Shown here: positions 1-64,000 of the stretch, piece after piece
Numbering within the stretch: position 1 is the first letter of the stretch
How the letters are laid out: each line of letters opens with the position of its first letter
Origin: Leptolyngbya subtilissima AS-A7
GTDB lineage: Bacteria; Cyanobacteriota; Cyanobacteriia; Phormidesmidales; Phormidesmidaceae
NCBI RefSeq assembly: GCF_039962255.1
Contig: NZ_JAMPKY010000008.1
Coordinates: 186,001-250,000, forward strand
Length of the DNA stretch: 64,000 bases
Direction: 5' to 3'
Notes under the pieces: generated by a model
What the model was told of the DNA's origin: nothing
The model's database searches: none
The model's input: only the letters and a program-made list of their open reading frames with translations
Position numbers and translations under genes: made by a program

Positions 1-513
1 TATGACCAAGTCATTCGGGCGATGTGCCTTGTACGTCAAAAAATGCCTGACGCACATTACGTCTTAGTAGGGAAGGGTAGCGATCGCCCCCGAGTTGAGC
101 AGCTAATTGAGTCTCTTGGTCTAAAGGATTGTGTAACATTAGCTGGATTTGTGCCTGATGAAGAAATCTGTGATTACTACAATTTGTGTGATGTGTTCAT
201 AATGCCGAGTAAGGGTGAAGGCTTTGGTATTGTTTACCTCGAAGCTCTGGCCTGTGGCAAGCCCACTGTCGGAGGCAATCAGGATGGTGCCATTGATGCT
301 TTGTGCAGTGGCGAACTAGGCATTTTGGTCGATCCTGATAACGTGGACGAAATAGCTAGCACCTTAGCAGAAATTCTTCAAGGTAAGTCAACTCATCCAA
401 TTATTTATCAGCCAAAGATATTGCGCCAGAGAGTTGACGAAATTTATGGTTTTAGTAGATTTCAGTCCAATCTTTTAGGGCTACTTAAAGAAACCAGCTT
501 CGCAACACCATAG
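1..513 (+). CDS. Glycosyltransferase family 4, C-terminal part (cut by window edge)
   Basis: The reading frame is open from the first base, so the N-terminal half lies outside the window. What remains is the C-terminal Rossmann half of a GT-B glycosyltransferase. It contains a VLVGKGSDR strand-turn and the donor-binding stretch GEGFGIVYLEALACGKPTV, where the spaced glutamates form the E-x7-E motif of GT4. Family role: transfer of a sugar from a nucleotide-sugar to a cell-surface glycan or lipid. The next glycosyltransferase starts 1 bp after its stop, so the two are probably co-transcribed. Base composition is lower in GC than most of the window, which hints at a transferred glycan locus extending to the left. 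The substrate cannot be told. Confidence 0.85.
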   Translation, partial: YDQVIRAMCLVRQKMPDAHYVLVGKGSDRPRVEQLIESLGLKDCVTLAGFVPDEEICDYYNLCDVFIMPSKGEGFGIVYLEALACGKPTVGGNQDGAIDALCSGELGILVDPDNVDEIASTLAEILQGKSTHPIIYQPKILRQRVDEIYGFSRFQSNLLGLLKETSFATP

Positions 514-514
514 T

Positions 515-1708
515 ATGAAAGTTCTTCACGTGTTGCCATCTCTGAGCTACAAACTAGGTGGGCCAACTCAGGTAGCCCTCAACATTATTCGTACCCTACG
601 AGAGGTAGGAATTGATGCCGAAATAGCAACTACCAATGACGATGAAGCTGAATTACTAGATGTACCCATCGGTCAGCGAGTTAACTATGAAGGCGTACCG
701 GTTTGGTTTTTTTCGCGTCTAGCCCGGTTCAAAGCATTCATCCCATCTATTGGGTTGACCCAGTGGATGGTTAACCATTTGCGCCAATATGACATCGTTC
801 ACAATCATTACCTATTCTGCTACGCTCCCACGGTGGGGGCAAGGTTAGCCCAGCATTATCAAATACCTTATGTCTCAAGTACGATTGGTCAACTAACTCC
901 CTGGGCCCTTCAGCAAAGCAGGCTTAAAAAACAAATCTACGGCCGCTACATAGAGCGTTCCACACTCAACCGAGCTGCTGCTATTCATTGCACTACTCCT
1001 GCTGAAGCCGAGGATGCGCAGCGGTTTGGGATCAGCGCGCCTGCCTTGGTTTTACCGTTAGGAGTTAATCCGACAGTCGCGATCGCTAGTGCTGCAGCAA
1101 AACTGCGCGATCGCTATGACTTACCTTCCGACTGCGCAATAGTTCTGTTTTTGTCGCGCCTGCACGAAAAAAAGCGACCTGATTTTCTGCTGCGCGCGTT
1201 TGCTCAGCTTTCTCCCAAATCTCACGGCTATCATCTTTTATTAGCTGGTTCTGGGGACGCAGATTATTGCCACTACCTCAAGAATTTGGCCAGCACCCTA
1301 AATATTACCGACAGCGTTACCTTCACTGGCTTTGTCTCTGGTTCAGACAAAGATTTGCTGCTCCAGGGTTCCAATCTCTTTGCTCTGCCGTCTTATTCAG
1401 AAAACTTCGGCATTGCTGTAGCGGAGGCCCTAGCCGCTGGTCTCCCCGTTGTGATTACCCCTGATGTTCAAATCGCTCCCGACATCTCAGCTGCCCAAGC
1501 GGGGTTAGTAGTTTCTGATGGTTTAGAAGCGTGGAGTAATGCTCTATCTCAGCTGCTTTGTTCTCCTGATTTAAGAAACCAGCTAGGTCATAATGGTCAA
1601 CAGCTGGCTGCAACAAAGTACAGCTGGCCCAAGATCGCGCAAAACCTGAGCCAGTCCTATGATGAAATTCTTACTGGTCAACCCCTATCGTTTGCATATA
1701 GGTCTTGA
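515..1708 (+). CDS. Glycosyltransferase family 4
   Basis: A 397-aa GT-B enzyme. The N-terminal domain opens with MKVLHVLPSLSYKLGGPTQ, a typical acceptor-side start with a glycine-rich loop. The C-terminal domain has VLFLSRLHEKKRPDFLL and the donor motif SENFGIAVAEALAAGLPVV with two spaced glutamates. The length is full for GT4. It follows the preceding glycosyltransferase by 1 bp, forming a probable operon for extracellular polysaccharide or glycolipid synthesis. It ends 1 bp before the stop codon of the convergent gene on the other strand. It shares the lower GC of its upstream partner. The sugar and acceptor are unknown. Confidence 0.9.
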   Translation: MKVLHVLPSLSYKLGGPTQVALNIIRTLREVGIDAEIATTNDDEAELLDVPIGQRVNYEGVPVWFFSRLARFKAFIPSIGLTQWMVNHLRQYDIVHNHYLFCYAPTVGARLAQHYQIPYVSSTIGQLTPWALQQSRLKKQIYGRYIERSTLNRAAAIHCTTPAEAEDAQRFGISAPALVLPLGVNPTVAIASAAAKLRDRYDLPSDCAIVLFLSRLHEKKRPDFLLRAFAQLSPKSHGYHLLLAGSGDADYCHYLKNLASTLNITDSVTFTGFVSGSDKDLLLQGSNLFALPSYSENFGIAVAEALAAGLPVVITPDVQIAPDISAAQAGLVVSDGLEAWSNALSQLLCSPDLRNQLGHNGQQLAATKYSWPKIAQNLSQSYDEILTGQPLSFAYRS

Positions 1709-1709
1709 C

Positions 1710-2015
1710 TCAGTGAGTAACGCGATCGCAAGTAAATTGCCGTAAAGCAGCCTCAGAATGGGGTGTAACTAACTCTCGATCAGCGCCGGTATTCCGCCGG
1801 CAATCGTAGCGTTTAACGGGTCGGCTTTTGCCATCAATGCTGACAACCACCCGATACTCCCAAGCATATTTGGCACTGCGCTTGATCGTTTCAATACAGA
1901 CTTGCTGCCCCTCTAAGTCGCGGCAGAAAACGCTGGCTGAGGACTTAGGGCTCCAAACCAACAGGACTCCCCACAGCCCAAGCCCGAGCAGCACCGCAAT
2001 TAAAGCGCGCATCAT
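1710..2015 (-). CDS. Small exported or membrane-anchored cysteine protein, unknown function
   Basis: I do not recognise a family. Starting at the ATG ending at 2015 gives 101 aa: a hydrophobic N-terminus (MMRALIAVLLGLGLWGVLL) and then a polar domain with four cysteines (FCRD, QQVC, YDCRR, FTCDR), a spacing that could form two disulfides outside the cytoplasm. A longer start at 2054 would overlap the end of the upstream ubiD-like gene. The shorter start is preferred because it places the hydrophobic segment at the N-terminus. It lies just downstream of that gene on the same strand and may be co-transcribed. Confidence 0.6.
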   Translation of the reverse strand: MMRALIAVLLGLGLWGVLLVWSPKSSASVFCRDLEGQQVCIETIKRSAKYAWEYRVVVSIDGKSRPVKRYDCRRNTGADRELVTPHSEAALRQFTCDRVTH

Positions 2016-2034
2016 ACCGTTGCTCTTTCGTTCG

Positions 2035-3546
2035 TTAGCGCAGGTCATAGCCAAACAAATTTGGATCTACATCGCCCAGATTTAAATCGCTTAGACCATA
2101 CTCAGTCCAACGGCTATCAACTAGTGCAGCGGTGTTTGGGTCGGGGGTAAGTTCTTCACTCCAGGGACGATCGGTTTCGGGGTAGACCTTGGTGGTGGCG
2201 TCAATGCCCATACGGCTGCCGAGGCCAGGCTTTTCGGTAGCAAAGTCGAGACTATCAAAGGGGTTGTCGGGCAGGATAAATACATCACGCACGGGGTCGA
2301 CCTTAGAGGTCACGGCCCACATCACCTGGCGCGGGTCGCGGATGTTGATCGACTTATCGACAACGATCACAAACTTGGTATAGCTGAACTGGGGTAGGGC
2401 CGACCAAAAGGCGAGGGCAGCGCGCTTAGCCTGGCCTGGGTACGACTTTTCAATGGAGAGTACGGCGGCTTTGTAGCTCAGCCCTTCCATCGGCAAAAAG
2501 AAGTCCTGAATTTCGGGCACCTGCTGGCGCAGGATGGGGTTGTAAATGCGGTTGAGGGCGATCGCCATCATGGCATCTTCCTTAGGCGGGCGACCGCTAA
2601 AGGTGGTCATGTAGATCGGATTTTTGCGGTGGGTGAGGCAGTGGAAGCGCAGCAGAGGCGCGGCTTCGTTGACGCCGCCGTAGTAGCCAATGTGGTCACC
2701 CGCCGGGCCATCAACGGCAGTTTCACCGGGGGTGATGGTGCCCTCTAGCACGATCTCAGACTGGGCTGGAACTTCTAAGTCAACGGTTTTGCATTTGGCT
2801 AGGCTGAGCCCTTTGCCGGCGTAGAGCCCGGCAAACAGCCACTCCGAGAGGTCGATAGGCAGCGGCGTGGCGGCGGCGAGAATCACTAGGGGATGGACAC
2901 CGATCGCGATCGCCACCTCCAAATTTTTGCCCATCTCAGCGGCCTTGCGCAGGTGGCGGCTACAACCTCGCACCGAGAGCCATTGCACCGTCGCGGTATT
3001 TTTTGACTGAAGCTGGAGGCGATAGACCCCCACGTTGGGAATGTGGGTCTCTGGGTCTTTAGTAATCATTAGCCCTAGGGTAATAACCTTGTCGGCGTCG
3101 CCAGGGTAGACCCGCAGCAGGGGAATTTTGTTAAGATCCACAGCGTCGTCTTTGAGCACCACCTGCTGGCAGGGGGGCAGCAGGTCGCGCATGGGCTTGG
3201 CTTTGACCACATCAAACAGCGCTTTGCCAAGGTCAATCGCTTGGGAAAACTGCTTGGGGGGCCGAGGCTGGTAGAGCAGCGCCAGCTTTTCGCCCAGGGT
3301 TTCGAGTTCGGCGGGGTGTTCCATGCCCATAGCCCAGCACACCCGTTCGACGGTGCCCAGCACGTTGATGGCTAGAGGCATGGTGGCACCTTGGACATTC
3401 TCAAACAGCAGGGCCGGGCCACCACCCAGCAACAGGCGGTTGGCGATCTCGGCAATCTCTAATTCTGGGCTGACGGAGGCCGTAATGCGGCGCAGCTGAC
3501 CTCGCTGTTCCAGAAGGGTGAGAAACTGCTGTAGATCGTTTGCCAT
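2035..3546 (-). CDS. ubiD: UbiD family decarboxylase
   Basis: A 503-aa UbiD-type decarboxylase, the normal length for the family. These enzymes use prenylated FMN made by UbiX. Cyanobacterial members are implicated in decarboxylating the prenylated 4-hydroxybenzoate intermediate of plastoquinone synthesis. Visible family features are the N-terminal QQFLTLLEQRGQLRRI, the central DGPAGDHIGYYGG stretch, RNPIYMTTFSGRPPKEDA and the C-terminal GSRMGIDATTK. The start at 3546 (MANDLQQFL) was chosen because the 53 codons upstream do not look like UbiD and would run into the divergent gene's region. No ubiX is present in the window. Confidence 0.9.
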   Translation of the reverse strand: MANDLQQFLTLLEQRGQLRRITASVSPELEIAEIANRLLLGGGPALLFENVQGATMPLAINVLGTVERVCWAMGMEHPAELETLGEKLALLYQPRPPKQFSQAIDLGKALFDVVKAKPMRDLLPPCQQVVLKDDAVDLNKIPLLRVYPGDADKVITLGLMITKDPETHIPNVGVYRLQLQSKNTATVQWLSVRGCSRHLRKAAEMGKNLEVAIAIGVHPLVILAAATPLPIDLSEWLFAGLYAGKGLSLAKCKTVDLEVPAQSEIVLEGTITPGETAVDGPAGDHIGYYGGVNEAAPLLRFHCLTHRKNPIYMTTFSGRPPKEDAMMAIALNRIYNPILRQQVPEIQDFFLPMEGLSYKAAVLSIEKSYPGQAKRAALAFWSALPQFSYTKFVIVVDKSINIRDPRQVMWAVTSKVDPVRDVFILPDNPFDSLDFATEKPGLGSRMGIDATTKVYPETDRPWSEELTPDPNTAALVDSRWTEYGLSDLNLGDVDPNLFGYDLR

Positions 3547-3734
3547 AGGAAAGGATTTGTGAACGAGTGTTAAGGCCACTTTCATTATGGTAGAGCGGGG
3601 CACCAGTCTGGAGACCTCTGCCCAATTCTTTGCTCGGCTGAGGTAGTGGAGACAGCATGCGATCGCGCCGACTTCCTGGCACAATCGGGGTATTGCCATC
3701 GGCAATGAAGCTGCTCAAGGAATCCTCTGGCTCA

Positions 3735-4439
3735 ATGCAAAGGCACATGCTGAGATCGTCTAAGTACTTGATCTGGCCGTTAGTTTTGGGGCTGGCGGCC
3801 TGTGGCAACCGCCTCGACACCGCTGAGGTAGAGAGCGCCATTCAGGCTGATATTGAGCGCCAGGGTCGCCGACTCTCGCTCAAGGCTGTGCTCTGCCCTA
3901 AAGATGTCTCACGCCAGGCGGAGGCTTATTTTCGCTGTGTGGGAGAGGTGGATGGTGGCGGCACCTTTACGATTAACGTGATTCAGCAAGACAACCAGGG
4001 CAATGTCACCTGGGAAATACCCAATTCTAAAGCGCTGCTCAATCTGCCCAAGGTTGAAGACAGCATTCAGCAAGAACTCTCGCAGGCCTACAGCCAGCGC
4101 GCCCAAATTGACTGCGGCAGCGCTACCTACCGAGTAAATCAGCCAGGCGATCGCTTTGAGTGCCAGGTTGTGGGGGGAGTGACTACCGACACCAGCACCA
4201 TCACCGCTGTTTTAGTCAGCATCGACCCCGACAGCGACCTCAACTGGCAGGAGCAGACAGCTGCTCCTAGGGCCTCCCTCCAAGCGATCGCAGCCCCAGG
4301 CAGTTCATCACCCACTGGCACCGCCGCACCCCAGGCCAAACCTTCAGCCGCCCCTACGACTATGCCTAAATCTACTGCGGTGACAGGCCCCACTGGGCGT
4401 ACCGTCAATCGCCCCTACGTTCGCGGCGATGATAATTAG
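3735..4439 (+). CDS. Lipoprotein with two DUF4333-like repeats
   Basis: The predicted product is a 234-aa lipoprotein. The N-terminus has a hydrophobic signal ending in the lipobox LGLAAC, with Cys23 as the lipidation site. Two related segments follow, each with a helix, a Cys pair and a beta-rich end: residues about 28-95 (Cys in AVLC and YFRC) and about 104-180 (QIDC and FEC). This pattern matches DUF4333 in tandem. The C-terminal 60 residues are a low-complexity Ala/Pro/Ser/Thr tail. It is divergent from the ubiD-like gene. Other possible starts are 3705 and 3747. The function of the family is unknown; a location on the periplasmic or lumenal side of a membrane is inferred from the lipobox. 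Confidence 0.75.
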   Translation: MQRHMLRSSKYLIWPLVLGLAACGNRLDTAEVESAIQADIERQGRRLSLKAVLCPKDVSRQAEAYFRCVGEVDGGGTFTINVIQQDNQGNVTWEIPNSKALLNLPKVEDSIQQELSQAYSQRAQIDCGSATYRVNQPGDRFECQVVGGVTTDTSTITAVLVSIDPDSDLNWQEQTAAPRASLQAIAAPGSSSPTGTAAPQAKPSAAPTTMPKSTAVTGPTGRTVNRPYVRGDDN

Positions 4440-4565
4440 GTGGGCCGCTTAATCTTTTTTTAAGTAGCCAACGTCTATTCTTTAATTTCTGGGACAACCG
4501 CTTTCGGTAGGCTTATCGTGGTAGAAACACGAATGAGCAAACCCATTCAAGGTTAGAGCTGGGCT

Positions 4566-5258
4566 ATGGCAACTGTTCTCGACGTTTTGGTCAAGGGTGG
4601 ACCCGTAATGGTGCCCATTATGGGGTGCTCAGTACTCACCATTGCCACGGCCCTGGAGCGTGCCCTGTTTTGGACAAAGCTCCTGCGGCGAGAAGACCAG
4701 GTCGTATCTGAGGTGCTTGATGCTTCCCGGCGGGACCTGAGCAAGGCTGCTGAGATTGCAGCCCAGTCCCAAGATTTGCCCATCGGCCGGTTTTTGCTCG
4801 CTCCCCTGCGGCTCAAGCAGCCCTCTCCCGAAACCTTTCGTCTGGCGATGGAAACCGTGGGCGATCGCGAACTGGTCAAAATGCGCAAGGGCGACAAGCT
4901 TCTAGAAACCGTCGTGGCAATCGCGCCGCTGCTGGGCCTGTTGGGAACGGTAACCGGCCTGATCGCCACCTTCAGCAACCTCAACATTGGCGGCGGCGGC
5001 TCAGGAGAGCAGGCGAGCGCCGCCGCCGCTGGTATCGGCGAAGCGCTGATTACCACGGCAGCGGGCATGGTCGTCGCCATCTTAGCGCTGCTAATCTTTC
5101 GCGTTCTGGTGACCCTGCAAGCTCAGCAGGTTGACTATTTCTCCGATGCTGGCAACGAGCTAGAACTCATTTACCGCCAGTATTGGCACGAGCCCACCAC
5201 TCTGGCCAACGACCCCACCCACCGGGGAGAGTTTATCGGCAGCAGCGATCGCCTTTAA
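4566..5258 (+). CDS. exbB: MotA/TolQ/ExbB proton-channel family protein
   Basis: A 230-aa membrane protein of the MotA/TolQ/ExbB family. It has one TM segment near the N-terminus (VMVPIMGCSVLTIATALE), a cytoplasmic loop, and two closely paired TM segments in the C-terminal half (TVVAIAPLLGLLGTVTGLI and ALITTAAGMVVAILALLIF), with the conserved glycines and threonines of the channel helices. The family converts proton flow into mechanical work at the cell envelope together with an ExbD/TolR subunit. No ExbD-like gene follows: the next gene is a convergent glycosyltransferase. The partner must therefore be encoded elsewhere. Confidence 0.85.
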   Translation: MATVLDVLVKGGPVMVPIMGCSVLTIATALERALFWTKLLRREDQVVSEVLDASRRDLSKAAEIAAQSQDLPIGRFLLAPLRLKQPSPETFRLAMETVGDRELVKMRKGDKLLETVVAIAPLLGLLGTVTGLIATFSNLNIGGGGSGEQASAAAAGIGEALITTAAGMVVAILALLIFRVLVTLQAQQVDYFSDAGNELELIYRQYWHEPTTLANDPTHRGEFIGSSDRL

Positions 5259-5405
5259 TCTCCTACGCGCTGCAGACCTAAGGCAACGCTGATTGCCTCA
5301 CAGCTCTGCTAAGCAGCCTGGTCGATCCTTATGGCACCGAGCTGCCGACGGAGCAATTATCGTCGCTAATCTCATCAGCACAGAGATTGTGGTTCACCCA
5401 TGCCC

Positions 5406-6689
5406 TTACTTTTGCGCCGGCTGTAGCGCCAGCACCACATCGCCCTCTAACGGCCATCTCTGGGGTGCCACCAAGGCATAGAACAACGCTTCGTAGCGAT
5501 CGATCGCCCGTTTGGCTGAATAATGCTCCAAAGCATACTGCCGTCCGCGACGAGCTAGCAGCGCTGCCGTTTCGGGCTGATGGTACAGCGTGAGAATGCC
5601 CTTGGCTAAGGCGGTAGGGTTCTCGGGTTCGACCACCAGACCGCCACCGCTGGCCAGCACCGCCTGGGCCGCTGTGCCGTGGGCCGGCACAGAAGCCAGA
5701 ATCGGTCGTCCACTAGCTAGCAGCACCTGAGTCTTAGACGGCATGTTGAAGCCTACTACACCGTGCTTCTGCAAGATCAGCCCTACATCAGCCGCCGCCA
5801 GCATATCAGGCAATTCAGCGCGGGGCACAAAGGGCAACAGCGACACGTTCGTCAGCCCCAGCTGTTGGCAAAAGCGATCTAACGCCTCTAGTTGCTTGCC
5901 TTCGCCCACAATCACCATTTGAATGTCTGGGTAAGCTCTCAGCGCCTGGGCCGCTCGAATCGCCGTTCGAATTCCCTGGGTTTCAGCGATGTTGCCGGTG
6001 TAGAGCACCACAAACTTGTTTTGCAGCCCGTGGCGGCGGCGAAACTCACTGCTGGCCTGGGGCCGAGGGGCAATAAAGTCGACATCCACCCAGTTAGAAA
6101 CCGGCACCATCTTGGCGTCGGGCACGCCCTTAGCCAGGAGATTGTCACGAAAACCCTGGGCAATGACGGTAATGCGAGTGGCGTTTTGGTAGGCAAACTT
6201 TTCTAGCACCTCAAACAGGCGAATTGCCCAGGCATTAGTTAGCAGCCCCGTCTGGACAGCGGCTTCCGGCAAAATGTCTTGCAGGTTCAGCACACTGGGG
6301 CACTGAAACAGCAGCTTGAGGGCGGCCACCGGCAGACAAGCCGGCAAAGAAGGGCTAGCGTTGAGAATGACATCGGGTCGCCAGCCTCGTAGGGCGGGCC
6401 AGAGGCTGAGGGTAATAAAGCTCGATTCCAGCAGCAACCGCCCCACCAGACCCCGCCTGGCATTAGCTAGCACAAAGCAGCGCTGAATAAGGACGCCATT
6501 GCGCTCTTCAGTGGCGTAGAGCCGCCCACGATATTGAGGATAAATGCTGCGCTCGGGGTAGTTGGGCATAGCGGTTACCACCCGCACCTGGTGCCCTCTA
6601 GCAACCAGCCCCTCTGCCAACTCCGTCATCAGGGGCGCAATGCCGATGGGTTCAGGATAGTAATTATAGGAATAAATTAGAATTCGCAT
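5406..6689 (-). CDS. WcaI-like glycosyltransferase (GT4)
   Basis: A 427-aa GT-B glycosyltransferase resembling WcaI of colanic acid clusters. It begins MRILIYSYNYYPEPIGIAPL, the characteristic opening of that subfamily, and has FVVLYTGNIAETQGI and MVIVGEGKQLEAL in the C-terminal domain. The donor-site region reads GFNMPSKTQVLLASGRPI, also typical of the WcaI group. The start at 6689 was chosen over an in-frame start at 6740 because the family begins at MRILIY. It stands alone between a convergent exbB-like gene and a 411-bp spacer, so its pathway is not shown by context. Its acceptor is unknown. Confidence 0.87.
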   Translation of the reverse strand: MRILIYSYNYYPEPIGIAPLMTELAEGLVARGHQVRVVTAMPNYPERSIYPQYRGRLYATEERNGVLIQRCFVLANARRGLVGRLLLESSFITLSLWPALRGWRPDVILNASPSLPACLPVAALKLLFQCPSVLNLQDILPEAAVQTGLLTNAWAIRLFEVLEKFAYQNATRITVIAQGFRDNLLAKGVPDAKMVPVSNWVDVDFIAPRPQASSEFRRRHGLQNKFVVLYTGNIAETQGIRTAIRAAQALRAYPDIQMVIVGEGKQLEALDRFCQQLGLTNVSLLPFVPRAELPDMLAAADVGLILQKHGVVGFNMPSKTQVLLASGRPILASVPAHGTAAQAVLASGGGLVVEPENPTALAKGILTLYHQPETAALLARRGRQYALEHYSAKRAIDRYEALFYALVAPQRWPLEGDVVLALQPAQK

Positions 6690-7100
6690 CGACAACGCCT
6701 GCTCCAGAAAACCACGGACACAACAGCTGTGTTGGGGCAAAAGATCACTAGGGTGGGTCTGAGTGAAAGCGGGTCTACACCCTAACCTGGGATGGCTTGC
6801 TTCTACTAGACTGAGGGCAAGCGCCGCTATCCGGAAGCATTGAGGCTTTGTTCATCAAATATTGATACATCGCCCAATTTCGCCCCATGGAAACTTTAGC
6901 CTGTAAGTCTGGCCCCATATGGTCAACGATGGCCAAAATTGCTGACCGATCGCTAATTTGAGCGCCTAGTTATCAATAGATCCAGCATACCCAGAGGAAC
7001 TGGGCTGGTTAATGAGTAAATTCACAGAAAAGATGGCGCTTGGCGTAACCAGCCAGGCCAGACTGAGCGGTTTGCGAATATTGTTCTGCTAGGTCTTCCG
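6690..7100. other. Intergenic region between divergent genes
   Basis: A 411-bp spacer between the WcaI-like gene (leftward) and the CIA30 gene (rightward). It must hold both promoters. I see no convincing -35/-10 pair, RNA gene or long repeat. Confidence 0.5.
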
Positions 7101-8177
7101 ATGGTTTGGAACCCCCTCAGGTTGTTAAAAACCCTGATTCACTTTGAGGTCGTTGGGCCTTTGAGTAAAGGACTGCGCAACTTACCCGGCATGACGGACT
7201 CAGGTATCCCTATGACCCAAGCTTTAGACGCCAACAATTTAGTTCCAGTAACAGGGAAACAGATGCTGTGGCTGCCAGGAGCCGCCGTGGAAACCGCCGA
7301 TGCTCTCACTAAGTCGGTAGCCTCCCTCAACTACGGGGTCACCACCGAGTCGGAGCCCTCACTGGTGAATACACCTATGGTCATTTGGCCAGGGCCGGAA
7401 GCTAGTTTAGAGCTTGGCCCCCTGCTCGAACAGTTAGGGCAACAGGTCGCCTATCAGGAAGCCACCCTGATCGATTTTCGTCAGCCCGACCCGGCGATCG
7501 CGGCTCTCTGGGGCAGTTTAGACGATGGCGTCATGGGTGGAGTCAGCGCTAGCCAGGTGCAGTGGCGGGAGGGGCTGAGGCTTGTGGGGGAGGTGTCTAC
7601 GGCCAATAGCGGTGGGTTTGCCTCGATTCGCACTCGCAACCTTGAGCCGCCGCTGAATCTGGGGCAATGGCAGGGTACAGTGCTCTCTGCCCAAGGCGAC
7701 GGCCAACGCTATAAGTGGATTTTGCGCGACACCTCTGGCTGGGATAGCCTGGCCTACTGCCGATCTTTTGATACTGAGGCAGACCGACTGAGCACGGTAA
7801 GGACGCCGTTTTTGGAAATGGTTGCTACTCGCCGCGCTCGCACAGTGCCGGAGGCTAGCTCTCTTAACCCGGCTCAGCTGTATTCTATGCAGCTGATGCT
7901 GAGCAAGTTTGAGTACGACGGTGAATTAAACCCGGCGTTTCAACCCGGTGCCTTTGAGCTAACGGTGCAGAGTCTTGGGGTCTATCGACAGGGTCCAAAG
8001 CCGGTAATCGTGCTGCCAGGAGAAAATGCGGCTGAATCCGCTCAACTGATAACAGCGGCGGGGCTGACAGGAGTGGTCCGCCAGGGGAAAAGCTTTGCGG
8101 TAATTGGCACCAGTGACAAATTGCCGCCAGAGGTTGAGCCAGCCATAATAGGGGCAATCTTTGAGTTTTTTAGGTAA
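7101..8177 (+). CDS. CIA30 family protein (complex I intermediate-associated protein 30-like)
   Basis: The 358-aa product carries a CIA30 domain at about residues 125-290. It starts with LIDFRQPDPAIAALWGSLDDGVMGGVSAS and continues with GFASIRTRN and the DTSGWDSLAYCRSF stretch. CIA30 proteins aid complex I assembly in mitochondria. In cyanobacteria the domain often sits in longer proteins with an NAD(P)-binding fold and is poorly characterised. Here the first 120 residues and the last 50 flank the domain and contain no obvious Rossmann GxxGxxG motif, so this may be a reduced form. A strong hairpin lies directly after the stop. Involvement in NDH-1 or photosystem assembly is only a family-based guess. 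Confidence 0.8.
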   Translation: MVWNPLRLLKTLIHFEVVGPLSKGLRNLPGMTDSGIPMTQALDANNLVPVTGKQMLWLPGAAVETADALTKSVASLNYGVTTESEPSLVNTPMVIWPGPEASLELGPLLEQLGQQVAYQEATLIDFRQPDPAIAALWGSLDDGVMGGVSASQVQWREGLRLVGEVSTANSGGFASIRTRNLEPPLNLGQWQGTVLSAQGDGQRYKWILRDTSGWDSLAYCRSFDTEADRLSTVRTPFLEMVATRRARTVPEASSLNPAQLYSMQLMLSKFEYDGELNPAFQPGAFELTVQSLGVYRQGPKPVIVLPGENAAESAQLITAAGLTGVVRQGKSFAVIGTSDKLPPEVEPAIIGAIFEFFR

Positions 8178-8183
8178 AAAGCG

Positions 8184-8229
8184 AGAAGCCTGTGGCTTAA
8201 CGGAAATCTTCGTTAAGCCACAGGCTTCT
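8184..8229. terminator. Bidirectional hairpin terminator
   Basis: A perfect 19-bp inverted repeat (8184-8202 and 8211-8229) with an 8-nt loop lies between the stop codons of the convergent CIA30 and DUF3318 genes, so it can serve both. Confidence 0.85.
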
Positions 8230-8246
8230 GAACAGTACGAGAGGGG

Positions 8247-8900
8247 TTAGTAGGCCGATCGCATGTCGCCGCGTTCAGCTCGAGCGCTCTCTTTGGCTTT
8301 AGCGGCGCTCTTTTTGAGGGCTTCGAGACGCTTGATGTAGCGATCGCGCTGACGCTTTTTGGGAGTTTGCTCAATTAAGGTTTTGAGGGCGCTACCCAGG
8401 CTCTTATAGGCGTTGGGTAGGGTGTAGCCAAAGCGTGTGGCAATGGCAATCGCTCGCTCATCAGCGGTGATGCTTTCTTGCAGCGTCTTCTGGTTGTTGT
8501 TGCGCTTATAGAGCCGCCAGCTAGAAAACCCGCATAGCCCCAGAGCCAGCGTGAGCAGCAGCCCATCCTGCACCCACAGTTCCCCCACAGCGCCGCCAAG
8601 ACCAATAGCTAGAGCCGCCATCTCCCAACCGTCGCGGGGAATGGTGTCGTTTTGAATGCGGCCAACCTCGTGCCAAAACAGCAGGTTGCGCTGATCCAGA
8701 GCCAGCTGCTCCCACTTGATCAGATCGACTTGAATTTCGACCTGGTCTTTGCCCAGCTCCTCGCAGGTGATCAGCGGTGGGGTGACATCAATGGCTGACT
8801 CCACCGTCACCCAGCTCTGAAGCTCTGGGGGCAGCAGACTTCTCAGACGGCGAAGCTCACCCATATCGGCGCGGGCAGTGGCGGTGGCGTACGAGGTCAT
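8247..8900 (-). CDS. DUF3318 membrane protein
   Basis: A 217-aa protein of the cyanobacterial DUF3318 family. The N-terminal part (MGELRRLRSLLPPELQSWV) is soluble. A central hydrophobic pair (WEMAALAIGLGGAVGELWV and GLLLTLALGLCGFSSW) probably forms one hairpin or two membrane segments. The C-terminal third is a highly charged Lys/Arg/Glu-rich region, possibly coiled coil. The function is not known. It stands alone, convergent with the CIA30 gene. Confidence 0.75.
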   Translation of the reverse strand: MTSYATATARADMGELRRLRSLLPPELQSWVTVESAIDVTPPLITCEELGKDQVEIQVDLIKWEQLALDQRNLLFWHEVGRIQNDTIPRDGWEMAALAIGLGGAVGELWVQDGLLLTLALGLCGFSSWRLYKRNNNQKTLQESITADERAIAIATRFGYTLPNAYKSLGSALKTLIEQTPKKRQRDRYIKRLEALKKSAAKAKESARAERGDMRSAY

Positions 8901-9017
8901 GGAGATTACGGGAGTGACAACAAATCAAATTTATTAATAGATCCTACCTTAAACCTTTTTAGTCAAGGGGCGGTTATCCGCTCTCGGGATTGGTGGGGAG
9001 GAAAGCGTTGGGCTAGG

Positions 9018-9635
9018 CTAATAGCTGGCTGACATCAAAATCTGATCCACGGAAAGGTTGAGGCACGGGAAAGTGCTTGATTCGAGCGCTTGGTTGCTGA
9101 CAAATCGCTGCATTTGGTATTCGCCCTCAATGAGCTGGCAAAGGGTGATGGTGGGTTGTTTGGGCTGACCGATATAGCGAACGGCTCCCAAAGCCCGATA
9201 GTCCACAATCCAGTATTCCTGAACGCCCATGGCTTCGTACTCCACGAGTTTGTGGCCATAATCGTCGCGCCAGTTGGTGCTGACCACTTCAATCAGCAGG
9301 GGTACCGTTTTGCCCAACTGCACAGTGGAAGCACTTTCCCAGAGGGGTTCGTTCGCTAGCTCCCGCTTATCGAGCACAATCACATCGGGGCGATAGCCCG
9401 ACTCGGGCTGCTGAGGCTTGATTAACCCGCTTTTAGGAATGGTGTAGGGCAGGTTTTGTTGCCGAAAGTGCAGGGTTAATTCTTCGGCCAAAAAGGCACC
9501 GATAAGTTCGTGGGCCCCGGTAGGCTGCATTTTAACAACGTACCCGCTGTAGAGTTCGTACTGACCACCGCTTTCAGGAATCCATTCGATAAATTCCTCG
9601 AAACTCATGGCGCTGGTATTGAGGGCTTGAACCAT
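9018..9635 (-). CDS. Uma2 family endonuclease-like protein (DUF820)
   Basis: A 205-aa member of the Uma2/DUF820 family, which has a PD-(D/E)xK nuclease fold and is greatly expanded in cyanobacteria. The core motif runs from GYRPDVIVLDKREL, through the acidic strand LLIEVVSTNWRDDYGHKL, to YEAMGVQEYWIVDY near residue 150. These supply the Asp, Glu and Lys of the nuclease site. The biological role is undefined: some copies are thought to be mobile-element or defence related, but this one stands alone among housekeeping genes. It lies 19 bp upstream of the start-proximal side of dusB on the other side of its stop, so no tight operon is evident. Confidence 0.8.
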   Translation of the reverse strand: MVQALNTSAMSFEEFIEWIPESGGQYELYSGYVVKMQPTGAHELIGAFLAEELTLHFRQQNLPYTIPKSGLIKPQQPESGYRPDVIVLDKRELANEPLWESASTVQLGKTVPLLIEVVSTNWRDDYGHKLVEYEAMGVQEYWIVDYRALGAVRYIGQPKQPTITLCQLIEGEYQMQRFVSNQALESSTFPCLNLSVDQILMSASY

Positions 9636-9653
9636 GATGATTCCACTAAAAGA

Positions 9654-10730
9654 TCACATTAAAGGAGCCAATGTCTCGGGGTCTACGAGGGCAGTCGCCT
9701 CTCGCTGCTCTATTATGCTGTCGAGCTGAGCGATCGCCCTATCCAACAGATCATAGCCAGCTTCCACCGCATCAATTTGGCAGAGCTGTTGGCGGAGGGG
9801 AGCAGCTCCTTCAAAACCTTTGACATACCAAGCCATGTGCTTGCGGGCCTGGTGAATGCCCTTCTGACCTTTGTACTGCCACAGCAGCCCCAGATGCTCG
9901 CGGGCGCAACGCAGCCGCTCCACTGAGGTATGCGCCGCAGGGATGATGCCGGTTTTTAAGAATCCGTCGATTTCACCCACCAAAAAGGGGTAGCCCAGAG
10001 TCCCCCGTGAGCACATCACCCCATCGGCCCCAGTTTCTTTTAGGCAGCGCACCGCTGACTCCACTGAGACAATGTCGCCGTTAGCAATCACTGGAATCGA
10101 GAGGGAGGCCTTGACTCGGGCAATCCAATCCCAGCGGGCGGGGCCGTGGTAGCCCTGGCTGCGGGTGCGACCGTGGAGGGTGAGCATTTGAGCCCCAGCC
10201 GCCTCCATGCGACGGGCAAATTCGACCGCATTGATGTGGTCATCATCCCAGCCCAGGCGAGTTTTGATGGTGACGGGCACGGGCACCGCCTCAGCCACAG
10301 TGCGCACAATCGCTTCAGCTATTTCGGGCTGGCGCAGCAGTGACGACCCGCCGCCCTTTTTGGTGATTTTATTCACCGGGCAGCCCATGTTGATATCGAT
10401 GGTTTTGGCCCCCTCGGCGACAGCTTTGCTAGCGGCAGCGGCCATAAAGTCAGGGCGACAGTCAAACAGCTGAATAGATATGGGCTGCTCGCGATCGCCA
10501 ATATCCATAATCTTCTCCAGCTGCTGGGCGTGGCAAACTCCAGTAGCCTGCACCATCTCGGTGTAAAGCATCGAGACTGGCGCGTAGCGACGCACTAGCT
10601 GGCGAAAGGCGCGATCGGTCACGCCCGAGAGGGGGGCCTGGAGCACCCGGCTCTGAATAGTTACCGAGCCGATCACCAGGGGCGATCGCAGCCGCTGCAG
10701 GAGCGTGGAGGAGAGAGAAACCATGACCAT
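9654..10730 (-). CDS. dusB: tRNA-dihydrouridine synthase
   Basis: A 358-aa flavoenzyme that reduces uridine to dihydrouridine in the D-loop of tRNA. It is a TIM-barrel DUS protein with the opening LQAPLSGVTDRAFRQLVRRY, the catalytic-cysteine motif INMGCPVNKITKKGGGSSLL, the FMN/tRNA-contacting TIKTRLGWDD, LTLHGRTRSQGYHGPA, and the FMN phosphate site PVIANGDI. The DusB subgroup is inferred from these motifs and the length. An alternative start two codons inside is possible. It begins 12 bp after the end of the upstream cyclase gene on the same strand and may be co-transcribed with it. Confidence 0.92.
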   Translation of the reverse strand: MVMVSLSSTLLQRLRSPLVIGSVTIQSRVLQAPLSGVTDRAFRQLVRRYAPVSMLYTEMVQATGVCHAQQLEKIMDIGDREQPISIQLFDCRPDFMAAAASKAVAEGAKTIDINMGCPVNKITKKGGGSSLLRQPEIAEAIVRTVAEAVPVPVTIKTRLGWDDDHINAVEFARRMEAAGAQMLTLHGRTRSQGYHGPARWDWIARVKASLSIPVIANGDIVSVESAVRCLKETGADGVMCSRGTLGYPFLVGEIDGFLKTGIIPAAHTSVERLRCAREHLGLLWQYKGQKGIHQARKHMAWYVKGFEGAAPLRQQLCQIDAVEAGYDLLDRAIAQLDSIIEQREATALVDPETLAPLM

Positions 10731-10742
10731 CCGAATACTTGA

Positions 10743-12296
10743 CTAGAGCTTGCCCACCAGCCAATAGGTGAGCATTTGGCCACGGCCCTTAACCGCCACG
10801 TAGCCGCGCTGCTCAAACTGAAACTGGTCCTTCAGTCTTTCGTACAGGTCGGGGGTGACCTGAATGCGCTGGGCTTCTCCAGTAGCTTCCATGCGGCTGG
10901 CAATGTTGACGGTGTCACCCCACAGATCGTAGGCGAATTTACGCCGCCCGATTACCCCGGCCACTACCGGACCAGTATTAATGCCTACTCGAATCTGAAA
11001 GGTCTTGCCGTCGGGGCGGGGAAACTGCTTGATGGCATCGCAGATGTCGAGGGCAAACTGGGCGATCGCAGCGGCATGGTCGTCGTTGGGAGAGGGCAGG
11101 CCCCCAGCCACCATGTAGGCATCGCCAATGGTTTTAATTTTTTCTAGCCGATGAAACTCAGCTAGCTGATCAAACATCGAAAACACTTCGTTGAGCAGCT
11201 TGACCAGCTCGCGCGGCGTCATCTCGCTAGAGGCGGCGGTAAAGTCAACTAGATCGGCGAACAGTACGCTGATCTGATCGAGGCTCTCAGCAATGGTGCG
11301 CGCTCCGCCCTTGAGGCGCTGAGCAATGCGATAGGGCAGAATGTTGACCAGCAGGCGATCGGCCTGCTGCCGCTGCTGGCGCAGCTCAGTCTCCATTTGG
11401 CGACGTTCGCTGATGTCATGGACAATGCCTTCATAGTGCAGGAAGGTGCCCGCTTTGTCCCACACCTTCCAAATATCCTCGCTCACCCAAAAGGTCGTGC
11501 CGTCTTTGCGAAACACCTCCGACTCGGCGTCGGTAATTTTGTCAAAGCGATCGAGATATACCGTCAGTTCATCGCGGCGCTTGGGCTGGAGATAGATTTG
11601 GCGACTGATATCTTCGACGGTGGCCACCATCTCCGGGGCCGACTCATAGCCATAGAGGCGAGCCATGGAGGGGTTGACGCTGAGCAGCTGCCCTGTAGCC
11701 GAGGCCTTAAAAATACCCACCGTCGCATTCTCAAAAATGCTGCGGTAGTTCATCTCGGCCGAAATCAGCGCCTGCTCCATCTGGGTGCGTTCCTGCACCT
11801 CTTGGATCAGGAGCGCGTTTTGCTGGCTGAGCTGCTGCCGCTGCTGGGCCAGCCGCAGTTGGTTTTGCACTCGCACCAGCACTTCCTGCACCGCAAAGGG
11901 CTTGGTGATGTAGTCAGTAGCCCCAACTTGAAACGCTTTGACCTTGTCTACCGAATCTATTAAAGAACTCAAAACAATCACCGGTATCTCGGCGGTGAGG
12001 GGGTTGTGCTTGAGCTGCTGGCACAGAGAGTAACCATCCATGTCGGGCAGCAGAATATCGAGCAGCACCAGCCCTGGGCGTCCTGCCGAGATCAGCGCGA
12101 TCGCCTGCTGCCCACTTTCAGCCACCTGAATTCGGTACCCCTGCTGGCTCAGAAGCCGCTGCAGCAGGCACGATGTCTCAGCATCGTCGTCGACGATGAC
12201 TAAATCAATGGCAATGGGGGCATCATCCACAGCACGGGGGCAGGGCAGACTAGGGGATTGGTCTAAGCATACGGGTATTGAGCCGAAACGATGCAC
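10743..12296 (-). CDS. Response regulator-PAS-adenylate cyclase (class III)
   Basis: A 517-aa signalling protein. Residues about 30-150 form a receiver domain (acidic pair in VIVDDDAE, phosphoacceptor Asp80 in LVLLDILLPDMDG, Lys in TDYITKPF). A short coiled coil follows, then a PAS domain with PAC end (about 175-300), then a class III cyclase domain (about 335-515). Cyclase metal ligands are Asp348 (FADLVDFT) and Asp392 (KTIGDAYM). The base-recognising residues are Lys388 and Asp457 (YDLWGD), the ATP-type pair rather than the Glu/Cys pair of guanylate cyclases; Asn464 and Arg468 are the transition-state residues. It should make cAMP in response to phosphorylation and a PAS ligand. The cognate kinase is not in the window. 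Confidence 0.9.
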   Translation of the reverse strand: MHRFGSIPVCLDQSPSLPCPRAVDDAPIAIDLVIVDDDAETSCLLQRLLSQQGYRIQVAESGQQAIALISAGRPGLVLLDILLPDMDGYSLCQQLKHNPLTAEIPVIVLSSLIDSVDKVKAFQVGATDYITKPFAVQEVLVRVQNQLRLAQQRQQLSQQNALLIQEVQERTQMEQALISAEMNYRSIFENATVGIFKASATGQLLSVNPSMARLYGYESAPEMVATVEDISRQIYLQPKRRDELTVYLDRFDKITDAESEVFRKDGTTFWVSEDIWKVWDKAGTFLHYEGIVHDISERRQMETELRQQRQQADRLLVNILPYRIAQRLKGGARTIAESLDQISVLFADLVDFTAASSEMTPRELVKLLNEVFSMFDQLAEFHRLEKIKTIGDAYMVAGGLPSPNDDHAAAIAQFALDICDAIKQFPRPDGKTFQIRVGINTGPVVAGVIGRRKFAYDLWGDTVNIASRMEATGEAQRIQVTPDLYERLKDQFQFEQRGYVAVKGRGQMLTYWLVGKL

Positions 12297-12372
12297 CGGA
12301 TCTACACCCTGGGCACTAGGGTAACGCCATCGTGCCAGAGGGTGTGCTCAAAGGAGAATGATTGATGGCTAG

Positions 12373-13461
12373 CTACCGCACCTTAAGTGCGCCACCACGG
12401 TTGCGGTAGCCCGTCACCAACCCCTGGCGAAAGGTAACTTCGCCGTCTGAAAAGTGAAACACTTCTTCGCAGCTGTTGTCGTTGCGGCTGATGGCCACCG
12501 GGGTTTGCCCCTCAGCCCGCAGCACTTCAGTCCGGCTGGAGCCCATGGTCCAAAACTCAGCAGCAGTTTGACCGGGCAGCAGGGCCGGGGGTTGCGCCGA
12601 CACCTTGAGGTTCTGGTCAGAGTTGAGGTAGCCAATCACCTGGCCATTTTCAAACAGCACCGAGCTTTTGCCGTAGTACAGGGTGGTAAAACCGTTCGAG
12701 GTGTATTGCTCTTGGCGAGTGGGTGTGCCCTGGAGTTGCAACACGTCGGTTTCGGTAGATCCTAATGTCCAGTGGTCTTGAGGTGCGCTCACTGAAACCA
12801 CCACGTCGCCGTCGGCTAGGACCTGGAGGTTGCCGTCGGGGTTGTCGTACTGCTTCACGTAGCCGTTGTGCAGCTCAACGATGCTGTTGCCGTAGCGCAG
12901 GGTTTGCTGACAGGCCCCTTGATACTGCATGGTTTGGGAAGGCGCTCCCTGAATTGCTGTTACCAGATCGCGATCGGAGCCTAAGGTCCAGTAGGTTTTG
13001 TGGTCGGGGGCGCGGCTGGCCCGGTTACCCACATTGCTTTGGGCATACTGCAAGTTGCGCTCGTACTCGACGACTTTTTGTTTGGCTAAAGCCGCATTGG
13101 TGTGGCCATTGGGTACCGCTCGCATGTAGGCGATCGCCCGCTGCCAGAGAATGACCACCTCAGCCCACTCTTCGCTAAACTCTGCGCTTTGGGTGAGCTG
13201 TGCCGCTTTCATGGCCTGCTCAGATCCCTGACGAAACGCATCGTTGTTGACGGACACAGCAGCACGAGCGGGCAGCCACGACCAGGTGCGATCTTGGGGA
13301 TTAAGAAATATGAAACCAGCGGCGATGCCGAGGCCTACCGATAGCCCAACCGCACTCCAAGTCAGTCGTTCTCGCAGGGTTTGCCCCGGTCGCTTGAGTA
13401 CAAAACTGTACAGGGTTTGAGGATTTTGCCCGTCTAGCTCAGGATGGCTACGTTTAGTCAT
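12373..13461 (-). CDS. Single-TM protein with three tandem WTLGS repeats, unknown function
   Basis: The start at 13461 (MTKRSHPELDG) gives 362 aa. A TM helix (VGLSVGLGIAAGFIF) follows about 40 residues of cytoplasmic sequence, then a helical stretch. Three repeats of roughly 65-75 residues end the protein. Each starts YWTLGSDRD, HWTLGSTET or FWTMGSSRT, continues with a QGxP-like turn and a YGxSxVxxxNGxVxGY-like strand pair, and ends NLQV, NLKV or ALKV. The repeats look like compact beta-rich modules. I know similar repeats in cyanobacterial hypothetical proteins but no assigned function. The orientation suggests the repeats face the periplasm or lumen; this is inferred from the lysine/arginine-rich N-terminus. 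Confidence 0.72.
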   Translation of the reverse strand: MTKRSHPELDGQNPQTLYSFVLKRPGQTLRERLTWSAVGLSVGLGIAAGFIFLNPQDRTWSWLPARAAVSVNNDAFRQGSEQAMKAAQLTQSAEFSEEWAEVVILWQRAIAYMRAVPNGHTNAALAKQKVVEYERNLQYAQSNVGNRASRAPDHKTYWTLGSDRDLVTAIQGAPSQTMQYQGACQQTLRYGNSIVELHNGYVKQYDNPDGNLQVLADGDVVVSVSAPQDHWTLGSTETDVLQLQGTPTRQEQYTSNGFTTLYYGKSSVLFENGQVIGYLNSDQNLKVSAQPPALLPGQTAAEFWTMGSSRTEVLRAEGQTPVAISRNDNSCEEVFHFSDGEVTFRQGLVTGYRNRGGALKVR

Positions 13462-13783
13462 AGGGATTAAGGAGGAGTGAACAACCCCAGTACCAGTCTG
13501 TGGGCTAAGGGCCACAGCAGAGCTCGTCTGGAGCTTCCGTTAAGGATCAAAACCTAAGGAGATATGCAGAGAATAGGAGAGGATAAAGCCCCAGGATAAC
13601 GCCGGAGAGCGCAGAATTAGTATGGGTATATTTAGCCAAACGGCGGAACCTTTAGTCCTCGCCCAAGCTATCTCACAAAACTAGACTATGATTTTAGGCT
13701 TTCTTTAGTTTACGGAAGCTTCTTTAAATTGCCCGTCTGAGTCAATCTCCCACCACCTCCACCTCACTATTTCCTGATCCCCC
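13462..13783. other. Intergenic region between divergent genes
   Basis: A 322-bp spacer with an AT-rich stretch around 13690-13730 and a C/T-rich stretch (13745-13783) directly before the recJ start codon. No RNA gene or clear promoter pair was seen. Confidence 0.5.
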
Positions 13784-16105
13784 ATGGATGCCCTACCGCT
13801 ACGCTGGAACCTGCCCAAGGCGGATGCCGCCCCTGAAAGCTGGGTAGCGACAGTAGCTCGGGCAGTTCCGGGAACAACGCCGCCCCGCTGGCTGGCCCAG
13901 GTGCTGTGGCAGCGACAGCTAGGTTTTACAGAACCGCTAGAGGGCTGGCTAAATCCGGCTCTCTACCAGCCCACCCCCGCTAGCGTCCTGGGGCCAGCAA
14001 TGGCGATCGCTGTCAGCCGCCTCAAGCAGGCGATCGCTACTGAGGAAAAAGTTGCGATCTGGGGAGACTTTGACGCCGATGGGGTAACCTCTACCGCCGT
14101 ACTGTGGGATGGGCTGGGGCAGCTGATCCCAAAGGGCGATCGCCTCACCTATTTCATCCCCAACCGCCTCAGTGAATCCCACGGGCTGTCGCAGCGGGGC
14201 CTCGACCATTTGGCTGCGTGGGGCGCAACCCTGCTGGTGACCTGCGACACCGGCAGCACCAGCGGCGCTGAAATTGCCTACGCCAAGACTCTGGGTCTGG
14301 AGGTGATTGTCACTGACCACCACACCCTGCCAGAAGACGACATTGGCGCGATCGCGCTAATCAACCCCCGCAGCCTGCCCCCCGAGCATCCCCTGTCCAC
14401 GCTGTCGGGGGTGGCGGTAGCCTACAAGCTGCTAGAGGGGCTGTACGAAGCGATGGATACGCCACCACCGCTACCGCTCGATCACGTACTTGATCTAGTA
14501 GCCATTGGCCTGATTGCCGACCTAGTAGAGCTGCGGGGCGACTGCCGCTACTTAGCGCAGATCGGGCTTCAACGATTGCAAACCCAAACCCAGCCCAACT
14601 CACCCTACCCACGACCAGGGCTAGCCGAGCTGCTGGCGTTGTGCAAGCGTACGGGCGATCGCCCCACCGATATTTCCTTTGGGCTGGGGCCGCGCATCAA
14701 TGCTGTCAGCCGCATCCACGGGGACGCTAGCTTTTGTGTGGAACTACTGACCAGTCGCGATCGCGATCGCACCAAAACCCTAGCCTACGAGGCCGAACTG
14801 GCCAACACCCGGCGCAAAGCCCTGCAGCGCGATCTTTACAGTCAGGTGATGGCGCGCCTGGCTCAGGTCGATTTGGCCACCACCCGCTGCCTAGTGCTGG
14901 CTGACGAGTCTTGGCCCACCGGCATTTTGGGATTAGTGGCAGGGCAAGTCACCCAAGCTCTCGGACGCCCAACCATTCTGCTGCGCATCGACCCGCCCTC
15001 GGAGGACGGTAGCCCTCGGCTGGCACGGGGGTCGGCCCGTTCGGTGGCAGGGCTCGATCTCTATCAGCTATTTCAGGCGCAATCGGCGTTACTAACCGGC
15101 TTTGGTGGACACCCGTTAGCAGCGGGGCTGACGCTGCCAGTGGAACATATTGAGGTGCTGGCGGCGGCGCTCAACCGTATGGTGCGCGAGCAGTTGGGCT
15201 GCGACGGTGCGCCGCAGCCCCTGCTTCAAGTCGATCTCACGGTGACGGTGGCAGATCTGGGTCAACCCCTGTTTCGCGAACTCAAGTGGCTAGAGCCCTG
15301 CGGCATGGGCAACCCGGTGCCGAAGCTGCTGCTTGGCAATGTCTGGTTTCGGAATGTCTTTCACAAGAAATTGCGCGATCGCCAAAACAAGGCGGTGAGC
15401 TTCATCAAAACCGAGTTTGAGCTGTGGGATGACGCAGCCGAGACAGGCTTTCCCGGCGAGTGGTGGGGCCACTACCGCGACGAACTTCCCCCAGGCCGCT
15501 GTGATGTGGTGGTCGAACTCGATTTCAACAGCAACACCGGCTACCACGTCAAGCTCATAGACGTGCGCCCCACTACCGTAGGCGAGCCGGGGGCAGAACC
15601 AGGGCCGTCCAACTCCGTTCTCGACTGGCGGCAGCATACTCCTGAGGATCAGGAGCAAGCTCTGGTAGTCAACCAGATACCGATGCAGTGGAGCGACTGG
15701 CAGGCATGGCAGCGGCAGGCCGCCCAGGCAAAGCTGCCCCTAGCCCTAGCCTTTTCTCCGGCGATCGATGACCTGTCGCCGGGGGAGGTCTGGCAAGAGC
15801 TGGTGGGCTTAGCCAAGTACCTGGTTCGCACCCAAACTCCGGTGACGCAATTGCAGCTGAGCGATCGCCTGCGCCTCTCGCCCACCAGCCTTTCCCTTGG
15901 CTTAGCTGCCCTGGCAACCGCCGGGTTTAAGATTGCCGCCCCAGACACCTCCACCCTTGAGGCAGACACAATCACCGTTCAGGTTGACCCTACCCCGGTT
16001 TCGCCTGACCCAGCAGCCGTACAACATTTTCTCGAAGTGGTGCAAGAGGAGCAATTTCGCCGCCGCTATTTTGCCCAGGTGCCGGTGGCTGCCCTTTCCT
16101 GGTAG
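13784..16105 (+). CDS. recJ: Single-stranded-DNA-specific exonuclease RecJ
   Basis: A 773-aa 5'-3' exonuclease acting on single-stranded DNA in recombination and mismatch/base-excision repair. DHH-family motifs appear in order: VAIWGDFDADGVTSTA (motif I, near residue 93), VTCDTGSTS (motif II), VTDHHTLPED (the DHH motif III, near residue 177), and GLGPRINAVSRI (motif IV). The DHHA1 part has LTGFGGHPLAAGLTL. An OB-like domain and an extra C-terminal region of about 150 residues follow, which makes it longer than E. coli RecJ (577 aa), as is usual in cyanobacteria. Its start codon is preceded by a C/T-rich leader rather than a Shine-Dalgarno. sfsA starts 30 bp downstream. Confidence 0.93.
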   Translation: MDALPLRWNLPKADAAPESWVATVARAVPGTTPPRWLAQVLWQRQLGFTEPLEGWLNPALYQPTPASVLGPAMAIAVSRLKQAIATEEKVAIWGDFDADGVTSTAVLWDGLGQLIPKGDRLTYFIPNRLSESHGLSQRGLDHLAAWGATLLVTCDTGSTSGAEIAYAKTLGLEVIVTDHHTLPEDDIGAIALINPRSLPPEHPLSTLSGVAVAYKLLEGLYEAMDTPPPLPLDHVLDLVAIGLIADLVELRGDCRYLAQIGLQRLQTQTQPNSPYPRPGLAELLALCKRTGDRPTDISFGLGPRINAVSRIHGDASFCVELLTSRDRDRTKTLAYEAELANTRRKALQRDLYSQVMARLAQVDLATTRCLVLADESWPTGILGLVAGQVTQALGRPTILLRIDPPSEDGSPRLARGSARSVAGLDLYQLFQAQSALLTGFGGHPLAAGLTLPVEHIEVLAAALNRMVREQLGCDGAPQPLLQVDLTVTVADLGQPLFRELKWLEPCGMGNPVPKLLLGNVWFRNVFHKKLRDRQNKAVSFIKTEFELWDDAAETGFPGEWWGHYRDELPPGRCDVVVELDFNSNTGYHVKLIDVRPTTVGEPGAEPGPSNSVLDWRQHTPEDQEQALVVNQIPMQWSDWQAWQRQAAQAKLPLALAFSPAIDDLSPGEVWQELVGLAKYLVRTQTPVTQLQLSDRLRLSPTSLSLGLAALATAGFKIAAPDTSTLEADTITVQVDPTPVSPDPAAVQHFLEVVQEEQFRRRYFAQVPVAALSW

Positions 16106-16135
16106 GGTGGGCACTGCGCAACATCTTCCGCCGCC

Positions 16136-16867
16136 ATGACCGCCGACTGGTTCTATCCTTTTCCGCCCCTGATTGAGGGCACAGTACTCAAGCGCTACAA
16201 GCGATTTTTTGTCGATATTGAGCTAGAAACCGGTCAGGTGATCGTTGCCCACTGCCCTAATACCGGACCCATGACCGGGGTTTACCATGTCGGCGGACGC
16301 GCACTGGTTTCCTACAACTCCAACCCTAAACGGAAGCTGGCCTACACCTGGGAACTGGCAGAGGTGCGCGACACTGTGCCCACCTGGGCCGGAGTCAACA
16401 CAGCGCTGCCCAATCGCGTGGTGAAGTCACTGCTGGAGGCGCGACAAATTCCAGAGCTAGGCGACTACACCTCCATTCGCCCAGAGGTTCGCTACGGCGG
16501 CGACGGCAAAAGCCGAATCGACTTTGTCATTTCTGGAGAGGATGAAGCCTTAACAACCTACGTTGAGGTCAAAAATACTACCTGGGCCAAGGGCACCCTA
16601 GCCCTGTTTCCCGATACGGTGACCACCCGCGGCCAAAAGCATTTACGGGAACTGGCGGCGCTGGTTCCTGAAACCCAGGCGGCGATGCTGTACTTCATCA
16701 ACCGAGGCGACTGTACCGACTTTGCCCCTGGAGACGAGACCGACCCTACCTATGGCCTGCTGCTGCGCGAAGCCATAGCCAAGGGTGTCCAGGTTCTGCC
16801 CTGCCGGTTTGAGGTGACTCCCGCTGGGCTGCGGTACTTGGGATTGGCAAATTTGAGGCTGAATTGA
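16136..16867 (+). CDS. sfsA: DNA/RNA nuclease SfsA
   Basis: A 243-aa SfsA protein. E. coli SfsA was first linked to maltose-gene stimulation, and SfsA proteins have a nucleic-acid-binding OB part plus a PD-(D/E)xK-like nuclease core. Visible family motifs are VIVAHCPNTGPMTGV near the N-terminus, YTWELAEV, NRVVKSLLEA, the nuclease core YVEVKNTTWAKG and DTVTTRGQKHLREL, and AAMLYFINRGDCTDFAP. The length is normal. It follows recJ closely and ends at a hairpin terminator. Confidence 0.93.
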   Translation: MTADWFYPFPPLIEGTVLKRYKRFFVDIELETGQVIVAHCPNTGPMTGVYHVGGRALVSYNSNPKRKLAYTWELAEVRDTVPTWAGVNTALPNRVVKSLLEARQIPELGDYTSIRPEVRYGGDGKSRIDFVISGEDEALTTYVEVKNTTWAKGTLALFPDTVTTRGQKHLRELAALVPETQAAMLYFINRGDCTDFAPGDETDPTYGLLLREAIAKGVQVLPCRFEVTPAGLRYLGLANLRLN

Positions 16868-16871
16868 GGAA

Positions 16872-16938
16872 GGTGTAAGGTGCAGGGTCCAAGGTTCAAG
16901 GGTGTGCCTTATACCCTGCACCCTATACCCTGTTTTTT
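16872..16938 (+). terminator. Rho-independent terminator after sfsA
   Basis: A 17-bp imperfect inverted repeat (16872-16888 and 16913-16929, 15 of 17 matched) is followed by six T at 16933-16938. The arm sequence resembles another palindrome at 44516-44558. Confidence 0.75.
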
Positions 16939-17674
16939 AGCGGGCGGAGTAGGTGAGCGATCGCCACGCAAAGTGAGGCAACGCCAGCATTCGCCGCCAG
17001 CGCCAGGGCTCTTTGTAGAGGCGGTAGAGCCATTCCAGGTGATTGTTGCACATCCACTCGGGGGCACGAGACTTGACCCCGGCCCAAATATCAAAGCTGC
17101 CGCCAACGCCAATCCACACGCTGTTGGGGCAGAGGTAGCGGTGGTCGCGAATCCACAGTTCTTGGCGGGGCACGCCCATACCCACCAAAATCACGCTGGG
17201 CTGGAGCTGCTCTAGATGGCGCAAAAACTCGGGCTGATCGGTTGGCCCTAGGTAGCCGTGCTGGGTGCCCACTACCTTAAGCCCGGCTATCTGGCGCTGC
17301 CAATACATAGCGGCACGATCGGCCACGCCGGGTACACCGCCATACATAAAGACTGTTTCTTGGGGGGAGATGCGCTTGAGTACTGTGGCAGCCAGCTCAA
17401 TACCTGGCGCGCGCGCTATCCGCTGCCCTTTAGTGCGAAAGTACAGCACGACCCCCGCCCCGTCGGGAATCACAAGTTCGGCATTGACGATGACCTGGCG
17501 CAGGTCGGGGTTTTGGTCGGCCTGCATGGCCATTTCGGCATTCAGAGTGACCACATGGGCCCCATACCCTCGGCGATACTGATCGACGAGCCAGTTTGCA
17601 TAGTTGGTCCGCCAGTGAACAGGCAGCCCCATCACCTGCAAAACTTCTGGTGCATTTGACTGTGCCAACACCAT
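16937..17674 (-). CDS. WecG/TagA/CpsF family glycosyltransferase
   Basis: A 245-aa GT26 enzyme. The family moves N-acetylmannosaminuronic acid or related sugars from UDP-sugar to lipid-linked acceptors in surface polysaccharide assembly. Family motifs are VVTLNAEMAM, LVIPDGAGVVLYF, a central VFMYGGVPGVADRAA strand, LVGMGVPRQELWI and the C-terminal signature GVGGSFDIWAGVKSRAPEW. The ATG at 17674 is preceded at a short distance by a GGAAGG-like ribosome site. An upstream TTG at 17689 is the alternative. It is convergent with sfsA and does not belong to a visible glycan operon. Confidence 0.87.
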   Translation of the reverse strand: MVLAQSNAPEVLQVMGLPVHWRTNYANWLVDQYRRGYGAHVVTLNAEMAMQADQNPDLRQVIVNAELVIPDGAGVVLYFRTKGQRIARAPGIELAATVLKRISPQETVFMYGGVPGVADRAAMYWQRQIAGLKVVGTQHGYLGPTDQPEFLRHLEQLQPSVILVGMGVPRQELWIRDHRYLCPNSVWIGVGGSFDIWAGVKSRAPEWMCNNHLEWLYRLYKEPWRWRRMLALPHFAWRSLTYSAR

Positions 17675-17824
17675 GAACACCTTCCCCAACTGAATTGTGG
17701 GCGCTAAACCGCTGAGTGTGTGTCTTCAGCGCTCGGGCTTGGGCCCCTGTGCGCATTAACCATAGAAGACCATACCTCGAAACTGAATCAATGTGTTGCA
17801 TTTCTCAACGTCAAGGCGGAGGCT

Positions 17825-18475
17825 TTAATTTATAGCGTCGGCCAGTTCGCCCAAGGTCTCTAAGGCTTTACCAGCCCGGGCCTGCACAGCAGGAGTTTCG
17901 TCGTGGTGAAAGACCTGCTGAAGACAGGCAAGAATTGGTGGCTTTTGAGTTTCAGGCGCCGCTAGAGCTTTTGCTAGGCCTTCGAGAGCAGCCATTGCTG
18001 CATAGCGCACTACCCATTCTGGGTCCTGGGCAGCTCCAATTAGTACGCTAAGCACCTCTTGTTGAGATGAAGGCGCTTGGTCGGAAGGCAGCTTAGCCCA
18101 ATCGATGGTGCCCAACCCCCGTGCCGCGGCGCGGCGTACGCTCAGGGCAAAATCCCCTTTGGCCGTTTCTAGCAGCACGGGCAGGGCGCGCGGGTCGCCG
18201 ATCAGGGCTACGGCCCGGATGGCCCAGGCTCTAGCGCCGTAGTTATAACCATCAATTTGTTCCAACAGCGCAGGCACAGCGTCTTGGCCCAGGGCCACCA
18301 GCCCATCCACGGCGGCCACCGCAGCACCAGGGTTGTTATACCCCAAAACGGTTATGAGAGTAGGAATGGCGGCGACATCTTGAGCGGCTGCTAAATGATG
18401 GACCGCAACAACCATTGCGCCCTTAGAATCAGCGGCTTCGACCGCCCGAACTAGCTCTGCTACTGTCGCGCCCAC
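17825..18475 (-). CDS. cpcF: Phycocyanobilin lyase subunit CpcF
   Basis: A 216-aa HEAT-repeat protein, last gene of the cpc operon. With CpcE it forms the heterodimeric lyase that attaches phycocyanobilin to Cys84 of CpcA. Repeated helical pairs are visible (for example AIPTLITVLGYNNPGAAVAA, AVPALLEQIDGYNYGARAWA, ALPVLLETAKGDFALSVRRA). The last repeat ends near ARAGKALETLGEL. The start codon is GTG. It follows cpcE by 65 bp. No strong terminator is visible after it. Confidence 0.9.
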   Translation of the reverse strand: MGATVAELVRAVEAADSKGAMVVAVHHLAAAQDVAAIPTLITVLGYNNPGAAVAAVDGLVALGQDAVPALLEQIDGYNYGARAWAIRAVALIGDPRALPVLLETAKGDFALSVRRAAARGLGTIDWAKLPSDQAPSSQQEVLSVLIGAAQDPEWVVRYAAMAALEGLAKALAAPETQKPPILACLQQVFHHDETPAVQARAGKALETLGELADAIN

Positions 18476-18540
18476 AACTAACCGTTCTCCAGCCCTACTT
18501 GATACCCAATTAATTCGTTTGTGCTGCCAGCCCTCAGCCC

Positions 18541-19374
18541 TTACAGCAGCTCATCCATTAGTAACAATACCTGGCGGGCTTCATCCGTCAGGCCGCGCTG
18601 GGGAAACCCAATCTGCCGCAGGTGAGCGTCTAAAACTCCCTGAAGGGCAATCAGCTTAAGGCTGTTTTCGGCCAGGGTGGCGGCAATGGGTTGGGCGGCG
18701 GGCAAATAGCCAATCGCCCCTAAATCCATCATGGCCGATCGCCGCAGCTGCAGGTTGGGCTCTTGCAGGCGCTCTACTAGGCGATCGCAGTAGGTTGCCT
18801 GCCCCGTCAGCTGGTAGAGGGCACGGGTGGCGGCATTTTGCACTTGGGCCACCTCATGCTCTAAAAACGGGGTGATTTCGTCTACCGCATCGGTAGCACC
18901 CAGGGTGCCCAAGGCCTCTAGCACAGCGTTATAGGGCTGCACCAGGTGAGGTTTATCGGGCACCGCAACCGCAGCAGCAACCCCTCCAGCCAGCAGCGAT
19001 CGCAGCGCTGGAATCGCCTGAGGATCGCCCAGAGACTCTAGCGCTTGGGCAGCGGACTCACGCACGTAGTAGTCCTCGCACTCTAGACATTGAATCAGCG
19101 CCGGAACAACGGTGCGATCGCCCAGTTTTCCCAGTGCTCGAGCAGCATTGCGACGCAGCGGGTACCCCCCATCGGGGGCACGATCGCCCTCATCCTCCAA
19201 AGCCGACACCAGACCAGCAATCGCCTCGGGTTGGGCCACGCGAAAGCGCCCCAGCCACCAGGCAGCGTAGTAGCGCAGGCCGGTATCAGCGGTTTGGCGC
19301 AGGTTTTCGATGGCCTGCTCCACCGTCAGGGATTCTCCCTCGGCGTTGACCAACTGCTGCGGATTTTGTCCCAT
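18541..19374 (-). CDS. cpcE: Phycocyanobilin lyase subunit CpcE
   Basis: A 277-aa HEAT-repeat protein that partners CpcF in the CpcA-Cys84 bilin lyase. The typical opening is LTVEQAIENLRQTADTGLRY followed by YAAWWLGRFRV, then repeats such as VVPALIQCLECEDYYVRESA and AIPALRSLLAGG. The C-terminal half contains YQLTGQATYCDRLVERL and AMMDLGAIGYLPAA, which are family hallmarks. It lies between cpcD and cpcF on the same strand, as in many cyanobacteria. Confidence 0.92.
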   Translation of the reverse strand: MGQNPQQLVNAEGESLTVEQAIENLRQTADTGLRYYAAWWLGRFRVAQPEAIAGLVSALEDEGDRAPDGGYPLRRNAARALGKLGDRTVVPALIQCLECEDYYVRESAAQALESLGDPQAIPALRSLLAGGVAAAVAVPDKPHLVQPYNAVLEALGTLGATDAVDEITPFLEHEVAQVQNAATRALYQLTGQATYCDRLVERLQEPNLQLRRSAMMDLGAIGYLPAAQPIAATLAENSLKLIALQGVLDAHLRQIGFPQRGLTDEARQVLLLMDELL

Positions 19375-19413
19375 ACCTTAGTATGTCTCCAGCATTTGCA
19401 GACCCGTCTTAGC

Positions 19414-19638
19414 TTAGTCGGCCGACAAAGGCTGAATGCTGACGATTTTGCCGCCCATACGGGTAATGCGCTGCATTTCTTCGTTCATGCGGCTGTAGGG
19501 CACCTTGATAAAGGTGCTGCCGCTGTGACGAATGGGGTAGTTGTTTTGATCGGTGGCGTCGTTTTGACGCAGCCCCTCAACCTCGTAGAGAAAAATGCGG
19601 TTAGTAGTCTGACTGCCAAAGGCGTTTTGAGCGAGCAT
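19414..19638 (-). CDS. cpcD: Phycobilisome small rod-capping linker CpcD
   Basis: A 74-aa protein made of a single CpcD-type linker domain: FLYEVEGLRQ, the central STFIKVPYSRMNEEMQRITR and the end GKIVSIQPL. It terminates the phycocyanin rod and fixes its length. A good ribosome site (AGGAG) precedes the ATG. Operon position between the second cpcC and cpcE is typical. Confidence 0.93.
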   Translation of the reverse strand: MLAQNAFGSQTTNRIFLYEVEGLRQNDATDQNNYPIRHSGSTFIKVPYSRMNEEMQRITRMGGKIVSIQPLSAD

Positions 19639-19735
19639 AGGAAACTCTCCTGGTCGTTGCGAGATCTCGACGAATACGGCGTTTCAAGCATCCCTGGCGC
19701 ATTCTTTAGAGAATACGCCAGGGATAGCATCTGGT

Positions 19736-20611
19736 TTAGAGGCTAGCAGCGGTAACGTTGGTTACCCTACCACCCTGCTTATGAATCTGCTGAAGCTTGG
19801 CAGACAGCTGTTCGTAGGGCACCAGGTAGGCAGTATTGATGCGCCGTACCTTGGGATAGCGAGGCAGGTTAGCCCCAGACACCTCAATCCGGTAGACCTT
19901 GCCAGCACCAACACCGTAGGGGGTAGACCCACCTAGGGCCTGGCTGGGAGTATTCAGCTTGTTCGCCTGGGATGACCAGCCGGCAGCAGCACTGGTGGGG
20001 CTGATGATCGAAGACGAGGTGTTGCGGCCCAGTTCCCCAGCTAGGCGCGACTTTTTGCCGCCCGCCTGGGAAGTATCACTGGTGGCGTAGCCCCGATACA
20101 TTTGGAACATCCGGGTAAAGCCTACCGAACGCTGCCCCGCTTGATAAACAAAGCTGCGGTAGTAGGGCACTACGTTGTCGCCAAAGTTAGCCTGGTATTC
20201 TTCGCTGTCGATGAACGAGTCAACATCGGCATCGTAGCCCTGGGTCTCGTAGCGATCGAGGTGATCAACCACCTCAGACTCGTCATAGACGGCGCGACCG
20301 AGCAGGTGCTTGGTGTGCAGCTCAATCACACGGGTTTGGAAATTGCCGTAGAAGAATTTTTCTTTGTAGAGCTCAGACTTGGCCACAGCCCGCACAAAAT
20401 CGCGCACGCTGATGTAGCCATTCTTGAGCAGCGACTCGGCACCGACTAGGCGCTCAGATTTCATCAGGTAATCGTTACCCAACAGCTGGCGATACACGGC
20501 TCGGATGACCACATCGGCATCGTCGGGAGTCCAGTTGGCACGCAGCTCTACGGGCAGGGTTTCATCAAATGCAGCGGTTCCCAAACGGGATGCTGCCGTT
20601 GTAATAGGCAC
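19736..20611 (-). CDS. cpcC: Phycobilisome rod linker polypeptide CpcC (second copy)
   Basis: A 291-aa rod linker. Residues about 1-180 are the linker-polypeptide domain (PF00427 type), seen in [55 protein letters not shown] and [13 protein letters not shown]. Residues about 235-290 are a CpcD-like domain ([39 protein letters not shown]). Linkers of this type join phycocyanin hexamers in the rod. The paralogue just upstream differs in many positions, so each probably sits at a different rod position. Which is C1 or C2 cannot be settled by order alone. Confidence 0.92.
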
Positions 20612-20813
20612 AGGATTATCCTCCTTATCAACACAGTGAGCGTGAGCTCAATCTACACAGGCAGAATAAAAAAGGCGCAGTACTCAAGTTAGGTCTCCTT
20701 GAAGTGAGCGAGCTAAGGCCTAAACCCTAGATGACTCATTCCCAGGTGATCACCAACACGGTCTGCAAAAGCAAGACCAAGCACTCCGCCATATGAGGTA
20801 TTAAAGCCGCAGC

Positions 20814-21629
20814 CTAGGCCAGGTCGACTTTAGTTACCCGACCGCCGGAGCGGTTAACTTGTTGAAGTTTGCGAGACAGCTGCTCGTAGGGCACCAAAAA
20901 CTCGGTGCAGGTGCGACGCACCTGGGGACGACCCGGCACAGTGGCCTGGGTAACCCGCACCCGATAGAGCTTCTCGCGATCGCCTCCAGACCCGCCGACA
21001 ATAGCGGCTCCGGTAGCTCCGCGGCCTACAGGCGACGAAGAGTTTTTAGCAATTTCAGACACGAGCTGTGAACGAACGCCCCCCTGGGCACGATCGCTGG
21101 TGCCGTAGCCCCGATAGAGCTGAAAGAAGCGGGTAAACCCGACCGTCTTTTGGCTCCGCTGGGTTAGGTGGCCGCGATAGTAGGGCACCACATTGTCACC
21201 AAAGTTATCGCGGTACTCTTGGGAATCAATATAGGAATTGATTTCCGCAGCGTAGCCATCGGTGTTATAAAGGTCGGTGTGAAAGGCGATTTCGTCTTGG
21301 CCGTAGGGTGCCCGACCCAGCAGGTGCTTGTAGTTCAGCTCGATAAAGCGATTCTGTGGCCCGCTCAGGAAAAACTTATCCCGATATAGGTCAGACAGGG
21401 CCAAAGCCCGCACAAAATCTCGAACTGAAATAGCTCCCTGCCGTAGCAAAGACTCGGCGTTGGTATTACGCTCGCTGGCCATGATGTACTGGTTGCCAAA
21501 GACCTGACGGTAAGCAGCACGAATTGCTGCCTCCACATCGCCTTCGATCCAGTTAGGCCGCAGCTCTACCCGCATCGACTCGTCGTAGGGCGAAACGCCA
21601 AGGCGTCCCGCCGCAGTGGTTACTGCCAT
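20814..21629 (-). CDS. cpcC: Phycobilisome rod linker polypeptide CpcC (first copy)
   Basis: A 271-aa rod linker with the same two-domain plan: PF00427 type at about residues 1-180 ([65 protein letters not shown]) and a CpcD-like end ([38 protein letters not shown]). The start at 21629 is fixed by an AGGAGG site 4 bp upstream; an earlier in-frame ATG is less likely. It follows cpcA, separated by a 102-bp spacer containing an inverted repeat that may lower linker expression relative to cpcBA. Confidence 0.93.
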
Positions 21630-21662
21630 GGTTGCCTCCTTGAGCGTATATAGATACAACAA

Positions 21663-21721
21663 TGCCCGGAGCAGCAAACAATCGCTAACAATGCGCTAAC
21701 AACTGTCTGCCCCTCCGGGCA
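21663..21721 (-). promoter_or_regulatory. Inverted repeat between cpcA and cpcC
   Basis: Perfect 9-bp arms (21663-21671 and 21713-21721) enclose 41 nt and lie directly after the cpcA stop. No T-run follows, so it is not a standard terminator. Partial termination or mRNA 3'-end protection between subunit and linker genes is known in other cpc operons; this role is inferred here. Confidence 0.45.
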
Positions 21722-21731
21722 AATGGCCAAC

Positions 21732-22220
21732 CTAGCTTAGAGCGTTGATGGCGTAGTCGATGTAGGAGTTGGCTTCGGTGGCTGCGTCGCCAGAGAGACC
21801 GTGGTTAGCTTTGATGTACTTCAGAGCTTCCACGTACCAGCTGGGGGATAGTTCGAAGGTGCTGTTGATTTCGTCGAGGCCAGCAACCAGGTACTCATCC
21901 ATGGGGCCAGTACCGCCAGCTACGCAGCAGTAGGTGACCATGCGGAGGTAGTAGCCGATGTCGCGGGCGCACTTGCCTTTGCCACGCTCATCAGAAGCGT
22001 AGTTAGCTCCCTGCATTTGGGTGGTGTAGGGAAACTTGTTGTACACAGCTTGAGCAGCGCCGCTGACTAGAGAATCAGCTTTGTTGGTCAGAGCTTTAGC
22101 AGCTTCCAGACCAGCGGTGGCTTGACGTAGACGGCCAAAAGCAACTTGCAGTTCAGAAGCGCTCAGAAAGCGACCTTGAGAATCGGCTGCTGCAACAGCT
22201 TCGGTTAATGGGGTTTTCAT
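21732..22220 (-). CDS. cpcA: Phycocyanin alpha subunit
   Basis: The 162-aa alpha subunit of C-phycocyanin, the main rod antenna protein. The start [20 protein letters not shown] and the length are standard. The bilin-binding Cys84 lies in [15 protein letters not shown]. No second chromophore cysteine of the phycoerythrin type is present, so one phycocyanobilin is expected. It sits 100 bp after cpcB. The lyase genes for Cys84 (cpcE, cpcF) are in the same operon. Confidence 0.97.
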
Positions 22221-22320
22221 AGTCTAAGATTCTCCTTAAATTGTCTTCACAGCAAACGAACAGGCAGTGAGAATTAAGCCAAATTGGCTCAACTCAAGTG
22301 AGGTTCAATTTAGGCTGAAC

Positions 22321-22839
22321 CTAGGCAACAGCTGCAGCAGCCAGGTCGAAGTAGCTACCGATCTCAGAGTAGAGGGAGCTGCAATCGCCTTGGGTGATGC
22401 CGTTGGTGTCAGAGACGATACCGATAGCGGCAGCCTTCATTTTCTCAACGCCAGCGGCTACGGAAGCACCGGGGGTACCCAGAGCAACGTAGGTCTCGCG
22501 CAGGCCGTTCAGGCAGCGATCGTTGAGGACGCTAGCATCGCCAGTGAAGGTAGCGTAGGTCACATAGCGCAGGATGATTTCCATGTCGCGCAGGCAAGCA
22601 GCCATACGGCGGTTGGTGTAAGCGTTGCCGCCGGGAGCGATGAGCTGGGGCTGTTCGGCAAACAGAGCGCGAGCGGCATCAGACACGATCTTGGAAGCGC
22701 TACCGGTCATGCGGTTAACAGCATCGATCCGCTTGAGACCGTCGCCGGTAACACGGGATAGAGCATCTAGCTGATCGCTAGACAGAAAATCTCCTCGTGC
22801 ATCAGCCTGAGAAACAACCTTAGTATATGCGTCAAACAT
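22321..22839 (-). CDS. cpcB: Phycocyanin beta subunit
   Basis: The 172-aa beta subunit of C-phycocyanin. The start at 22839 (MFDAYTKVV) is preceded by an AGGAGA ribosome site; a longer in-frame start has no family support. Chromophore cysteines are Cys82 ([12 protein letters not shown]) and Cys153 ([12 protein letters not shown]). Asn72 in [10 protein letters not shown] is the residue that is N-methylated in the family. First gene of the cpc operon. Cys82 is normally loaded by a CpcS-type lyase, and a cpcS gene lies upstream on the opposite strand. Confidence 0.97.
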
Positions 22840-23555
22840 CGACTCAAATCTCCTAATTTTTGTCGCTGAGTTGCTTGAAAAAGGTCCGAGGACCAAGTTA
22901 ATCATTAGTTCAGCCGGAGCTGTCTAACCAATCTATAGGAAGGATCTTAAAGATCAGCGTGCTCGGTTTTCTCATCTAGTTTACATTTCTTCAAGGTTGT
23001 TCAAGCTTCTACACATTCGGCTCAACAGTCTCAAAGGGAAGGCAGATGAGATAAGGAAAGGCGTCTCTGTAAGAGATCCGCAACATTCCTCGAAACCGTT
23101 GCCTGAATTGGCTTTCGCTAATTCAATTAACCCTCCAAAGATGTTTATACACCGCTGGTGTGTCTTTGTCTTTTACAAGTTATTAAGAGAAAGTGACCCT
23201 TACGATGGGGGCAAAGCGAAAGAATTCTGCTATTTCAAGCACTCTAGGGGCTTTGAATTGGGTTCAAGTCTTCTCAGATAACGTAACATTCCGCAACATT
23301 GCGACTAGGAATGGAGCTAGATTTGCAGGGGTTAAAGACTTTCATCGGGAGCGCGATCGCCATTCCCTACCCCAATTGTGATGCTCAGTAGACACTCTGC
23401 TGGCGGCGACTAGCCCAAGCCGCCTCTGACCTAGCCGCTGCAATGGCCCGCAGACAGCGGTAAGATCCAGATAGGTCGACCCGGTGTCGGCTGTATTAGA
23501 TTGCTAATCCTGAGCACGCCAGTTAGTAACAGTTAAGACAGTAGAGACCTGCCCC
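22840..23555. promoter_or_regulatory. cpc operon leader and promoter region, shared with divergent cpcS
   Basis: A 716-bp spacer between the divergent cpcB and cpcS. A long AT-richer leader before cpcB is usual for phycocyanin operons, which are strongly expressed and light regulated. I cannot place -35/-10 boxes with confidence. A 13-bp palindrome lies at 22943-22955. The short reading frames within it do not look like genes. Confidence 0.55.
22943..22955. promoter_or_regulatory. Palindrome upstream of cpcB (operator candidate)
   Basis: GATCTTAAAGATC is a perfect 6-bp inverted repeat around one base, about 105 bp upstream of the cpcB start. It could be a protein-binding site or a small leader hairpin; this is inference from symmetry only. 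Confidence 0.3.
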
Positions 23556-24143
23556 ATGGACGTAATGGACTTTTTCCGCATGAGTGCGGGCCAGTGGAAT
23601 TCTCAACGCACTACCCACCACCTGCCCTTTCGCCGGGCTGAGCTGGGCGGGTCCACTATTGCCGTGGAGGCATTGGACGCCGGACATCCCAGCGTGATAG
23701 AAATTTGTAACCTGCATGAGGTCGACCCCACCCTTGCCGTCGGCGGTGCGCTTGTTACCTGGCAAGGGGCAATGGCTTGGGATAAAGAGGACGAGAACCA
23801 CGAAGGCAGCACTGTGTTTGCCCTAGTGCCCGATGCTGACGACCCCAGCCGCGGCCAGCTGCTGCGCGAGCGAGGCTATGCCGAAATTGTGCCTGTGATT
23901 GGCCGTTACGAAATCGACGGCGACGAAGGATTGCTGCTGATTACTGAGTACGAAACTATGAGCTCGGTAGAACGCTTTTGGTTTGCCAACCCCAACCTGC
24001 GCCTGCGCACTAGCGTGGTGAAGCGGTTTGGCGGCTTTAGTACCGCCTCGTTCTGCGCCGAATCTCGGCTAGCTGCACCAGCTGCCGAAGCCGAGGGCGC
24101 AAAAGAACAAGCGTTGGCGCCTGTGTCGGCCTTTGGTTGGTAA
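23556..24143 (+). CDS. cpcS: Phycobiliprotein lyase, CpcS/CpeS family
   Basis: A 195-aa lipocalin-fold bilin lyase. The family attaches phycocyanobilin to Cys82/84 of beta subunits and allophycocyanin subunits. Family marks are the opening MDFFRMSAGQWNSQRTTHHL, the middle ITEYETMSSVERFWFANPNL and the C-terminal GGFSTASFCAESRL. The last 25 residues are an Ala/Glu-rich tail. The ATG used has no clear Shine-Dalgarno; an ATG three codons later is equally possible. It is divergent from cpcB, whose product it probably modifies, and ends at a strong terminator. Confidence 0.9.
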   Translation: MDVMDFFRMSAGQWNSQRTTHHLPFRRAELGGSTIAVEALDAGHPSVIEICNLHEVDPTLAVGGALVTWQGAMAWDKEDENHEGSTVFALVPDADDPSRGQLLRERGYAEIVPVIGRYEIDGDEGLLLITEYETMSSVERFWFANPNLRLRTSVVKRFGGFSTASFCAESRLAAPAAEAEGAKEQALAPVSAFGW

Positions 24144-24190
24144 GAAGCTGAGTCGGTCACACAGCTCGGTAGCCCCTATAGCTTGAATGA

Positions 24191-24224
24191 AAAACCCCTC
24201 TTCAAATCTGTGAAGAGGGGTTTT
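24191..24224 (+). terminator. Rho-independent terminator after cpcS
   Basis: A perfect 14-bp stem (24191-24204 and 24211-24224) with a 6-nt loop; the right arm ends in four T. Confidence 0.88.
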
Positions 24225-24619
24225 ATGTAGGCATGTGGATTTAAAGGGGCTAAATCCCTGCTCTCATCGTCAAGTCTGATGCTGCATCAATAAGCTGACC
24301 TCGCTTCGGTGGATTGAGGCTGAGGACTCGATCAGAAATTTACTCTATCACTCCAATGGCGCATTCAATTCTTTTTTGAGAAGAAAATAACTGAACCTTT
24401 CTTATTTGAAGAAACATAACTGATTGTTACTCTCTCTATCGAAATAAGAATACTTAATCACCCTATCCCGTAGGCTAAGCCTTAACCATTCCCGACCATT
24501 TTCAAACTTAAAAATCAAAGCTTTTTAAGCAGCGAGAACGGTAGTAGGTCGTCTATTTTCTGCGGCCTCAAATTGAGATAGAGATTCTGTTTTATTTTCC
24601 ACGTGGAGGAAAAATAGTT
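24225..24619 (+). promoter_or_regulatory. AT-rich upstream region of cpcL
   Basis: About 395 bp, AT-richer than its surroundings, between the cpcS terminator and the GTG start of cpcL; it should carry the cpcL promoter. At its end TTTTCC (24595-24600) can pair with GGAAAA (24608-24613), a hairpin that covers part of the GGAGGA ribosome site (24605-24610). No RNA gene is recognised. Confidence 0.45.
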
Positions 24620-25378
24620 GTGACTTTGCCACTATTAGCCTATGCCCCCAGCAGTCAAAACCAGCGCGTTGAGGGCTATGAGGTGCCAGGAGACGAGCAT
24701 TCTAGGATTTTTACCCTAGATAAAACTTCTTCCCCCACCGATGTGGATGTGCTCGATATGGATGCCTTAATTTCGGCAGCCTATCGGCAGATATTCCATG
24801 AGCAACAAATGCTAAAAAGCAATCGCCAAATCCTGCTGGAATCGCAGCTGCGCGGCGGTTTGATTTCAGTAAAAGACTTTGTACGCGGGCTAGCGACATC
24901 TGATGCCTTTCGCACCTGGAACTACGAGGTCAACAACAACTATCGCTTTGTAGAATTGTGTGTGCAGCGGTTGCTGGGTCGCCAAGTCTACGACGACAAA
25001 GAAACCCTGGCTTGGTCAATTGTGTTGGCCACTAAGGGGGTTGAAGGGCTGGTAGATGCCCTGATGGGCAGCGAAGAGTACACCACAAATTTCGGGGAAG
25101 GTACAGTTCCTTACCAGCGGCGGCGGGTATTGCCTCAGCATGCTCAGGGCGATCTGCCCTTTGAGCGGATGCCCCGCTACGCCCACGATCACCTAACTCA
25201 GCTAGAGTCGTTGGGCTATGACTTCTCAGCCGATCGCCGCCTAGCTCAGAGCGACTGGATGGAGACTCCTGACGCGGTACGCAAAGTTGCTGGGGCAATT
25301 ACCGCTGGGCTGGCCATCTTCCTGAGTTTGGTTGCGATCGCAACCATCTTTTCGTGGTTCGGCTGGATTTCTCTCTAA
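24620..25378 (+). CDS. cpcL: Membrane-type phycobilisome rod linker CpcL (CpcG2)
   Basis: A 252-aa linker with a GTG start preceded by GGAGGA. Residues about 45-190 form the linker-polypeptide domain (MDALISAAYRQIFHEQQML, GLISVKDFVRGLATSDAF, RFVELCVQRLLGRQVYDDKE, NFGEGTVPYQRRR). The C-terminus lacks a CpcD domain and instead ends in a hydrophobic helix (AGAITAGLAIFLSLVAIATI and then FSWFGWISL), residues about 226-252. This is the plan of CpcL/CpcG2, which anchors core-less phycocyanin rods to the thylakoid membrane, serving photosystem I or the NDH-1 complex. The ordinary rod-core CpcG is not in the window. A terminator follows. Confidence 0.9.
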   Translation: MTLPLLAYAPSSQNQRVEGYEVPGDEHSRIFTLDKTSSPTDVDVLDMDALISAAYRQIFHEQQMLKSNRQILLESQLRGGLISVKDFVRGLATSDAFRTWNYEVNNNYRFVELCVQRLLGRQVYDDKETLAWSIVLATKGVEGLVDALMGSEEYTTNFGEGTVPYQRRRVLPQHAQGDLPFERMPRYAHDHLTQLESLGYDFSADRRLAQSDWMETPDAVRKVAGAITAGLAIFLSLVAIATIFSWFGWISL

Positions 25379-25422
25379 ACCACCGGCTCTGTTGGCCAAA
25401 AGTTTGTCCGCGCCTGTAGCTG

Positions 25423-25454
25423 AAGCCCTCCGTAACTATCGGGGGGCTTTTTTT
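25423..25454 (+). terminator. Rho-independent terminator after cpcL
   Basis: A 10-bp stem with one G-U pair (25423-25432 and 25440-25449), a 7-nt loop and a run of seven T. Confidence 0.85.
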
Positions 25455-25497
25455 GCGTCGGGCGCGGGCGATGACCACAACCAAAACAAATTGCTGA

Positions 25498-26268
25498 TTA
25501 CAAAGCAATATCTAAGAACATCATGATCACAAAGCCACCCATGAGGCCGAGGGTGCCCCGCTGGCCAAAAGCCTTTTGATCAATATCGGGGATAATTTCG
25601 TCGACAATGACGAACAGCATGGCTCCGGCGGCAAAGCCCATGGCCCAAGGCAGAGCAGCCTGGGCAAAGGTAATAACAGCGGCACCAAACAGGCCACCAA
25701 TCGGCTCAATTAAGCCCGTCAATGACGAAACCGCAAAGGCCTGACGAGGGGCATAGCCAATGTCGCGCAGGGCGATCGCCACCACCAGCCCCTCCGGAAT
25801 ATTCTGCAGCGCAATGCCTAAAGCCAGCGCGATCGCCCCGGCCTGCTCACCACCGCCAAAGCCTACGCCTACCGCTAGGCCTTCGGGGAAATTGTGCAGG
25901 GCGATCGCGATCACAAACAGCCAGATGCGCTTGATGTTTTGAGCCTCTGGCCCCTCTGGCCCCTTAAAAAAATGCTCGTGGGGAAAAACATTGTGGGCTC
26001 CCCACAAAAACGCGCCGCCAAGCAGAACCCCAGTGACCATGACTAGGGCGGCGATCGGGCCGGGATAGCCTAGGGCGATCGCCGCATCGGTACCGGGCAA
26101 AATCAGCGAAAAGGACGTGGCCGCCAGCATCATGCCGCCGCCAATGCCCAGCAAAATACCCTGGGTACGCTCTGACGGGTCGAAGGGCAGCAGCACCGGC
26201 AGCGCGCCAATGCTTGTACTCATGCCGGCAAAGAGACTCGCGAGGAATCCAGAGGCTAGGGGGTTCAT
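25498..26268 (-). CDS. ZIP family metal transporter
   Basis: A 256-aa polytopic membrane protein with about eight TM segments. The two metal-binding helices are visible: HNFPEGLAVGVGFGGG in TM4 and NIPEGLVVAIAL in TM5, both carrying the histidine/glutamate/asparagine set of ZIP transporters. A histidine-containing loop (NVFPHEHFFKGPEGPE) lies between TM3 and TM4. ZIP proteins import Zn2+, Fe2+ or Mn2+; the metal here is unknown. It is divergent from avtA, and the 5' leader directly before its ATG is C/T-rich with no ribosome site. Confidence 0.92.
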   Translation of the reverse strand: MNPLASGFLASLFAGMSTSIGALPVLLPFDPSERTQGILLGIGGGMMLAATSFSLILPGTDAAIALGYPGPIAALVMVTGVLLGGAFLWGAHNVFPHEHFFKGPEGPEAQNIKRIWLFVIAIALHNFPEGLAVGVGFGGGEQAGAIALALGIALQNIPEGLVVAIALRDIGYAPRQAFAVSSLTGLIEPIGGLFGAAVITFAQAALPWAMGFAAGAMLFVIVDEIIPDIDQKAFGQRGTLGLMGGFVIMMFLDIAL

Positions 26269-26445
26269 GGGGTGGATGGGTGGATGGGTAGAGGGAGTAG
26301 GTCACTCAGAGTTAGACGGCGGTAGGCTGCTAGGCCCAGCGAGGTTACTATACTAGTCTCACTATCTTTAGTAGAGCAGTAGAACGAACTACACCCAGGG
26401 CACCCATCCACCCCTTACCCATCCACCTCTCACCCCTCACTCCCT
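26269..26445. repeat. Low-complexity inverted repeat region between divergent genes
   Basis: Both ends of this spacer carry GGATGGGT-type repeats in opposite orientation. GGGGTGGATGGGTG at 26269-26282 is the exact complement of 26401-26414, and 26279-26290 is complementary to 26416-26427. As a result both genes have C/T-rich leaders directly before their ATG. The middle (26300-26400) should hold the promoters. Confidence 0.6.
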
Positions 26446-27741
26446 ATGACCCCTGAACTCACCCGCTTTGGCGAGGAAATGTCTCACCTCACCGGCGTGC
26501 GCGCCATTATGAAAGACATAGTCGAAACGCTGCGCGCGGGTCAGGGGCAGCATTTCATTAACCTCAGCGCGGGTAACCCGGTGATCTTGCCTGAGATTGA
26601 GCAGCTCTGGCGCGACTGCACCCAGGAGCTATTGGCCAGCCCTGAGTACGGCAATGTGGTGTGTCGCTACGGCACCAGCCAGGGCTACGAGCCGCTGATT
26701 GAGGCCATCAAGAATGACTTTAACCAGCGCTATGGGCTGGAGTTGAGCGATCGACATATTCTGATCACCCCCGGTAGTCAAGCGCTGTATTTTCTAGCTG
26801 CTAACGCCTTTGGCGGCCACAACGCCACCGGCCGCATGAAAGATATTGTGCTGCCCCTCAGCCCCGACTACACCGGCTACGGCGGCATTTCCCTGGTGCC
26901 CGAGGCGGTACGGGCCTACCGACCCACGATTGATGTGGATGAAGCGGCCCATCGGTTCCGCTACCGGCCCGACTTTAGCCAGCTCAGCATTACCGACGAC
27001 ACGGGGTTTGTGCTGTTTTCGCGCCCCTGCAACCCCACGGGCAACGTGTTGAGTGGTGAGGATGTGCAGCAGATCGCCAGCCTGGCCGCGGCCCACAACG
27101 TGCCGGTATTGGTTGATTCAGCCTACGCACCGCCTTACCCGGCACTCAACTTTACTGATATGGAGCCTGTGTTTGGCGAGAACATTCTCCACTGCATGAG
27201 TCTGTCGAAGGCGGGGCTGCCGGGCGAGCGACTGGGGGTGGCGATCGGCGATCCGGCAATTATCAATGTGCTGGAGTGTTTTCAGACGAATTTTTGCATT
27301 CACTCGTCGCGCTACGGGCAGGCGATCGCAGCTCGTGCCATTGCCTCCGGCGAGCTGGCCCGCCTGGCTGAACAGGTGATTCGACCCTACTACCAAGACA
27401 AATTTGCGGTGCTCGCAGCGGCCCTAGACCAGGCCATGCCCAACGACCTGCCCTGGTACCTACACAACGGTGAAGGGGCCATTTTTGCCTGGCTGTGGTT
27501 TGATCAACTCCCCATTACTGACCAGAACCTGTATGAGCAGCTCAAGCAGCGGGGGGTGATCGTGGTGCCGGGCAATCCCTTCTTCCCGGGTCTGCGCGAA
27601 GACTGGCCCCACACTCGCCAGTGCGTGCGCCTTAGCCTAACCGCCAGCCGCGAAGATTTGGCGGAGGCCGCGACCCGTTTAGGTGCCCTCGTGAGCGAGG
27701 TCTATCAAGCCCAGCCTAGCCCTGTAGCGGTGCCCGCCTAA
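26446..27741 (+). CDS. avtA: Valine-pyruvate aminotransferase (AvtA-like)
   Basis: A 431-aa PLP-dependent fold-type I aminotransferase. It matches the AvtA pattern along its length: [16 protein letters not shown] near the N-terminus, [56 protein letters not shown], the PLP-lysine motif [16 protein letters not shown], and [15 protein letters not shown] and [11 protein letters not shown] near the end. AvtA makes valine from 2-oxoisovalerate with alanine as amino donor. rimM starts on its stop codon (TAATG), so the two are translationally coupled. Confidence 0.87.
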
Positions 27742-28325
27742 TGGCTTCCCCTGCGTCTAATGCCATGACTTCCGAAGACTGGGTTGAAATTGGCCGCATT
27801 GTTGCCCCCCAGGGCGTGAAGGGCGAAGTGCGCGTCTACCCCAGCAGCGATTTTCCAGAGCGGTTTTTGGAACCGGGAGAGCGCTGGCTCAAGCGCCCCC
27901 GCAGCCTCACACCGGAGACCGTAGAACTGGTGCGCGGACGGCATATCGACGGCAAAGGGCTATATGTGGTGCAGATTGCGGGCGTCAACAGCCGCGATGA
28001 TGCCGAAGCGCTGCGGGATGCGGTGCTGCTGGTGCCCGCGGGCGATCGCCCCCAGCTCGATGACGACGAGTTTTATGTGGCTGACCTGGTGGGCCTACGG
28101 GTGATCGTGCAGGCTACGGGCGACGAAATCGGCACCGTGACTGATATATTTGCCGCCGGCAACGACCTCTTAGAAGTTACTTATTATCCTGCCGCCGAGA
28201 AGAACTCGCAGCCAGCTAAACCTCGCAAGGTGCTGGTGCCCTTCGTTACCGCCATCGTACCGGTCGTGAATCTAGCTGAGAAATACCTTGAAATTAGCCC
28301 TCCGGTAGGGCTTTTAGACCCTTAG
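27741..28325 (+). CDS. rimM: Ribosome maturation factor RimM
   Basis: A 194-aa 16S rRNA processing factor that binds ribosomal protein S19 during 30S assembly. The N-terminal RimM domain is clear ([54 protein letters not shown]). The C-terminal PRC-barrel-like part begins at [12 protein letters not shown] and ends [20 protein letters not shown]. The first ATG overlaps the avtA stop by one base; an ATG at 27765 would give a more typical N-terminus. A terminator hairpin lies 70 bp after the stop. Confidence 0.95.
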
Positions 28326-28664
28326 CCTTATAGATTCCTTATCTTTGGGCCCTATTGTGGCTATCAACGACCATAAATGGAACGACCAACTCGCCCCAGT
28401 CCTCTATAGAGGGCTGGGGTTTGCTTATGCAACTGAGTCATCGACAGGGTTCAGCCAATAGTGGCTGCAACACCAGTTTATTTACAGCGCTTGCGATCGC
28501 ACCTCTTTCCAGAGATAGACCTACAGGCCTCAGGTACAAACTTTGCCGAAGGGTTTCTATCCATTGCTAACAGCGAATTACACCCACAACATTGGCAGGA
28601 AACAGACGTTGTAATTCGGTACCCTAAGGCATAGCTACCAGTGCCTAGCAAAACGAGGTGAACG
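28326..28664. other. Intergenic region after rimM
   Basis: A 339-bp spacer. It contains the rimM terminator and otherwise only the upstream region of the peptidase gene, which has a good GAGGTG ribosome site. I see no RNA gene. Confidence 0.5.
28394..28422 (+). terminator. Hairpin terminator after rimM
   Basis: An 11-bp stem with one G-U pair (28394-28404 and 28409-28419), a 4-nt loop and a short T-run. Confidence 0.75.
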
Positions 28665-29513
28665 ATGAAGTGGCAATCGAGTCGGCGCAGCATCAATATT
28701 GACGATCGTCGGGGCATGCCCGGTGGCGGTGCGGCCATAGGGGGGATAGGGTCAATTCTGCTGGCACTGGTGGTGGCCCTGCTGGGCGGCGATCCATCGG
28801 TGGTGCTTGAGCGTGGGGTAGAGGTTGGCCCCAACGACGGTGCGCCCCAGGCATCCTCAGAGGAGAGCGATCGCTCGGCTGAGTTTGTGGCTGCCGTGCT
28901 GGGCGAAACCGAAGACACCTGGCACAGCATCTTTCAATCTGAGTTCGGTGCCCCCTACCAGGACCCCAGCCTGGTGCTCTACTCTGGGGCCACTCAGTCA
29001 GCCTGCGGTAGGGGGCAAGCGGCCATGGGGCCGTTTTACTGCCCGGCCGACCAAAAGGTGTATCTCGACACCAGCTTCTTTCGCGACTTGCAGGTGCGGC
29101 TTGGGGCCCCGGGCGATTTTGCCCAGGCCTATGTGATTGCCCACGAAGTAGGGCATCACGTCCAGAACCTGCTGGGGGTGTCTAGTCAGGTGCAGCGCGC
29201 TCAGCAGCAAGCGAGCGAGACTCAGGCCAACGAGCTATCGGTGCGACTAGAGCTGCAAGCCGACTGTTTTGCCGGGGTGTGGGCTAACCGGGCGCAGAGG
29301 TCGCGGGAAATTTTAGAGGAAGGTGACATCGAAGAAGCCCTCAACGCCGCCAGCCAAATCGGCGACGATCGCCTGCAAATGGAGGCCCAGGGCTACGTTA
29401 CCCCCGACTCGTTTACCCACGGGTCGTCAGAGCAGCGGGCTGAATGGTTCTATCGCGGCATTGAAACAGGCGACATCAACCAGTGCAACACCTTTGATGT
29501 AGACCGTATATAG
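28665..29513 (+). CDS. Neutral zinc metallopeptidase (YpfJ family)
   Basis: A 282-aa membrane-anchored protein of the YpfJ/putative neutral zinc metallopeptidase family. It opens MKWQSSRRSINIDDRRG, has a single TM segment (GGIGSILLALVVALLGG, residues about 26-42) and an outward domain. The zinc site is HEVGHH at residues 160-165 with Glu161 as catalytic base; ELQADCFAGVW further on probably supplies the third ligand. Length and order fit the family. Substrates are unknown. The upstream GAGGTG site supports the start. Confidence 0.9.
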   Translation: MKWQSSRRSINIDDRRGMPGGGAAIGGIGSILLALVVALLGGDPSVVLERGVEVGPNDGAPQASSEESDRSAEFVAAVLGETEDTWHSIFQSEFGAPYQDPSLVLYSGATQSACGRGQAAMGPFYCPADQKVYLDTSFFRDLQVRLGAPGDFAQAYVIAHEVGHHVQNLLGVSSQVQRAQQQASETQANELSVRLELQADCFAGVWANRAQRSREILEEGDIEEALNAASQIGDDRLQMEAQGYVTPDSFTHGSSEQRAEWFYRGIETGDINQCNTFDVDRI

Positions 29514-29848
29514 CCAACGTTTATGAATTTCTTATGGTTGTGATCTAAGCTCTGATGCCAAGAATGGCTGAGTTTAGCGAGCAAATTCATGGGCTGTTTT
29601 AGATCCCTTGGCTTTTGTCTTTTAATCAACCTTGAAGTTGTGACAGGCAAAAAGAACTAGTCAGTCACAGAGAATTGTCACCTTGACGGGTCAATTCTCT
29701 AGCTTTTAGAAGCTCTTTAAAGCGGTTTAACTCGGGGTTAAATTTCGCTCAAACTGCTGGGCCGTAGTGTCTTTAACGACCTAGAATTCATGTTCTATAG
29801 GTTTAGCAATCCTCTTTACTTAAATTGGGAATCTTTTGGTGCCTGCTT
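29514..29848. other. Intergenic region, AT-rich
   Basis: A 335-bp spacer, clearly AT-richer than the flanking genes, presumably with the promoter of the DUF4912 gene. No hairpin with T-run, RNA gene or repeat family was recognised. Confidence 0.5.
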
Positions 29849-32308
29849 ATGTTCAAACGCCACAGTGCTAATGCCCAAAGCGCTATTGCAGTGGGGGGGC
29901 GATCGCTGCTTTGGATGACTGCAGCACCCCTACTGATTGCCACTACCGTTGGGCTAGAGCGAGGGAGCGAGCTTTGGGCTCAAACCCCTAATCCTCTTGA
30001 GGGCGTTGAAATTCCCACTTCGTTAGAGCGGAACAGTAAGCTAACCATTGAGAGTTCGGAGGCAATGCGCTTGGTAAACGAGGCGCTGCGATCGCGCTTC
30101 TCTAGCCAATACGGCGATGCCGATATAACCGTAGACTACGACAGCGCCAATAACGCCCTACAAGCGCTGCTCGATGGCGAAGCCGACCTCGCCGCCATTG
30201 GCCGTAGCCTCACCGAGGAAGAGGTCAGTGCTGGACTACGGGAAGTGCCGGTTTCGCGCCCCAAAATCGCCATTCTGGTCAGCCCCAGCAACCCCTTTAC
30301 CGGCAGTCTCACCATTGAGCAGTTTGCCCAAATCTTTCGCGGTGAAATTAGCAACTGGTCTGAGGTCGGTGGCCAAGACGCCCCCATCGTGCTGGTCGAC
30401 CAACCCGCCAACAGCGATACCCGCCAAGCCTTTCGCAACTATCCGGTATTTGAGAGCGGCGTGTTTGAGTCCGACCCAGGGGCCACCGTGCTATTAGAGG
30501 CCAACGCGGCAACCATCGCCGAAAATCTCGACGAAAACAGCATTAGCTATGTCGTTGCCGAACAGGCGCTCAACAACCCAGCAGTGAAAATTGTGCCCAT
30601 GCACGACACCCTGCCCGACGACGAGCGCTATCCCTTTTCTCAACCCCTCTCTTATGTTTACAATCCCGAGACGGCCAGCCCAGCGGCCCTCGCTTTCCTC
30701 GGATTTGCCGTCAGCCCCGCTAGTGAGGCGCTGATCGAGGGGGCCCAAGACGCAGCGATCGCCGATGGTGACACCACCGAGGCAGAAACCGACCCCATTG
30801 CCGAAGCTACCCCAGAAACAACCCTCGAAGAAACCGACCCCGTGCCCCCCGCTTCAGCCCCGGCGCGAGGTCTGCCCTGGTGGCCTTGGCTGCTGGCGCT
30901 GCCCGTCCTGGGTGGCCTACTCTGGTGGCTGCTCAAGGATAGTGCGCCGGTAGCAGCACCGATCGCCGCTCCCCTAGCCGCTCCCCTGGCGGCCGCCGAT
31001 CGCCGCATTATTCTCACGCCGCGCAACTGCCACGACGCCTACGCCTACTGGGAACTGCCCGAAGGCGAAGTCGAGGCGCTGCGCCAGCAAAATTGCTCTT
31101 TAGCACTTAAGCTTCACGATGTCACCGACATTGCCGATGTCGATCGACAGTCGCCCCACAACACCTACCCATTTGACTGCGACACCGTAGCCGTGGGCGA
31201 TCGCCACCTGCCCGTGGCCGTCGACGACCGCGACTATCTAGTCGAACTGGGTTACCTGAGCACCAACAATACCTGGCATGCCCTGGCCCGCTCAGCCCCC
31301 GTGCGCGTACCCGCCTGCTCCAGCAGCATCACCCCCAGCACTGTGGGGGTAGGCACGGCAGCTACAGCTGCCGCTGGTTTGGGTGCCCTAGGGGTGGGTG
31401 CAGCCGCGATCGCCCGCCCGCCCAAAACCGCTGCCCCGGCAAGAGTCACACTCACCCCGCGCGATTGCAGAACCGCCGATGCCTACTGGGAACTGCCCGC
31501 CTCAACCGTAGAAGACCTCAAGGCTGGCTCTCGCAGCCTCAAAGCTCGGCTGTACGACGTTACCGAACTGCCCGGCCACGGCAGCCGCCTCAACAGCCTG
31601 CAAGAGTTTAACGCCGAGCTGGTGGCCCAGGGCGAGCTGCAACTGCCCATTGCCATTGACGATCGCGACTACCTGGTAGAGGTAGGTTATGTCGACAGCA
31701 ACTACCAGTGGCAAGCCCTGGCTAAGTCTCAGCCGGTGCGCGTACCCCTCTGCCCGTCGAATGGTGCCGCTACTTTCCCTGGCACCACCCTCGGCGGGGC
31801 TGTTGGCCCGAACGACAGCCTACAGACTAGCCCCAGCGAAGTGGACGCGATCGCAGAGACGCCCCTCACCGGTCATACCGGTGGAGTCACCGCCGCCGGA
31901 CTAGGCGCTAGCTTGGGGAGCCGTCCTTCTGATACCGCCCCAGGGCAAGAAACTGCTGCTGGCGTCGGTCAACGCACTGACATGGGGGTCGAGAGCAAAA
32001 TTGTTCTGGTGCCCCGCAGTTCTACTACTGCCTATGTCTACTGGGAAGCTGCCCCGGCCCACAAGGAAGCTCTACAGCAGGAAGGGGGCCGAGTCATGGC
32101 CCTGCGCATTCACGATGCCACCAACTTAGACCTTGACAGCCAGCCACCCCACGCCACCCAGGAATACATTTTGACGGACGGCGACCAAGATCACCCCGTG
32201 TCGATCTGGACAGCCGATCGCGACTACGTGGCCGAACTGGGCTACCTCACCGACGCCGGTCAGTGGCTCCAGCTAGTGCGATCGCTTCCCGTGCGCGTGC
32301 CCGCCTAG
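29849..32308 (+). CDS. Periplasmic-binding-like protein with three DUF4912 domains
   Basis: A protein of 819 aa. An N-terminal signal/anchor (residues about 18-45) is followed by a phosphate-binding-protein-like domain (about 50-285) with DADITVDYDSANNALQALL, DLAAIGRSLTEEE and FRGEISNWSEVGGQDAPIVL, the usual PstS-type pattern. An acidic Thr/Glu/Pro linker, a TM helix (WWPWLLALPVLGGLLWWLL) and an Ala/Pro stretch lead to three DUF4912 modules. Each module has YAYWELP, DAYWELP or YVYWEAAP near its start, a DRDYLVELGY-like or DRDYVAELGY-like strand and a PVRVP end. DUF4912 is thought to bind sugars or regulate, but its function is not established. The order suggests ligand sensing on one side of the membrane and DUF4912 modules on the other. 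Confidence 0.85.
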   Translation: MFKRHSANAQSAIAVGGRSLLWMTAAPLLIATTVGLERGSELWAQTPNPLEGVEIPTSLERNSKLTIESSEAMRLVNEALRSRFSSQYGDADITVDYDSANNALQALLDGEADLAAIGRSLTEEEVSAGLREVPVSRPKIAILVSPSNPFTGSLTIEQFAQIFRGEISNWSEVGGQDAPIVLVDQPANSDTRQAFRNYPVFESGVFESDPGATVLLEANAATIAENLDENSISYVVAEQALNNPAVKIVPMHDTLPDDERYPFSQPLSYVYNPETASPAALAFLGFAVSPASEALIEGAQDAAIADGDTTEAETDPIAEATPETTLEETDPVPPASAPARGLPWWPWLLALPVLGGLLWWLLKDSAPVAAPIAAPLAAPLAAADRRIILTPRNCHDAYAYWELPEGEVEALRQQNCSLALKLHDVTDIADVDRQSPHNTYPFDCDTVAVGDRHLPVAVDDRDYLVELGYLSTNNTWHALARSAPVRVPACSSSITPSTVGVGTAATAAAGLGALGVGAAAIARPPKTAAPARVTLTPRDCRTADAYWELPASTVEDLKAGSRSLKARLYDVTELPGHGSRLNSLQEFNAELVAQGELQLPIAIDDRDYLVEVGYVDSNYQWQALAKSQPVRVPLCPSNGAATFPGTTLGGAVGPNDSLQTSPSEVDAIAETPLTGHTGGVTAAGLGASLGSRPSDTAPGQETAAGVGQRTDMGVESKIVLVPRSSTTAYVYWEAAPAHKEALQQEGGRVMALRIHDATNLDLDSQPPHATQEYILTDGDQDHPVSIWTADRDYVAELGYLTDAGQWLQLVRSLPVRVPA

Positions 32309-32382
32309 GTCGCTCCGGCATTAACCTCCCATGCTTTGACCGCATCTGCTCTACGACTGCACTTCAGTTGAAAGGAACGATC

Positions 32383-32910
32383 ATGTCTCTGTTTTTTGAT
32401 GTCCTGAGCTCTATCAACAACCCCAACCAGCGGGGCAGCGTCGATCAGCTCAGCTCGGTGATGACCTCTGTACAGCAGCTCGCCGCAAGCCAGGGCATGA
32501 GCACCGACCAAATGGGGGGTGTTCTCAACGCTCTGGGGGCCGCTCTACAGCCCACCCTCAAACAGCAGGCCGCTACCATGGGTACCGGTCAGCTCGAAGG
32601 CATGCTCGGCAAGCTGTCTGGGGCTGGGGGTGCAGCCGCCCTAGCCGCTGCCATTCCGCCTCAGATGCAGCAGCAGCTGATTGAGGCTGTGGCCCAAAAG
32701 AGTGGTCTAAATACGGGCATGATTCAAGCCATGCTGCCCAAGTTGTTGCCCGTGGTGATTGGGCTGCTGGGCATGGGAGCCGCTAAGCCCGGTGCAGTCA
32801 GCGGCGGCAACCCACTGCTCAAAACGTTCCTCGATTCTGGCGTTCCCAACTCCACCGACCTAGGCACCGTAGTGAAGTTTGCCGAACGCTTTCTGAACCC
32901 ACCCCAGTAG
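32383..32910 (+). CDS. DUF937-like protein
   Basis: A 175-aa protein beginning MSLFFDVLSSINNPNQRGS, with a helix-rich, Gln/Met/Gly-rich sequence (LSSVMTSVQQLAASQGMS, MGGVLNALGAALQPTLK) typical of DUF937/YidB-like proteins, whose function is unknown. The start at 32383 is preceded by GAAAGGAACGATC; a longer frame from 32263 overlaps the previous gene and is not used. It may be co-transcribed with the DUF4912 gene 74 bp upstream. Confidence 0.75.
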   Translation: MSLFFDVLSSINNPNQRGSVDQLSSVMTSVQQLAASQGMSTDQMGGVLNALGAALQPTLKQQAATMGTGQLEGMLGKLSGAGGAAALAAAIPPQMQQQLIEAVAQKSGLNTGMIQAMLPKLLPVVIGLLGMGAAKPGAVSGGNPLLKTFLDSGVPNSTDLGTVVKFAERFLNPPQ

Positions 32911-32961
32911 ATTGAGTTGGCGTTGGTGACAACTGCTGCTGAGCATTTTTTGGGAAGAGAT

Positions 32962-33032
32962 GAGGAAGGTGAGAAGGGTGGCAGGCTGGCACCGCCTCCA
33001 ATCCTCCATCCCTCCATCCCCCTCACCTTCCT
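32962..33032. repeat. Purine-rich/pyrimidine-rich inverted repeat
   Basis: GAGGAAGGTGAG (32962-32973) is mirrored by CTCACCTTCCT (33022-33032). The interval has CCTCCATCC tandem units. Similar low-complexity inverted pairs occur at 26269-26427 and 63294-63397. It may act as a terminator for the DUF937 gene. Confidence 0.45.
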
Positions 33033-33100
33033 TATCCTCTTCACCGCCGCTGTAGCGTCCAAAACGTTGGCGCTTGCTCAGCAAAGGGGCCGGTCTTATA

Positions 33101-34225
33101 CCAATTACATATGAGTGTGCGCCAAAATGGGAGGTACTGCTAGCCCTTGAGGGAAAACGCATGGGACGCCCGTTCATCGTTGAGATTGCAGAAAGCGAAG
33201 CGCAGTTGAAGAAGTCGCTTCAACAGGCCCGTAGTGCTAGCCAAAAGGAACGACTGCAGATGCTCTACTGGCTTAAATGCAACCAAGTGAGCAGCCGCAA
33301 CGAACTGGCAGAGCGACTGGGCCGTGATAAAGCAACCTTAACCCGGTGGCTTAACCGGTACAAACGGGGTGGTCTTGAGTCTCTGCTAGAAGTCGGTAAA
33401 GCTTCTGGCAAAGCTCCGGCCGTGAGTGGTCAAGCGCTAGCTCAACTGAAGCAACGCTTAGCCCAACGGCACGGCTTCGGGAGTTATGGTGAAGTGCAGC
33501 AGTGGCTCTGTGACGAGTTCGGCTTGAACTTGAAGTACAGCACGGTGCATCAACTGGTGCGCTACCGACTCAACGCCAAACTGAAGGTGCCTAGACCCAA
33601 AAGCATCCAGCAATCCCCCCAGAACCAAGCGCACTTCAAAAAAAATATCGCTGGCGACGAAGGTGTTGCAGCAACTATTCGGCCAGGGCAAGCGGTTGCG
33701 TTATCTGTGCCAGGATGAAACGCGTTTGGGTCTCAAAACCATAGCGGGTCGTTTGCTAACGGCTTGCGGGGTTAAACCCTGTGGTCCTAGCCAGTGGCAA
33801 CGCGAAGCCTTCTATCTCTATGGTGTTGTTGAGCCCTTGAGCGGCTTTAGCTTCTATTACGAGTTCTCCCACCTAGACAGTCTCTGCTTCCAGCATTTCC
33901 TAGATCTGCTCTCGACCGAACTCGGCGATGACATTGCCCTGCTTCAACTCGACCGTTGTGCGGCGCATCGCGCGGGAACGCTGCACTGGCCGGAGAACAT
34001 CATTCCCGTTTTTCAGCCCGCGCATTCCCCTGAGTTAAATCCAATCGAGCGAGTCTGGCAGGCGCTCAAGCGGCAATTACGCTGGCAGAATTGCCAGTCC
34101 CTTGATGAGTTACGCGAACGTGTTGCGGTTGCCCTCGACGCCTTGACGCCAGAGCACATCATCTCCTTGACCTCCTATGACTTCATCCTAGAAGTCCTGT
34201 TTAGCGCAGCTTTATAAGTAATTGG
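33101..34225 (+). mobile_element. IS630-family insertion sequence
   Basis: A 1,125-bp element with imperfect terminal inverted repeats of about 22 bp that start CCAATTAC at the left and end GTAATTGG at the right. It is flanked on both sides by TA (33099-33100 and 34226-34227), the target duplication of the IS630/Tc1-mariner group. It contains a transposase split between two frames. Insertion hit the 3' end of the leftward acetyltransferase gene. Confidence 0.9.
33161..34217 (+). CDS. IS630-family transposase in two overlapping frames
   Basis: The first frame (33161-33718) encodes the DNA-binding half: helix-turn-helix region SSRNELAERLGRDKATLTRW and a second winged part (GSYGEVQQWLCDEFGLNLKY). 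The second frame (open before 33663 to 34217) encodes the DDE catalytic half: CQDETR (first Asp), LLQLDRCAAH (second Asp) and SPELNPIERVW (the Glu). Reading must shift +1 (or -2) near a run of eight A at 33638-33645. With seven A the protein would be continuous. This could be programmed slippage, known in IS630 elements, or a disabling mutation. The stop lies inside the right inverted repeat. Confidence 0.85.
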
Positions 34226-34793
34226 TATTAACAATTTCAAAGCCGTGGCGCTGGTAAAAGTGCACCGCGCCCTCAGTGGAGGTTTCGACGTAGCAGGGGT
34301 GATGGGTTCGGGTACTTTCATCTAGGCCTGGCTGCATGAGCTGGTGGCCAACGCCCTGACGTTGGCAGCTGGGGCTAACCGCCAGCAACATCAAATACCA
34401 GTGGGGCTGGGGCATGGCCTGGTGGCGATAATGGTCGAGGGCCAGGGCGGCCTGCCAGCGAGGTAAATACTGTAGGGGCAGACGAAAGGGCAGCTCGTAT
34501 AACCCTGCCCGCAGCAGGTCTATGAGATCGACTGACTGCTCTGGCGGCATCCAAATCACCACGCCCTTGAGGGTCTGGCCATCGCTCAGACAATAGCTAT
34601 GTCCGCCCCCAGCACCGCAGATTAGCAGCATGCGAAATAGGTAGGCCATCACCGTTTGGCGATCGCACACATCGGCAGGTACGAGGTAGTGCAACAGCGG
34701 GTCATCGGCGAAGGAGGCTGTCAACAGCTCGGTAGCCGCATCGAACTGGGTGGGTTGTAGGGAGGTTAGGGCCAGGGTTTCTATGGGGTTCAC
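34212..34793 (-). CDS. GNAT acetyltransferase with 3' end altered by the IS
   Basis: A 193-aa GNAT-fold N-acetyltransferase. The acetyl-CoA motif is visible as LMLLAVSPSCQRQGVGHQLM (beta4 and the Q-x-x-G-x-G/A loop), followed by HPCYVETSTEGAVHFYQRHGF, the usual last conserved part. Directly after GFEIV the reading frame enters the IS630 terminal repeat, so the last residues (NTNYL) and the stop come from the element. GNAT proteins normally continue for another beta strand, so the native tail is probably lost. The start is GTG. It is the third gene after a TetR regulator and a 66-aa protein. The substrate is unknown. Confidence 0.75.
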   Translation of the reverse strand: MNPIETLALTSLQPTQFDAATELLTASFADDPLLHYLVPADVCDRQTVMAYLFRMLLICGAGGGHSYCLSDGQTLKGVVIWMPPEQSVDLIDLLRAGLYELPFRLPLQYLPRWQAALALDHYRHQAMPQPHWYLMLLAVSPSCQRQGVGHQLMQPGLDESTRTHHPCYVETSTEGAVHFYQRHGFEIVNTNYL

Positions 34794-34799
34794 CAGAGT

Positions 34800-35000
34800 T
34801 CACCAAATTAAGTCGTTGAGAAACGTGGTCAACTTAACGCCGTCAATTTTCACCAGGGTGGACATCCAGCGAATGGCAGCGCGATCGCGATCGACTCCGC
34901 ACAACAGCAGCCACTGCCACCCCGCCCGCGCTAGCACTAGCCAGGGATAGATCTGGCGGCGACCATAGCGCAGCCACACCCAAAGCGAACGCAGAGTCAT
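34800..35000 (-). CDS. Small protein between TetR and GNAT genes
   Basis: A 66-aa protein of no family I know: MTLRSLWVWLRYGRRQIYPW at the start, a hydrophobic/aromatic middle (WLVLARAGWQWLLLCGVD) and a C-terminal helix-like segment. Its ATG overlaps the stop of the TetR gene (ATGA) and it ends 7 bp before the GTG of the GNAT gene. That tight packing is the main reason for calling it a gene. Confidence 0.5.
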   Translation of the reverse strand: MTLRSLWVWLRYGRRQIYPWLVLARAGWQWLLLCGVDRDRAAIRWMSTLVKIDGVKLTTFLNDLIW

Positions 35001-35581
35001 CGCTTTCCTCCAGGGAATTTCTCCAAGTAGGCGGTGAGTAAGTCAGCCAAAAGCTCAGCCTGCTGGCGGTAGGACACCATTGCTGGGTCCACCATGCGCT
35101 CTGAGATCAGGCCGTCGCAGAGGCAGAGCACATGGGTAGCTACGATTGGATCGTCAATTTGAAGGGCAATCATGATTTCGTCGCGCGATCGCACCGAGAC
35201 CCGCTGCACCGCTTCATTCACCCGCGACTGCCCCACCCCTGCCTGCTGATAAAAATCCATCATCAGCAAGGTCTGCTTGATGAAGTAGTCTTCGTTGGCT
35301 TCCAAAAAATCGCCTAGGGCTAAAATGCGCTCCCTCAAGGTGCTCAACCCTTGAATCTGAGCGGTGGCCCGCAGCAAATCTTGAGTAGTCAGCTCTTCGA
35401 TCAGCTGCATAAATAGATCTTCCTTACTGGGGAAGTAGTAATACAGCGTGCCGGTGGAGACCCCTAGCGCTTTGGCAATTTGCCGGGTAGTTAGGCTGGC
35501 GTAGCCGTGGTCGGCAAACAGGTCAAAGCACTGACTTAGAAGCTCTTTGCGATACTCGTCGTGGTCGACAACCTTCGGCAT
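34997..35581 (-). CDS. TetR/AcrR family transcriptional regulator
   Basis: A 194-aa regulator. The N-terminal helix-turn-helix domain is typical: FDLFADHGYASLTTRQIAKA, then LGVSTGTLYYYFPSKEDLFM. The C-terminal ligand-binding domain is all-helical and not classifiable. It heads a three-gene unit with a 66-aa protein and a GNAT acetyltransferase, which it probably regulates along with itself. The AT-rich region just upstream (35582-35640) contains candidate operator sequence, but I cannot define a palindrome confidently. Confidence 0.92.
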   Translation of the reverse strand: MPKVVDHDEYRKELLSQCFDLFADHGYASLTTRQIAKALGVSTGTLYYYFPSKEDLFMQLIEELTTQDLLRATAQIQGLSTLRERILALGDFLEANEDYFIKQTLLMMDFYQQAGVGQSRVNEAVQRVSVRSRDEIMIALQIDDPIVATHVLCLCDGLISERMVDPAMVSYRQQAELLADLLTAYLEKFPGGKR

Positions 35582-35792
35582 TCTTTTTTAACTGAGCGCT
35601 CGTTATTTTTAAGAGTAGCACAGGTTTTTCGCCTGTCAATTCTGCTGAGCGGGTGGGCTGTTTAGCCAATGGGAATAATCGTTGGAGCCGTATCGTCCAG
35701 CTCTACGTCCCTGAGAATTTGCCAAACCGTCTGTAATTCCTTAGGTTAGGAACCCAGCGCGAAAACTGACGGTAATTTGTACGCTCCGCAGG

Positions 35793-36659
35793 CTATAGAT
35801 GCAGAAATTTTTCTAGGGCGGCAACCATAGCGGGGGGCCAGCGGCGCACGGTGCTGACCCAGTCCAGGTCTCTGTAGCGGTGATCGAGGCCCATGACGGC
35901 GACCCAGTTGCTCTCGGCTTCGCCACTTTGGCCCTGGCCCCAGAGTGCGGCGGTGAGAGCAGCGCGAGCATCGGCAAAGTTGGGGTAGCGGCGGGTAAGA
36001 CTGCGGAACTGACGAATGGCTTCTTCGGCGTTGCCCAGTTGATATTCGGCCAGGGCGGCGTTGACCCGGGCAAAGGCAAATTTGGGGTCGAGATCAACGG
36101 CTTTTTGGTAGTCAGCTAGGGCCGTTTCCCAATTGCCCAGACCGGCTTGGGCGTTGCCCCGGTTGTTGTAGGCGGCAGCATCGTCAGGGTTGAGGGCAAG
36201 CACTTGGCTGTAGTCGGCGATCGCATCTTCCCATCGCCCCAAGCCTTCTAAAGCCGCTCCCCGATTGAGGTAAGGGTCAGGCTGATCTGGGGCCAGCGTC
36301 ACCGCCTGGTTATAGTCTTCTAGCGCTTCTGCCAACTTATTTTGGCTCACCCGCACGTTACCCCGGTTGCTCCACAGGGCGGCTTCGTTGGGCAGGTAGT
36401 CGATCAACTGGCTCCAGTAGTTTTCAGCCTCGACGAACTGGCCCTTTTGGGAAGCGGTAAAAGCCTTTTGGCGCAGGTCAGAAATCTCCTGCACTACCTG
36501 GGGGGAAAGGTCTACCGGGGCAGATTGTGCTCGGGCGGGAAGGACCCAACCCGTCCAGAGGAGCAGGCAGACGATAACAGCGATCAATCGCCCTTTCCAT
36601 GGCATAGGTGTGCGAGGCTGAGGGGTGATGTCCTGGGTGGGTTGGGGCCAAAACGTCAT
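35793..36659 (-). CDS. Exported TPR-repeat protein
   Basis: A 288-aa protein with an N-terminal signal (KGRLIAVIVCLLLWTGWVLPARAQS, cleavage after ARA likely near residue 44), directing it to the periplasm or thylakoid lumen. Four to five tetratricopeptide repeats follow: ALWSNRGNVRVSQNKLAEAL, DPYLNRGAALEGLGRWEDAI, AAAYNNRGNAQAGLGNWETA and FARVNAALAEYQLGNAEEAI. The start at 36659 has an AGGA site 5 bp upstream and is preferred to 36605. Similar lumenal TPR proteins in cyanobacteria and plants assist photosystem assembly, but the specific role here is unknown. Confidence 0.85.
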   Translation of the reverse strand: MTFWPQPTQDITPQPRTPMPWKGRLIAVIVCLLLWTGWVLPARAQSAPVDLSPQVVQEISDLRQKAFTASQKGQFVEAENYWSQLIDYLPNEAALWSNRGNVRVSQNKLAEALEDYNQAVTLAPDQPDPYLNRGAALEGLGRWEDAIADYSQVLALNPDDAAAYNNRGNAQAGLGNWETALADYQKAVDLDPKFAFARVNAALAEYQLGNAEEAIRQFRSLTRRYPNFADARAALTAALWGQGQSGEAESNWVAVMGLDHRYRDLDWVSTVRRWPPAMVAALEKFLHL

Positions 36660-36718
36660 AGATGTCCTACACGGTTGGGGGATAGATCACTACCTTCACT
36701 ACACCATAGCGATACTGT

Positions 36719-37243
36719 TTAAATAAACCCTAGGTCGTTGCTGCGCCCGGCGTGGGCCAGGGCGAGCTGGTGATACTTCTGGGCGTGCTCTAGCAGTTCT
36801 AGGGCCTGCTGGTCGGAGACGTGGCGCACCACTTTGCCGGGGACGCCCATAACGAGCGATCGCTTCGGCACATCCTTAGTCACCACCGCCCCGGCCCCGA
36901 CGATGCTGCCGGTGCCCACCCGCACACCGTCCAGCACAATCGCCCCAATGCCGATTAAGCAGCCTCGCTCAATGTGAGCGCTGTGGATGACGGCCCGGTG
37001 GCCGACGGTGACATAGTCTTCAAGCACTGTAGGCTGGCCGGGGTCACCGTGAAGAATTGCGCCATCCTGCACGTTGCTGTAGGCCCCAACTTCAATGCGT
37101 TCAACATCGCCGCGCAGCACGGCACTGTACCAAATGTTGCAGCCTTCGTGGAGCGTGATTTGGCCCATCACCGTGGCATTGGGGGCCACAAACGCCGCCT
37201 GAGACAGGTCGGGGCGAGGCCAGAGGGAGCTAGGGGAAGCCAT
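36719..37243 (-). CDS. Gamma-carbonic-anhydrase-like protein
   Basis: A 174-aa left-handed beta-helix protein of the gamma carbonic anhydrase/YrdA family. Hexapeptide repeats are seen in VAPNATVMGQITLHEGCNIW, YSAVLRGDVERIEVG and NVQDGAILHGD. The zinc-type histidines are in AILHGD and TVGHRAVIHSAHI. Members without the extra acidic loop are often not carbonic anhydrases, so activity is uncertain. The start at 37243 (MASPSSLW) is preferred to 37273. It is divergent from the TIGR02652 gene. Confidence 0.87.
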   Translation of the reverse strand: MASPSSLWPRPDLSQAAFVAPNATVMGQITLHEGCNIWYSAVLRGDVERIEVGAYSNVQDGAILHGDPGQPTVLEDYVTVGHRAVIHSAHIERGCLIGIGAIVLDGVRVGTGSIVGAGAVVTKDVPKRSLVMGVPGKVVRHVSDQQALELLEHAQKYHQLALAHAGRSNDLGFI

Positions 37244-37405
37244 AGCCAGAAGAGTCTCCAGGAAGATTCTCAAAAAAATCGGCGGTTTCAGACAATGGGA
37301 TGCCCCGACTACGGAGACAGCCGAGTTCCCACAGGTATAATACGGCTATAGCCCATGCCCCTATCTGTTTCTCGCCCTCAAGAGGACACGTCTGGTTTCA
37401 GCCCA

Positions 37406-37918
37406 ATGGTCAACTCCGCCTTGCAGTATCCCATCTATGGGCCAGAAATCCAGTGCCCTCACTGTCGCCAAACGATTCCGGCCTTGACGCTGACCGACAC
37501 CTATCTGTGCACCCGCCACGGTGCCTTTGAGGCCAATCCCGATTCCAAAGAATTGGTGCATCTCCAGTCGGGTCGGCACTGGCGTCAGTGGGAGGGCGAA
37601 TGGTATCGCCAGCACACCCACCCCGACGGCATTCGCTTTGAGATTCACGAGGCCCTCGATCGCCTCTACACCCAGGGCTACCGGGCCACGCGGGTGATTA
37701 TTGCCGAGCGCTACCAAGAGCTGGTCAATTCTTACCTAGAGCGCAATAACCCCTGGCGCGGGCAGGTCGAAACCTCCACAGCACCCAAGCTCTACGGCTT
37801 GCCGGTGGAGTTTAGCCCCCCCGCTGAGGTCGACTCGCGTTGGGCGGTGATCAACTTCAGCCTCGAAAAAGAGCCCGGCGTGCCGGTGCGCTATCCCTAT
37901 TTCCGTCTCTTTGAGTAG
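37406..37918 (+). CDS. TIGR02652 family protein (cyanobacterial, unknown function)
   Basis: A 170-aa protein strongly conserved in cyanobacteria: MVNSALQYPIYGPEIQCPHC, a CPHC...C-type putative zinc finger (CPHCRQ and LCTRHG), LQSGRHWRQWEGEWYRQHTH, RFEIHEALDRLYTQGYRATR and a conserved end KEPGVPVRYPYFRLFE. The start at 37406 is set by the family N-terminus; the frame is open further upstream. Its function is unknown. A VOC protein follows 20 bp later. Confidence 0.87.
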   Translation: MVNSALQYPIYGPEIQCPHCRQTIPALTLTDTYLCTRHGAFEANPDSKELVHLQSGRHWRQWEGEWYRQHTHPDGIRFEIHEALDRLYTQGYRATRVIIAERYQELVNSYLERNNPWRGQVETSTAPKLYGLPVEFSPPAEVDSRWAVINFSLEKEPGVPVRYPYFRLFE

Positions 37919-37938
37919 CGCTCTGAGCCGCCCGCCCG

Positions 37939-38370
37939 ATGCTTCACCACGCGTCCATTCGCACCCAGGATATTCACCGCGCGATCGCCTTCTACGAAGC
38001 CTTAGGGTTTACTGTCCACGAACGCTTTACCGCTGGCATCACCCTGGCCTGCTGGATGGAGGGTCTGGGGGGCCGCATTGAGCTAATTCAGGTGCCGGAG
38101 CCCCGCCCCGCCGCCGATGCCTTTGGCGATGAGCACTACAGTGGCTATTATCATCTATCCTTTGATCTCACCGAGGCGACCTCTAGCCTGCCTTTGTGGC
38201 TAGAGGAGCTGCGCCAGCGGTTTGAGCAAGCGGCGGCGGCGATGCCCAAGGTGCTGCTGGAACCCCAGCAGCAAATCATTGGCGATCGCGTCTATGAGGT
38301 GGCCTTTCTCGCCGATGCCGACGGACTGCCTTTGGAATTTATTCGAGTGCTGGGCTATGTCCAACCCTGA
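37939..38370 (+). CDS. VOC (glyoxalase/bleomycin-resistance fold) protein
   Basis: A 143-aa VOC-superfamily protein with paired beta-alpha-beta-beta-beta units: HHASIRTQDIHRAIAFYEAL, IELIQVPEP, YYHLSFDLTEAT and VAFLADADGLPLEFIRVLG. The likely metal ligands are the His near the start (LHHAS), Glu in IELIQV, His in YHLSF and Glu in PLEFIRV. The substrate is unknown; canonical glyoxalase I is a separate gene in this window. The downstream ATPase gene begins within or just after it. Confidence 0.82.
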   Translation: MLHHASIRTQDIHRAIAFYEALGFTVHERFTAGITLACWMEGLGGRIELIQVPEPRPAADAFGDEHYSGYYHLSFDLTEATSSLPLWLEELRQRFEQAAAAMPKVLLEPQQQIIGDRVYEVAFLADADGLPLEFIRVLGYVQP

Positions 38371-38389
38371 GGGGCCTAATTTTGAGAGA

Positions 38390-39844
38390 ATGACCCCATT
38401 TACCGACAACTGGGCCTATCTAAAAACCGAGCTGGCCTGGCTCGATCGCCTGCTGATGGTGGCCGTATCGCGGCAAAAGCGCGAGCTGCAAGAGCTGGAC
38501 GACTTTGCCTTGTCTGGCGAAGATCGGGTCACCCGCCACTGGTGGAAGGGCATCATTAGCCTCAATGGCCAGCCTAACTACGACAATGCTCGCCCGCCTA
38601 AGACCCAGCGCCCCAGCGGCAGCTATGCCCAACAGCTAGAGGCCCGCATTCTGGCCAGCCAGCGGCAGGGAGTGGTGCTGGCCCTGCCTCAGTTGCGCGA
38701 TCGACTCCAGCTCACCATGTTTGAAAAAAACGTGCTGCTGCTGGCCCTGGCTCCTGAGGTCAACCAACGGTTTGGGCGGCTCTACAGCTATCTGCACTAC
38801 CAGCACGACGAGTCTGACTGGGATTTGCCCACGGTCGACCTGTGCATGCGGCTGCTGTGCAGAAATGACCAGGAATGGAGGCGATCGCGCCCCCTGATCG
38901 CCCCCAACAGTCGCCTGTCAAACCTGGGTCTGGTGGAGTGGCTCAACGCCGAAGACACTACCCTGCTCAGCCGCCACCTGCGCCTGACCGAAGATCTCAC
39001 CACCTATCTACTCTCCGAAGAACCCGACCCCGCCACCCTTAATGCCTGGGCCATGGCCCCCGCCCTAGAGGCGGAGGAAGCCTCAGAAGTTCCGGCTGAA
39101 AGCTGGAATAGCCTAGTGCTGCCCGACCCTCAGCTGGCCCAGCTAAAAACCGTGGCCGCCGCCGCCCGCGCCACCGACGGCACTATGGTGCTACTGGCTG
39201 GCCCCAACGGCACCGGCAAAACCCTCGCCGCCAAGGTGCTAGCCGCCGAGCTAGAACTGCTGCTGGTGATGGTTGATCTGGCGGCGATCGCCCCCGACGA
39301 AGAGGGCAACATTCCCGAACTCGAAGACCTGGTTAACCTGCCGCCCTGCGTGTTGCTGCTCAAAAATGCGCCCCACTGGTTTGGTCGCAACCCCACCATC
39401 GAAGCCGCTTTGGTGCAGTCGTGGGGCATTCAGCGTCGCCGCCAGCCGGGGTTGACGCTCCTAGCCAGCCCCTACCTGCAAAGCATCAAACCCTCTTGGC
39501 GACAGGCCATGACCGGGGTAATCGAGTTTCCTCGACCCGATGCTGCCGCCCGCGAACTGTTGTGGAAGCGAGCTATCCCTAGGGGTGTCAAAAAAGAACG
39601 TACCCTGCGATGGCCGCAGATTGCTCAGCAGCTGCCGCTAACCGGCGGTGAAATTGTTACCCTAGCTCAGACTGCCGTTGCTTTAGCCCAGCAAGCTGAC
39701 CCTCCAGTGCTGACGGTAGAGGGGCTGCACCAGAGCCTAGCCTTGCACCACCCAAGCATGAACCTGCCCAAAACAAAGGCGGCGCGATCGCCCAAGACTG
39801 ATCCCAAAAAGCCAGCGCAACAAACCAAATCCAAAAAAGCGTAG
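38390..39844 (+). CDS. AAA-family ATPase with degenerate Walker B
   Basis: A 484-aa protein. The N-terminal 250 residues are an alpha-helical region found in cyanobacterial and other AAA proteins (WLDRLLMVAVSRQKRELQEL, LRDRLQLTMFEKNVLLLALA). The AAA core starts with Walker A LLAGPNGTGKTLAAKVLAAE. Where Walker B should read hhhhDE, the sequence is PPCVLLLKNAPHWFG, so the acidic pair is absent; the sensor-1 position in LTLLASPYL also lacks the usual Asn. ATP binding without normal hydrolysis is inferred. The C-terminus is a Lys/Pro-rich tail. The ATG at 38390 is preferred; one at 38357 overlaps the VOC gene. Confidence 0.78.
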   Translation: MTPFTDNWAYLKTELAWLDRLLMVAVSRQKRELQELDDFALSGEDRVTRHWWKGIISLNGQPNYDNARPPKTQRPSGSYAQQLEARILASQRQGVVLALPQLRDRLQLTMFEKNVLLLALAPEVNQRFGRLYSYLHYQHDESDWDLPTVDLCMRLLCRNDQEWRRSRPLIAPNSRLSNLGLVEWLNAEDTTLLSRHLRLTEDLTTYLLSEEPDPATLNAWAMAPALEAEEASEVPAESWNSLVLPDPQLAQLKTVAAAARATDGTMVLLAGPNGTGKTLAAKVLAAELELLLVMVDLAAIAPDEEGNIPELEDLVNLPPCVLLLKNAPHWFGRNPTIEAALVQSWGIQRRRQPGLTLLASPYLQSIKPSWRQAMTGVIEFPRPDAAARELLWKRAIPRGVKKERTLRWPQIAQQLPLTGGEIVTLAQTAVALAQQADPPVLTVEGLHQSLALHHPSMNLPKTKAARSPKTDPKKPAQQTKSKKA

Positions 39845-39873
39845 CGTCCGGCTAAAGCCTGCCTGTGAAACCG

Positions 39874-40131
39874 CTACAGTTCGCTGGGGCTATCGGGCGC
39901 AACGACCTCGCCAGGTTCTGGTATCAGCACCGTCGGCTTGTTATCCACTAAATCTGAGAGGCCATCGATCGCTATATTCATGTCGCCACAGGCCGCCTTC
40001 AGCGCCGCTTGAAACTGAGCGGTGTCATTGCCGTAGCCACAGCGCTCGGTGGCGATCGCCAGCCCTTCATTGGCATTCGCCTTGGCGCAGTCTACTAAAA
40101 TTACTCCCGTTAGCGGAGATGAGCTAGCCAT
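39874..40131 (-). CDS. Small acidic hypothetical protein
   Basis: An 85-aa acidic protein with three cysteines (VDCAKAN, ERCGYG, AACGDM) and a Pro/Glu-rich C-terminus. I do not recognise a family. Composition and codon use look like the neighbours, and the position (convergent with the ATPase gene, divergent from dps) fits a real gene. It may have a helical hairpin (AQFQAALKAACGDMNIAIDG). Confidence 0.5.
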   Translation of the reverse strand: MASSSPLTGVILVDCAKANANEGLAIATERCGYGNDTAQFQAALKAACGDMNIAIDGLSDLVDNKPTVLIPEPGEVVAPDSPSEL

Positions 40132-40339
40132 AGCAAGATTATGTCTAAACGGCGATCGATCGTTCGATTTCTAAACTAGGCCCGTTACTAGCCTCCAACA
40201 TCTAACCTGCGAAGGACTTACTACTCCAAAACATCCTCAAGTTAGGGACTTTTGAGGCGCAATGTCCCACATTAGGCAGATGAGACTATTGGGCTACTGC
40301 GGTTAGATGTAGGGGAACGGACTCCGAAGAGACATAACT

Positions 40340-40873
40340 ATGAGCATTAACATTGGCCTTTCTGAACAAGAACGCCAGGGTGTAACCGAAATTCTCAATA
40401 AGGTTTTGGCCGACGCCTACCTGTTACTGATTAAAACTAAGAAGTACCACTGGGATGTAGTTGGTCCTCAATTCCGCACCCTCCACGAACTGTGGAAAGA
40501 GCATTACGAAGCCCTCACCATTAGCATTGACTCCGTAGCCGAGCGGGTGCGCCAGCTCAATGGCTACCCCCTGGGCACTGCCGAAGGATTTCTCAAGAAT
40601 GCTTCTCTGAAAGAGCATCCTGGCGATCTGCCCTCTGCCCAAGAAATGGTTAAGCGCCTGGTCAACGATCACGAGCAGATCATTCGCAACCTGCGCGGTT
40701 TTGTTGACCAAACCTCCGAAGAGTTCCATGACGAGGGCACCTCAGACTTTCTGACCGGCCTAATGGAAGCGCACGAAGAAATGGCTTGGATGCTGCGCTC
40801 CTTCTTGGATGGCGAAGCCTTTGAATCGAGCGGCACCCGCGATCAAGAGCTAGCGACGAGCAACCTAGCGTAA
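40340..40873 (+). CDS. dps: Dps-type ferritin (DNA-binding protein from starved cells)
   Basis: A 177-aa four-helix-bundle Dps protein. The ferroxidase residues His37 (KYHWDV), His49, Asp64 and Glu68 (SIDSVAERV) have the same spacing as the His31/His43/Asp58/Glu62 set of Listeria Dps. The dodecamer oxidises Fe2+ with peroxide and stores iron, protecting DNA. The end EAHEEMAWMLRSFLDGE matches the last helix. The gene has a purine-rich ribosome site and ends before a very strong terminator. Peroxide or iron regulation is likely by analogy; no operator is seen. Confidence 0.93.
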   Translation: MSINIGLSEQERQGVTEILNKVLADAYLLLIKTKKYHWDVVGPQFRTLHELWKEHYEALTISIDSVAERVRQLNGYPLGTAEGFLKNASLKEHPGDLPSAQEMVKRLVNDHEQIIRNLRGFVDQTSEEFHDEGTSDFLTGLMEAHEEMAWMLRSFLDGEAFESSGTRDQELATSNLA

Positions 40874-40971
40874 GTTGCTTCAATCCAGCACTGGCCACTT
40901 TAGGTTAGTACAGTCGTAAATTCTTGAAGTTGGTCTGGTAACGCCAGTCACCAACCCAATCGAGCTTCATT

Positions 40972-41023
40972 AAGCACCCCGCCTGTAGGCTTCTCAAAGT
41001 AGCCTACAGGCGGGGTGCTTTTT
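40972..41023 (+). terminator. Strong rho-independent terminator after dps
   Basis: A perfect 20-bp inverted repeat (40972-40991 and 41001-41020), 9-nt loop and T-run. Confidence 0.9.
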
Positions 41024-41109
41024 GCGCCCATCTGCACCTAACTCCCCATAACCTATGGGAGGATCAACTCACCCATCTCCCCAACCCGCCATCTCCCTCA
41101 CCCTCACCC

Positions 41110-42750
41110 ATGCCCACCGTCACCTTTCCCCTCACCTACCTGCAACGGCTCACCTCCACCGCCCCAGAGCAGCTAGCCCAGCAGGCCTTTGATTATGGCC
41201 TAGATGCCACCCTAGGCGACCAGACCCTAGAGGTTGAAGTCACCGCCGAGCGGCCCGACCTGCTAGCGGCAGAAGGGTTTACTCGCGCAATTAACATCTA
41301 CAACGGCCTATCCCGAACTGTCCCCAATCAGCTGCTCGCTTCGGGTCGTCGGGTCACCGTACAACCTGAGGTGTTGCCCCTACGGCCCCACATTGCTGCC
41401 TTAGTTGTGAGAGGGGCTGACCTGCAAGGCGGCGGGCTAGAGGTGCTAGTGCAGTTTCAGGAGAAGGTGACCCAAACCTTTGGCCGCCAGCGCAAGAAAA
41501 TTGCGATCGGCGTCTACGACCTCGACAAAATCAGTGGCGACCTAACCTACGCAGCAGAATCGCTAGATCAGCTGACCTTTGTGCCCCTACACAGCACCCA
41601 ACCCATGACGGCCCGGCAAATTCTGCGCGAGCACCCGGCGGGTAAGACCTATGGCCATACCCTGTCGGGAAATGACTATGCCCTTGTGCTGCGTGATGCC
41701 AACGGCACCGTACTCTCCATGCCGCCCATCATCAATGCAGCGGGGGTAGGAGAAGTGGATGCCAACACCCGCAATCTATTCATTGACGTCACCGGCATTT
41801 TGGCTCAAACGGTGCTGGAGACCGCCAATATCCTGACCCACAACTTTTTAGACACCGGGGCTGAGGTGCAGACGGTGGAGATTGTCACTCCCCAGGGCAC
41901 TCTCACCACCCCAAGCTTGGCCCGCCGCTCCGTTCAGTTTTCGGCCAAATACCTCAACGAAATTATGGGCACCGCTATTCCTAAGAGCGGCCTGGGTCAA
42001 GTACTCTCTCGCATGGATCTGGAGGTGAGCGGTACCGATGTGGTGCATGTACCTACCTACCGCACCGACATCTTTAGCCAGGTCGACCTGGCGGGGGATC
42101 TGCTAGTGGCCTTGGGCATTGGTACACTCCAAGCCGAACCCCTGGCGGTCAAATTTCATCTGGGGGAAGCCGACCCTTTACGCCAGGCAATGTTTAAGGT
42201 GGGCGACTTAGCCCAGCGCATGGGGCTGATGGAGGTGAAGAGTTTTGTGCTCACCGATCCTGAAATTCTCGATTTGTTTGGGGCTTCTTATGTGCAGACG
42301 GGCAATGCCAAAAGCCGAACGTTCAGCGCCACTCGCACTACCCTGCAAGCGGGGCTGCTAGATATTCTGGCCCGCAACATTAACGCGCCCAAACCTATCA
42401 ATATTTATGAAACCGGGGAAGTGCTGCGGTTCAAGACGGCAAATGCCCCTGACGAAAGCCAGCACTGGAGCTTTGCCAGCCTAGATGCCCGCGCCTCGTT
42501 TACTACCGCCAAAGCCTACATGCAGACCATGCTCAAAGCCCTAGGGTTGAGCTATGAATTGACTACCTGCCACGCCCCCTATTACCTCCCCGGGCGGGCA
42601 GCGACGGTACTGATTAATGGCCAACCCGTCGGGGAGTTTGGCGAAATTCATCCCCAGGTGCTTGAGCACTTTTCGTTCCCTGAGCCGGTCTGCGCTGGGG
42701 AGCTAGACTGTACCGCTAGCCTGCTCGCGGCTTCTGAGCGGCGGCGTTGA
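41110..42750 (+). CDS. Archaeal/eukaryotic-type phenylalanyl-tRNA synthetase beta-like protein, orphan
   Basis: A 546-aa protein that follows the archaeal PheT plan rather than the bacterial one of about 800 aa: no EMAP/tRNA-binding insert and no C-terminal FDX-ACB domain. B1-like start (MPTVTFPLTYLQRLTS, VEVTAERPDLLAAEGFTRAI), B3/B4 editing-type region (KKIAIGVYDLDKISGDLTY, LSMPPIINAAGVGEVDANTR, NLFIDVTG), B5-like segment (SVQFSAKYLNEIMG, VHVPTYRTDIFSQVDL), then the B6/B7 synthetase-like fold (INIYETGEVLRF, FGEIHPQVLEHF). There is no pheS nearby. A normal cyanobacterial PheST is expected elsewhere. Aminoacylation alone is not possible for a beta subunit, so an editing, binding or resistance role is conceivable. 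The leader is C/T-rich without a ribosome site. Confidence 0.85.
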   Translation: MPTVTFPLTYLQRLTSTAPEQLAQQAFDYGLDATLGDQTLEVEVTAERPDLLAAEGFTRAINIYNGLSRTVPNQLLASGRRVTVQPEVLPLRPHIAALVVRGADLQGGGLEVLVQFQEKVTQTFGRQRKKIAIGVYDLDKISGDLTYAAESLDQLTFVPLHSTQPMTARQILREHPAGKTYGHTLSGNDYALVLRDANGTVLSMPPIINAAGVGEVDANTRNLFIDVTGILAQTVLETANILTHNFLDTGAEVQTVEIVTPQGTLTTPSLARRSVQFSAKYLNEIMGTAIPKSGLGQVLSRMDLEVSGTDVVHVPTYRTDIFSQVDLAGDLLVALGIGTLQAEPLAVKFHLGEADPLRQAMFKVGDLAQRMGLMEVKSFVLTDPEILDLFGASYVQTGNAKSRTFSATRTTLQAGLLDILARNINAPKPINIYETGEVLRFKTANAPDESQHWSFASLDARASFTTAKAYMQTMLKALGLSYELTTCHAPYYLPGRAATVLINGQPVGEFGEIHPQVLEHFSFPEPVCAGELDCTASLLAASERRR

Positions 42751-43083
42751 TCTAGTATTTGACCAGGCTAGTTGCAGAAGGCTCTAACAGCTTGGGGTTT
42801 TGGGTTTTGAGTTCAAGGCAGAGGGTGAACCTTGAACTCCGATTAACCTATCACCGTCAGGCTGATCGAGGGCTAATGCTCCGGGTTTTAGTTTGTCGTG
42901 GTATTCCAGCTCCAGCGACAGCTTGCCGCATGATGAAATGCCGCGTTGGGCTGAGGCATTCGGAAGGCTTAGCCTGGGGAAACGCCATAACTAAATATTA
43001 CGGTTGCCACCAAAATTGTGATGCAACCCTTATGCACCCTTACCTGTTGGCTAATCTGGTCGTCATCCTTCAGCGGGAATGCC
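42751..43083. other. Intergenic region with hairpin
   Basis: A 333-bp spacer. A perfect 10-bp inverted repeat (42809-42818 and 42830-42839) may terminate the upstream gene; no clear T-run follows. A 114-codon open frame here has no family features and is not called. Confidence 0.5.
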
Positions 43084-44004
43084 ATGAGCGACTCTTCTAT
43101 TGACGGACCCAGCCGGGTCTACGCCAAACCGACCGAAGGCCACGTCTCCCTGGGGCGAGGGGTGCGTCAGGTGCTATTTTTGGTGCCCATGGCGGTGTTG
43201 TTTGCCCTGCTCTTCTTTGGGCTACCTCAGCGGCAGCGCACGGTGGGGCTGACCGCTGGGGCCATTGTCGCCGTGCTGTGGAATGTGGTGGTGAGCGGGG
43301 TGCGGGTGGCCGCCCAGTGGGAGCGGGGAGTGATCTTGCAGCTGGGCAAAATTCAGGACGTGCGGGGGCCGGGGCTGCTATACGTCGTGCCGATACTGGA
43401 GTCGGTGCAATTTATTGACACTCGCACCCTGGTGATCAATATTCCGCGCCAGAAGGTGATTACCCGCGATAACGTGCCCGCCGAAATCGACAGCGCTCTG
43501 TTTTTTCAGGTGAACGATGCCCAGAAGGCGGTGATTTCGATTCAAGACTTTCGATTTGCGGTGTCGCAGTATGCCCAAGCGGCGCTCCGGGATGTAGTGG
43601 GTGGCCTTTCGCTCGATGATCTGCTGTCGGAGCGAGAGCAGATCCAGGCCCAGATTGGGGCGATCGTGGAAGCCCAGGTACGGGAATGGGGCATGCACAT
43701 CGACTCCATTCGTCTGCAAGACATTGAGCTGCCGGAGGATCTAAAGCGGATGATGTCGCGCCAGGCTTCGGCAGAGCGAGAAAAGCGGGCAACAATTACG
43801 AAAGCGGATGGCGATCGCCTAGCCGCCCAGAGCCTCGCCGCCGCCGCCCAAATTATGGAGGCCAACCCCATCGCTCTGGAGCTACGCACTCTGCAAAGCA
43901 TTGATGGTCTGGGGGCTAGTCCGTCGAATACGGTGATATTGTTTCCGCTAGAGCTATCCAAAGTTTTGGGCAACCTGCAGGCTAAACCTACAGCCGAGGA
44001 GTAG
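43084..44004 (+). CDS. SPFH/stomatin-type slipin
   Basis: A 306-aa membrane protein. Two adjacent hydrophobic stretches ([18 protein letters not shown] and [17 protein letters not shown]) precede an SPFH domain beginning [20 protein letters not shown], with [35 protein letters not shown] and [21 protein letters not shown] coiled coil ([20 protein letters not shown]) and the C-terminal [20 protein letters not shown] match slipins. Such proteins form membrane microdomain scaffolds and regulate proteases or channels. The start at 43084 fits the family. No NfeD partner is adjacent. Confidence 0.9.
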
Positions 44005-44066
44005 TCACCACGCTGCTGGGTGTCATGGTCATAATGGTAAAGATCAATTACGACAGCGAACTTACC

Positions 44067-44498
44067 ATGCGACTACTACACACCATGCTGCGGGTCGGCG
44101 ACTTGGATCGTTCTCTCAAGTTTTACTGCGACGTGCTGGGTATGCAGCTGCTGCGCAAAAAAGATTACCCCGGCGGCGAGTTTACCCTAGCTTTTGTGGG
44201 CTACGGCGATGAGGCCGATCACTCCGTGCTAGAGCTGACCTACAACTGGGGCGTAGAGTCCTACGAGCTGGGCACCGCCTATGGCCACATTGCTTTAGGC
44301 GTAGACGACATCTACGGGACGTGCGATCGCATCAAAGCCCAGGGCGGCGAGGTAGTGCGCGAGCCTGGCCCCATGAAGCACGGTTCGACGGTAATCGCCT
44401 TTGTCCAGGACCCCGACGGCTACAAGGTCGAGCTGATTCAGCTGGGCAGCTCTGAGGGGCACCGCAGAGCCGCAGAGCCAGAGATGGCGGTTAGTTAG
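44067..44498 (+). CDS. gloA: Lactoylglutathione lyase (glyoxalase I)
   Basis: A 143-aa glyoxalase I that isomerises the methylglyoxal-glutathione hemithioacetal to S-lactoylglutathione. The four metal ligands fall at the same numbers as in E. coli GlxI: His5 ([10 protein letters not shown]), Glu56 (VLELTYN), His74 (YGHIALGV) and Glu122 (KVELIQL), the Ni2+-type short form. The start at 44067 is chosen because it gives this exact register; two upstream ATGs are in frame. It is followed by a palindrome that may terminate transcription. Confidence 0.94.
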
Positions 44499-44512
44499 GA
44501 AAAATAGACAGA

Positions 44513-44561
44513 GTGTAGGGTTTCAGGTGCAAGGTTCGGCCCTGCACCTGAAACCCTATAC
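44513..44561. repeat. Palindrome after gloA (terminator-like, repeat family)
   Basis: A perfect 16-bp inverted repeat (44516-44531 and 44543-44558), extendable by two or three pairs, with an 11-nt loop. It sits between convergent genes. Its GGTGCA core and CCTATACC end resemble the sfsA terminator arms. Confidence 0.7.
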
Positions 44562-44580
44562 CTTATACCCCTAGCGATCC

Positions 44581-45033
44581 TTAAAAGGCATAGTTAACTG
44601 TAGCCGTGATCTCAGTGTCAGTATCGCTAGGCTTAAACAGGACGCTGCCGTTGATATCGATAACTACGCTGCGGGTGATGCCCCAGTCGAGCCCAGCGGT
44701 AATCATCGGGTCAATGGCGGAGCGACCGTCGGCATTGTAGGCAACTCCGGCCCCGGCGTAGGGGTAAAGAGCCTGATCGAGGGCGTAGTCGACAGAGATA
44801 GGCAGCCGCAGTTCGGTGCTGTTGTCAAAGACGAGGGAGGGACGCACTGAGAGCGTGGTGCGATCGCCCAATTCAGTAATTCTAGCCTTAGAGTCAATCA
44901 CAAATGAGGCGCTGTCGTTAAACCCAGCGCGCACACCAGCACCCACATAGTAGTCGGGGACTTGCTGGGCCTGGGCTTGGGATGCCACAGCACCCACCAC
45001 CGCCACAGACAATAGGGCTACATTCAGTTTCAT
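44581..45033 (-). CDS. Small outer-membrane beta-barrel candidate
   Basis: A 150-aa exported protein. A signal peptide (MKLNVALLSVAVVGAVASQA, cleavage after AQA) is followed by alternating amphipathic strands (YYVGAGVRAGF, RTTLSVRPSLVFD, TELRLPISVDYAL, YPYAGAGVAYN, PMITAGLDWGI, VVIDINGSVLF, ITATVNYAF). The C-terminal Phe is the usual beta-signal. About eight strands would fit an OmpA/OmpX-sized barrel. AGGAGG upstream places the start at 45033 rather than two in-frame codons earlier. The function is unknown. Confidence 0.75.
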   Translation of the reverse strand: MKLNVALLSVAVVGAVASQAQAQQVPDYYVGAGVRAGFNDSASFVIDSKARITELGDRTTLSVRPSLVFDNSTELRLPISVDYALDQALYPYAGAGVAYNADGRSAIDPMITAGLDWGITRSVVIDINGSVLFKPSDTDTEITATVNYAF

Positions 45034-45583
45034 CATCACTCCTCCTCACTAACAGGTTGAGTCAAGCTTGCTTGCTTGATCAGTTCGATTTTCAGCCGCT
45101 TTGGGGCAAAATCCTGCCAAAATTTGGATTAGAGCGGGACGCCTAGGTAAAGGTTTTGTGAGGTTTCGCTGACGGCGGAGGCTAAAGCAAGCGATGTCAA
45201 AGACAGGTCTGGATGGCGATCGCCGTCGGCAACCGATGACAATAGATGCGATCGACTAGACACAGGGCAGTAGCACTGATAGGCCAGCGGTGAATATTCA
45301 CCAAAAGTAGCGGGCTAGGGCGATCGCCCACAACAAAATTTGGGTTCACAGGGACCAGGCCAGCCTCGTAGCGATGAGTCCTAGGACGTGTAAAAGCACT
45401 TTCATAATTCCTTGGACCGCAGCTTAAACATTGGCCAATCTGGCTTTAATGTATTGAGAATAGCCACAAAAATTGGCCCATTTCTTGCATAGAAAGCCGC
45501 TAAGTTTAAGCCGGCATGACAATCCGTTTTGCCAATCTCTTGGCACACTAGAATAGTGATTCCCTTACTATCGTGCCAACCGC
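45034..45583. other. Intergenic region between divergent genes
   Basis: A spacer of about 550 bp with two HIP1 sites and the ribosome site of the leftward gene. No RNA gene, long repeat or convincing promoter was identified. Confidence 0.45.
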
Positions 45584-48226
45584 GTGCTAGACCTCGCCAA
45601 ATTATTTCCCTTTCCCCTCGATGATTTTCAATACCAGGCGGCGGCGGCGCTCGATGCCGATAAGTCTGTGGTGGTGTGCGCCCCCACTGGCTCTGGCAAA
45701 ACCCTCATCGGCGAATATGCCATTTACCGTGCTTTAGACCACGGCAAGCGAGTGTTTTACACCACTCCCCTTAAAGCACTCTCTAACCAAAAGCTGCGCG
45801 ATTTTCGCGATCAGTTTGGCTACGAAAAGGTTGGTTTGCTAACGGGCGATCTTTCCATCAATCGCGACGCCCCGATCGTGGTGATGACCACTGAAATCTT
45901 TCGCAACATGCTCTACGGCACTCGCATTGGCGAGACGGGTACCACGCTGCAACAGGTAGAAGCCGTGGTGCTCGACGAATGCCACTACATGAACGATCGC
46001 CAGCGCGGCACCGTTTGGGAAGAGTCAATCATCTACTGCCCACCCGAAATTCAGCTTTTGGCCCTCTCCGCCACAGTTGAGAACAGCGGCCAGCTCACCG
46101 ACTGGCTGCAAAAAGTTCACGGCCCTACCGAGCTAATCTATTCTGACTTTCGCCCAGTGCCGCTACAGTTTCACTACTGCACCGGCAAGCGACTCGTACC
46201 GCTGCTAGACGCGTCTCAAAAGGCCATGAACCCCCAGCTTAAAAAGCAGCGGGCTCCCCAGCGCCAGCCGGGCAAGCGGGGCAGCGGCCGGGTGAGCCTC
46301 CCCTTTGTGGTAGGTCAGCTGCAAGAGCGGGATATGCTGCCCGCCATCTACTTTATTTTTAGCCGCCGGGGCTGCGACAAAGCTGTGGATGAGGTCAGCT
46401 ATATGTCGCTGGTAACGGACGAGGAAGCGCAAGAACTCAAGCTCCGCATTGATACCTTTCTCGGCCACAACCCCGACGCCGGCCGGGCCGGTCAGGTGGG
46501 GCCGCTATACCGAGGCATTGCCGCCCACCACGCAGGCATTTTGCCCTTGTGGAAAGGGTTGGTCGAAGAATTGTTTCAGGCTGGGCTGATCAAGGTGGTA
46601 TTTGCCACTGAGACCCTGGCCGCAGGCATCAACATGCCCGCCCGCACTACGGTAATCGCCAGCCTCTCCAAGCGCACCGACAGCGGCCACCGCCTGCTCA
46701 CCTCCTCAGAATTTTTGCAGATGGCGGGGCGAGCCGGACGGCGCGGCATGGATCTCCAGGGTCATGTGGTCACTGTCGAAAGCCCCTTTGAAGGGTCGCG
46801 AGAGGCGGTGCACCTGGCTACCTCTGGGGCCGATCCATTGGTCAGCCAATTTACCCCTGGCTACGGCATGGTGCTCAACCTGCTGCAAACCCATTCGCTA
46901 GATGAAGCAAAGGACCTGATCGAGCGCAGCTTTGGCCAGTACCTCGCCACCCTGCATCTAGTGCCCCAGCAGCAGGAGATCGATCGGCTGGAGGGGGCGA
47001 TCGCCCATCAGCAGGCCCAGCTCGCTGCCTTCGACGAGGGGTTGCTAGCTGAGTACGCCAAACTCAAAGAGCGCCTGAAGGAAGAACGGCGACTACTGAA
47101 AACCTTACAGCAGCAGGCGGCCCAGGTGCTGGCCGACGACGTAGCCAAGATGGTGCCCTTTGCGATCGCCGGTACGTTGCTTTCCCTCAAGGGCAAGCAC
47201 ATTCCCGTCAGTGAGCCGGTACCCGCCGTGCTGGTCACCAAGGTGCAGGGCTCAGGCCAGTTCCCTTATCTGGTATGCCTGACCAAAACCAATCAGTGGT
47301 GCATGGTCACCGCCGCCGATGTGGTCGGCCTGCACGCCGATATTCCCCGCTTGCAGTCGGTCGATACGCTGGCCCCACCGACGGATCTCGCCCCCAGTCC
47401 GGGCCAGCGCCGCCGGGGCGATGACTACACCGCTGCGATCGCCGCTACCATGGCCACGCCTCCCACCCTCGAAATGCTGGCCCCCGAAGTGCAAGACCAG
47501 CTCGATCGCATGCGCGAGGTCGAGCATACCTTAGCCATGCACCCCGCCAGCCAGTGGGAAAACGCCAAGGGGCTGCTCAAGCGCCAAAAGCGGCTGCGCG
47601 ATCTAGAGGACGAATGGCGCGATCGCCAGCAAAAACTCTCCCAGTACACCGGCCGCTACTGGCAAGAATTTCTCCACATCATGGAGGTGCTGAAGCACTT
47701 TGGCGGCCTTGAGGACAACCGCCCCACCAAGCTGGGCGAAATGGCCGCCGCCATTCGCGGCGACAATGAGCTGTGGCTAGCCCTGGCCCTAGAGTCGGGC
47801 GAGTTTGACCATCTCGATGCCGCCCAGCTAGCTGCCGCCTTCGCGGCTTTAGTCACCGAAAATTCGCGCCCCGACAGCTGGTGTCGCTATAAACTCTCCG
47901 GCACCGTTGAAGAAGCGCTGGGTGGCTTGCACAGCCTGCGCCGCCAGCTCTACCAGCAGCAGCACCGCCGCCACATCACCGCCCCCCTCTGGCTGGAGTA
48001 TGACCTGGTAGGCTTAGTCGAGCAGTGGGCCCTGCAAGTCGATTGGGTCACCCTATGCAGCAACACCAGCCTCGATGAAGGCGACATCGTTCGCATTCTG
48101 CGTCGCACCCTCGATGTGCTATCTCAAATTCCCCACGTGCCCTACATCAGCGACAGATTGCGCACCGCCGCCCGCGACGCCAAGGACCTCATGAACCGCT
48201 TCCCAGTTAACGAGGAAATCGGCTGA
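45584..48226 (+). CDS. Ski2-like DEAD/DEAH-box RNA helicase
   Basis: An 880-aa superfamily 2 helicase of the Ski2/Mtr4 type common in cyanobacteria and chloroplasts. The order of motifs is clear: Q-like FPLDDFQYQAAAALD, motif I CAPTGSGKT near residue 34, Ia TTPLKALSNQK, Ib LLTGDLSIN, II VVLDECHYMND (DExH), III LLALSATVENS, then IV-V (VVFATETLAAGINMPAR) and VI QMAGRAGRRGMD. The C-terminal third has helical arches and a DSHCT-like end (VEQWALQVDWVTLC and EGDIVRILRRTLDVLSQIPH). A role in RNA processing or decay is inferred. It starts at GTG. Confidence 0.92.
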   Translation: MLDLAKLFPFPLDDFQYQAAAALDADKSVVVCAPTGSGKTLIGEYAIYRALDHGKRVFYTTPLKALSNQKLRDFRDQFGYEKVGLLTGDLSINRDAPIVVMTTEIFRNMLYGTRIGETGTTLQQVEAVVLDECHYMNDRQRGTVWEESIIYCPPEIQLLALSATVENSGQLTDWLQKVHGPTELIYSDFRPVPLQFHYCTGKRLVPLLDASQKAMNPQLKKQRAPQRQPGKRGSGRVSLPFVVGQLQERDMLPAIYFIFSRRGCDKAVDEVSYMSLVTDEEAQELKLRIDTFLGHNPDAGRAGQVGPLYRGIAAHHAGILPLWKGLVEELFQAGLIKVVFATETLAAGINMPARTTVIASLSKRTDSGHRLLTSSEFLQMAGRAGRRGMDLQGHVVTVESPFEGSREAVHLATSGADPLVSQFTPGYGMVLNLLQTHSLDEAKDLIERSFGQYLATLHLVPQQQEIDRLEGAIAHQQAQLAAFDEGLLAEYAKLKERLKEERRLLKTLQQQAAQVLADDVAKMVPFAIAGTLLSLKGKHIPVSEPVPAVLVTKVQGSGQFPYLVCLTKTNQWCMVTAADVVGLHADIPRLQSVDTLAPPTDLAPSPGQRRRGDDYTAAIAATMATPPTLEMLAPEVQDQLDRMREVEHTLAMHPASQWENAKGLLKRQKRLRDLEDEWRDRQQKLSQYTGRYWQEFLHIMEVLKHFGGLEDNRPTKLGEMAAAIRGDNELWLALALESGEFDHLDAAQLAAAFAALVTENSRPDSWCRYKLSGTVEEALGGLHSLRRQLYQQQHRRHITAPLWLEYDLVGLVEQWALQVDWVTLCSNTSLDEGDIVRILRRTLDVLSQIPHVPYISDRLRTAARDAKDLMNRFPVNEEIG

Positions 48227-48473
48227 GCCACGGCGATCGCATCGGTCAACCTTAAGGTCAGCGGCGAAGGTGGGCAAGCTATAGGAGTGCGTTTCCGTTC
48301 TAGGTATAGCCATCGCCACTTGGTGATGACCAGTGAAGACAACACGCAGTAAGTAGCGTGGCGAGCCAGATAACGTTCCGTTTTTTGGCTTTGTTAGCTT
48401 CTCTAGTCCTCAGCTATTTGGCCAGCGCTATAGATACTCCCTGGCCGCTGGCCCCGTTTGGCTCCGTAGACCC

Positions 48474-49766
48474 ATGCTCGACCACCGTCCCAAGCCCGTC
48501 GCTGAGCCTCCTGTTGCTGTGGGGGCACGACCCAAAATTTCAATTTTAGTCAGTGATTTGTCGAGTCGGGGCGCTGGACGCTGGGGCAGCGCCGTGCGAC
48601 CCTTTTTGCTGGGGCAAGCCCTGCAAGGCATGGGCTATGCAGCAGAAATCGTGGGGTTTTTGACAGAAGGCGATCGCCAAACTGCGCCTTTAGAACCTTC
48701 CGCCACCGCCATCCCCCTGCATACCATTGCCATCCCCTCGCCCTACCCAGGGCCCAAGGCGGTGGGCGAATTATTTCAGCAGCTCAGCGGCGATATTATC
48801 TACGCCTACAAGCTCAAAGCCAGCAGCTTTGGCTTAGCTTTGGCCCATCGTATGCGCCACCGCCGCGCCGTTATTCTCGACATTGACGATTGGGAACTCA
48901 GCTGGCATGGGGGAGACAGCTACCGCTACCGTCCTTCTGCCCGACAGCTAGGGCGGGACCTGTTGAAGACGGGCGGCGCTCTGCGAAATCCCGACCATCC
49001 CCTCTATTTACGGTGGATGGAACGCTGGGTTGCTCAGGCTGACTTGGTGACTACTCATAACGGGTTCTTGCAACGGCGCTTTGGCGGCACGATCATCCCC
49101 AACGGCAAAGATACCGAGCTATTTGACCCCGATCGCTACTCCCCCGCCGCCAGCCGCGCTACCTACAATCTGGCCGGCTACCGAGTGCTCATGTTTCCTG
49201 GTGCGCCCCGCCCCTACAAAGGCGTGGAGGATCTGCTGACGGCCATGGATCGGCTGAATGAGCCCGACCTAAAGCTGGTCATTGTGGGCGGCAGCCCCTA
49301 CGACGACTACGATCGCACCCTCTGCAATCGCTGGCCCCAGCACATTATTCACCTGGGCAAGCAGCCTTACGAGGAGATGCCCAGGGTGATCGCTGCTGCC
49401 CACGTCATCGTCGTGCCCCAGCGCCAGACCCCCGCCGCCCAGGCCCAGTTTCCGCTGAAGCTGACCGATGGTATGGCGATGGCAAAACCGATTCTGGCGA
49501 CGCGAGTGGGCGACATTCCCGAAATTCTTGGCGGCTGTGGGTATATGGCCGATGCCGATGCCCCAGCGCAGCTTGCAGCGCAGATTACCGCCATTTTTGC
49601 CAACTACGACCATGCCCTTGAGTTGGGGAAACGAGCGCGCGATCGCTGCCTCACCCACTACAGCATGGCCGCCATGGGCGTAGGTCTGCACCAAGCTATT
49701 CAGCAAAACATTCTCGCAAAGGTGCATCGGCAGAGCAATATTTTGGGACATGCTAACCCACCCTGA
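48474..49766 (+). CDS. Glycosyltransferase family 4
   Basis: A 430-aa GT-B protein, first gene of the glycan cluster. The N-terminal domain starts ISILVSDLSSRGAGRWGSAV and includes YAYKLKASSFGLALAHRM and VILDIDDWELSW. The C-terminal domain has VLMFPGAPRPYKGVEDLL, LVIVGGSPYDDYDRTLC and FPLKLTDGMAMAKPILATRV, which is the donor region. The last residues (after VHRQSNILG) are encoded inside a short tandem repeat that continues into the spacer. An ABC exporter gene follows. It is probably involved in building a sugar chain for export. Confidence 0.88.
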   Translation: MLDHRPKPVAEPPVAVGARPKISILVSDLSSRGAGRWGSAVRPFLLGQALQGMGYAAEIVGFLTEGDRQTAPLEPSATAIPLHTIAIPSPYPGPKAVGELFQQLSGDIIYAYKLKASSFGLALAHRMRHRRAVILDIDDWELSWHGGDSYRYRPSARQLGRDLLKTGGALRNPDHPLYLRWMERWVAQADLVTTHNGFLQRRFGGTIIPNGKDTELFDPDRYSPAASRATYNLAGYRVLMFPGAPRPYKGVEDLLTAMDRLNEPDLKLVIVGGSPYDDYDRTLCNRWPQHIIHLGKQPYEEMPRVIAAAHVIVVPQRQTPAAQAQFPLKLTDGMAMAKPILATRVGDIPEILGGCGYMADADAPAQLAAQITAIFANYDHALELGKRARDRCLTHYSMAAMGVGLHQAIQQNILAKVHRQSNILGHANPP

Positions 49767-49848
49767 CCGCCGAAATTCTCAGAATTGGTGCATTGGCGGA
49801 GCAATGTCCTGGGAGCATCCCTACTTTCCCTGACCGCCGAATGCACCC
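49721..49848 (+). repeat. Tandem repeat with palindromic GGTGCATT ends
   Basis: Unit 1 (49721-49773) and unit 2 (49787-49840) are imperfect copies: both begin GGTGCAT, share GAGCAAT near the middle, and end CCCTGACCGCCGA. Unit 2 runs on to AATGCACC (to 49848), so GGTGCATTGGCGG and CCGCCGAATGCACC form a near-perfect inverted pair. Unit 1 spans the 3' end of the upstream gene. Confidence 0.7.
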
Positions 49849-49882
49849 TACCACCCCTTACCCATTCACTCCCCAACGCTCC

Positions 49883-51988
49883 ATGACCGCCCAAAAGCTG
49901 CTCTTCAACCACGCAAAACGCTACCCCTGGCGAATTCTGGCTGCCATCGGGCTGGGTTTTTCGGGAGCGGTATTTAACGGGGTGGGCACCACGCTGATTG
50001 TGCCAGCGGTGTTTGAGCTGTTGGGCACCGGGGCCGGCAGTGCTGGGGCGATCGCTCTACCTCCCCTGCTAGAAAAGCTGCTGGAACCCGTTTTGGGCAT
50101 CCCTGGGCCGGGGCGAGCGGTGCTCATGCTGAGTTTTATTGTGTTGACCATTCTGCTCAAAAACCTGGCCAACTACCTCAGCAGCGTCACCAGCGAGGGG
50201 CTCAGCCGCCGCCTCACCTGCGATCTGCGCCGAGATGGGCTCGACCTGCTGCTTAAGGTCGATATCGACTACCACAACACCATGCGCACTGGGGATATTA
50301 TCCAGCGGCTGAACGATCAAATTGGCCGGGCGGTAGCCTCCATCAACGCGGTGATTAACCTGCTGCGGGCGTCGCTGAATATTTTGTTTTTTACGGTGGT
50401 GCTGCTGTCGATTTCGGGGTCGCTAACGCTGGCCGCGGTGGTGCTGATGGTCGGGGTGCTGCTGCTCAACCGCTACGTGATCGCCCGCGCCCGTGAGCAC
50501 GGCAAGGCCCTGGCGGAGGCTTCTAAAGACTATTCGGTGCGCACCCTAGAAATGCTCAACGGCATGCGCCTGGTGAAGGCCACCGCTAACGAAGCAGCAG
50601 AATTCGCTCAGGTAGAAGCGCTCATCGAGCAGCGCGAGCAGGCCGCCCTGCGATCGCAGATGAACACCGCCATCATCGGTCCGCTGAACGAAATTCTCAG
50701 CATTTTGGCTCTGGTAGCAATTATTTTGATCAGCCAGTTTTGGCTGGGCAGCGGCTCGGCGGCCTCGGCTACCCTGCTGCTGACCTTTTTGTTTGTGCTG
50801 TCGCGGGTGATTCAGTTTGTGGGACAGCTCAACTCGGCCCGCAGCCAGCTAGCCAACAGTTCCGCCAGCGTTGACCTGGTCTACGACTTTTTGCGCCGCG
50901 ACAACAAAGCGTTTATGCCCCAGGGCGATCGCCACCTCACGGCCCTCAGCCAGGGCATCACCTTCGAAGGCATCGCCTTTAAATATCCCACTGCCAAGGA
51001 TTGGTCGCTCCACGACATCACTCTCTCGCTGCCCAAGGGCACCACCCTGGCCCTGGTGGGGGCCTCCGGCGCGGGCAAGTCCACCCTGGCCGATCTGCTG
51101 CCCCGCTTCTATGACCCGATAGCGGGCCGCATCGCCATCGATGGGATAGATTTGCGCGAGTTTGACTTAGGCAGTCTGCGTCGGGCCATGGGCATTGTTA
51201 GCCAAGACACGTTTTTGTTTAATGCCACCGTGCGCGACAACATCGCCTACGCCCAGTCGGCGGCCACCGACGCTGAGGTGGTGCAGGCCGCCCAGCAGGC
51301 CAACGCCTACGAATTTATCAGCCAGCTCCCCCAGGGCTTTGACACCGTGGTGGGCGATCGCGGCGTAATGCTCTCGGGTGGCCAGCGTCAGCGCATCGCC
51401 ATTGCCCGCGCCCTACTACAAAACCCGCCAATTTTGATCCTTGATGAAGCCACCAGCGCCTTAGATACGGTGTCAGAGCAGTTGGTGCAAGAAGCCTTGG
51501 AAGATTTGAGCCGCGATCGCACCACCCTAGTCATTGCCCACCGCCTCTCCACCATTCGCAAAGCCCACCAGATTGCTGTGCTCGACCAGGGCCGCGTCGT
51601 CGAGCTGGGCACCCATGAAGAACTGCTGCAAAAACATGGACGCTACACCTACCTTTACACCGTGCAGTTCGCCCAAGAAACCGGCTCCTGCCCCATCTCT
51701 CCAGCCATTACCAACGCCGCCTCCTACGACCTGCGCACCGGGCTGAATATTGTGCTCGGCTCCCTCCAGCTTTTGGCCGACGGCCTGGTCGAAGACGGCC
51801 CTGAAACCGAAGAACTCGTCCAAGAGGCTTACCACGCTGCCCTCAACCTCCTCCCCACTCTCGAAGCTATCGAAAAACAGACTGCCTCCGCCAGCGACCC
51901 AATCCCTTCCTCTGCCCCACCACCAGAAACTCTCGCCCACCACCCGTCCCTAACCTCCATTCCATCTCCCGTTTCAATTCAAAACTAA
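49883..51988 (+). CDS. ABC exporter (fused TMD-NBD) with kinase-like C-terminal tail
   Basis: A 701-aa half-transporter resembling HepA/MsbA-type lipid or polysaccharide exporters. Six TM segments lie in the first 320 residues. The NBD (about 350-595) has Walker A GASGAGKST, signature LSGGQRQRIAIARAL, Walker B ILILDEATSALD and the H-loop LVIAHRLSTI. About 100 residues follow the NBD: ASYDLRTGLNIVLGSLQLL and then EELVQEAYHAALNLLPTLEA resemble the dimerisation hairpin of cyanobacterial histidine kinases, with Tyr where His would be phosphorylated. A Pro/Ser-rich end follows. The start at 49883 is chosen by family; the leader is C/T-rich. It probably exports the glycan made by the flanking enzymes. 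Confidence 0.88.
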   Translation: MTAQKLLFNHAKRYPWRILAAIGLGFSGAVFNGVGTTLIVPAVFELLGTGAGSAGAIALPPLLEKLLEPVLGIPGPGRAVLMLSFIVLTILLKNLANYLSSVTSEGLSRRLTCDLRRDGLDLLLKVDIDYHNTMRTGDIIQRLNDQIGRAVASINAVINLLRASLNILFFTVVLLSISGSLTLAAVVLMVGVLLLNRYVIARAREHGKALAEASKDYSVRTLEMLNGMRLVKATANEAAEFAQVEALIEQREQAALRSQMNTAIIGPLNEILSILALVAIILISQFWLGSGSAASATLLLTFLFVLSRVIQFVGQLNSARSQLANSSASVDLVYDFLRRDNKAFMPQGDRHLTALSQGITFEGIAFKYPTAKDWSLHDITLSLPKGTTLALVGASGAGKSTLADLLPRFYDPIAGRIAIDGIDLREFDLGSLRRAMGIVSQDTFLFNATVRDNIAYAQSAATDAEVVQAAQQANAYEFISQLPQGFDTVVGDRGVMLSGGQRQRIAIARALLQNPPILILDEATSALDTVSEQLVQEALEDLSRDRTTLVIAHRLSTIRKAHQIAVLDQGRVVELGTHEELLQKHGRYTYLYTVQFAQETGSCPISPAITNAASYDLRTGLNIVLGSLQLLADGLVEDGPETEELVQEAYHAALNLLPTLEAIEKQTASASDPIPSSAPPPETLAHHPSLTSIPSPVSIQN

Positions 51989-52005
51989 AAATTCAAAATT
52001 CAAAA
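51976..52005 (+). repeat. Heptamer-type AATTCAA repeat
   Basis: AATTCAAAA occurs at 51976, 51990 and 51997, the last two with a 7-bp period. This resembles the short tandem heptamer repeats of filamentous cyanobacteria. It encodes the last codons and stop of the ABC gene. Confidence 0.6.
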
Positions 52006-52023
52006 CTTGCCCCCTCCCCACCC

Positions 52024-53226
52024 ATGACCCGCCCCTACCTCTTCTTCATTCGCGACACTCTACCCCAACCAGCAGCCCACCTGATTCAAACGGTGCAGTG
52101 CGCCAACGCTGCTGCCAACTTGGGCTACCCCACCCAGCTCGCCTTTGTCGATCGCGGCGCGACGGCTTGGCAACCCTGGCGCTGGGTCAATCCACAGCCT
52201 CAACCAGTGGATGACGCCTTCGCCCAATTTTTCAACATTCAACACCGGCTAGAACTGCTCCCCCTAGCCATGCCCTGGCCCATCGACCGGGTCAAGCACA
52301 AGCTCACCAACGCCAGCACTGTAGCCTGCAAATACTACTGGCCGCGGCACCTAGCCATCCGCACCGCCCTAGTCCACACCCGGGACTGGAATTTTGCCAA
52401 AGCCGCCCTTAAGCAGGGGGTGCCGGTGGTGTTTGAGTGCCACCACCACACCGAAAAACCCTTCGAGCTTGAAATGGCGACCCATCCTCTTTTGCAGGCG
52501 GTCGTCACCGTCATCGACACGGTGAGAGAGAGCATTGTGCGCAGCGGGGTGCCCGAGAAAAAGGTAATTACAGTGCCCAACGGGTTTAACACGCAGTTTT
52601 TGACGCGGCATCCAGCAGCAGCGCAGGAGTGGCGCGATCGCCTCCTCACTCCACCCTTCACCCAGCTCGTCGTCTACGCCGGGGCTTTGCACGAGTTCAA
52701 GGGCGTCGATTTATTGCTAGAAATCGCACCCCAATTTCCTCAGGTGAAATTTGCCTTGGCCGGTGGACCCGTTGACCAGCAGCAGCACTACCGCGATCGC
52801 ATTGCGAACCTAGGCTTAGAAAATGTGGATGTGCTTGGATTTTTAGCACAGCAAGACTTAGCCAACCTGCTGCAAGCCGCCGATGCCCTGGCTCATCCCC
52901 ACCTATTAGGTAAGGCTGCCACTTTTACCTCCCCCCTCAAACTATTTGATTACCTCGCCTCAGGCACTCCGGTCGTGGCCACCCGCATTCCGTCGCTCGA
53001 AAACTGGCCCCTGGCGGCACAGATTGCCGACTGGTGCGCTCCCAACCAACCCCCGGCTTTTGCCAAGAGCCTGAGGCAGGTGCTCGCCCAGCATCCCCGC
53101 CCAGCTGAGGGTTTTGCCCCCAACGTAGACGCCCTTCGACCCTACTCTTGGGAAGCTCGCACTGAGAAAATTTTGTCCCACGTAGAAGCCCGATACCACC
53201 CTCAACTGCCGGGAGGAAACCCATGA
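52024..53226 (+). CDS. Glycosyltransferase family 4
   Basis: A 400-aa GT-B enzyme in the glycan cluster. It starts MTRPYLFFIRDTLPQPAAHL and has VVFECHHHTEKPFELEMATH in the acceptor domain, VITVPNGFNTQFL at the domain junction, LVVYAGALHEFKGVDLLLEI and VKFALAGGPVDQQQHYRD, and the donor site FTSPLKLFDYLASGTPVVAT. Its stop overlaps the start of the GT10 gene (ATGA), so the two are translationally coupled. The leader is C/T-rich without a Shine-Dalgarno. Substrates are unknown. Confidence 0.9.
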   Translation: MTRPYLFFIRDTLPQPAAHLIQTVQCANAAANLGYPTQLAFVDRGATAWQPWRWVNPQPQPVDDAFAQFFNIQHRLELLPLAMPWPIDRVKHKLTNASTVACKYYWPRHLAIRTALVHTRDWNFAKAALKQGVPVVFECHHHTEKPFELEMATHPLLQAVVTVIDTVRESIVRSGVPEKKVITVPNGFNTQFLTRHPAAAQEWRDRLLTPPFTQLVVYAGALHEFKGVDLLLEIAPQFPQVKFALAGGPVDQQQHYRDRIANLGLENVDVLGFLAQQDLANLLQAADALAHPHLLGKAATFTSPLKLFDYLASGTPVVATRIPSLENWPLAAQIADWCAPNQPPAFAKSLRQVLAQHPRPAEGFAPNVDALRPYSWEARTEKILSHVEARYHPQLPGGNP

Positions 53227-54209
53227 CCCGTCCTATTGTTGGCATGCTGTCGAGCTACGGCGGCCTAACTCAGTGCGACTGGCTGTGGAAGCAGACGCCC
53301 GAGCCCTTTGGGATATGGGGCAACATGCAGCTGCAATCGCAGAATTCAAAGCCCGACTACCTGCTGCTGTATCAGTTCAACTTTCACGAGCGGTTGGCCC
53401 CTAAGCCCCAGTCAAAATCGCAGCGGTTACTCAACGCGTTGCCCTTTGCTAAATCTGCCGCTTCGGTGGAAGCTCTCAGCCAGCTGCCTCCCCAGTTCAG
53501 TCAAGTACCCAAAGAACGTACTGCCTTTTTGCTGCGCGAGCCGCCGTTGCCTGAGGTGCGCTCGCAAAACCTGCTCAACTACGCCTACGCCCGCGACTAC
53601 TGCGGCTATGTCTCTGGCCCCGACGACTCAGCCCCAAGCCCTGCCTACATGCCCGCCATCTGGTACGTGAATGTCTCCTTCCGCGAGCTGAATGAAGCGC
53701 CACCCCCCGAAAAGCACAGCCCCTGCAGCTGGATTACCTCGGGCATCAACCGCACCGAGAGCCACCGCCAGCGCCTAGCCTTTTTGCAGCAGCTTCAGGA
53801 GAGCGGCGCGCCCGTCGAGGTTTACGGACGTGACCTGCCCCTTGGCACCCGTACGGCGGGGGAACTTAGCAATAAATGGTCGGGCATGGCTCCTTACACC
53901 TACAACCTGGCGATCGAAAACTTTGCCGACAACAATTGGTACGCCAGCGAAAAGCTCTGGGATGCCCTGCTTGCTTGGTGTTTGCCTATCTACTACGGCG
54001 GCAGTGCGGCGGATAAGCTGCTGCCCTCCGGCAGCTTTTTGCGCCTGCCCAGCCTAGACGCGAAGGGGATTGAGTACATCCGCGAAGTGACAGCCAGTCC
54101 CGATGCTTGGCTAGAGGCAAAGGATACGATCGCCGAAGCCCGCCAGGTGATCCTCCACAAACTTAACCTAATGAACTGGTTGTCAGAATGGGTGGAAAAT
54201 CAGGCGTAA
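53223..54209 (+). CDS. Glycosyltransferase family 10 (fucosyltransferase-like)
   Basis: A 328-aa protein of GT10, the alpha-1,3/1,4-fucosyltransferase family. The donor-binding signature is clear near residue 225: YNLAIENFADNNWYASEKLW, then DALLAWCLPIYYGG, corresponding to the conserved F-E-N...Y-x-T/S-E-K-L motif. The N-terminal region (VGMLSSYGGLTQCDWLWKQ) is less conserved. It starts inside the stop of the previous glycosyltransferase. It would add a fucose-like sugar to the exported glycan; the actual sugar is not known. Confidence 0.87.
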   Translation: MTRPIVGMLSSYGGLTQCDWLWKQTPEPFGIWGNMQLQSQNSKPDYLLLYQFNFHERLAPKPQSKSQRLLNALPFAKSAASVEALSQLPPQFSQVPKERTAFLLREPPLPEVRSQNLLNYAYARDYCGYVSGPDDSAPSPAYMPAIWYVNVSFRELNEAPPPEKHSPCSWITSGINRTESHRQRLAFLQQLQESGAPVEVYGRDLPLGTRTAGELSNKWSGMAPYTYNLAIENFADNNWYASEKLWDALLAWCLPIYYGGSAADKLLPSGSFLRLPSLDAKGIEYIREVTASPDAWLEAKDTIAEARQVILHKLNLMNWLSEWVENQA

Positions 54210-54239
54210 GTAGGAGCACAGCGAAGGAGGATGAAGGGG

Positions 54240-54701
54240 ATGGGTGACCTACGGGCGATCGAAAAATCAGAGTTTCTAAAGCAGAAAATTGAAAAGCAAA
54301 TTAGCTCCTTCAAACGGCGGAAAGAGCACAACCAAACTAAAGCCGTCAGGACGAAACTGATATCAATACTCCTAGCTGCATCAACTACCGTTTTACTTGG
54401 TCTGAAAGGGCTAAATGAGTCTGGACAGCTCATTGTGCAGAATCTTGCTTTTGTTTTGAGTGCAGCCGTCACCTTTGTGACCGGGTTAGACGCTTACTTC
54501 GACCATCAAGGGCTTTGGGTTCGCTATCAAGGAACACTTAACGATTTGTACGAGCTGAAGACAGATTTAGAGTATCTGCTGGTTCATGCTGCCGGAGAGG
54601 TGCCAGAAAACGAACTAGATCAGCTCTATCGGCGGTATCAAGTAATTTTGCGAGATACAAATTCGACCTGGTCGAGCTTAAGAAAAGAGCAGACCTCTTG
54701 A
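54240..54701 (+). CDS. SLATT domain (DUF4231-like) membrane protein
   Basis: A 153-aa protein. A charged N-terminal helix (AIEKSEFLKQKIEKQISSFK) leads to two TM segments (KLISILLAASTTVLLGLKGL and LIVQNLAFVLSAAVTFVTGL) and then a helical cytoplasmic part starting YFDHQGLWVRYQGTLNDLYE. This is the SLATT plan; such proteins are predicted pore-forming effectors of nucleotide-signalling defence systems. The ATG at 54240 lies 9 bp after AGGAGG, whereas the ATG at 54231 abuts it, so 54240 is used. AT-rich compared with the glycan genes on both sides, suggesting separate acquisition. No nucleotidyltransferase is adjacent. Confidence 0.8.
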   Translation: MGDLRAIEKSEFLKQKIEKQISSFKRRKEHNQTKAVRTKLISILLAASTTVLLGLKGLNESGQLIVQNLAFVLSAAVTFVTGLDAYFDHQGLWVRYQGTLNDLYELKTDLEYLLVHAAGEVPENELDQLYRRYQVILRDTNSTWSSLRKEQTS

Positions 54702-54724
54702 GATATCTACAGTAAAGGCAGATT

Positions 54725-55714
54725 ATGGACGGTATTTGTATCCTCGGCAACGATCGCGTTTACGACCAAATCGTCGCCCTGATTAACAGCATTGAACTCT
54801 TCGCTCCAGAGATGCCGGTTTGCATTTACCCCTACGACGGCCAGGTGGAGCGGGTAAGGGAACTGGTGCGATCGCGCCCCCAACTCACCCTCTACGACGA
54901 CACCGCCTCCATCCAGCGGTGGGATGCCTGGGTCGAGCAAATCTGGGCCACCCATCCCACCGCTCGGCAACAGTGGGATGCGATCGGCAGTGCGAGCATT
55001 CACCGCATGGGCACCCACCGCCGCTTCTGCGCCTTCGACGGCCCCTTCGATCGCTTCATTTATATGGATGCCGACACGCTGCTGCTGAGCGACCCAGCCC
55101 CGGTGTTCAACGCGTTGAATGAGTACGACTGGGTCACTTACGACTTTCAGCACAAAGACCTCAGCCACGTATATGACGTGCGTTCTGGCTGGATGGAGCA
55201 ATTGTTTTCGGCAGAACAGCTGCAGCGGCAGGCGTTTTGCTCAGGGTTCTACGCCAGTCGTCGAGGGCTGTTTGATCCCGATCAGGGCCAAGACATTCTG
55301 AACTGGTTGCAAACTGGGGAAGCGGCGGTGCTGTACCCTATGGCTCCCGACCAGACCATTCTCAACTACTTGGTCATGCGTTGCGAGGTCAACTCCTGCA
55401 ACTTGGCGCTGATATTGCCAAGCGATCAACGCACCGGCAACTCTGTTACCTCTAAACACTTCACTACTGAGAATCACCGCCTCTATGACAAGGGCGTGCC
55501 GCTGCTGTACGTGCACTACATTGGCCTGTCGTCCAAACTTTTCGCCCGCCTCTGCAATGGCGAGAACGTGGACTTGCCCTATCGCGATGTGTTTTTGCAC
55601 TACCGCTATCTGCACAATCCTGAGACCCGTCCGGCTCTGCTGGGCAAACTAGTGACAGCCAAGCCCCAAGGCTGGCGACGGTACCTAAAACCCCTGGCCC
55701 AGTTGCTCCCCTGA
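54725..55714 (+). CDS. GT-A glycosyltransferase, Npun_R2821/R2823-like
   Basis: A 329-aa GT-A (GT8-like) protein. The start MDGICILGNDRVYDQIVALI, the metal-binding D-x-D in FDRFIYMDADTLLL and SGFYASRRGLFDPDQGQDIL are typical. The C-terminal region has a conserved LYVHYIGLSSKLFARLCNGE and FLHYRYLHNPETRP. It is a member of a family named after Nostoc punctiforme proteins in polysaccharide clusters. A paralogue follows 8 bp later. Sugar specificity is unknown. Confidence 0.85.
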   Translation: MDGICILGNDRVYDQIVALINSIELFAPEMPVCIYPYDGQVERVRELVRSRPQLTLYDDTASIQRWDAWVEQIWATHPTARQQWDAIGSASIHRMGTHRRFCAFDGPFDRFIYMDADTLLLSDPAPVFNALNEYDWVTYDFQHKDLSHVYDVRSGWMEQLFSAEQLQRQAFCSGFYASRRGLFDPDQGQDILNWLQTGEAAVLYPMAPDQTILNYLVMRCEVNSCNLALILPSDQRTGNSVTSKHFTTENHRLYDKGVPLLYVHYIGLSSKLFARLCNGENVDLPYRDVFLHYRYLHNPETRPALLGKLVTAKPQGWRRYLKPLAQLLP

Positions 55715-55722
55715 GGATTGCT

Positions 55723-56652
55723 ATGACTTCGCGCGGCATTTACATCACAGCCAACGACAAGGTGATCGACCATGCGATCGCCTGCCTCAACAGCATTCGT
55801 GCCCACGACCCCAGCATTCCGGTGATGCTGGTTCCCTACAACGACGACTATCACCAGGTGGCCGAGGTGCTGGGGCGCGACTACGGCGTGGAGGTCTACC
55901 CCGACCTGGAGTTCATTCAGCGGTTGTCAGAAAATTTGCACGGCATCTTTGGCGAAGGGTTCTTTGCTCGGCCCAACCAGTTTCGCAAGCAGGCCTGCTG
56001 GTTTGGCCCCTTCGATCGCTTTCTCTACATCGATACCGATGTGGTGGTGTTTAGCGCGATCGCCAAAGTGCTCGACGCCCTCGATAACCACGATTTCATC
56101 AGCTACGACTACCAACACCGGGGCGGCATTCGCAATGTGTTTGCCCCCGCGATCGTCGAGCAGGGTGTTTTCACCGCCGCCGAGCTAGAAGATATGTTTA
56201 ACTGCGGCTTTTGGGGGTCCAAAAAAGGGCTAGTCAGCGAGCAAGACCTTTACGACACCTTTGCTGAATGTGCCGCCCACCCCGACTACTTCGATTTCTC
56301 TGAAAAAACCTCCGACCAGCCGATCATCAACTATTTAATTCTCAAACGGGTGGCGCGACGGTTCAACCTGGTACGCCAGCCCGGTGGTGGCCCCGGCAAC
56401 TGGGCTGGCAGCCCCCACTTTGTCCAAGAGGGCATGGCCTTAAGCGATCCGAATGTGAACAAGCCCCTCGACTATCTGCACTGGGCCGGCTACCGCATTC
56501 AGCCAGGCTGCCCCTACTGGGATATCTGGGCCCACTACCGCTACCTGCGCGACCCCGACAGCCGTCCGGTGGAAGTTCCAGCAGCAGCCCCATCTCCTAT
56601 GAAAACCCTAAGCCGCAAGGCAGGCAAACTGCTGAGCCGTTTGGGGAAATAG
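55723..56652 (+). CDS. GT-A glycosyltransferase, Npun_R2821/R2823-like (second copy)
   Basis: A 309-aa paralogue of the preceding protein: RGIYITANDKVIDHAIACLN at the start, D-x-D in FDRFLYIDTDVVVFS, NCGFWGSKKGLVSEQDLYD, and the ending DIWAHYRYLRDPDSRP that parallels FLHYRYLHNP of its neighbour. The clear common plan and tight spacing indicate an old tandem duplication with divergence, so the two enzymes probably add different sugars or use different acceptors. Last gene of the cluster, convergent with endonuclease V. Confidence 0.86.
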   Translation: MTSRGIYITANDKVIDHAIACLNSIRAHDPSIPVMLVPYNDDYHQVAEVLGRDYGVEVYPDLEFIQRLSENLHGIFGEGFFARPNQFRKQACWFGPFDRFLYIDTDVVVFSAIAKVLDALDNHDFISYDYQHRGGIRNVFAPAIVEQGVFTAAELEDMFNCGFWGSKKGLVSEQDLYDTFAECAAHPDYFDFSEKTSDQPIINYLILKRVARRFNLVRQPGGGPGNWAGSPHFVQEGMALSDPNVNKPLDYLHWAGYRIQPGCPYWDIWAHYRYLRDPDSRPVEVPAAAPSPMKTLSRKAGKLLSRLGK

Positions 56653-56684
56653 TCAGTACCATTCGGCCCTAAATTCTATCCTCG

Positions 56685-57395
56685 CTAAAACAAGCGACCC
56701 TGCTGAACTTCCTCCAAGGCCGATCGCGCCGTACCGGAAGACGCCAAGCGATCGGCGTAGCGAGTGGTTTCGGGCAGACGGTATTTCGTGCTGCACCGTA
56801 ACACTAGGTCGATGGCAGTCTCCAGCGTTGTGTAGTGGCCGGGGGAAATGTATAGCGGTTTAGTATTGGCGCGGTTGCGCAGCACGGCTCCGATGCGATC
56901 GCCCCGGTCAACCAGCGGTACCCAGGTGCCTTTGTCGGGCGGCACCTCGATGTGGGTGCCCACCAAGCGCGACTTAGCCACGCCGACGGTGGGGCGATCG
57001 CACAACAACCCCAAATGCGACGCAATTCCCAACCGCCGAGGATGCGCTATTCCCTGACCATCACAGAGAATCACATCCGGCTCGGTTTTGAGCTGCGCCA
57101 GGGCCGCCAGCACCGCAGGCACCTCCCGAAACGACAGCAGCCCCGGCACGTAGGGAAAAACGGTAGGCTGCCGCACCAGCACCTCATCTACCGGAGTCAA
57201 GTCGGGGAACGACAGCACCACCACAGCGGCGCGGGTGGTTTCGCCCTCATCCTCAAACCCCGCATCCACTCCGGCGACATAACGAATGGGGTTAGGGATA
57301 CGGTCTTTGAGGACAACCTGGGGAGCAAGGGTTTGCTGAAGGGCGATCGCCTCGGCGGGCGTGGTCGGCCAGCTCTCTGGAAACTGAATCTGCAT
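56685..57395 (-). CDS. nfi: Endonuclease V
   Basis: A 236-aa deaminated-base repair nuclease that cuts near inosine or hypoxanthine. Catalytic residues are present: Asp44 (YVAGVDAGF), Glu91 (PYVPGLLSFRE) and Asp112 (ILCDGQGIAHPRRLG), with the same spacing as in known enzymes. The PYVPGLLSFRE wedge region and VGVAKSRLVG are family marks. It is convergent with the glycan cluster and divergent from the DUF255 gene. Confidence 0.95.
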   Translation of the reverse strand: MQIQFPESWPTTPAEAIALQQTLAPQVVLKDRIPNPIRYVAGVDAGFEDEGETTRAAVVVLSFPDLTPVDEVLVRQPTVFPYVPGLLSFREVPAVLAALAQLKTEPDVILCDGQGIAHPRRLGIASHLGLLCDRPTVGVAKSRLVGTHIEVPPDKGTWVPLVDRGDRIGAVLRNRANTKPLYISPGHYTTLETAIDLVLRCSTKYRLPETTRYADRLASSGTARSALEEVQQGRLF

Positions 57396-57530
57396 GGTAC
57401 TGTGCTTTGCCGATCCTAAATAAGTGCTTGTAAACGCTTTGTACCCTTACCCTCAATCTCAAACCCTAGACCGTAAACCCTCCAACTACTGCCATGCTAG
57501 GGTGATCATGCCCTTCACTGCCTCACCTTT

Positions 57531-59585
57531 ATGACTAATCGTCTGGCAGATTCTTCCAGTCTGTATTTACGCAAGCATGCCGAAAACCCGATTGACTGGT
57601 GGCCCTGGTGTGACGAGGCGCTGGAGCGGGCTAGGCAGGATGACAAGCCAATTTTTCTGTCAATTGGTTACTCTAGTTGCCACTGGTGCACAGTGATGGA
57701 GGGAGAGGCGTTTTCGGATGAGGCGATCGCATCCTACATGAATGCCAACTTCATCCCCATTAAGGTCGATCGCGAAGAGCGACCCGATGTCGACAGCATC
57801 TATATGCAGGCGCTGCAAATGCTCACCGGGCAGGGGGGCTGGCCACTAAACGTGATGCTGCACCCCGAAACACGGGTGCCGTTTTATGGGGGCACTTATT
57901 TTCCGCTAGAGCAGAAGTACGGACGCCCTGGTTTTTTACAGGTGCTCACGACCCTGCGCCAGTTCTACGACACCGAGAAAGCTCGCTTAGCCGAGATCAC
58001 CGAGGCGGTGATGGGCAATCTGCACCAGGGAGCGCAGCTGCCGGAAACTCCGGCAATTCCATCGGCGGATGTGCTCTATGCAGGTCTGACGACCAACGCC
58101 AAAATTCTTATCCCCTCAGGCCAGGGCACCTGCTTTCCGATGATTCCCTACGCGGCAGCGGTGCTGGGTGGGTTGCGGTTTGATCTGGAGCTGGATGTAG
58201 CCCACATCTGCGGCCAGCGGGGGCAGGACATGGCCCTGGGCGGCATTTACGACCACGTGGGCGGCGGCTTTCACCGCTACACCGTCGACCCCAGCTGGAC
58301 GGTGCCCCACTTTGAAAAAATGCTCTACGACAACGGCATGATCGTGGAATATCTGGCTGACCTGTGGGCTAGTGGGCAGCAAGAACCGGCCTTTGAGCGG
58401 GCGATCGCCCTCACCCACACCTGGCTAAAGCGCGAAATGACCGCCCCAGAAGGCTATTTCTATGCGGCCCAGGATGCCGACAGCTTCGTTACCGCCAACG
58501 ACGTTGAGCCAGAAGAAGGCGCATTCTATGCCTGGCCCTACAAGACTTTGGAATCGGCGCTAACCCCTGACCAGCTGCGGGGATTGGCGAACGCCTTTGC
58601 TGTGACCCCAGAGGGCAACTTTGAGGGGCAAATCGTACTGCAACGGTTCGACCTTGGCCCCCTGCCCACTGAGGTCGAGGTGGCCCTCGATCAGCTCTTT
58701 ACCCTGCGCTACGGCACCCCGGCGGCAGAGCTAGAGATCTTTCCCCCAGCAACCGATAACCAGGCGGCTAAAACCCAGACTTGGCCAGGGCGCATTCCTC
58801 CGGTCACCGACACCAAGCTAATTGTGGCGTGGAATAGTTTGATGATTTCTGGCCTAGCACGGGCAGCAACGGTATTGCAGAACCCCAACTATCTAGCTAC
58901 CGCTGTAACTGCCGCTGAGCACATTCGTCAGCATCAGTGGATCGGCAGTCAGCTGCACCGTCTAGGCTACGACGGTATGCCCCAAGTGCAGGCCCAATCG
59001 GAAGACTATGCCCTGCTGATCAAAGCGTTCCTCGACCTGCATCAAGCTAGCTTGGCCACGCCAGGCTCTGCCACCGATACTGACTGGCTGACGCTGGCGA
59101 TCTCTACCCAGCAGGAGTTCGACCATTTACTGTGGAGTGCTGACCAGGGGGGCTATTTCAGCACCGCCGCTGGCGAAGATTTGCTGGTGCAGGAGCGCCC
59201 TTATCAAGACAGCGCGACACCAGCGGCGAATGGGGTTGCTGTTGCCAACCTCGTGCGTCTATCTCTGCTCACCGATAATTTGGACTATTTAGACCGCGCC
59301 GATCGCACCCTGCAAGCCTTTGGCACTGTCATAGAGCAGATTCCTCGCGCCTGCCCCAGTTTGCTAGCGGGCCTCAACTGGTTTCGTAATGGCACTGTGG
59401 TCAAAGCTGTGGCAGAAATTATTCCTGAACTAGCGGCAGAATATTGGCCAACGACTGTTTTCACGGTTTCCCATAATCTGTCCGCTGACGCTGTGGGCAT
59501 GGTGTGCCGAGGCACTACCTGTTTAGCGGTGGCAGATTCTGTGGATAAACTACGGCAGCAGTTACAAACCCTTCGGCCTCGCTAA
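57531..59585 (+). CDS. DUF255 thioredoxin-domain protein (YyaL/SSP411-like)
   Basis: A 684-aa protein. The N-terminal DUF255 domain is thioredoxin-like, with YLRKHAENPIDWWPWCDEAL and Cys50-His-Trp-Cys53 in SIGYSSCHWCTVM. GQGGWPLNVMLHPETRVPFY and GGTYFP follow. The rest is an (alpha/alpha)6 barrel resembling N-acylglucosamine 2-epimerases (HVGGGFHRYTVDPSWTVPHF, MLYDNGMIVEYLADLW, WNSLMISGLARAA). The family is widespread and poorly characterised. A MidA gene starts 3 bp after its stop, indicating an operon. Confidence 0.92.
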   Translation: MTNRLADSSSLYLRKHAENPIDWWPWCDEALERARQDDKPIFLSIGYSSCHWCTVMEGEAFSDEAIASYMNANFIPIKVDREERPDVDSIYMQALQMLTGQGGWPLNVMLHPETRVPFYGGTYFPLEQKYGRPGFLQVLTTLRQFYDTEKARLAEITEAVMGNLHQGAQLPETPAIPSADVLYAGLTTNAKILIPSGQGTCFPMIPYAAAVLGGLRFDLELDVAHICGQRGQDMALGGIYDHVGGGFHRYTVDPSWTVPHFEKMLYDNGMIVEYLADLWASGQQEPAFERAIALTHTWLKREMTAPEGYFYAAQDADSFVTANDVEPEEGAFYAWPYKTLESALTPDQLRGLANAFAVTPEGNFEGQIVLQRFDLGPLPTEVEVALDQLFTLRYGTPAAELEIFPPATDNQAAKTQTWPGRIPPVTDTKLIVAWNSLMISGLARAATVLQNPNYLATAVTAAEHIRQHQWIGSQLHRLGYDGMPQVQAQSEDYALLIKAFLDLHQASLATPGSATDTDWLTLAISTQQEFDHLLWSADQGGYFSTAAGEDLLVQERPYQDSATPAANGVAVANLVRLSLLTDNLDYLDRADRTLQAFGTVIEQIPRACPSLLAGLNWFRNGTVVKAVAEIIPELAAEYWPTTVFTVSHNLSADAVGMVCRGTTCLAVADSVDKLRQQLQTLRPR

Positions 59586-59588
59586 TTT

Positions 59589-60773
59589 ATGCCCCACAAC
59601 CCAGATTTGTACCAGGTGCTGTGCGATCGCATCCACCAATCGCCCCAGGGCCGCATCCCCTTTGCCGAATTTATGGAGCTGGCCCTCTACCATCCCCAGG
59701 GCGGCTACTACAGCACTAAAGACGCCATTCTTGGGTTTGAGGGCGACTTCGTTACCTCTGCCCACTTAGGCCACGACTTTGGCGAACTGCTGGCCATCCA
59801 GTTTGCCGAAATGTGGGAGCATTTGGGCTGCCCCAATCCCTTCTCGCTGGTAGAAATGGGAGCAGGCCAGGGGCTGATCGCCGCCGATGCGCTGGGCGCT
59901 CTACAAAACCATTTCCCCGACTGCTTTGCCGCCCTGAGTTACCAGATCGTCGAGAAATCTGACCTGCTGCGGGCCGCCCAAGAGCGACGCTTATCTGGCT
60001 GGACTGGGCGAGTGAGCTGGCTAAGTTTGGAAGACATCCCTGACGACAGCATCACTGGCTGCCTGTTCTCGAACGAACTGGTAGATGCTTTGCCGGTACA
60101 CCAGGTGGTGATGACAGAATCCGGCCTGCAAGAGGTCTACGTCACCCTGAGCGACAGCCCGGCATCCCTTCTGCAAGAAGCAGTGGAGACTCCTTCTACC
60201 CCGCGACTGGCCGACTACTTTGCCTTTGTCGGCGTTGACCTGGCCGATCCTCAGTACGCTCCCGGCTACCGCACCGAAGTTCACCTGGCCGCGCTCGACT
60301 GGATGAAAACCGTCGCCGCAAAGCTGAATCGGGGATACGTACTCACGGTTGACTACGGCTACCCCGCCAGCCGCTACTACAGCCGCGGCCGCGCCCAGGG
60401 TACGCTCCAGTGCTACTACCAACACGCCCACCACAACGATCCCTACAGCCATCTGGGCCACCAAGACATTACCGCCCACGTCAACTTCACCGCGCTAGAG
60501 CGTCAGGGTGAGCAGTGTGGGCTAGAAACCGTGGGGGCAACGCAGCAGGGAATGTTTTTGATGGCGCTGGGTTTAGGCGATCGCCTCGCCGCCCTGGGCC
60601 AGATTCAGGCTAACGACCCCACCACCGTCAACCTTGCCATTCAGCGGCGCGACAAGCTGCACCAGCTGATCAACCCCATGGGCCTGGGGAATTTTGTGGT
60701 GTTGGTGCAGGGCAAGGGGCTGACGTCTGCGGCCAAGACACTGAAGGGGCTGACGGTGCCGCCGCTGATGTAG
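59589..60773 (+). CDS. SAM-dependent methyltransferase, MidA/NDUFAF7 family
   Basis: A 394-aa COG1565 protein related to NDUFAF7/MidA, an arginine methyltransferase needed for mitochondrial complex I assembly. Family marks are RIPFAEFMELALYHPQGGYY, FVTSAHLGHDFGELLAIQ, the SAM-binding SLVEMGAGQGLIAADAL, CLFSNELVDALPVHQVV and YVLTVDYGYPASRYY. In cyanobacteria a role toward the NDH-1 complex is possible but unproved. The ATG immediately follows the DUF255 gene and lacks its own ribosome site, so translation is likely coupled. Confidence 0.92.
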   Translation: MPHNPDLYQVLCDRIHQSPQGRIPFAEFMELALYHPQGGYYSTKDAILGFEGDFVTSAHLGHDFGELLAIQFAEMWEHLGCPNPFSLVEMGAGQGLIAADALGALQNHFPDCFAALSYQIVEKSDLLRAAQERRLSGWTGRVSWLSLEDIPDDSITGCLFSNELVDALPVHQVVMTESGLQEVYVTLSDSPASLLQEAVETPSTPRLADYFAFVGVDLADPQYAPGYRTEVHLAALDWMKTVAAKLNRGYVLTVDYGYPASRYYSRGRAQGTLQCYYQHAHHNDPYSHLGHQDITAHVNFTALERQGEQCGLETVGATQQGMFLMALGLGDRLAALGQIQANDPTTVNLAIQRRDKLHQLINPMGLGNFVVLVQGKGLTSAAKTLKGLTVPPLM

Positions 60774-60856
60774 AGCGCGATCGCATCCACTCAACCTTTG
60801 AAACTGGGGTCTTTAAGGGACAGGCAAGAAAATAAGTACCAGCTAACTTTCCTGCT

Positions 60857-60884
60857 GGTGCATTGCTTCGCGAATGCACCCTAC
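60857..60884. repeat. Short GGTGCATT palindrome
   Basis: GGTGCATT (60857-60864) and AATGCACC (60873-60880) form a perfect 8-bp inverted repeat, followed by CTAC. It lies between convergent genes and shares its ends with the repeat at 49787-49848. Confidence 0.6.
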
Positions 60885-60940
60885 AGTGACCAACGCTTCC
60901 GGTACTTTATTTAGGCGCACGCCCCTAAGCTCACGCTTCC

Positions 60941-62695
60941 CTAAGCCTCTACAGGCTCTAGCGGTTTAGCCTGCTGCTGCTCAACCCGGCGGGGTTGACC
61001 CCAAATCACGGTTTCGTGTTTGTAGATCACCATGCCGGGGCGCGCTCCCTTGGGCTTGTAGACGTGGCGGGGCTGGGTGTAAATCACCGGCACTTGGTCG
61101 GCCTGACGGGCGCGGCTAAAGTAGGCGGCTAAGTCGGCCACGTAGGCCAGGTCGCGATCGCTCGGCACATCCCCCGCCCCCAGCCGCAGCAGCACGTGGC
61201 TACCAGGAATTTCCTGGGTGTGAAACCAGAGGTCGTAGTCGGTAGCCACTGTAGAAATCAGCAGATCGTTTTGGCGGTTGTTGCGGCCCACTAGCACCGG
61301 CAAACCATCGGGGGTCTGTAGGCGACGGAAGCCTTCATCATTGGCCTTGCGATCAGTGGGGCGATAGTCGGGCGAGGCCATATAGCCCTGCTGAATCAGC
61401 TCGTTGCGGATATCGACCAGCGCCTCCAGATCCGCCGGTTCGTCGTAGGTAGGGATCTGGGTCAGGGCCGCCTCTACCTGCTCTAGGTAGGCCAGTTCGC
61501 CCTGCACCTCGGCCAGCAGTGGGGCAACCGCATCCTTCGCTCGCTTCAGTTTTTGGTGCTGTTTATAGAGGCGCTGGGCCTGCTGAATCGCCGTTTTATC
61601 GGGGTCGATGGCGAGGGTGACGGGTTCTCCGGTGTCAAAATCCTCCACCGTGAGCTGGGTGAGACCGGGCTGCCACTGGTGGCCGTAGGTCATCAGCAGA
61701 TCGGCCTGCTGGCGGTACTGGTCGGCCTGGGCCGACTGATCGAGGCGCTGCTCAAAGGTGTTGGCCTTGAGCCGCAGCTTGTCGAGCACGCCCTTGAGCC
61801 GCTGCTGAATCTGGTTTTTGAGGCGATCGAACTGCTGTAGGGCAATCTCGCGGCCATAGTACTTATCCAGCAGCTGATGCACATCCGCCACCGGAGCCAC
61901 CCCTTCCCAGTCGAGCACGGTGTAGCCGCCCTCGGCCCAGCCAGGATAAAACTCGCCCTTCTCAAGACAGACCAGCCAGCGCTGCCAGGCCTCAAACAGC
62001 CGATCCCAGTCACTTTGAGTCAGGCTTTCGGCGACTTGGTCAGGGGTTAAGCGGGCGGCAGAAAGGAGCGATCGCACCAGTGATGAACTCAGCCCCCCAT
62101 AGCTCTGCATCAACATCTCTTTGAGCGTAGTGGGCACTAGTGTCACCCGCTCCTGCCAGGAGGCTCGGGATTCCTTCAGGCTAGGCAGCGTATTCATGAT
62201 GGCTGGCGGCAGCACGTAGGTGTCGCCAGTTTGAATGGGCCGCACCCGCGACTGCTGATCGCTCACCTGGTGGGCAGCCGTAACAATCTGATTTTGGGCG
62301 TTGGCCAGAATGACATTGCTGTACTTGCCCATGATTTCGACGTACAGGTGCCACTGAGGCGGGTCGCCGGGGCGAGGGCCAAACTGCAAATCGATCGCCC
62401 GCTCCCAGGAGGCTACCGGAGCGATCGCCACCAGCGCCAGCTGGCTAATCTGGTGCTTCAACTGCTGGCTAAACGTAAACGTATCCTGCCCCTTGGGTGG
62501 CGCATCGCCCAGGTGCAGCCGCGCCGCCTGGGGATGCCATGAGATCGTCAGCCAACTGCGGCGATCGAGGGTTCTGAGCGCCAGCGCCAAGGTGGTCGTA
62601 TCAATCTGCACCACTGTCTCGCAGCGGGCAGGCACCCAGTCGGCCTCAAGGCTCTGGCACAGGGCCATCAGAGTAGTAAAGTCAACCGGCTGCAC
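60941..62695 (-). CDS. rqcH: NFACT family protein RqcH (Rqc2 homologue)
   Basis: A 584-aa ribosome quality-control factor that binds stalled 50S-peptidyl-tRNA and recruits tRNA for C-terminal tailing. The NFACT-N domain has WHLYVEIMGKYSNVILANAQ. HhH and coiled-coil regions follow, and the C-terminal NFACT-R domain has GLPVLVGRNNRQNDLLISTV and FHTQEIPGSHVLLRLGAGDV. The position matching the Asp-Arg pair of Bacillus RqcH reads Glu-Arg (ASWERAIDLQF). The start is taken as GTG at 62695, 8 bp after GGAGG; a longer frame to 62734 lacks support. Confidence 0.9.
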   Translation of the reverse strand: MQPVDFTTLMALCQSLEADWVPARCETVVQIDTTTLALALRTLDRRSWLTISWHPQAARLHLGDAPPKGQDTFTFSQQLKHQISQLALVAIAPVASWERAIDLQFGPRPGDPPQWHLYVEIMGKYSNVILANAQNQIVTAAHQVSDQQSRVRPIQTGDTYVLPPAIMNTLPSLKESRASWQERVTLVPTTLKEMLMQSYGGLSSSLVRSLLSAARLTPDQVAESLTQSDWDRLFEAWQRWLVCLEKGEFYPGWAEGGYTVLDWEGVAPVADVHQLLDKYYGREIALQQFDRLKNQIQQRLKGVLDKLRLKANTFEQRLDQSAQADQYRQQADLLMTYGHQWQPGLTQLTVEDFDTGEPVTLAIDPDKTAIQQAQRLYKQHQKLKRAKDAVAPLLAEVQGELAYLEQVEAALTQIPTYDEPADLEALVDIRNELIQQGYMASPDYRPTDRKANDEGFRRLQTPDGLPVLVGRNNRQNDLLISTVATDYDLWFHTQEIPGSHVLLRLGAGDVPSDRDLAYVADLAAYFSRARQADQVPVIYTQPRHVYKPKGARPGMVIYKHETVIWGQPRRVEQQQAKPLEPVEA

Positions 62696-63013
62696 AACAC
62701 AATCCTCCAGGCTGAGACAGGGTAAGCAGGGCACCCCAAGGCTAGGTTAGCCAGAGATACCCAAAAAAGGGCTAAGAAGACCCGATTGGGCTGCCTTTAG
62801 GTCGAGGGATGTAGCCCAAGGAACGAAAACGCCAAAAACCTAAAATTTCGCCGGATATTCACCCTCAGCACCAGACGGATTCGTTAGTATGGCAATAAGT
62901 CATCTGGGCTCAAATGTAGAGCATAGTGCCAAAAAGCCCCGGGTTTTCTGGCTTGTCGGGGGTTAACCCTGGCGTTAGCACCAGCACCTCCCGTTATCGC
63001 CCTTCTATATATT
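62696..63013. other. Intergenic region between divergent genes
   Basis: A 318-bp spacer between rqcH and remA, carrying the rqcH ribosome site (GGAGG) and presumably both promoters. No RNA gene or repeat family seen. Confidence 0.45.
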
Positions 63014-63277
63014 ATGGACATTAAGCTCATCAATATTGGCTTTGGCAATATCGTATCGGCCAATCGGGTAATTGCCATTGTTAGCCCCGAGTCTGCCCCC
63101 ATTAAGCGCATTATCTCTGATGCCCGCGAGCGAGGGCAGCTAGTCGACGCCACCTACGGTCGCCGCACCCGTGCCGTCATTATCACCGACTCAGGCCACA
63201 CCATTCTTTCCGCCATTCAGCCCGAAACCGTTGCCCACCGCTTCGTCAGCGGCAAAGATAGCGACGGCAAAGCGTAG
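63014..63277 (+). CDS. remA: DUF370/RemA-like regulator
   Basis: An 87-aa protein matching the DUF370/RemA family over its whole length: [59 protein letters not shown] and [13 protein letters not shown]. In Bacillus, RemA is a DNA-binding activator of biofilm matrix genes. In cyanobacteria the role is not well known. It stands alone, followed by a long low-complexity inverted repeat. Confidence 0.93.
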
Positions 63278-63293
63278 AGAGAGATGGGGAGTA

Positions 63294-63397
63294 GGGGAGT
63301 GATGGGGTAGGAAGTAGGGGAGCGAGGTTAGCGTACATAACGGCCATATAGAATCCTCTTTTGGCCCTTCCATCACTCCCCTACCCCATCACTCCCC
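63294..63397. repeat. Low-complexity 18-bp inverted repeat between remA and sufE
   Basis: GGGGAGTGATGGGGTAGG at 63294-63311 is the exact reverse complement of 63380-63397. Each side is made of TCACTCCCC/TACCCCA tandem units, which continue to about 63420. The stretch between (63312-63379) is AT-richer and could hold the sufE promoter. Confidence 0.7.
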
Positions 63398-63461
63398 CGC
63401 CTCCACCCCATCACTCCCACTTGATAGACTACTCAAGAAACGTCTCCCCACCCGCTGCGCC

Positions 63462-63908
63462 ATGCCCGCCGATCGCCCCGAGTCTATTGAGAAAATTGTG
63501 GCCCGCTTTCAGAAGGCCGCTGACCCTAAGCGTCGCTACGAGCAGCTGCTGTGGTTTGCCAAGAAACTCGACCCCCTGCCCGAGGAGTACAAAACGCCGG
63601 ACAACAAGGTGCCGGGCTGTGTCTCCCAGGTGTTCGTGGTGGCTGATTTAATTGATGGCAAAGTAGTCTATCAAGCCGACTCTGACGCTCAGATCACCAA
63701 AGGGCTGGTGGCGTTGCTGATCAAAGCTCTCAATGGTCTTACCCCCGACGAAATCGTCACCCTCACCCCCGACTTCATCAAAGACACTCAGCTCGATGTC
63801 AGCCTGACACCGTCGCGGGCCAACGGCTTCTACAACATCTTTAAGACCATGCAGCAAAAGGCTCGAGGACTGCACGATGGGGCGGCACCAGGGGCGCTGC
63901 TGAGCTAA
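63462..63908 (+). CDS. sufE: Sulfur acceptor protein SufE
   Basis: A 148-aa SufE that accepts persulfide sulfur from the cysteine desulfurase SufS and passes it to the SUF scaffold for Fe-S cluster assembly. The active cysteine is Cys53 in NKVPGCVSQVFV. Other family features are VARFQKAADPKRRYEQLLWF and the C-terminal SLTPSRANGFYNIFKTMQQK. The length is normal. No other suf genes are nearby. The leader is C/T-rich. Confidence 0.95.
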   Translation: MPADRPESIEKIVARFQKAADPKRRYEQLLWFAKKLDPLPEEYKTPDNKVPGCVSQVFVVADLIDGKVVYQADSDAQITKGLVALLIKALNGLTPDEIVTLTPDFIKDTQLDVSLTPSRANGFYNIFKTMQQKARGLHDGAAPGALLS

Positions 63909-64000
63909 ACTCAGCCCCGCTCTAACCAGGGCAAACGATCCACAACTCTGGCACTTCGTCAAACTTTGGTAAACTTTGGAATGCGATTCAGCCTCGGTTG
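63909..64000. other. Right edge of the window
   Basis: 92 bp after sufE. No gene start or clear terminator could be recognised. Confidence 0.4.

Follow-up and report, generated by a model that had tools for sequence, protein, structure and literature searches.

The gene at positions 41110-42750 of the window, the 64,000-nucleotide stretch of Leptolyngbya subtilissima AS-A7 DNA analysed here, very likely encodes one subunit of a complete second phenylalanyl-tRNA synthetase (PheRS) of archaeal type. Archaeal-type pheS and pheT were found beside an intact bacterial pheS and pheT, indicating that this genome encodes two complete PheRSs.

Results

The window encodes an archaeal-type PheRS beta subunit

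The following features, all on the plus strand, were assigned in the pheT region.

40973-41024, +: terminator-like hairpin between a Dps-like gene and pheT, read from the sequence (19-bp perfect stem, 9-nt loop, T run)
41110-42750, +: archaeal-type pheT, predicted beta subunit of the second PheRS, 546 aa (TIGR00471, PDB matches, omega)
41218-41307, +: B1 domain, part recognised by Pfam (aa 37-66; PF18262, 22.6 bits, below the cut-off of 26.8)
41446-41829, +: B3/4 editing domain (aa 113-240; PF03483, 25.4 bits, below the cut-off of 29.3)
41932-42117, +: B5 domain (aa 275-336; PF03484, 44 bits)
42163-42708, +: catalytic-like module B6-B7 (CLM; aa 352-533; PF17759, 123.9 bits)

Judged from its sequence, the product of 41110-42750 is a full-length PheRS beta subunit of the archaeal/eukaryotic type. 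The archaeal PheT model TIGR00471 (pheT_arch) matched residues 1-535 with 350.1 bits against a cut-off of 282.65, in agreement with the first-pass annotation, which had described a 546-aa reading frame following archaeal/eukaryotic PheT from end to end. The bacterial model TIGR00472 scored 121.2 bits, below its cut-off of 402.65, with its best alignment over residues 271-540. B1 fell under the Pfam cut-off, yet the TIGR00471 alignment starts at residue 1. The B6-B7 module is the alpha-beta interface in known PheRSs. Neither the tRNA_bind domain (B2) nor FDX-ACB (B8) was found in the window protein in a Pfam scan at E values up to 1, confirming that the tRNA-binding insert and C-terminal anticodon domain of bacterial PheT are missing; the bacterial PheT encoded elsewhere in this genome has both.

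The closest solved relatives by sequence were human PheT (3l4g_B, 1e-52), an N-terminal fragment from Pyrococcus horikoshii (2cxi, 1.5e-47) and other eukaryotic cytosolic PheT. Over the B1-B5 part (first 336 residues), Pyrococcus scored 166.7 bits compared to 125.7 bits for human. The AlphaFold model was weak (mean pLDDT 67.0, pTM 0.49) and was used as support only; its top PDB match was human PheT 3l4g_B.

A partner alpha subunit and a bacterial PheRS are encoded in the same genome

PheT had been annotated as solitary, with no pheS beside it. Locally this held, as no pheS was present among the ORFs within 6 kb of window pheT. A profile search of the whole genome with the PheS core domain, however, returned two genes, a bacterial pheS on contig C12 and a second pheS on contig C9 (locus L004). 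The C9 gene is of archaeal type (NF003210, 414.6 bits; cut-off 350), its product 481 aa long counted from the likely start, and a solitary PheT was ruled out by this finding. Bacterial pheT lies on contig C1 (TIGR00472, 766.3 bits), so that four PheRS genes occupy four contigs. The search proposed with the annotation, for the bacterial pair and any second pheS, thus recovered the bacterial pair as well as an archaeal-type pheS that speaks against PheT acting solo. Of two observations that together would have counted against the annotation's reading, an archaeal-type pheS elsewhere in the genome was found; bacterial pheT was not missing.

Contamination was also ruled out. The contig with archaeal-type pheT is 333 kb long, and several near relatives have the same gene order there. 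Archaeal-type pheS lies on a 330-kb contig, and its adjoining histidine-kinase-like ORF (named by eye) is also there in several relatives. Near-identical loci in named cyanobacterial records bear out the cyanobacterial placement of this archaeal-type PheT.

Catalytic and editing residues are conserved

Residues were mapped by alignment, PheT on Pyrococcus 2cxi and PheS on the human and Pyrococcus chains. PheT A132 and N209, in the B3/4 domain, align with P. horikoshii A141 and N217, and were kept in 33/33 relatives (2 gaps) and 35/35, respectively; the mapping of the editing site that had been suggested, done here by alignment to the archaeal chain, gave a conserved site. PheT L194, S203, D226 and T228, which we take to be the positions of P. 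horikoshii editing-site residues, were kept in 35, 34, 34 and 35 of 35 PheT proteins. The exception was G008, which carries S203C and D226E in its editing domain. PheS A453, N408, Y410 and F436 align with human residues 456, 410, 412 and 438 and, together with the class II motif residues R356, E358 and R460, were kept in 34/34. The pocket formed by N408/Y410/F436 is of the human/archaeal kind, in contrast to the Phe pair of bacterial PheRS. Editing or other roles are described for A141, Drosophila A456 and P. horikoshii A463 (PMC4263187, in extract), and for N217, N410, Y412 and F438 (PMC3275996, in extract).

Archaeal-type pheS and pheT occur together

A class-level sample of 388 genomes was used, 25 in the window's genus and 363 outside it; the archaeal-type pheS model was searched at E values up to 1e-90. 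TIGR00471 scored above cut-off in 32/388 genomes. Three further genomes fell below it and were counted as archaeal-type, two of them (G386 and G371) because pheT is cut by a contig end. The third, G008, has the most divergent archaeal-type PheT seen (locus L185, G008:C1:948712-950334; 255.2 bits). NF003210 was over cut-off in 34/388 genomes. At the thresholds used, both genes were present in 34 of the 388 genomes and neither in 353; G341 (86% complete) was alone in having PheT without PheS, and no genome had PheS without PheT.

Within the window's genus, archaeal-type PheT was present in 25/25 genomes, and in a 26th genus genome (G390) a bacterial-model match had a score and frame length fitting archaeal-type PheT. 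Archaeal-type PheS was seen in 24/26, missing in G341 (86% complete) and G390 (84% complete). Outside the genus, the pair occurred in 10/363 genomes. Elsewhere in the family, archaeal-type PheS was found in genera g7 (1/1), g8 (2/4), g11 (1/1) and g13 (1/1), and was not found in the other nine family genera sampled. A phylum sample of 292 genomes, which does not include the other known carriers, contained archaeal-type PheS only in the window's genome. The window's genus appears to be Nodosilinea (including N. nodulosa PCC 7104, FACHB-131 and LEGE strains), and further carriers appear to include Leptolyngbya sp. PCC 6406, Leptolyngbya sp. SIO4C1, Oculatellaceae Prado106 and more leptolyngbyoid cyanobacteria.

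One viral-contig scan with PheS returned no relative. A plasmid tblastn with PheT gave 31 records, all below 60% identity, two of which covered at least 80% of the query at 22-23%; no archaeal-type gene was recognised among the best 30 of the 31 records.

That PheT works without an alpha subunit, as a free-standing trans-editing factor or binding protein, is hardly credible on this evidence. pheS does not adjoin window pheT, two genus genomes (84-86% complete) lack an archaeal-type PheS match, and whole synthetases, among them PheRS, are described as editing in trans (PMC4787780, in extract). However, archaeal-type PheS is encoded here, the two genes co-occur in 34/35 genomes having either, and they are adjacent in five; PheT retains its B6-B7 interface module, and PheS its catalytic residues. 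Moreover, no editing gap is visible, since the bacterial PheT of this genome retains its own B3/4 domain (222.3 bits).

The bacterial PheRS is retained

Bacterial pheT and pheS were both present in 26/26 genomes of the window's genus, with both genes broken by frame changes in G390, pheT partial in G338 and pheT split over two contigs in G377. The bacterial pair was also sought in a set of 17 genomes comprising 13 carriers of archaeal-type PheT (G000, G214, G371, G338, G128, G148, G308, G042, G173, G240, G008, G386 and G341) and four non-carriers (G161, G061, G281 and G380). Among the carriers, bacterial pheS was found in 13/13 and bacterial pheT in 12/13, the latter partial in G338 and G214. 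The one carrier in which no bacterial pheT was seen, G371, has bacterial pheS and is assembled in about 910 contigs. Complete replacement of the bacterial PheRS was ruled out by these counts.

Two side observations were made in these genomes. G161 (locus L195) is a cyanobacterial genome of 99% completeness that has bacterial pheS and matched neither PheT model. G240 carries a second, partial bacterial PheT (C66:41523-42884, locus L109), 53% identical to the full one beside which it occurs; this extra gene may be contamination (5%).

Both archaeal-type genes are under purifying selection

Omega was estimated by the Nei-Gojobori method from pairs with dS of 0.1-1.2 only (170/595 PheT pairs and 238/561 PheS pairs). 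Median omega was 0.1145 for PheT (maximum 0.29) and 0.1075 for PheS (maximum 0.306), showing purifying selection on both archaeal-type genes. The PheT and PheS distance matrices were correlated at r = 0.935 across 34 genomes, a value reached in 0/5000 permutations; archaeal-type and bacterial PheT distances gave r = 0.731 across 9 genomes.

At short range, dN of the archaeal-type subunits was about 1.6 to 5 times that of the bacterial ones. Alpha dN between G000 and G338 was 0.086 for the archaeal type compared to 0.017 for the bacterial, and beta dN was 0.079 compared to 0.033 between G173 and G240 and 0.110 compared to 0.067 between G000 and G341. The bacterial pair, slower to evolve at short range, is probably the housekeeper. 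At longer distances the archaeal-type subunits were not always faster: between G000 and G042, archaeal-type and bacterial dN were about equal for alpha (0.216 and 0.211) and beta (0.280 and 0.297). Between G042 and G000, and between G042 and other family members, the archaeal-type subunits are more alike than the bacterial ones predict, which hints at transfer between cyanobacteria. We suspect some such transfer, although the argument is weak and functional saturation may be at work. In the tree, G042 joined G128 with low support (0.555). The archaeal-type PheRS itself appears to have been acquired horizontally from another domain, perhaps independently of the spirochaetes.

These data bear on the idea that the pair is passing redundancy, an acquired homeoallele midway in a slow replacement of the bacterial PheRS and without special role. 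Spirochaetes completed such a replacement (PMC3191353, in extract), and G371 has no visible bacterial pheT. Yet G371 keeps bacterial pheS in its fragmented assembly, the bacterial genes persist throughout the genus (broken up in G390; pheT partial in G377 and G338), the bacterial subunits are the slower-evolving ones at short range, and the archaeal-type pair is held by purifying selection. We consider passing redundancy improbable.

Gene order varies between genera

Archaeal-type pheS and pheT are neighbours in five genomes (G173, G240, G308, G042 and G214), separated by about 9-230 nt. In genomes of the window's genus whose assembly allows a decision, the two genes do not adjoin: G264 has them on separate large contigs, and the distance between them is about 460 kb in G298 and 1.75 Mb in G243. 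In 29 pheT contexts compared, gene order was common to near relatives only and differed between genera. Near relatives share a Dps-like gene upstream and SPFH- and glyoxalase-like genes downstream, with a helicase-like neighbour as well (names by eye). The terminator-like hairpin at 40973-41024 separates pheT from the Dps-like gene, and pheT is therefore probably its own transcription unit. The hairpin was missed by the scan tool, probably since the loop limit was 8. No Rfam match over the gathering score was found in 39000-45000. Elsewhere in the window, two overlapping transposase-like ORFs at 33074-34217 (+) are apparently split by a frameshift; we take the transposase to be of the IS630 type.

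No conserved biosynthetic or resistance neighbour was recognised within 6 kb of pheT (29 contexts, by eye, several ending at contig ends), and no neighbour in these contexts hinted at a reason for retention. This weighs on a self-protection role, although a resistance gene may also lie unlinked. In such a role the second PheRS would withstand an inhibitor or Phe analogue produced by the cyanobacterium itself or by organisms around it. Resistance to a metabolite resembling Phe, as raised in the first-pass annotation, would concern the whole second synthetase rather than a solo protein. Inhibitor-insensitive synthetases are distantly related second copies (PMC9437257, in extract), and the alpha pocket differs from the bacterial one in the way described above. 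Against this, the genes near pheT are ordinary-looking in contexts that vary between genera, presence throughout a genus is less like a strain-specific resistance gene, and no paper on a PheRS with self-resistance was found in the open-access literature. We regard self-protection as an unlikely explanation.

A single tRNA-Phe, nearly the same as in genera lacking the enzyme

The genome gave 41 tRNA matches with one tRNA-Phe(GAA) (150/179 first-look candidates scored), and BLAST likewise found one full-length tRNA-Phe copy. This tRNA reads G34, A35, A36 and A73, the common identity set, with U20 as in E. coli compared to G20 in A. pernix. A 100% full-length match to it exists in 18/26 genus genomes, and genera g2 and g6, which lack the enzyme, match it at 99%; two full-length copies are present in each of G148 and G329. 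With nearly the same tRNA-Phe in genera lacking the archaeal-type enzyme, there was no sign of a private tRNA going with it, and a special tRNA-Phe for the archaeal-type PheRS was ruled out.

The last 47 nt of tRNA-Phe (C15:20707-20779) are repeated at 100% at C15:72925-72971, about 52 kb away, and related stretches of 42-57 nt are found in many relatives, whether or not these carry archaeal-type PheRS. The repeated ends resemble att sites, as an integrative element at tRNA-Phe would have.

PheRS and tRNA-Phe of the archaeal/eukaryotic kind are said not to cross-react with their bacterial counterparts (PMC3275996, in extract). This orthogonality, together with a tRNA-Phe that is only of bacterial type and near-identical in enzyme-free genera, would suit an archaeal-type PheRS that has given up charging tRNA-Phe and acts on a different substrate or RNA. 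Retention of the class II motif, Phe-pocket and editing residues and passage of both the NF003210 and TIGR00471 equivalog cut-offs argue otherwise, and we regard the loss of tRNA-Phe charging as very unlikely.

Discussion

A complete second PheRS of archaeal type, working beside the bacterial one, is our preferred reading. The beta subunit from the window and the alpha subunit from C9 would be expected to assemble into an (alpha-beta)2 enzyme, as is usual for PheRS. The predicted enzyme would attach Phe to the bacterial-type tRNA-Phe(GAA) of the cell, and we propose that mischarged Tyr is removed in its B3/4 site. Sharing of tRNA-Phe between the archaeal-type and bacterial PheRS would be the most economical reading. 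Whether the archaeal-type PheRS is an accessory enzyme with a conditional role seems to us evenly balanced. If so, it would be used when a differing property matters, such as the amino-acid pocket, editing range, inhibitor sensitivity or stress tolerance.

m-Tyr, which arises by oxidation of Phe, offers one lead: against it two PheRSs together might, speculatively, cover more. E. coli PheRS clears a non-coded amino acid of this kind (PMC4066437, in extract). Yeast cytosolic PheRS, of the archaeal/eukaryotic type, is reported to discriminate Phe from m-Tyr in activation 71-fold, compared to 35-fold for E. coli; it does charge m-Tyr, however, its editing of m-Tyr is poorer than that of p-Tyr, and yeast suffers from m-Tyr toxicity. 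Human cytosolic PheRS shows weaker m-Tyr binding and no hydrolysis of m-Tyr-tRNA (PMC3275996, in extract). Given this behaviour in yeast and human, the archaeal-type enzyme is not necessarily the better one against m-Tyr. We think it less likely than not, yet conceivable, that two PheRSs from different domains of life stably share one tRNA-Phe in this lineage, with the archaeal-type enzyme adding a different amino-acid pocket and editing range as a conditional quality-control partner, for example against oxidised phenylalanine accumulating in photosynthetic cells.

Duplicated synthetases are common (PMC4787780 and PMC9437257, in extract). Spirochaeta, Borrelia and Treponema have an archaeal-type PheRS ascribed to transfer from archaea (Andam and Gogarten 2011, PMC3191353, in extract), and the same source indicates that such an enzyme can serve a bacterium. 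The spirochaete enzymes too pair archaeal-type alpha and beta subunits in bacteria, with a beta subunit of 514-573 aa (546 here). Unlike in the spirochaetes, where the bacterial PheRS was replaced, both enzymes are retained here, the subunit genes are apart in the window's genus, and alpha is shorter (481 aa from the likely start, compared to 513-528 aa in spirochaetes). Compared to archaeal PheRS, defined by TIGR00471 and NF003210, both equivalog cut-offs are passed and the domain order and catalytic and editing residues match, whereas the host is a cyanobacterium with a bacterial-type tRNA-Phe bearing U20.

Anabaena has two threonyl-tRNA synthetases, T1 and T2, and is likewise a cyanobacterium that keeps a pair of synthetases for a single amino acid, of which the second acts under low zinc (PMC4787780, in extract). 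T1 and T2, however, form mixed dimers according to the same paper, and mixing of archaeal-type and bacterial PheRS subunits seems unlikely. The SerRS, IleRS and TrpRS that are insensitive to albomycin, mupirocin and indolmycin, respectively, are also evolutionarily distant second copies beside a housekeeper (PMC9437257, in extract); in contrast, no inhibitor gene cluster was recognised here and there is no known ligand. Among the matches listed from the open-access literature, neither archaeal-type PheRS in cyanobacteria nor its coexistence with bacterial PheRS was described. The cyanobacterial enzyme may already be in print or in automatic annotation.

Cyanobacteria are a further bacterial home of archaeal-type PheRS, at a stage of coexistence that spirochaetes have passed. 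A genus with cultured strains that keeps both enzymes raises the question of whether an archaeal-type PheRS can read bacterial tRNA-Phe in its native cell, and of what advantage maintains two synthetases of different origin.
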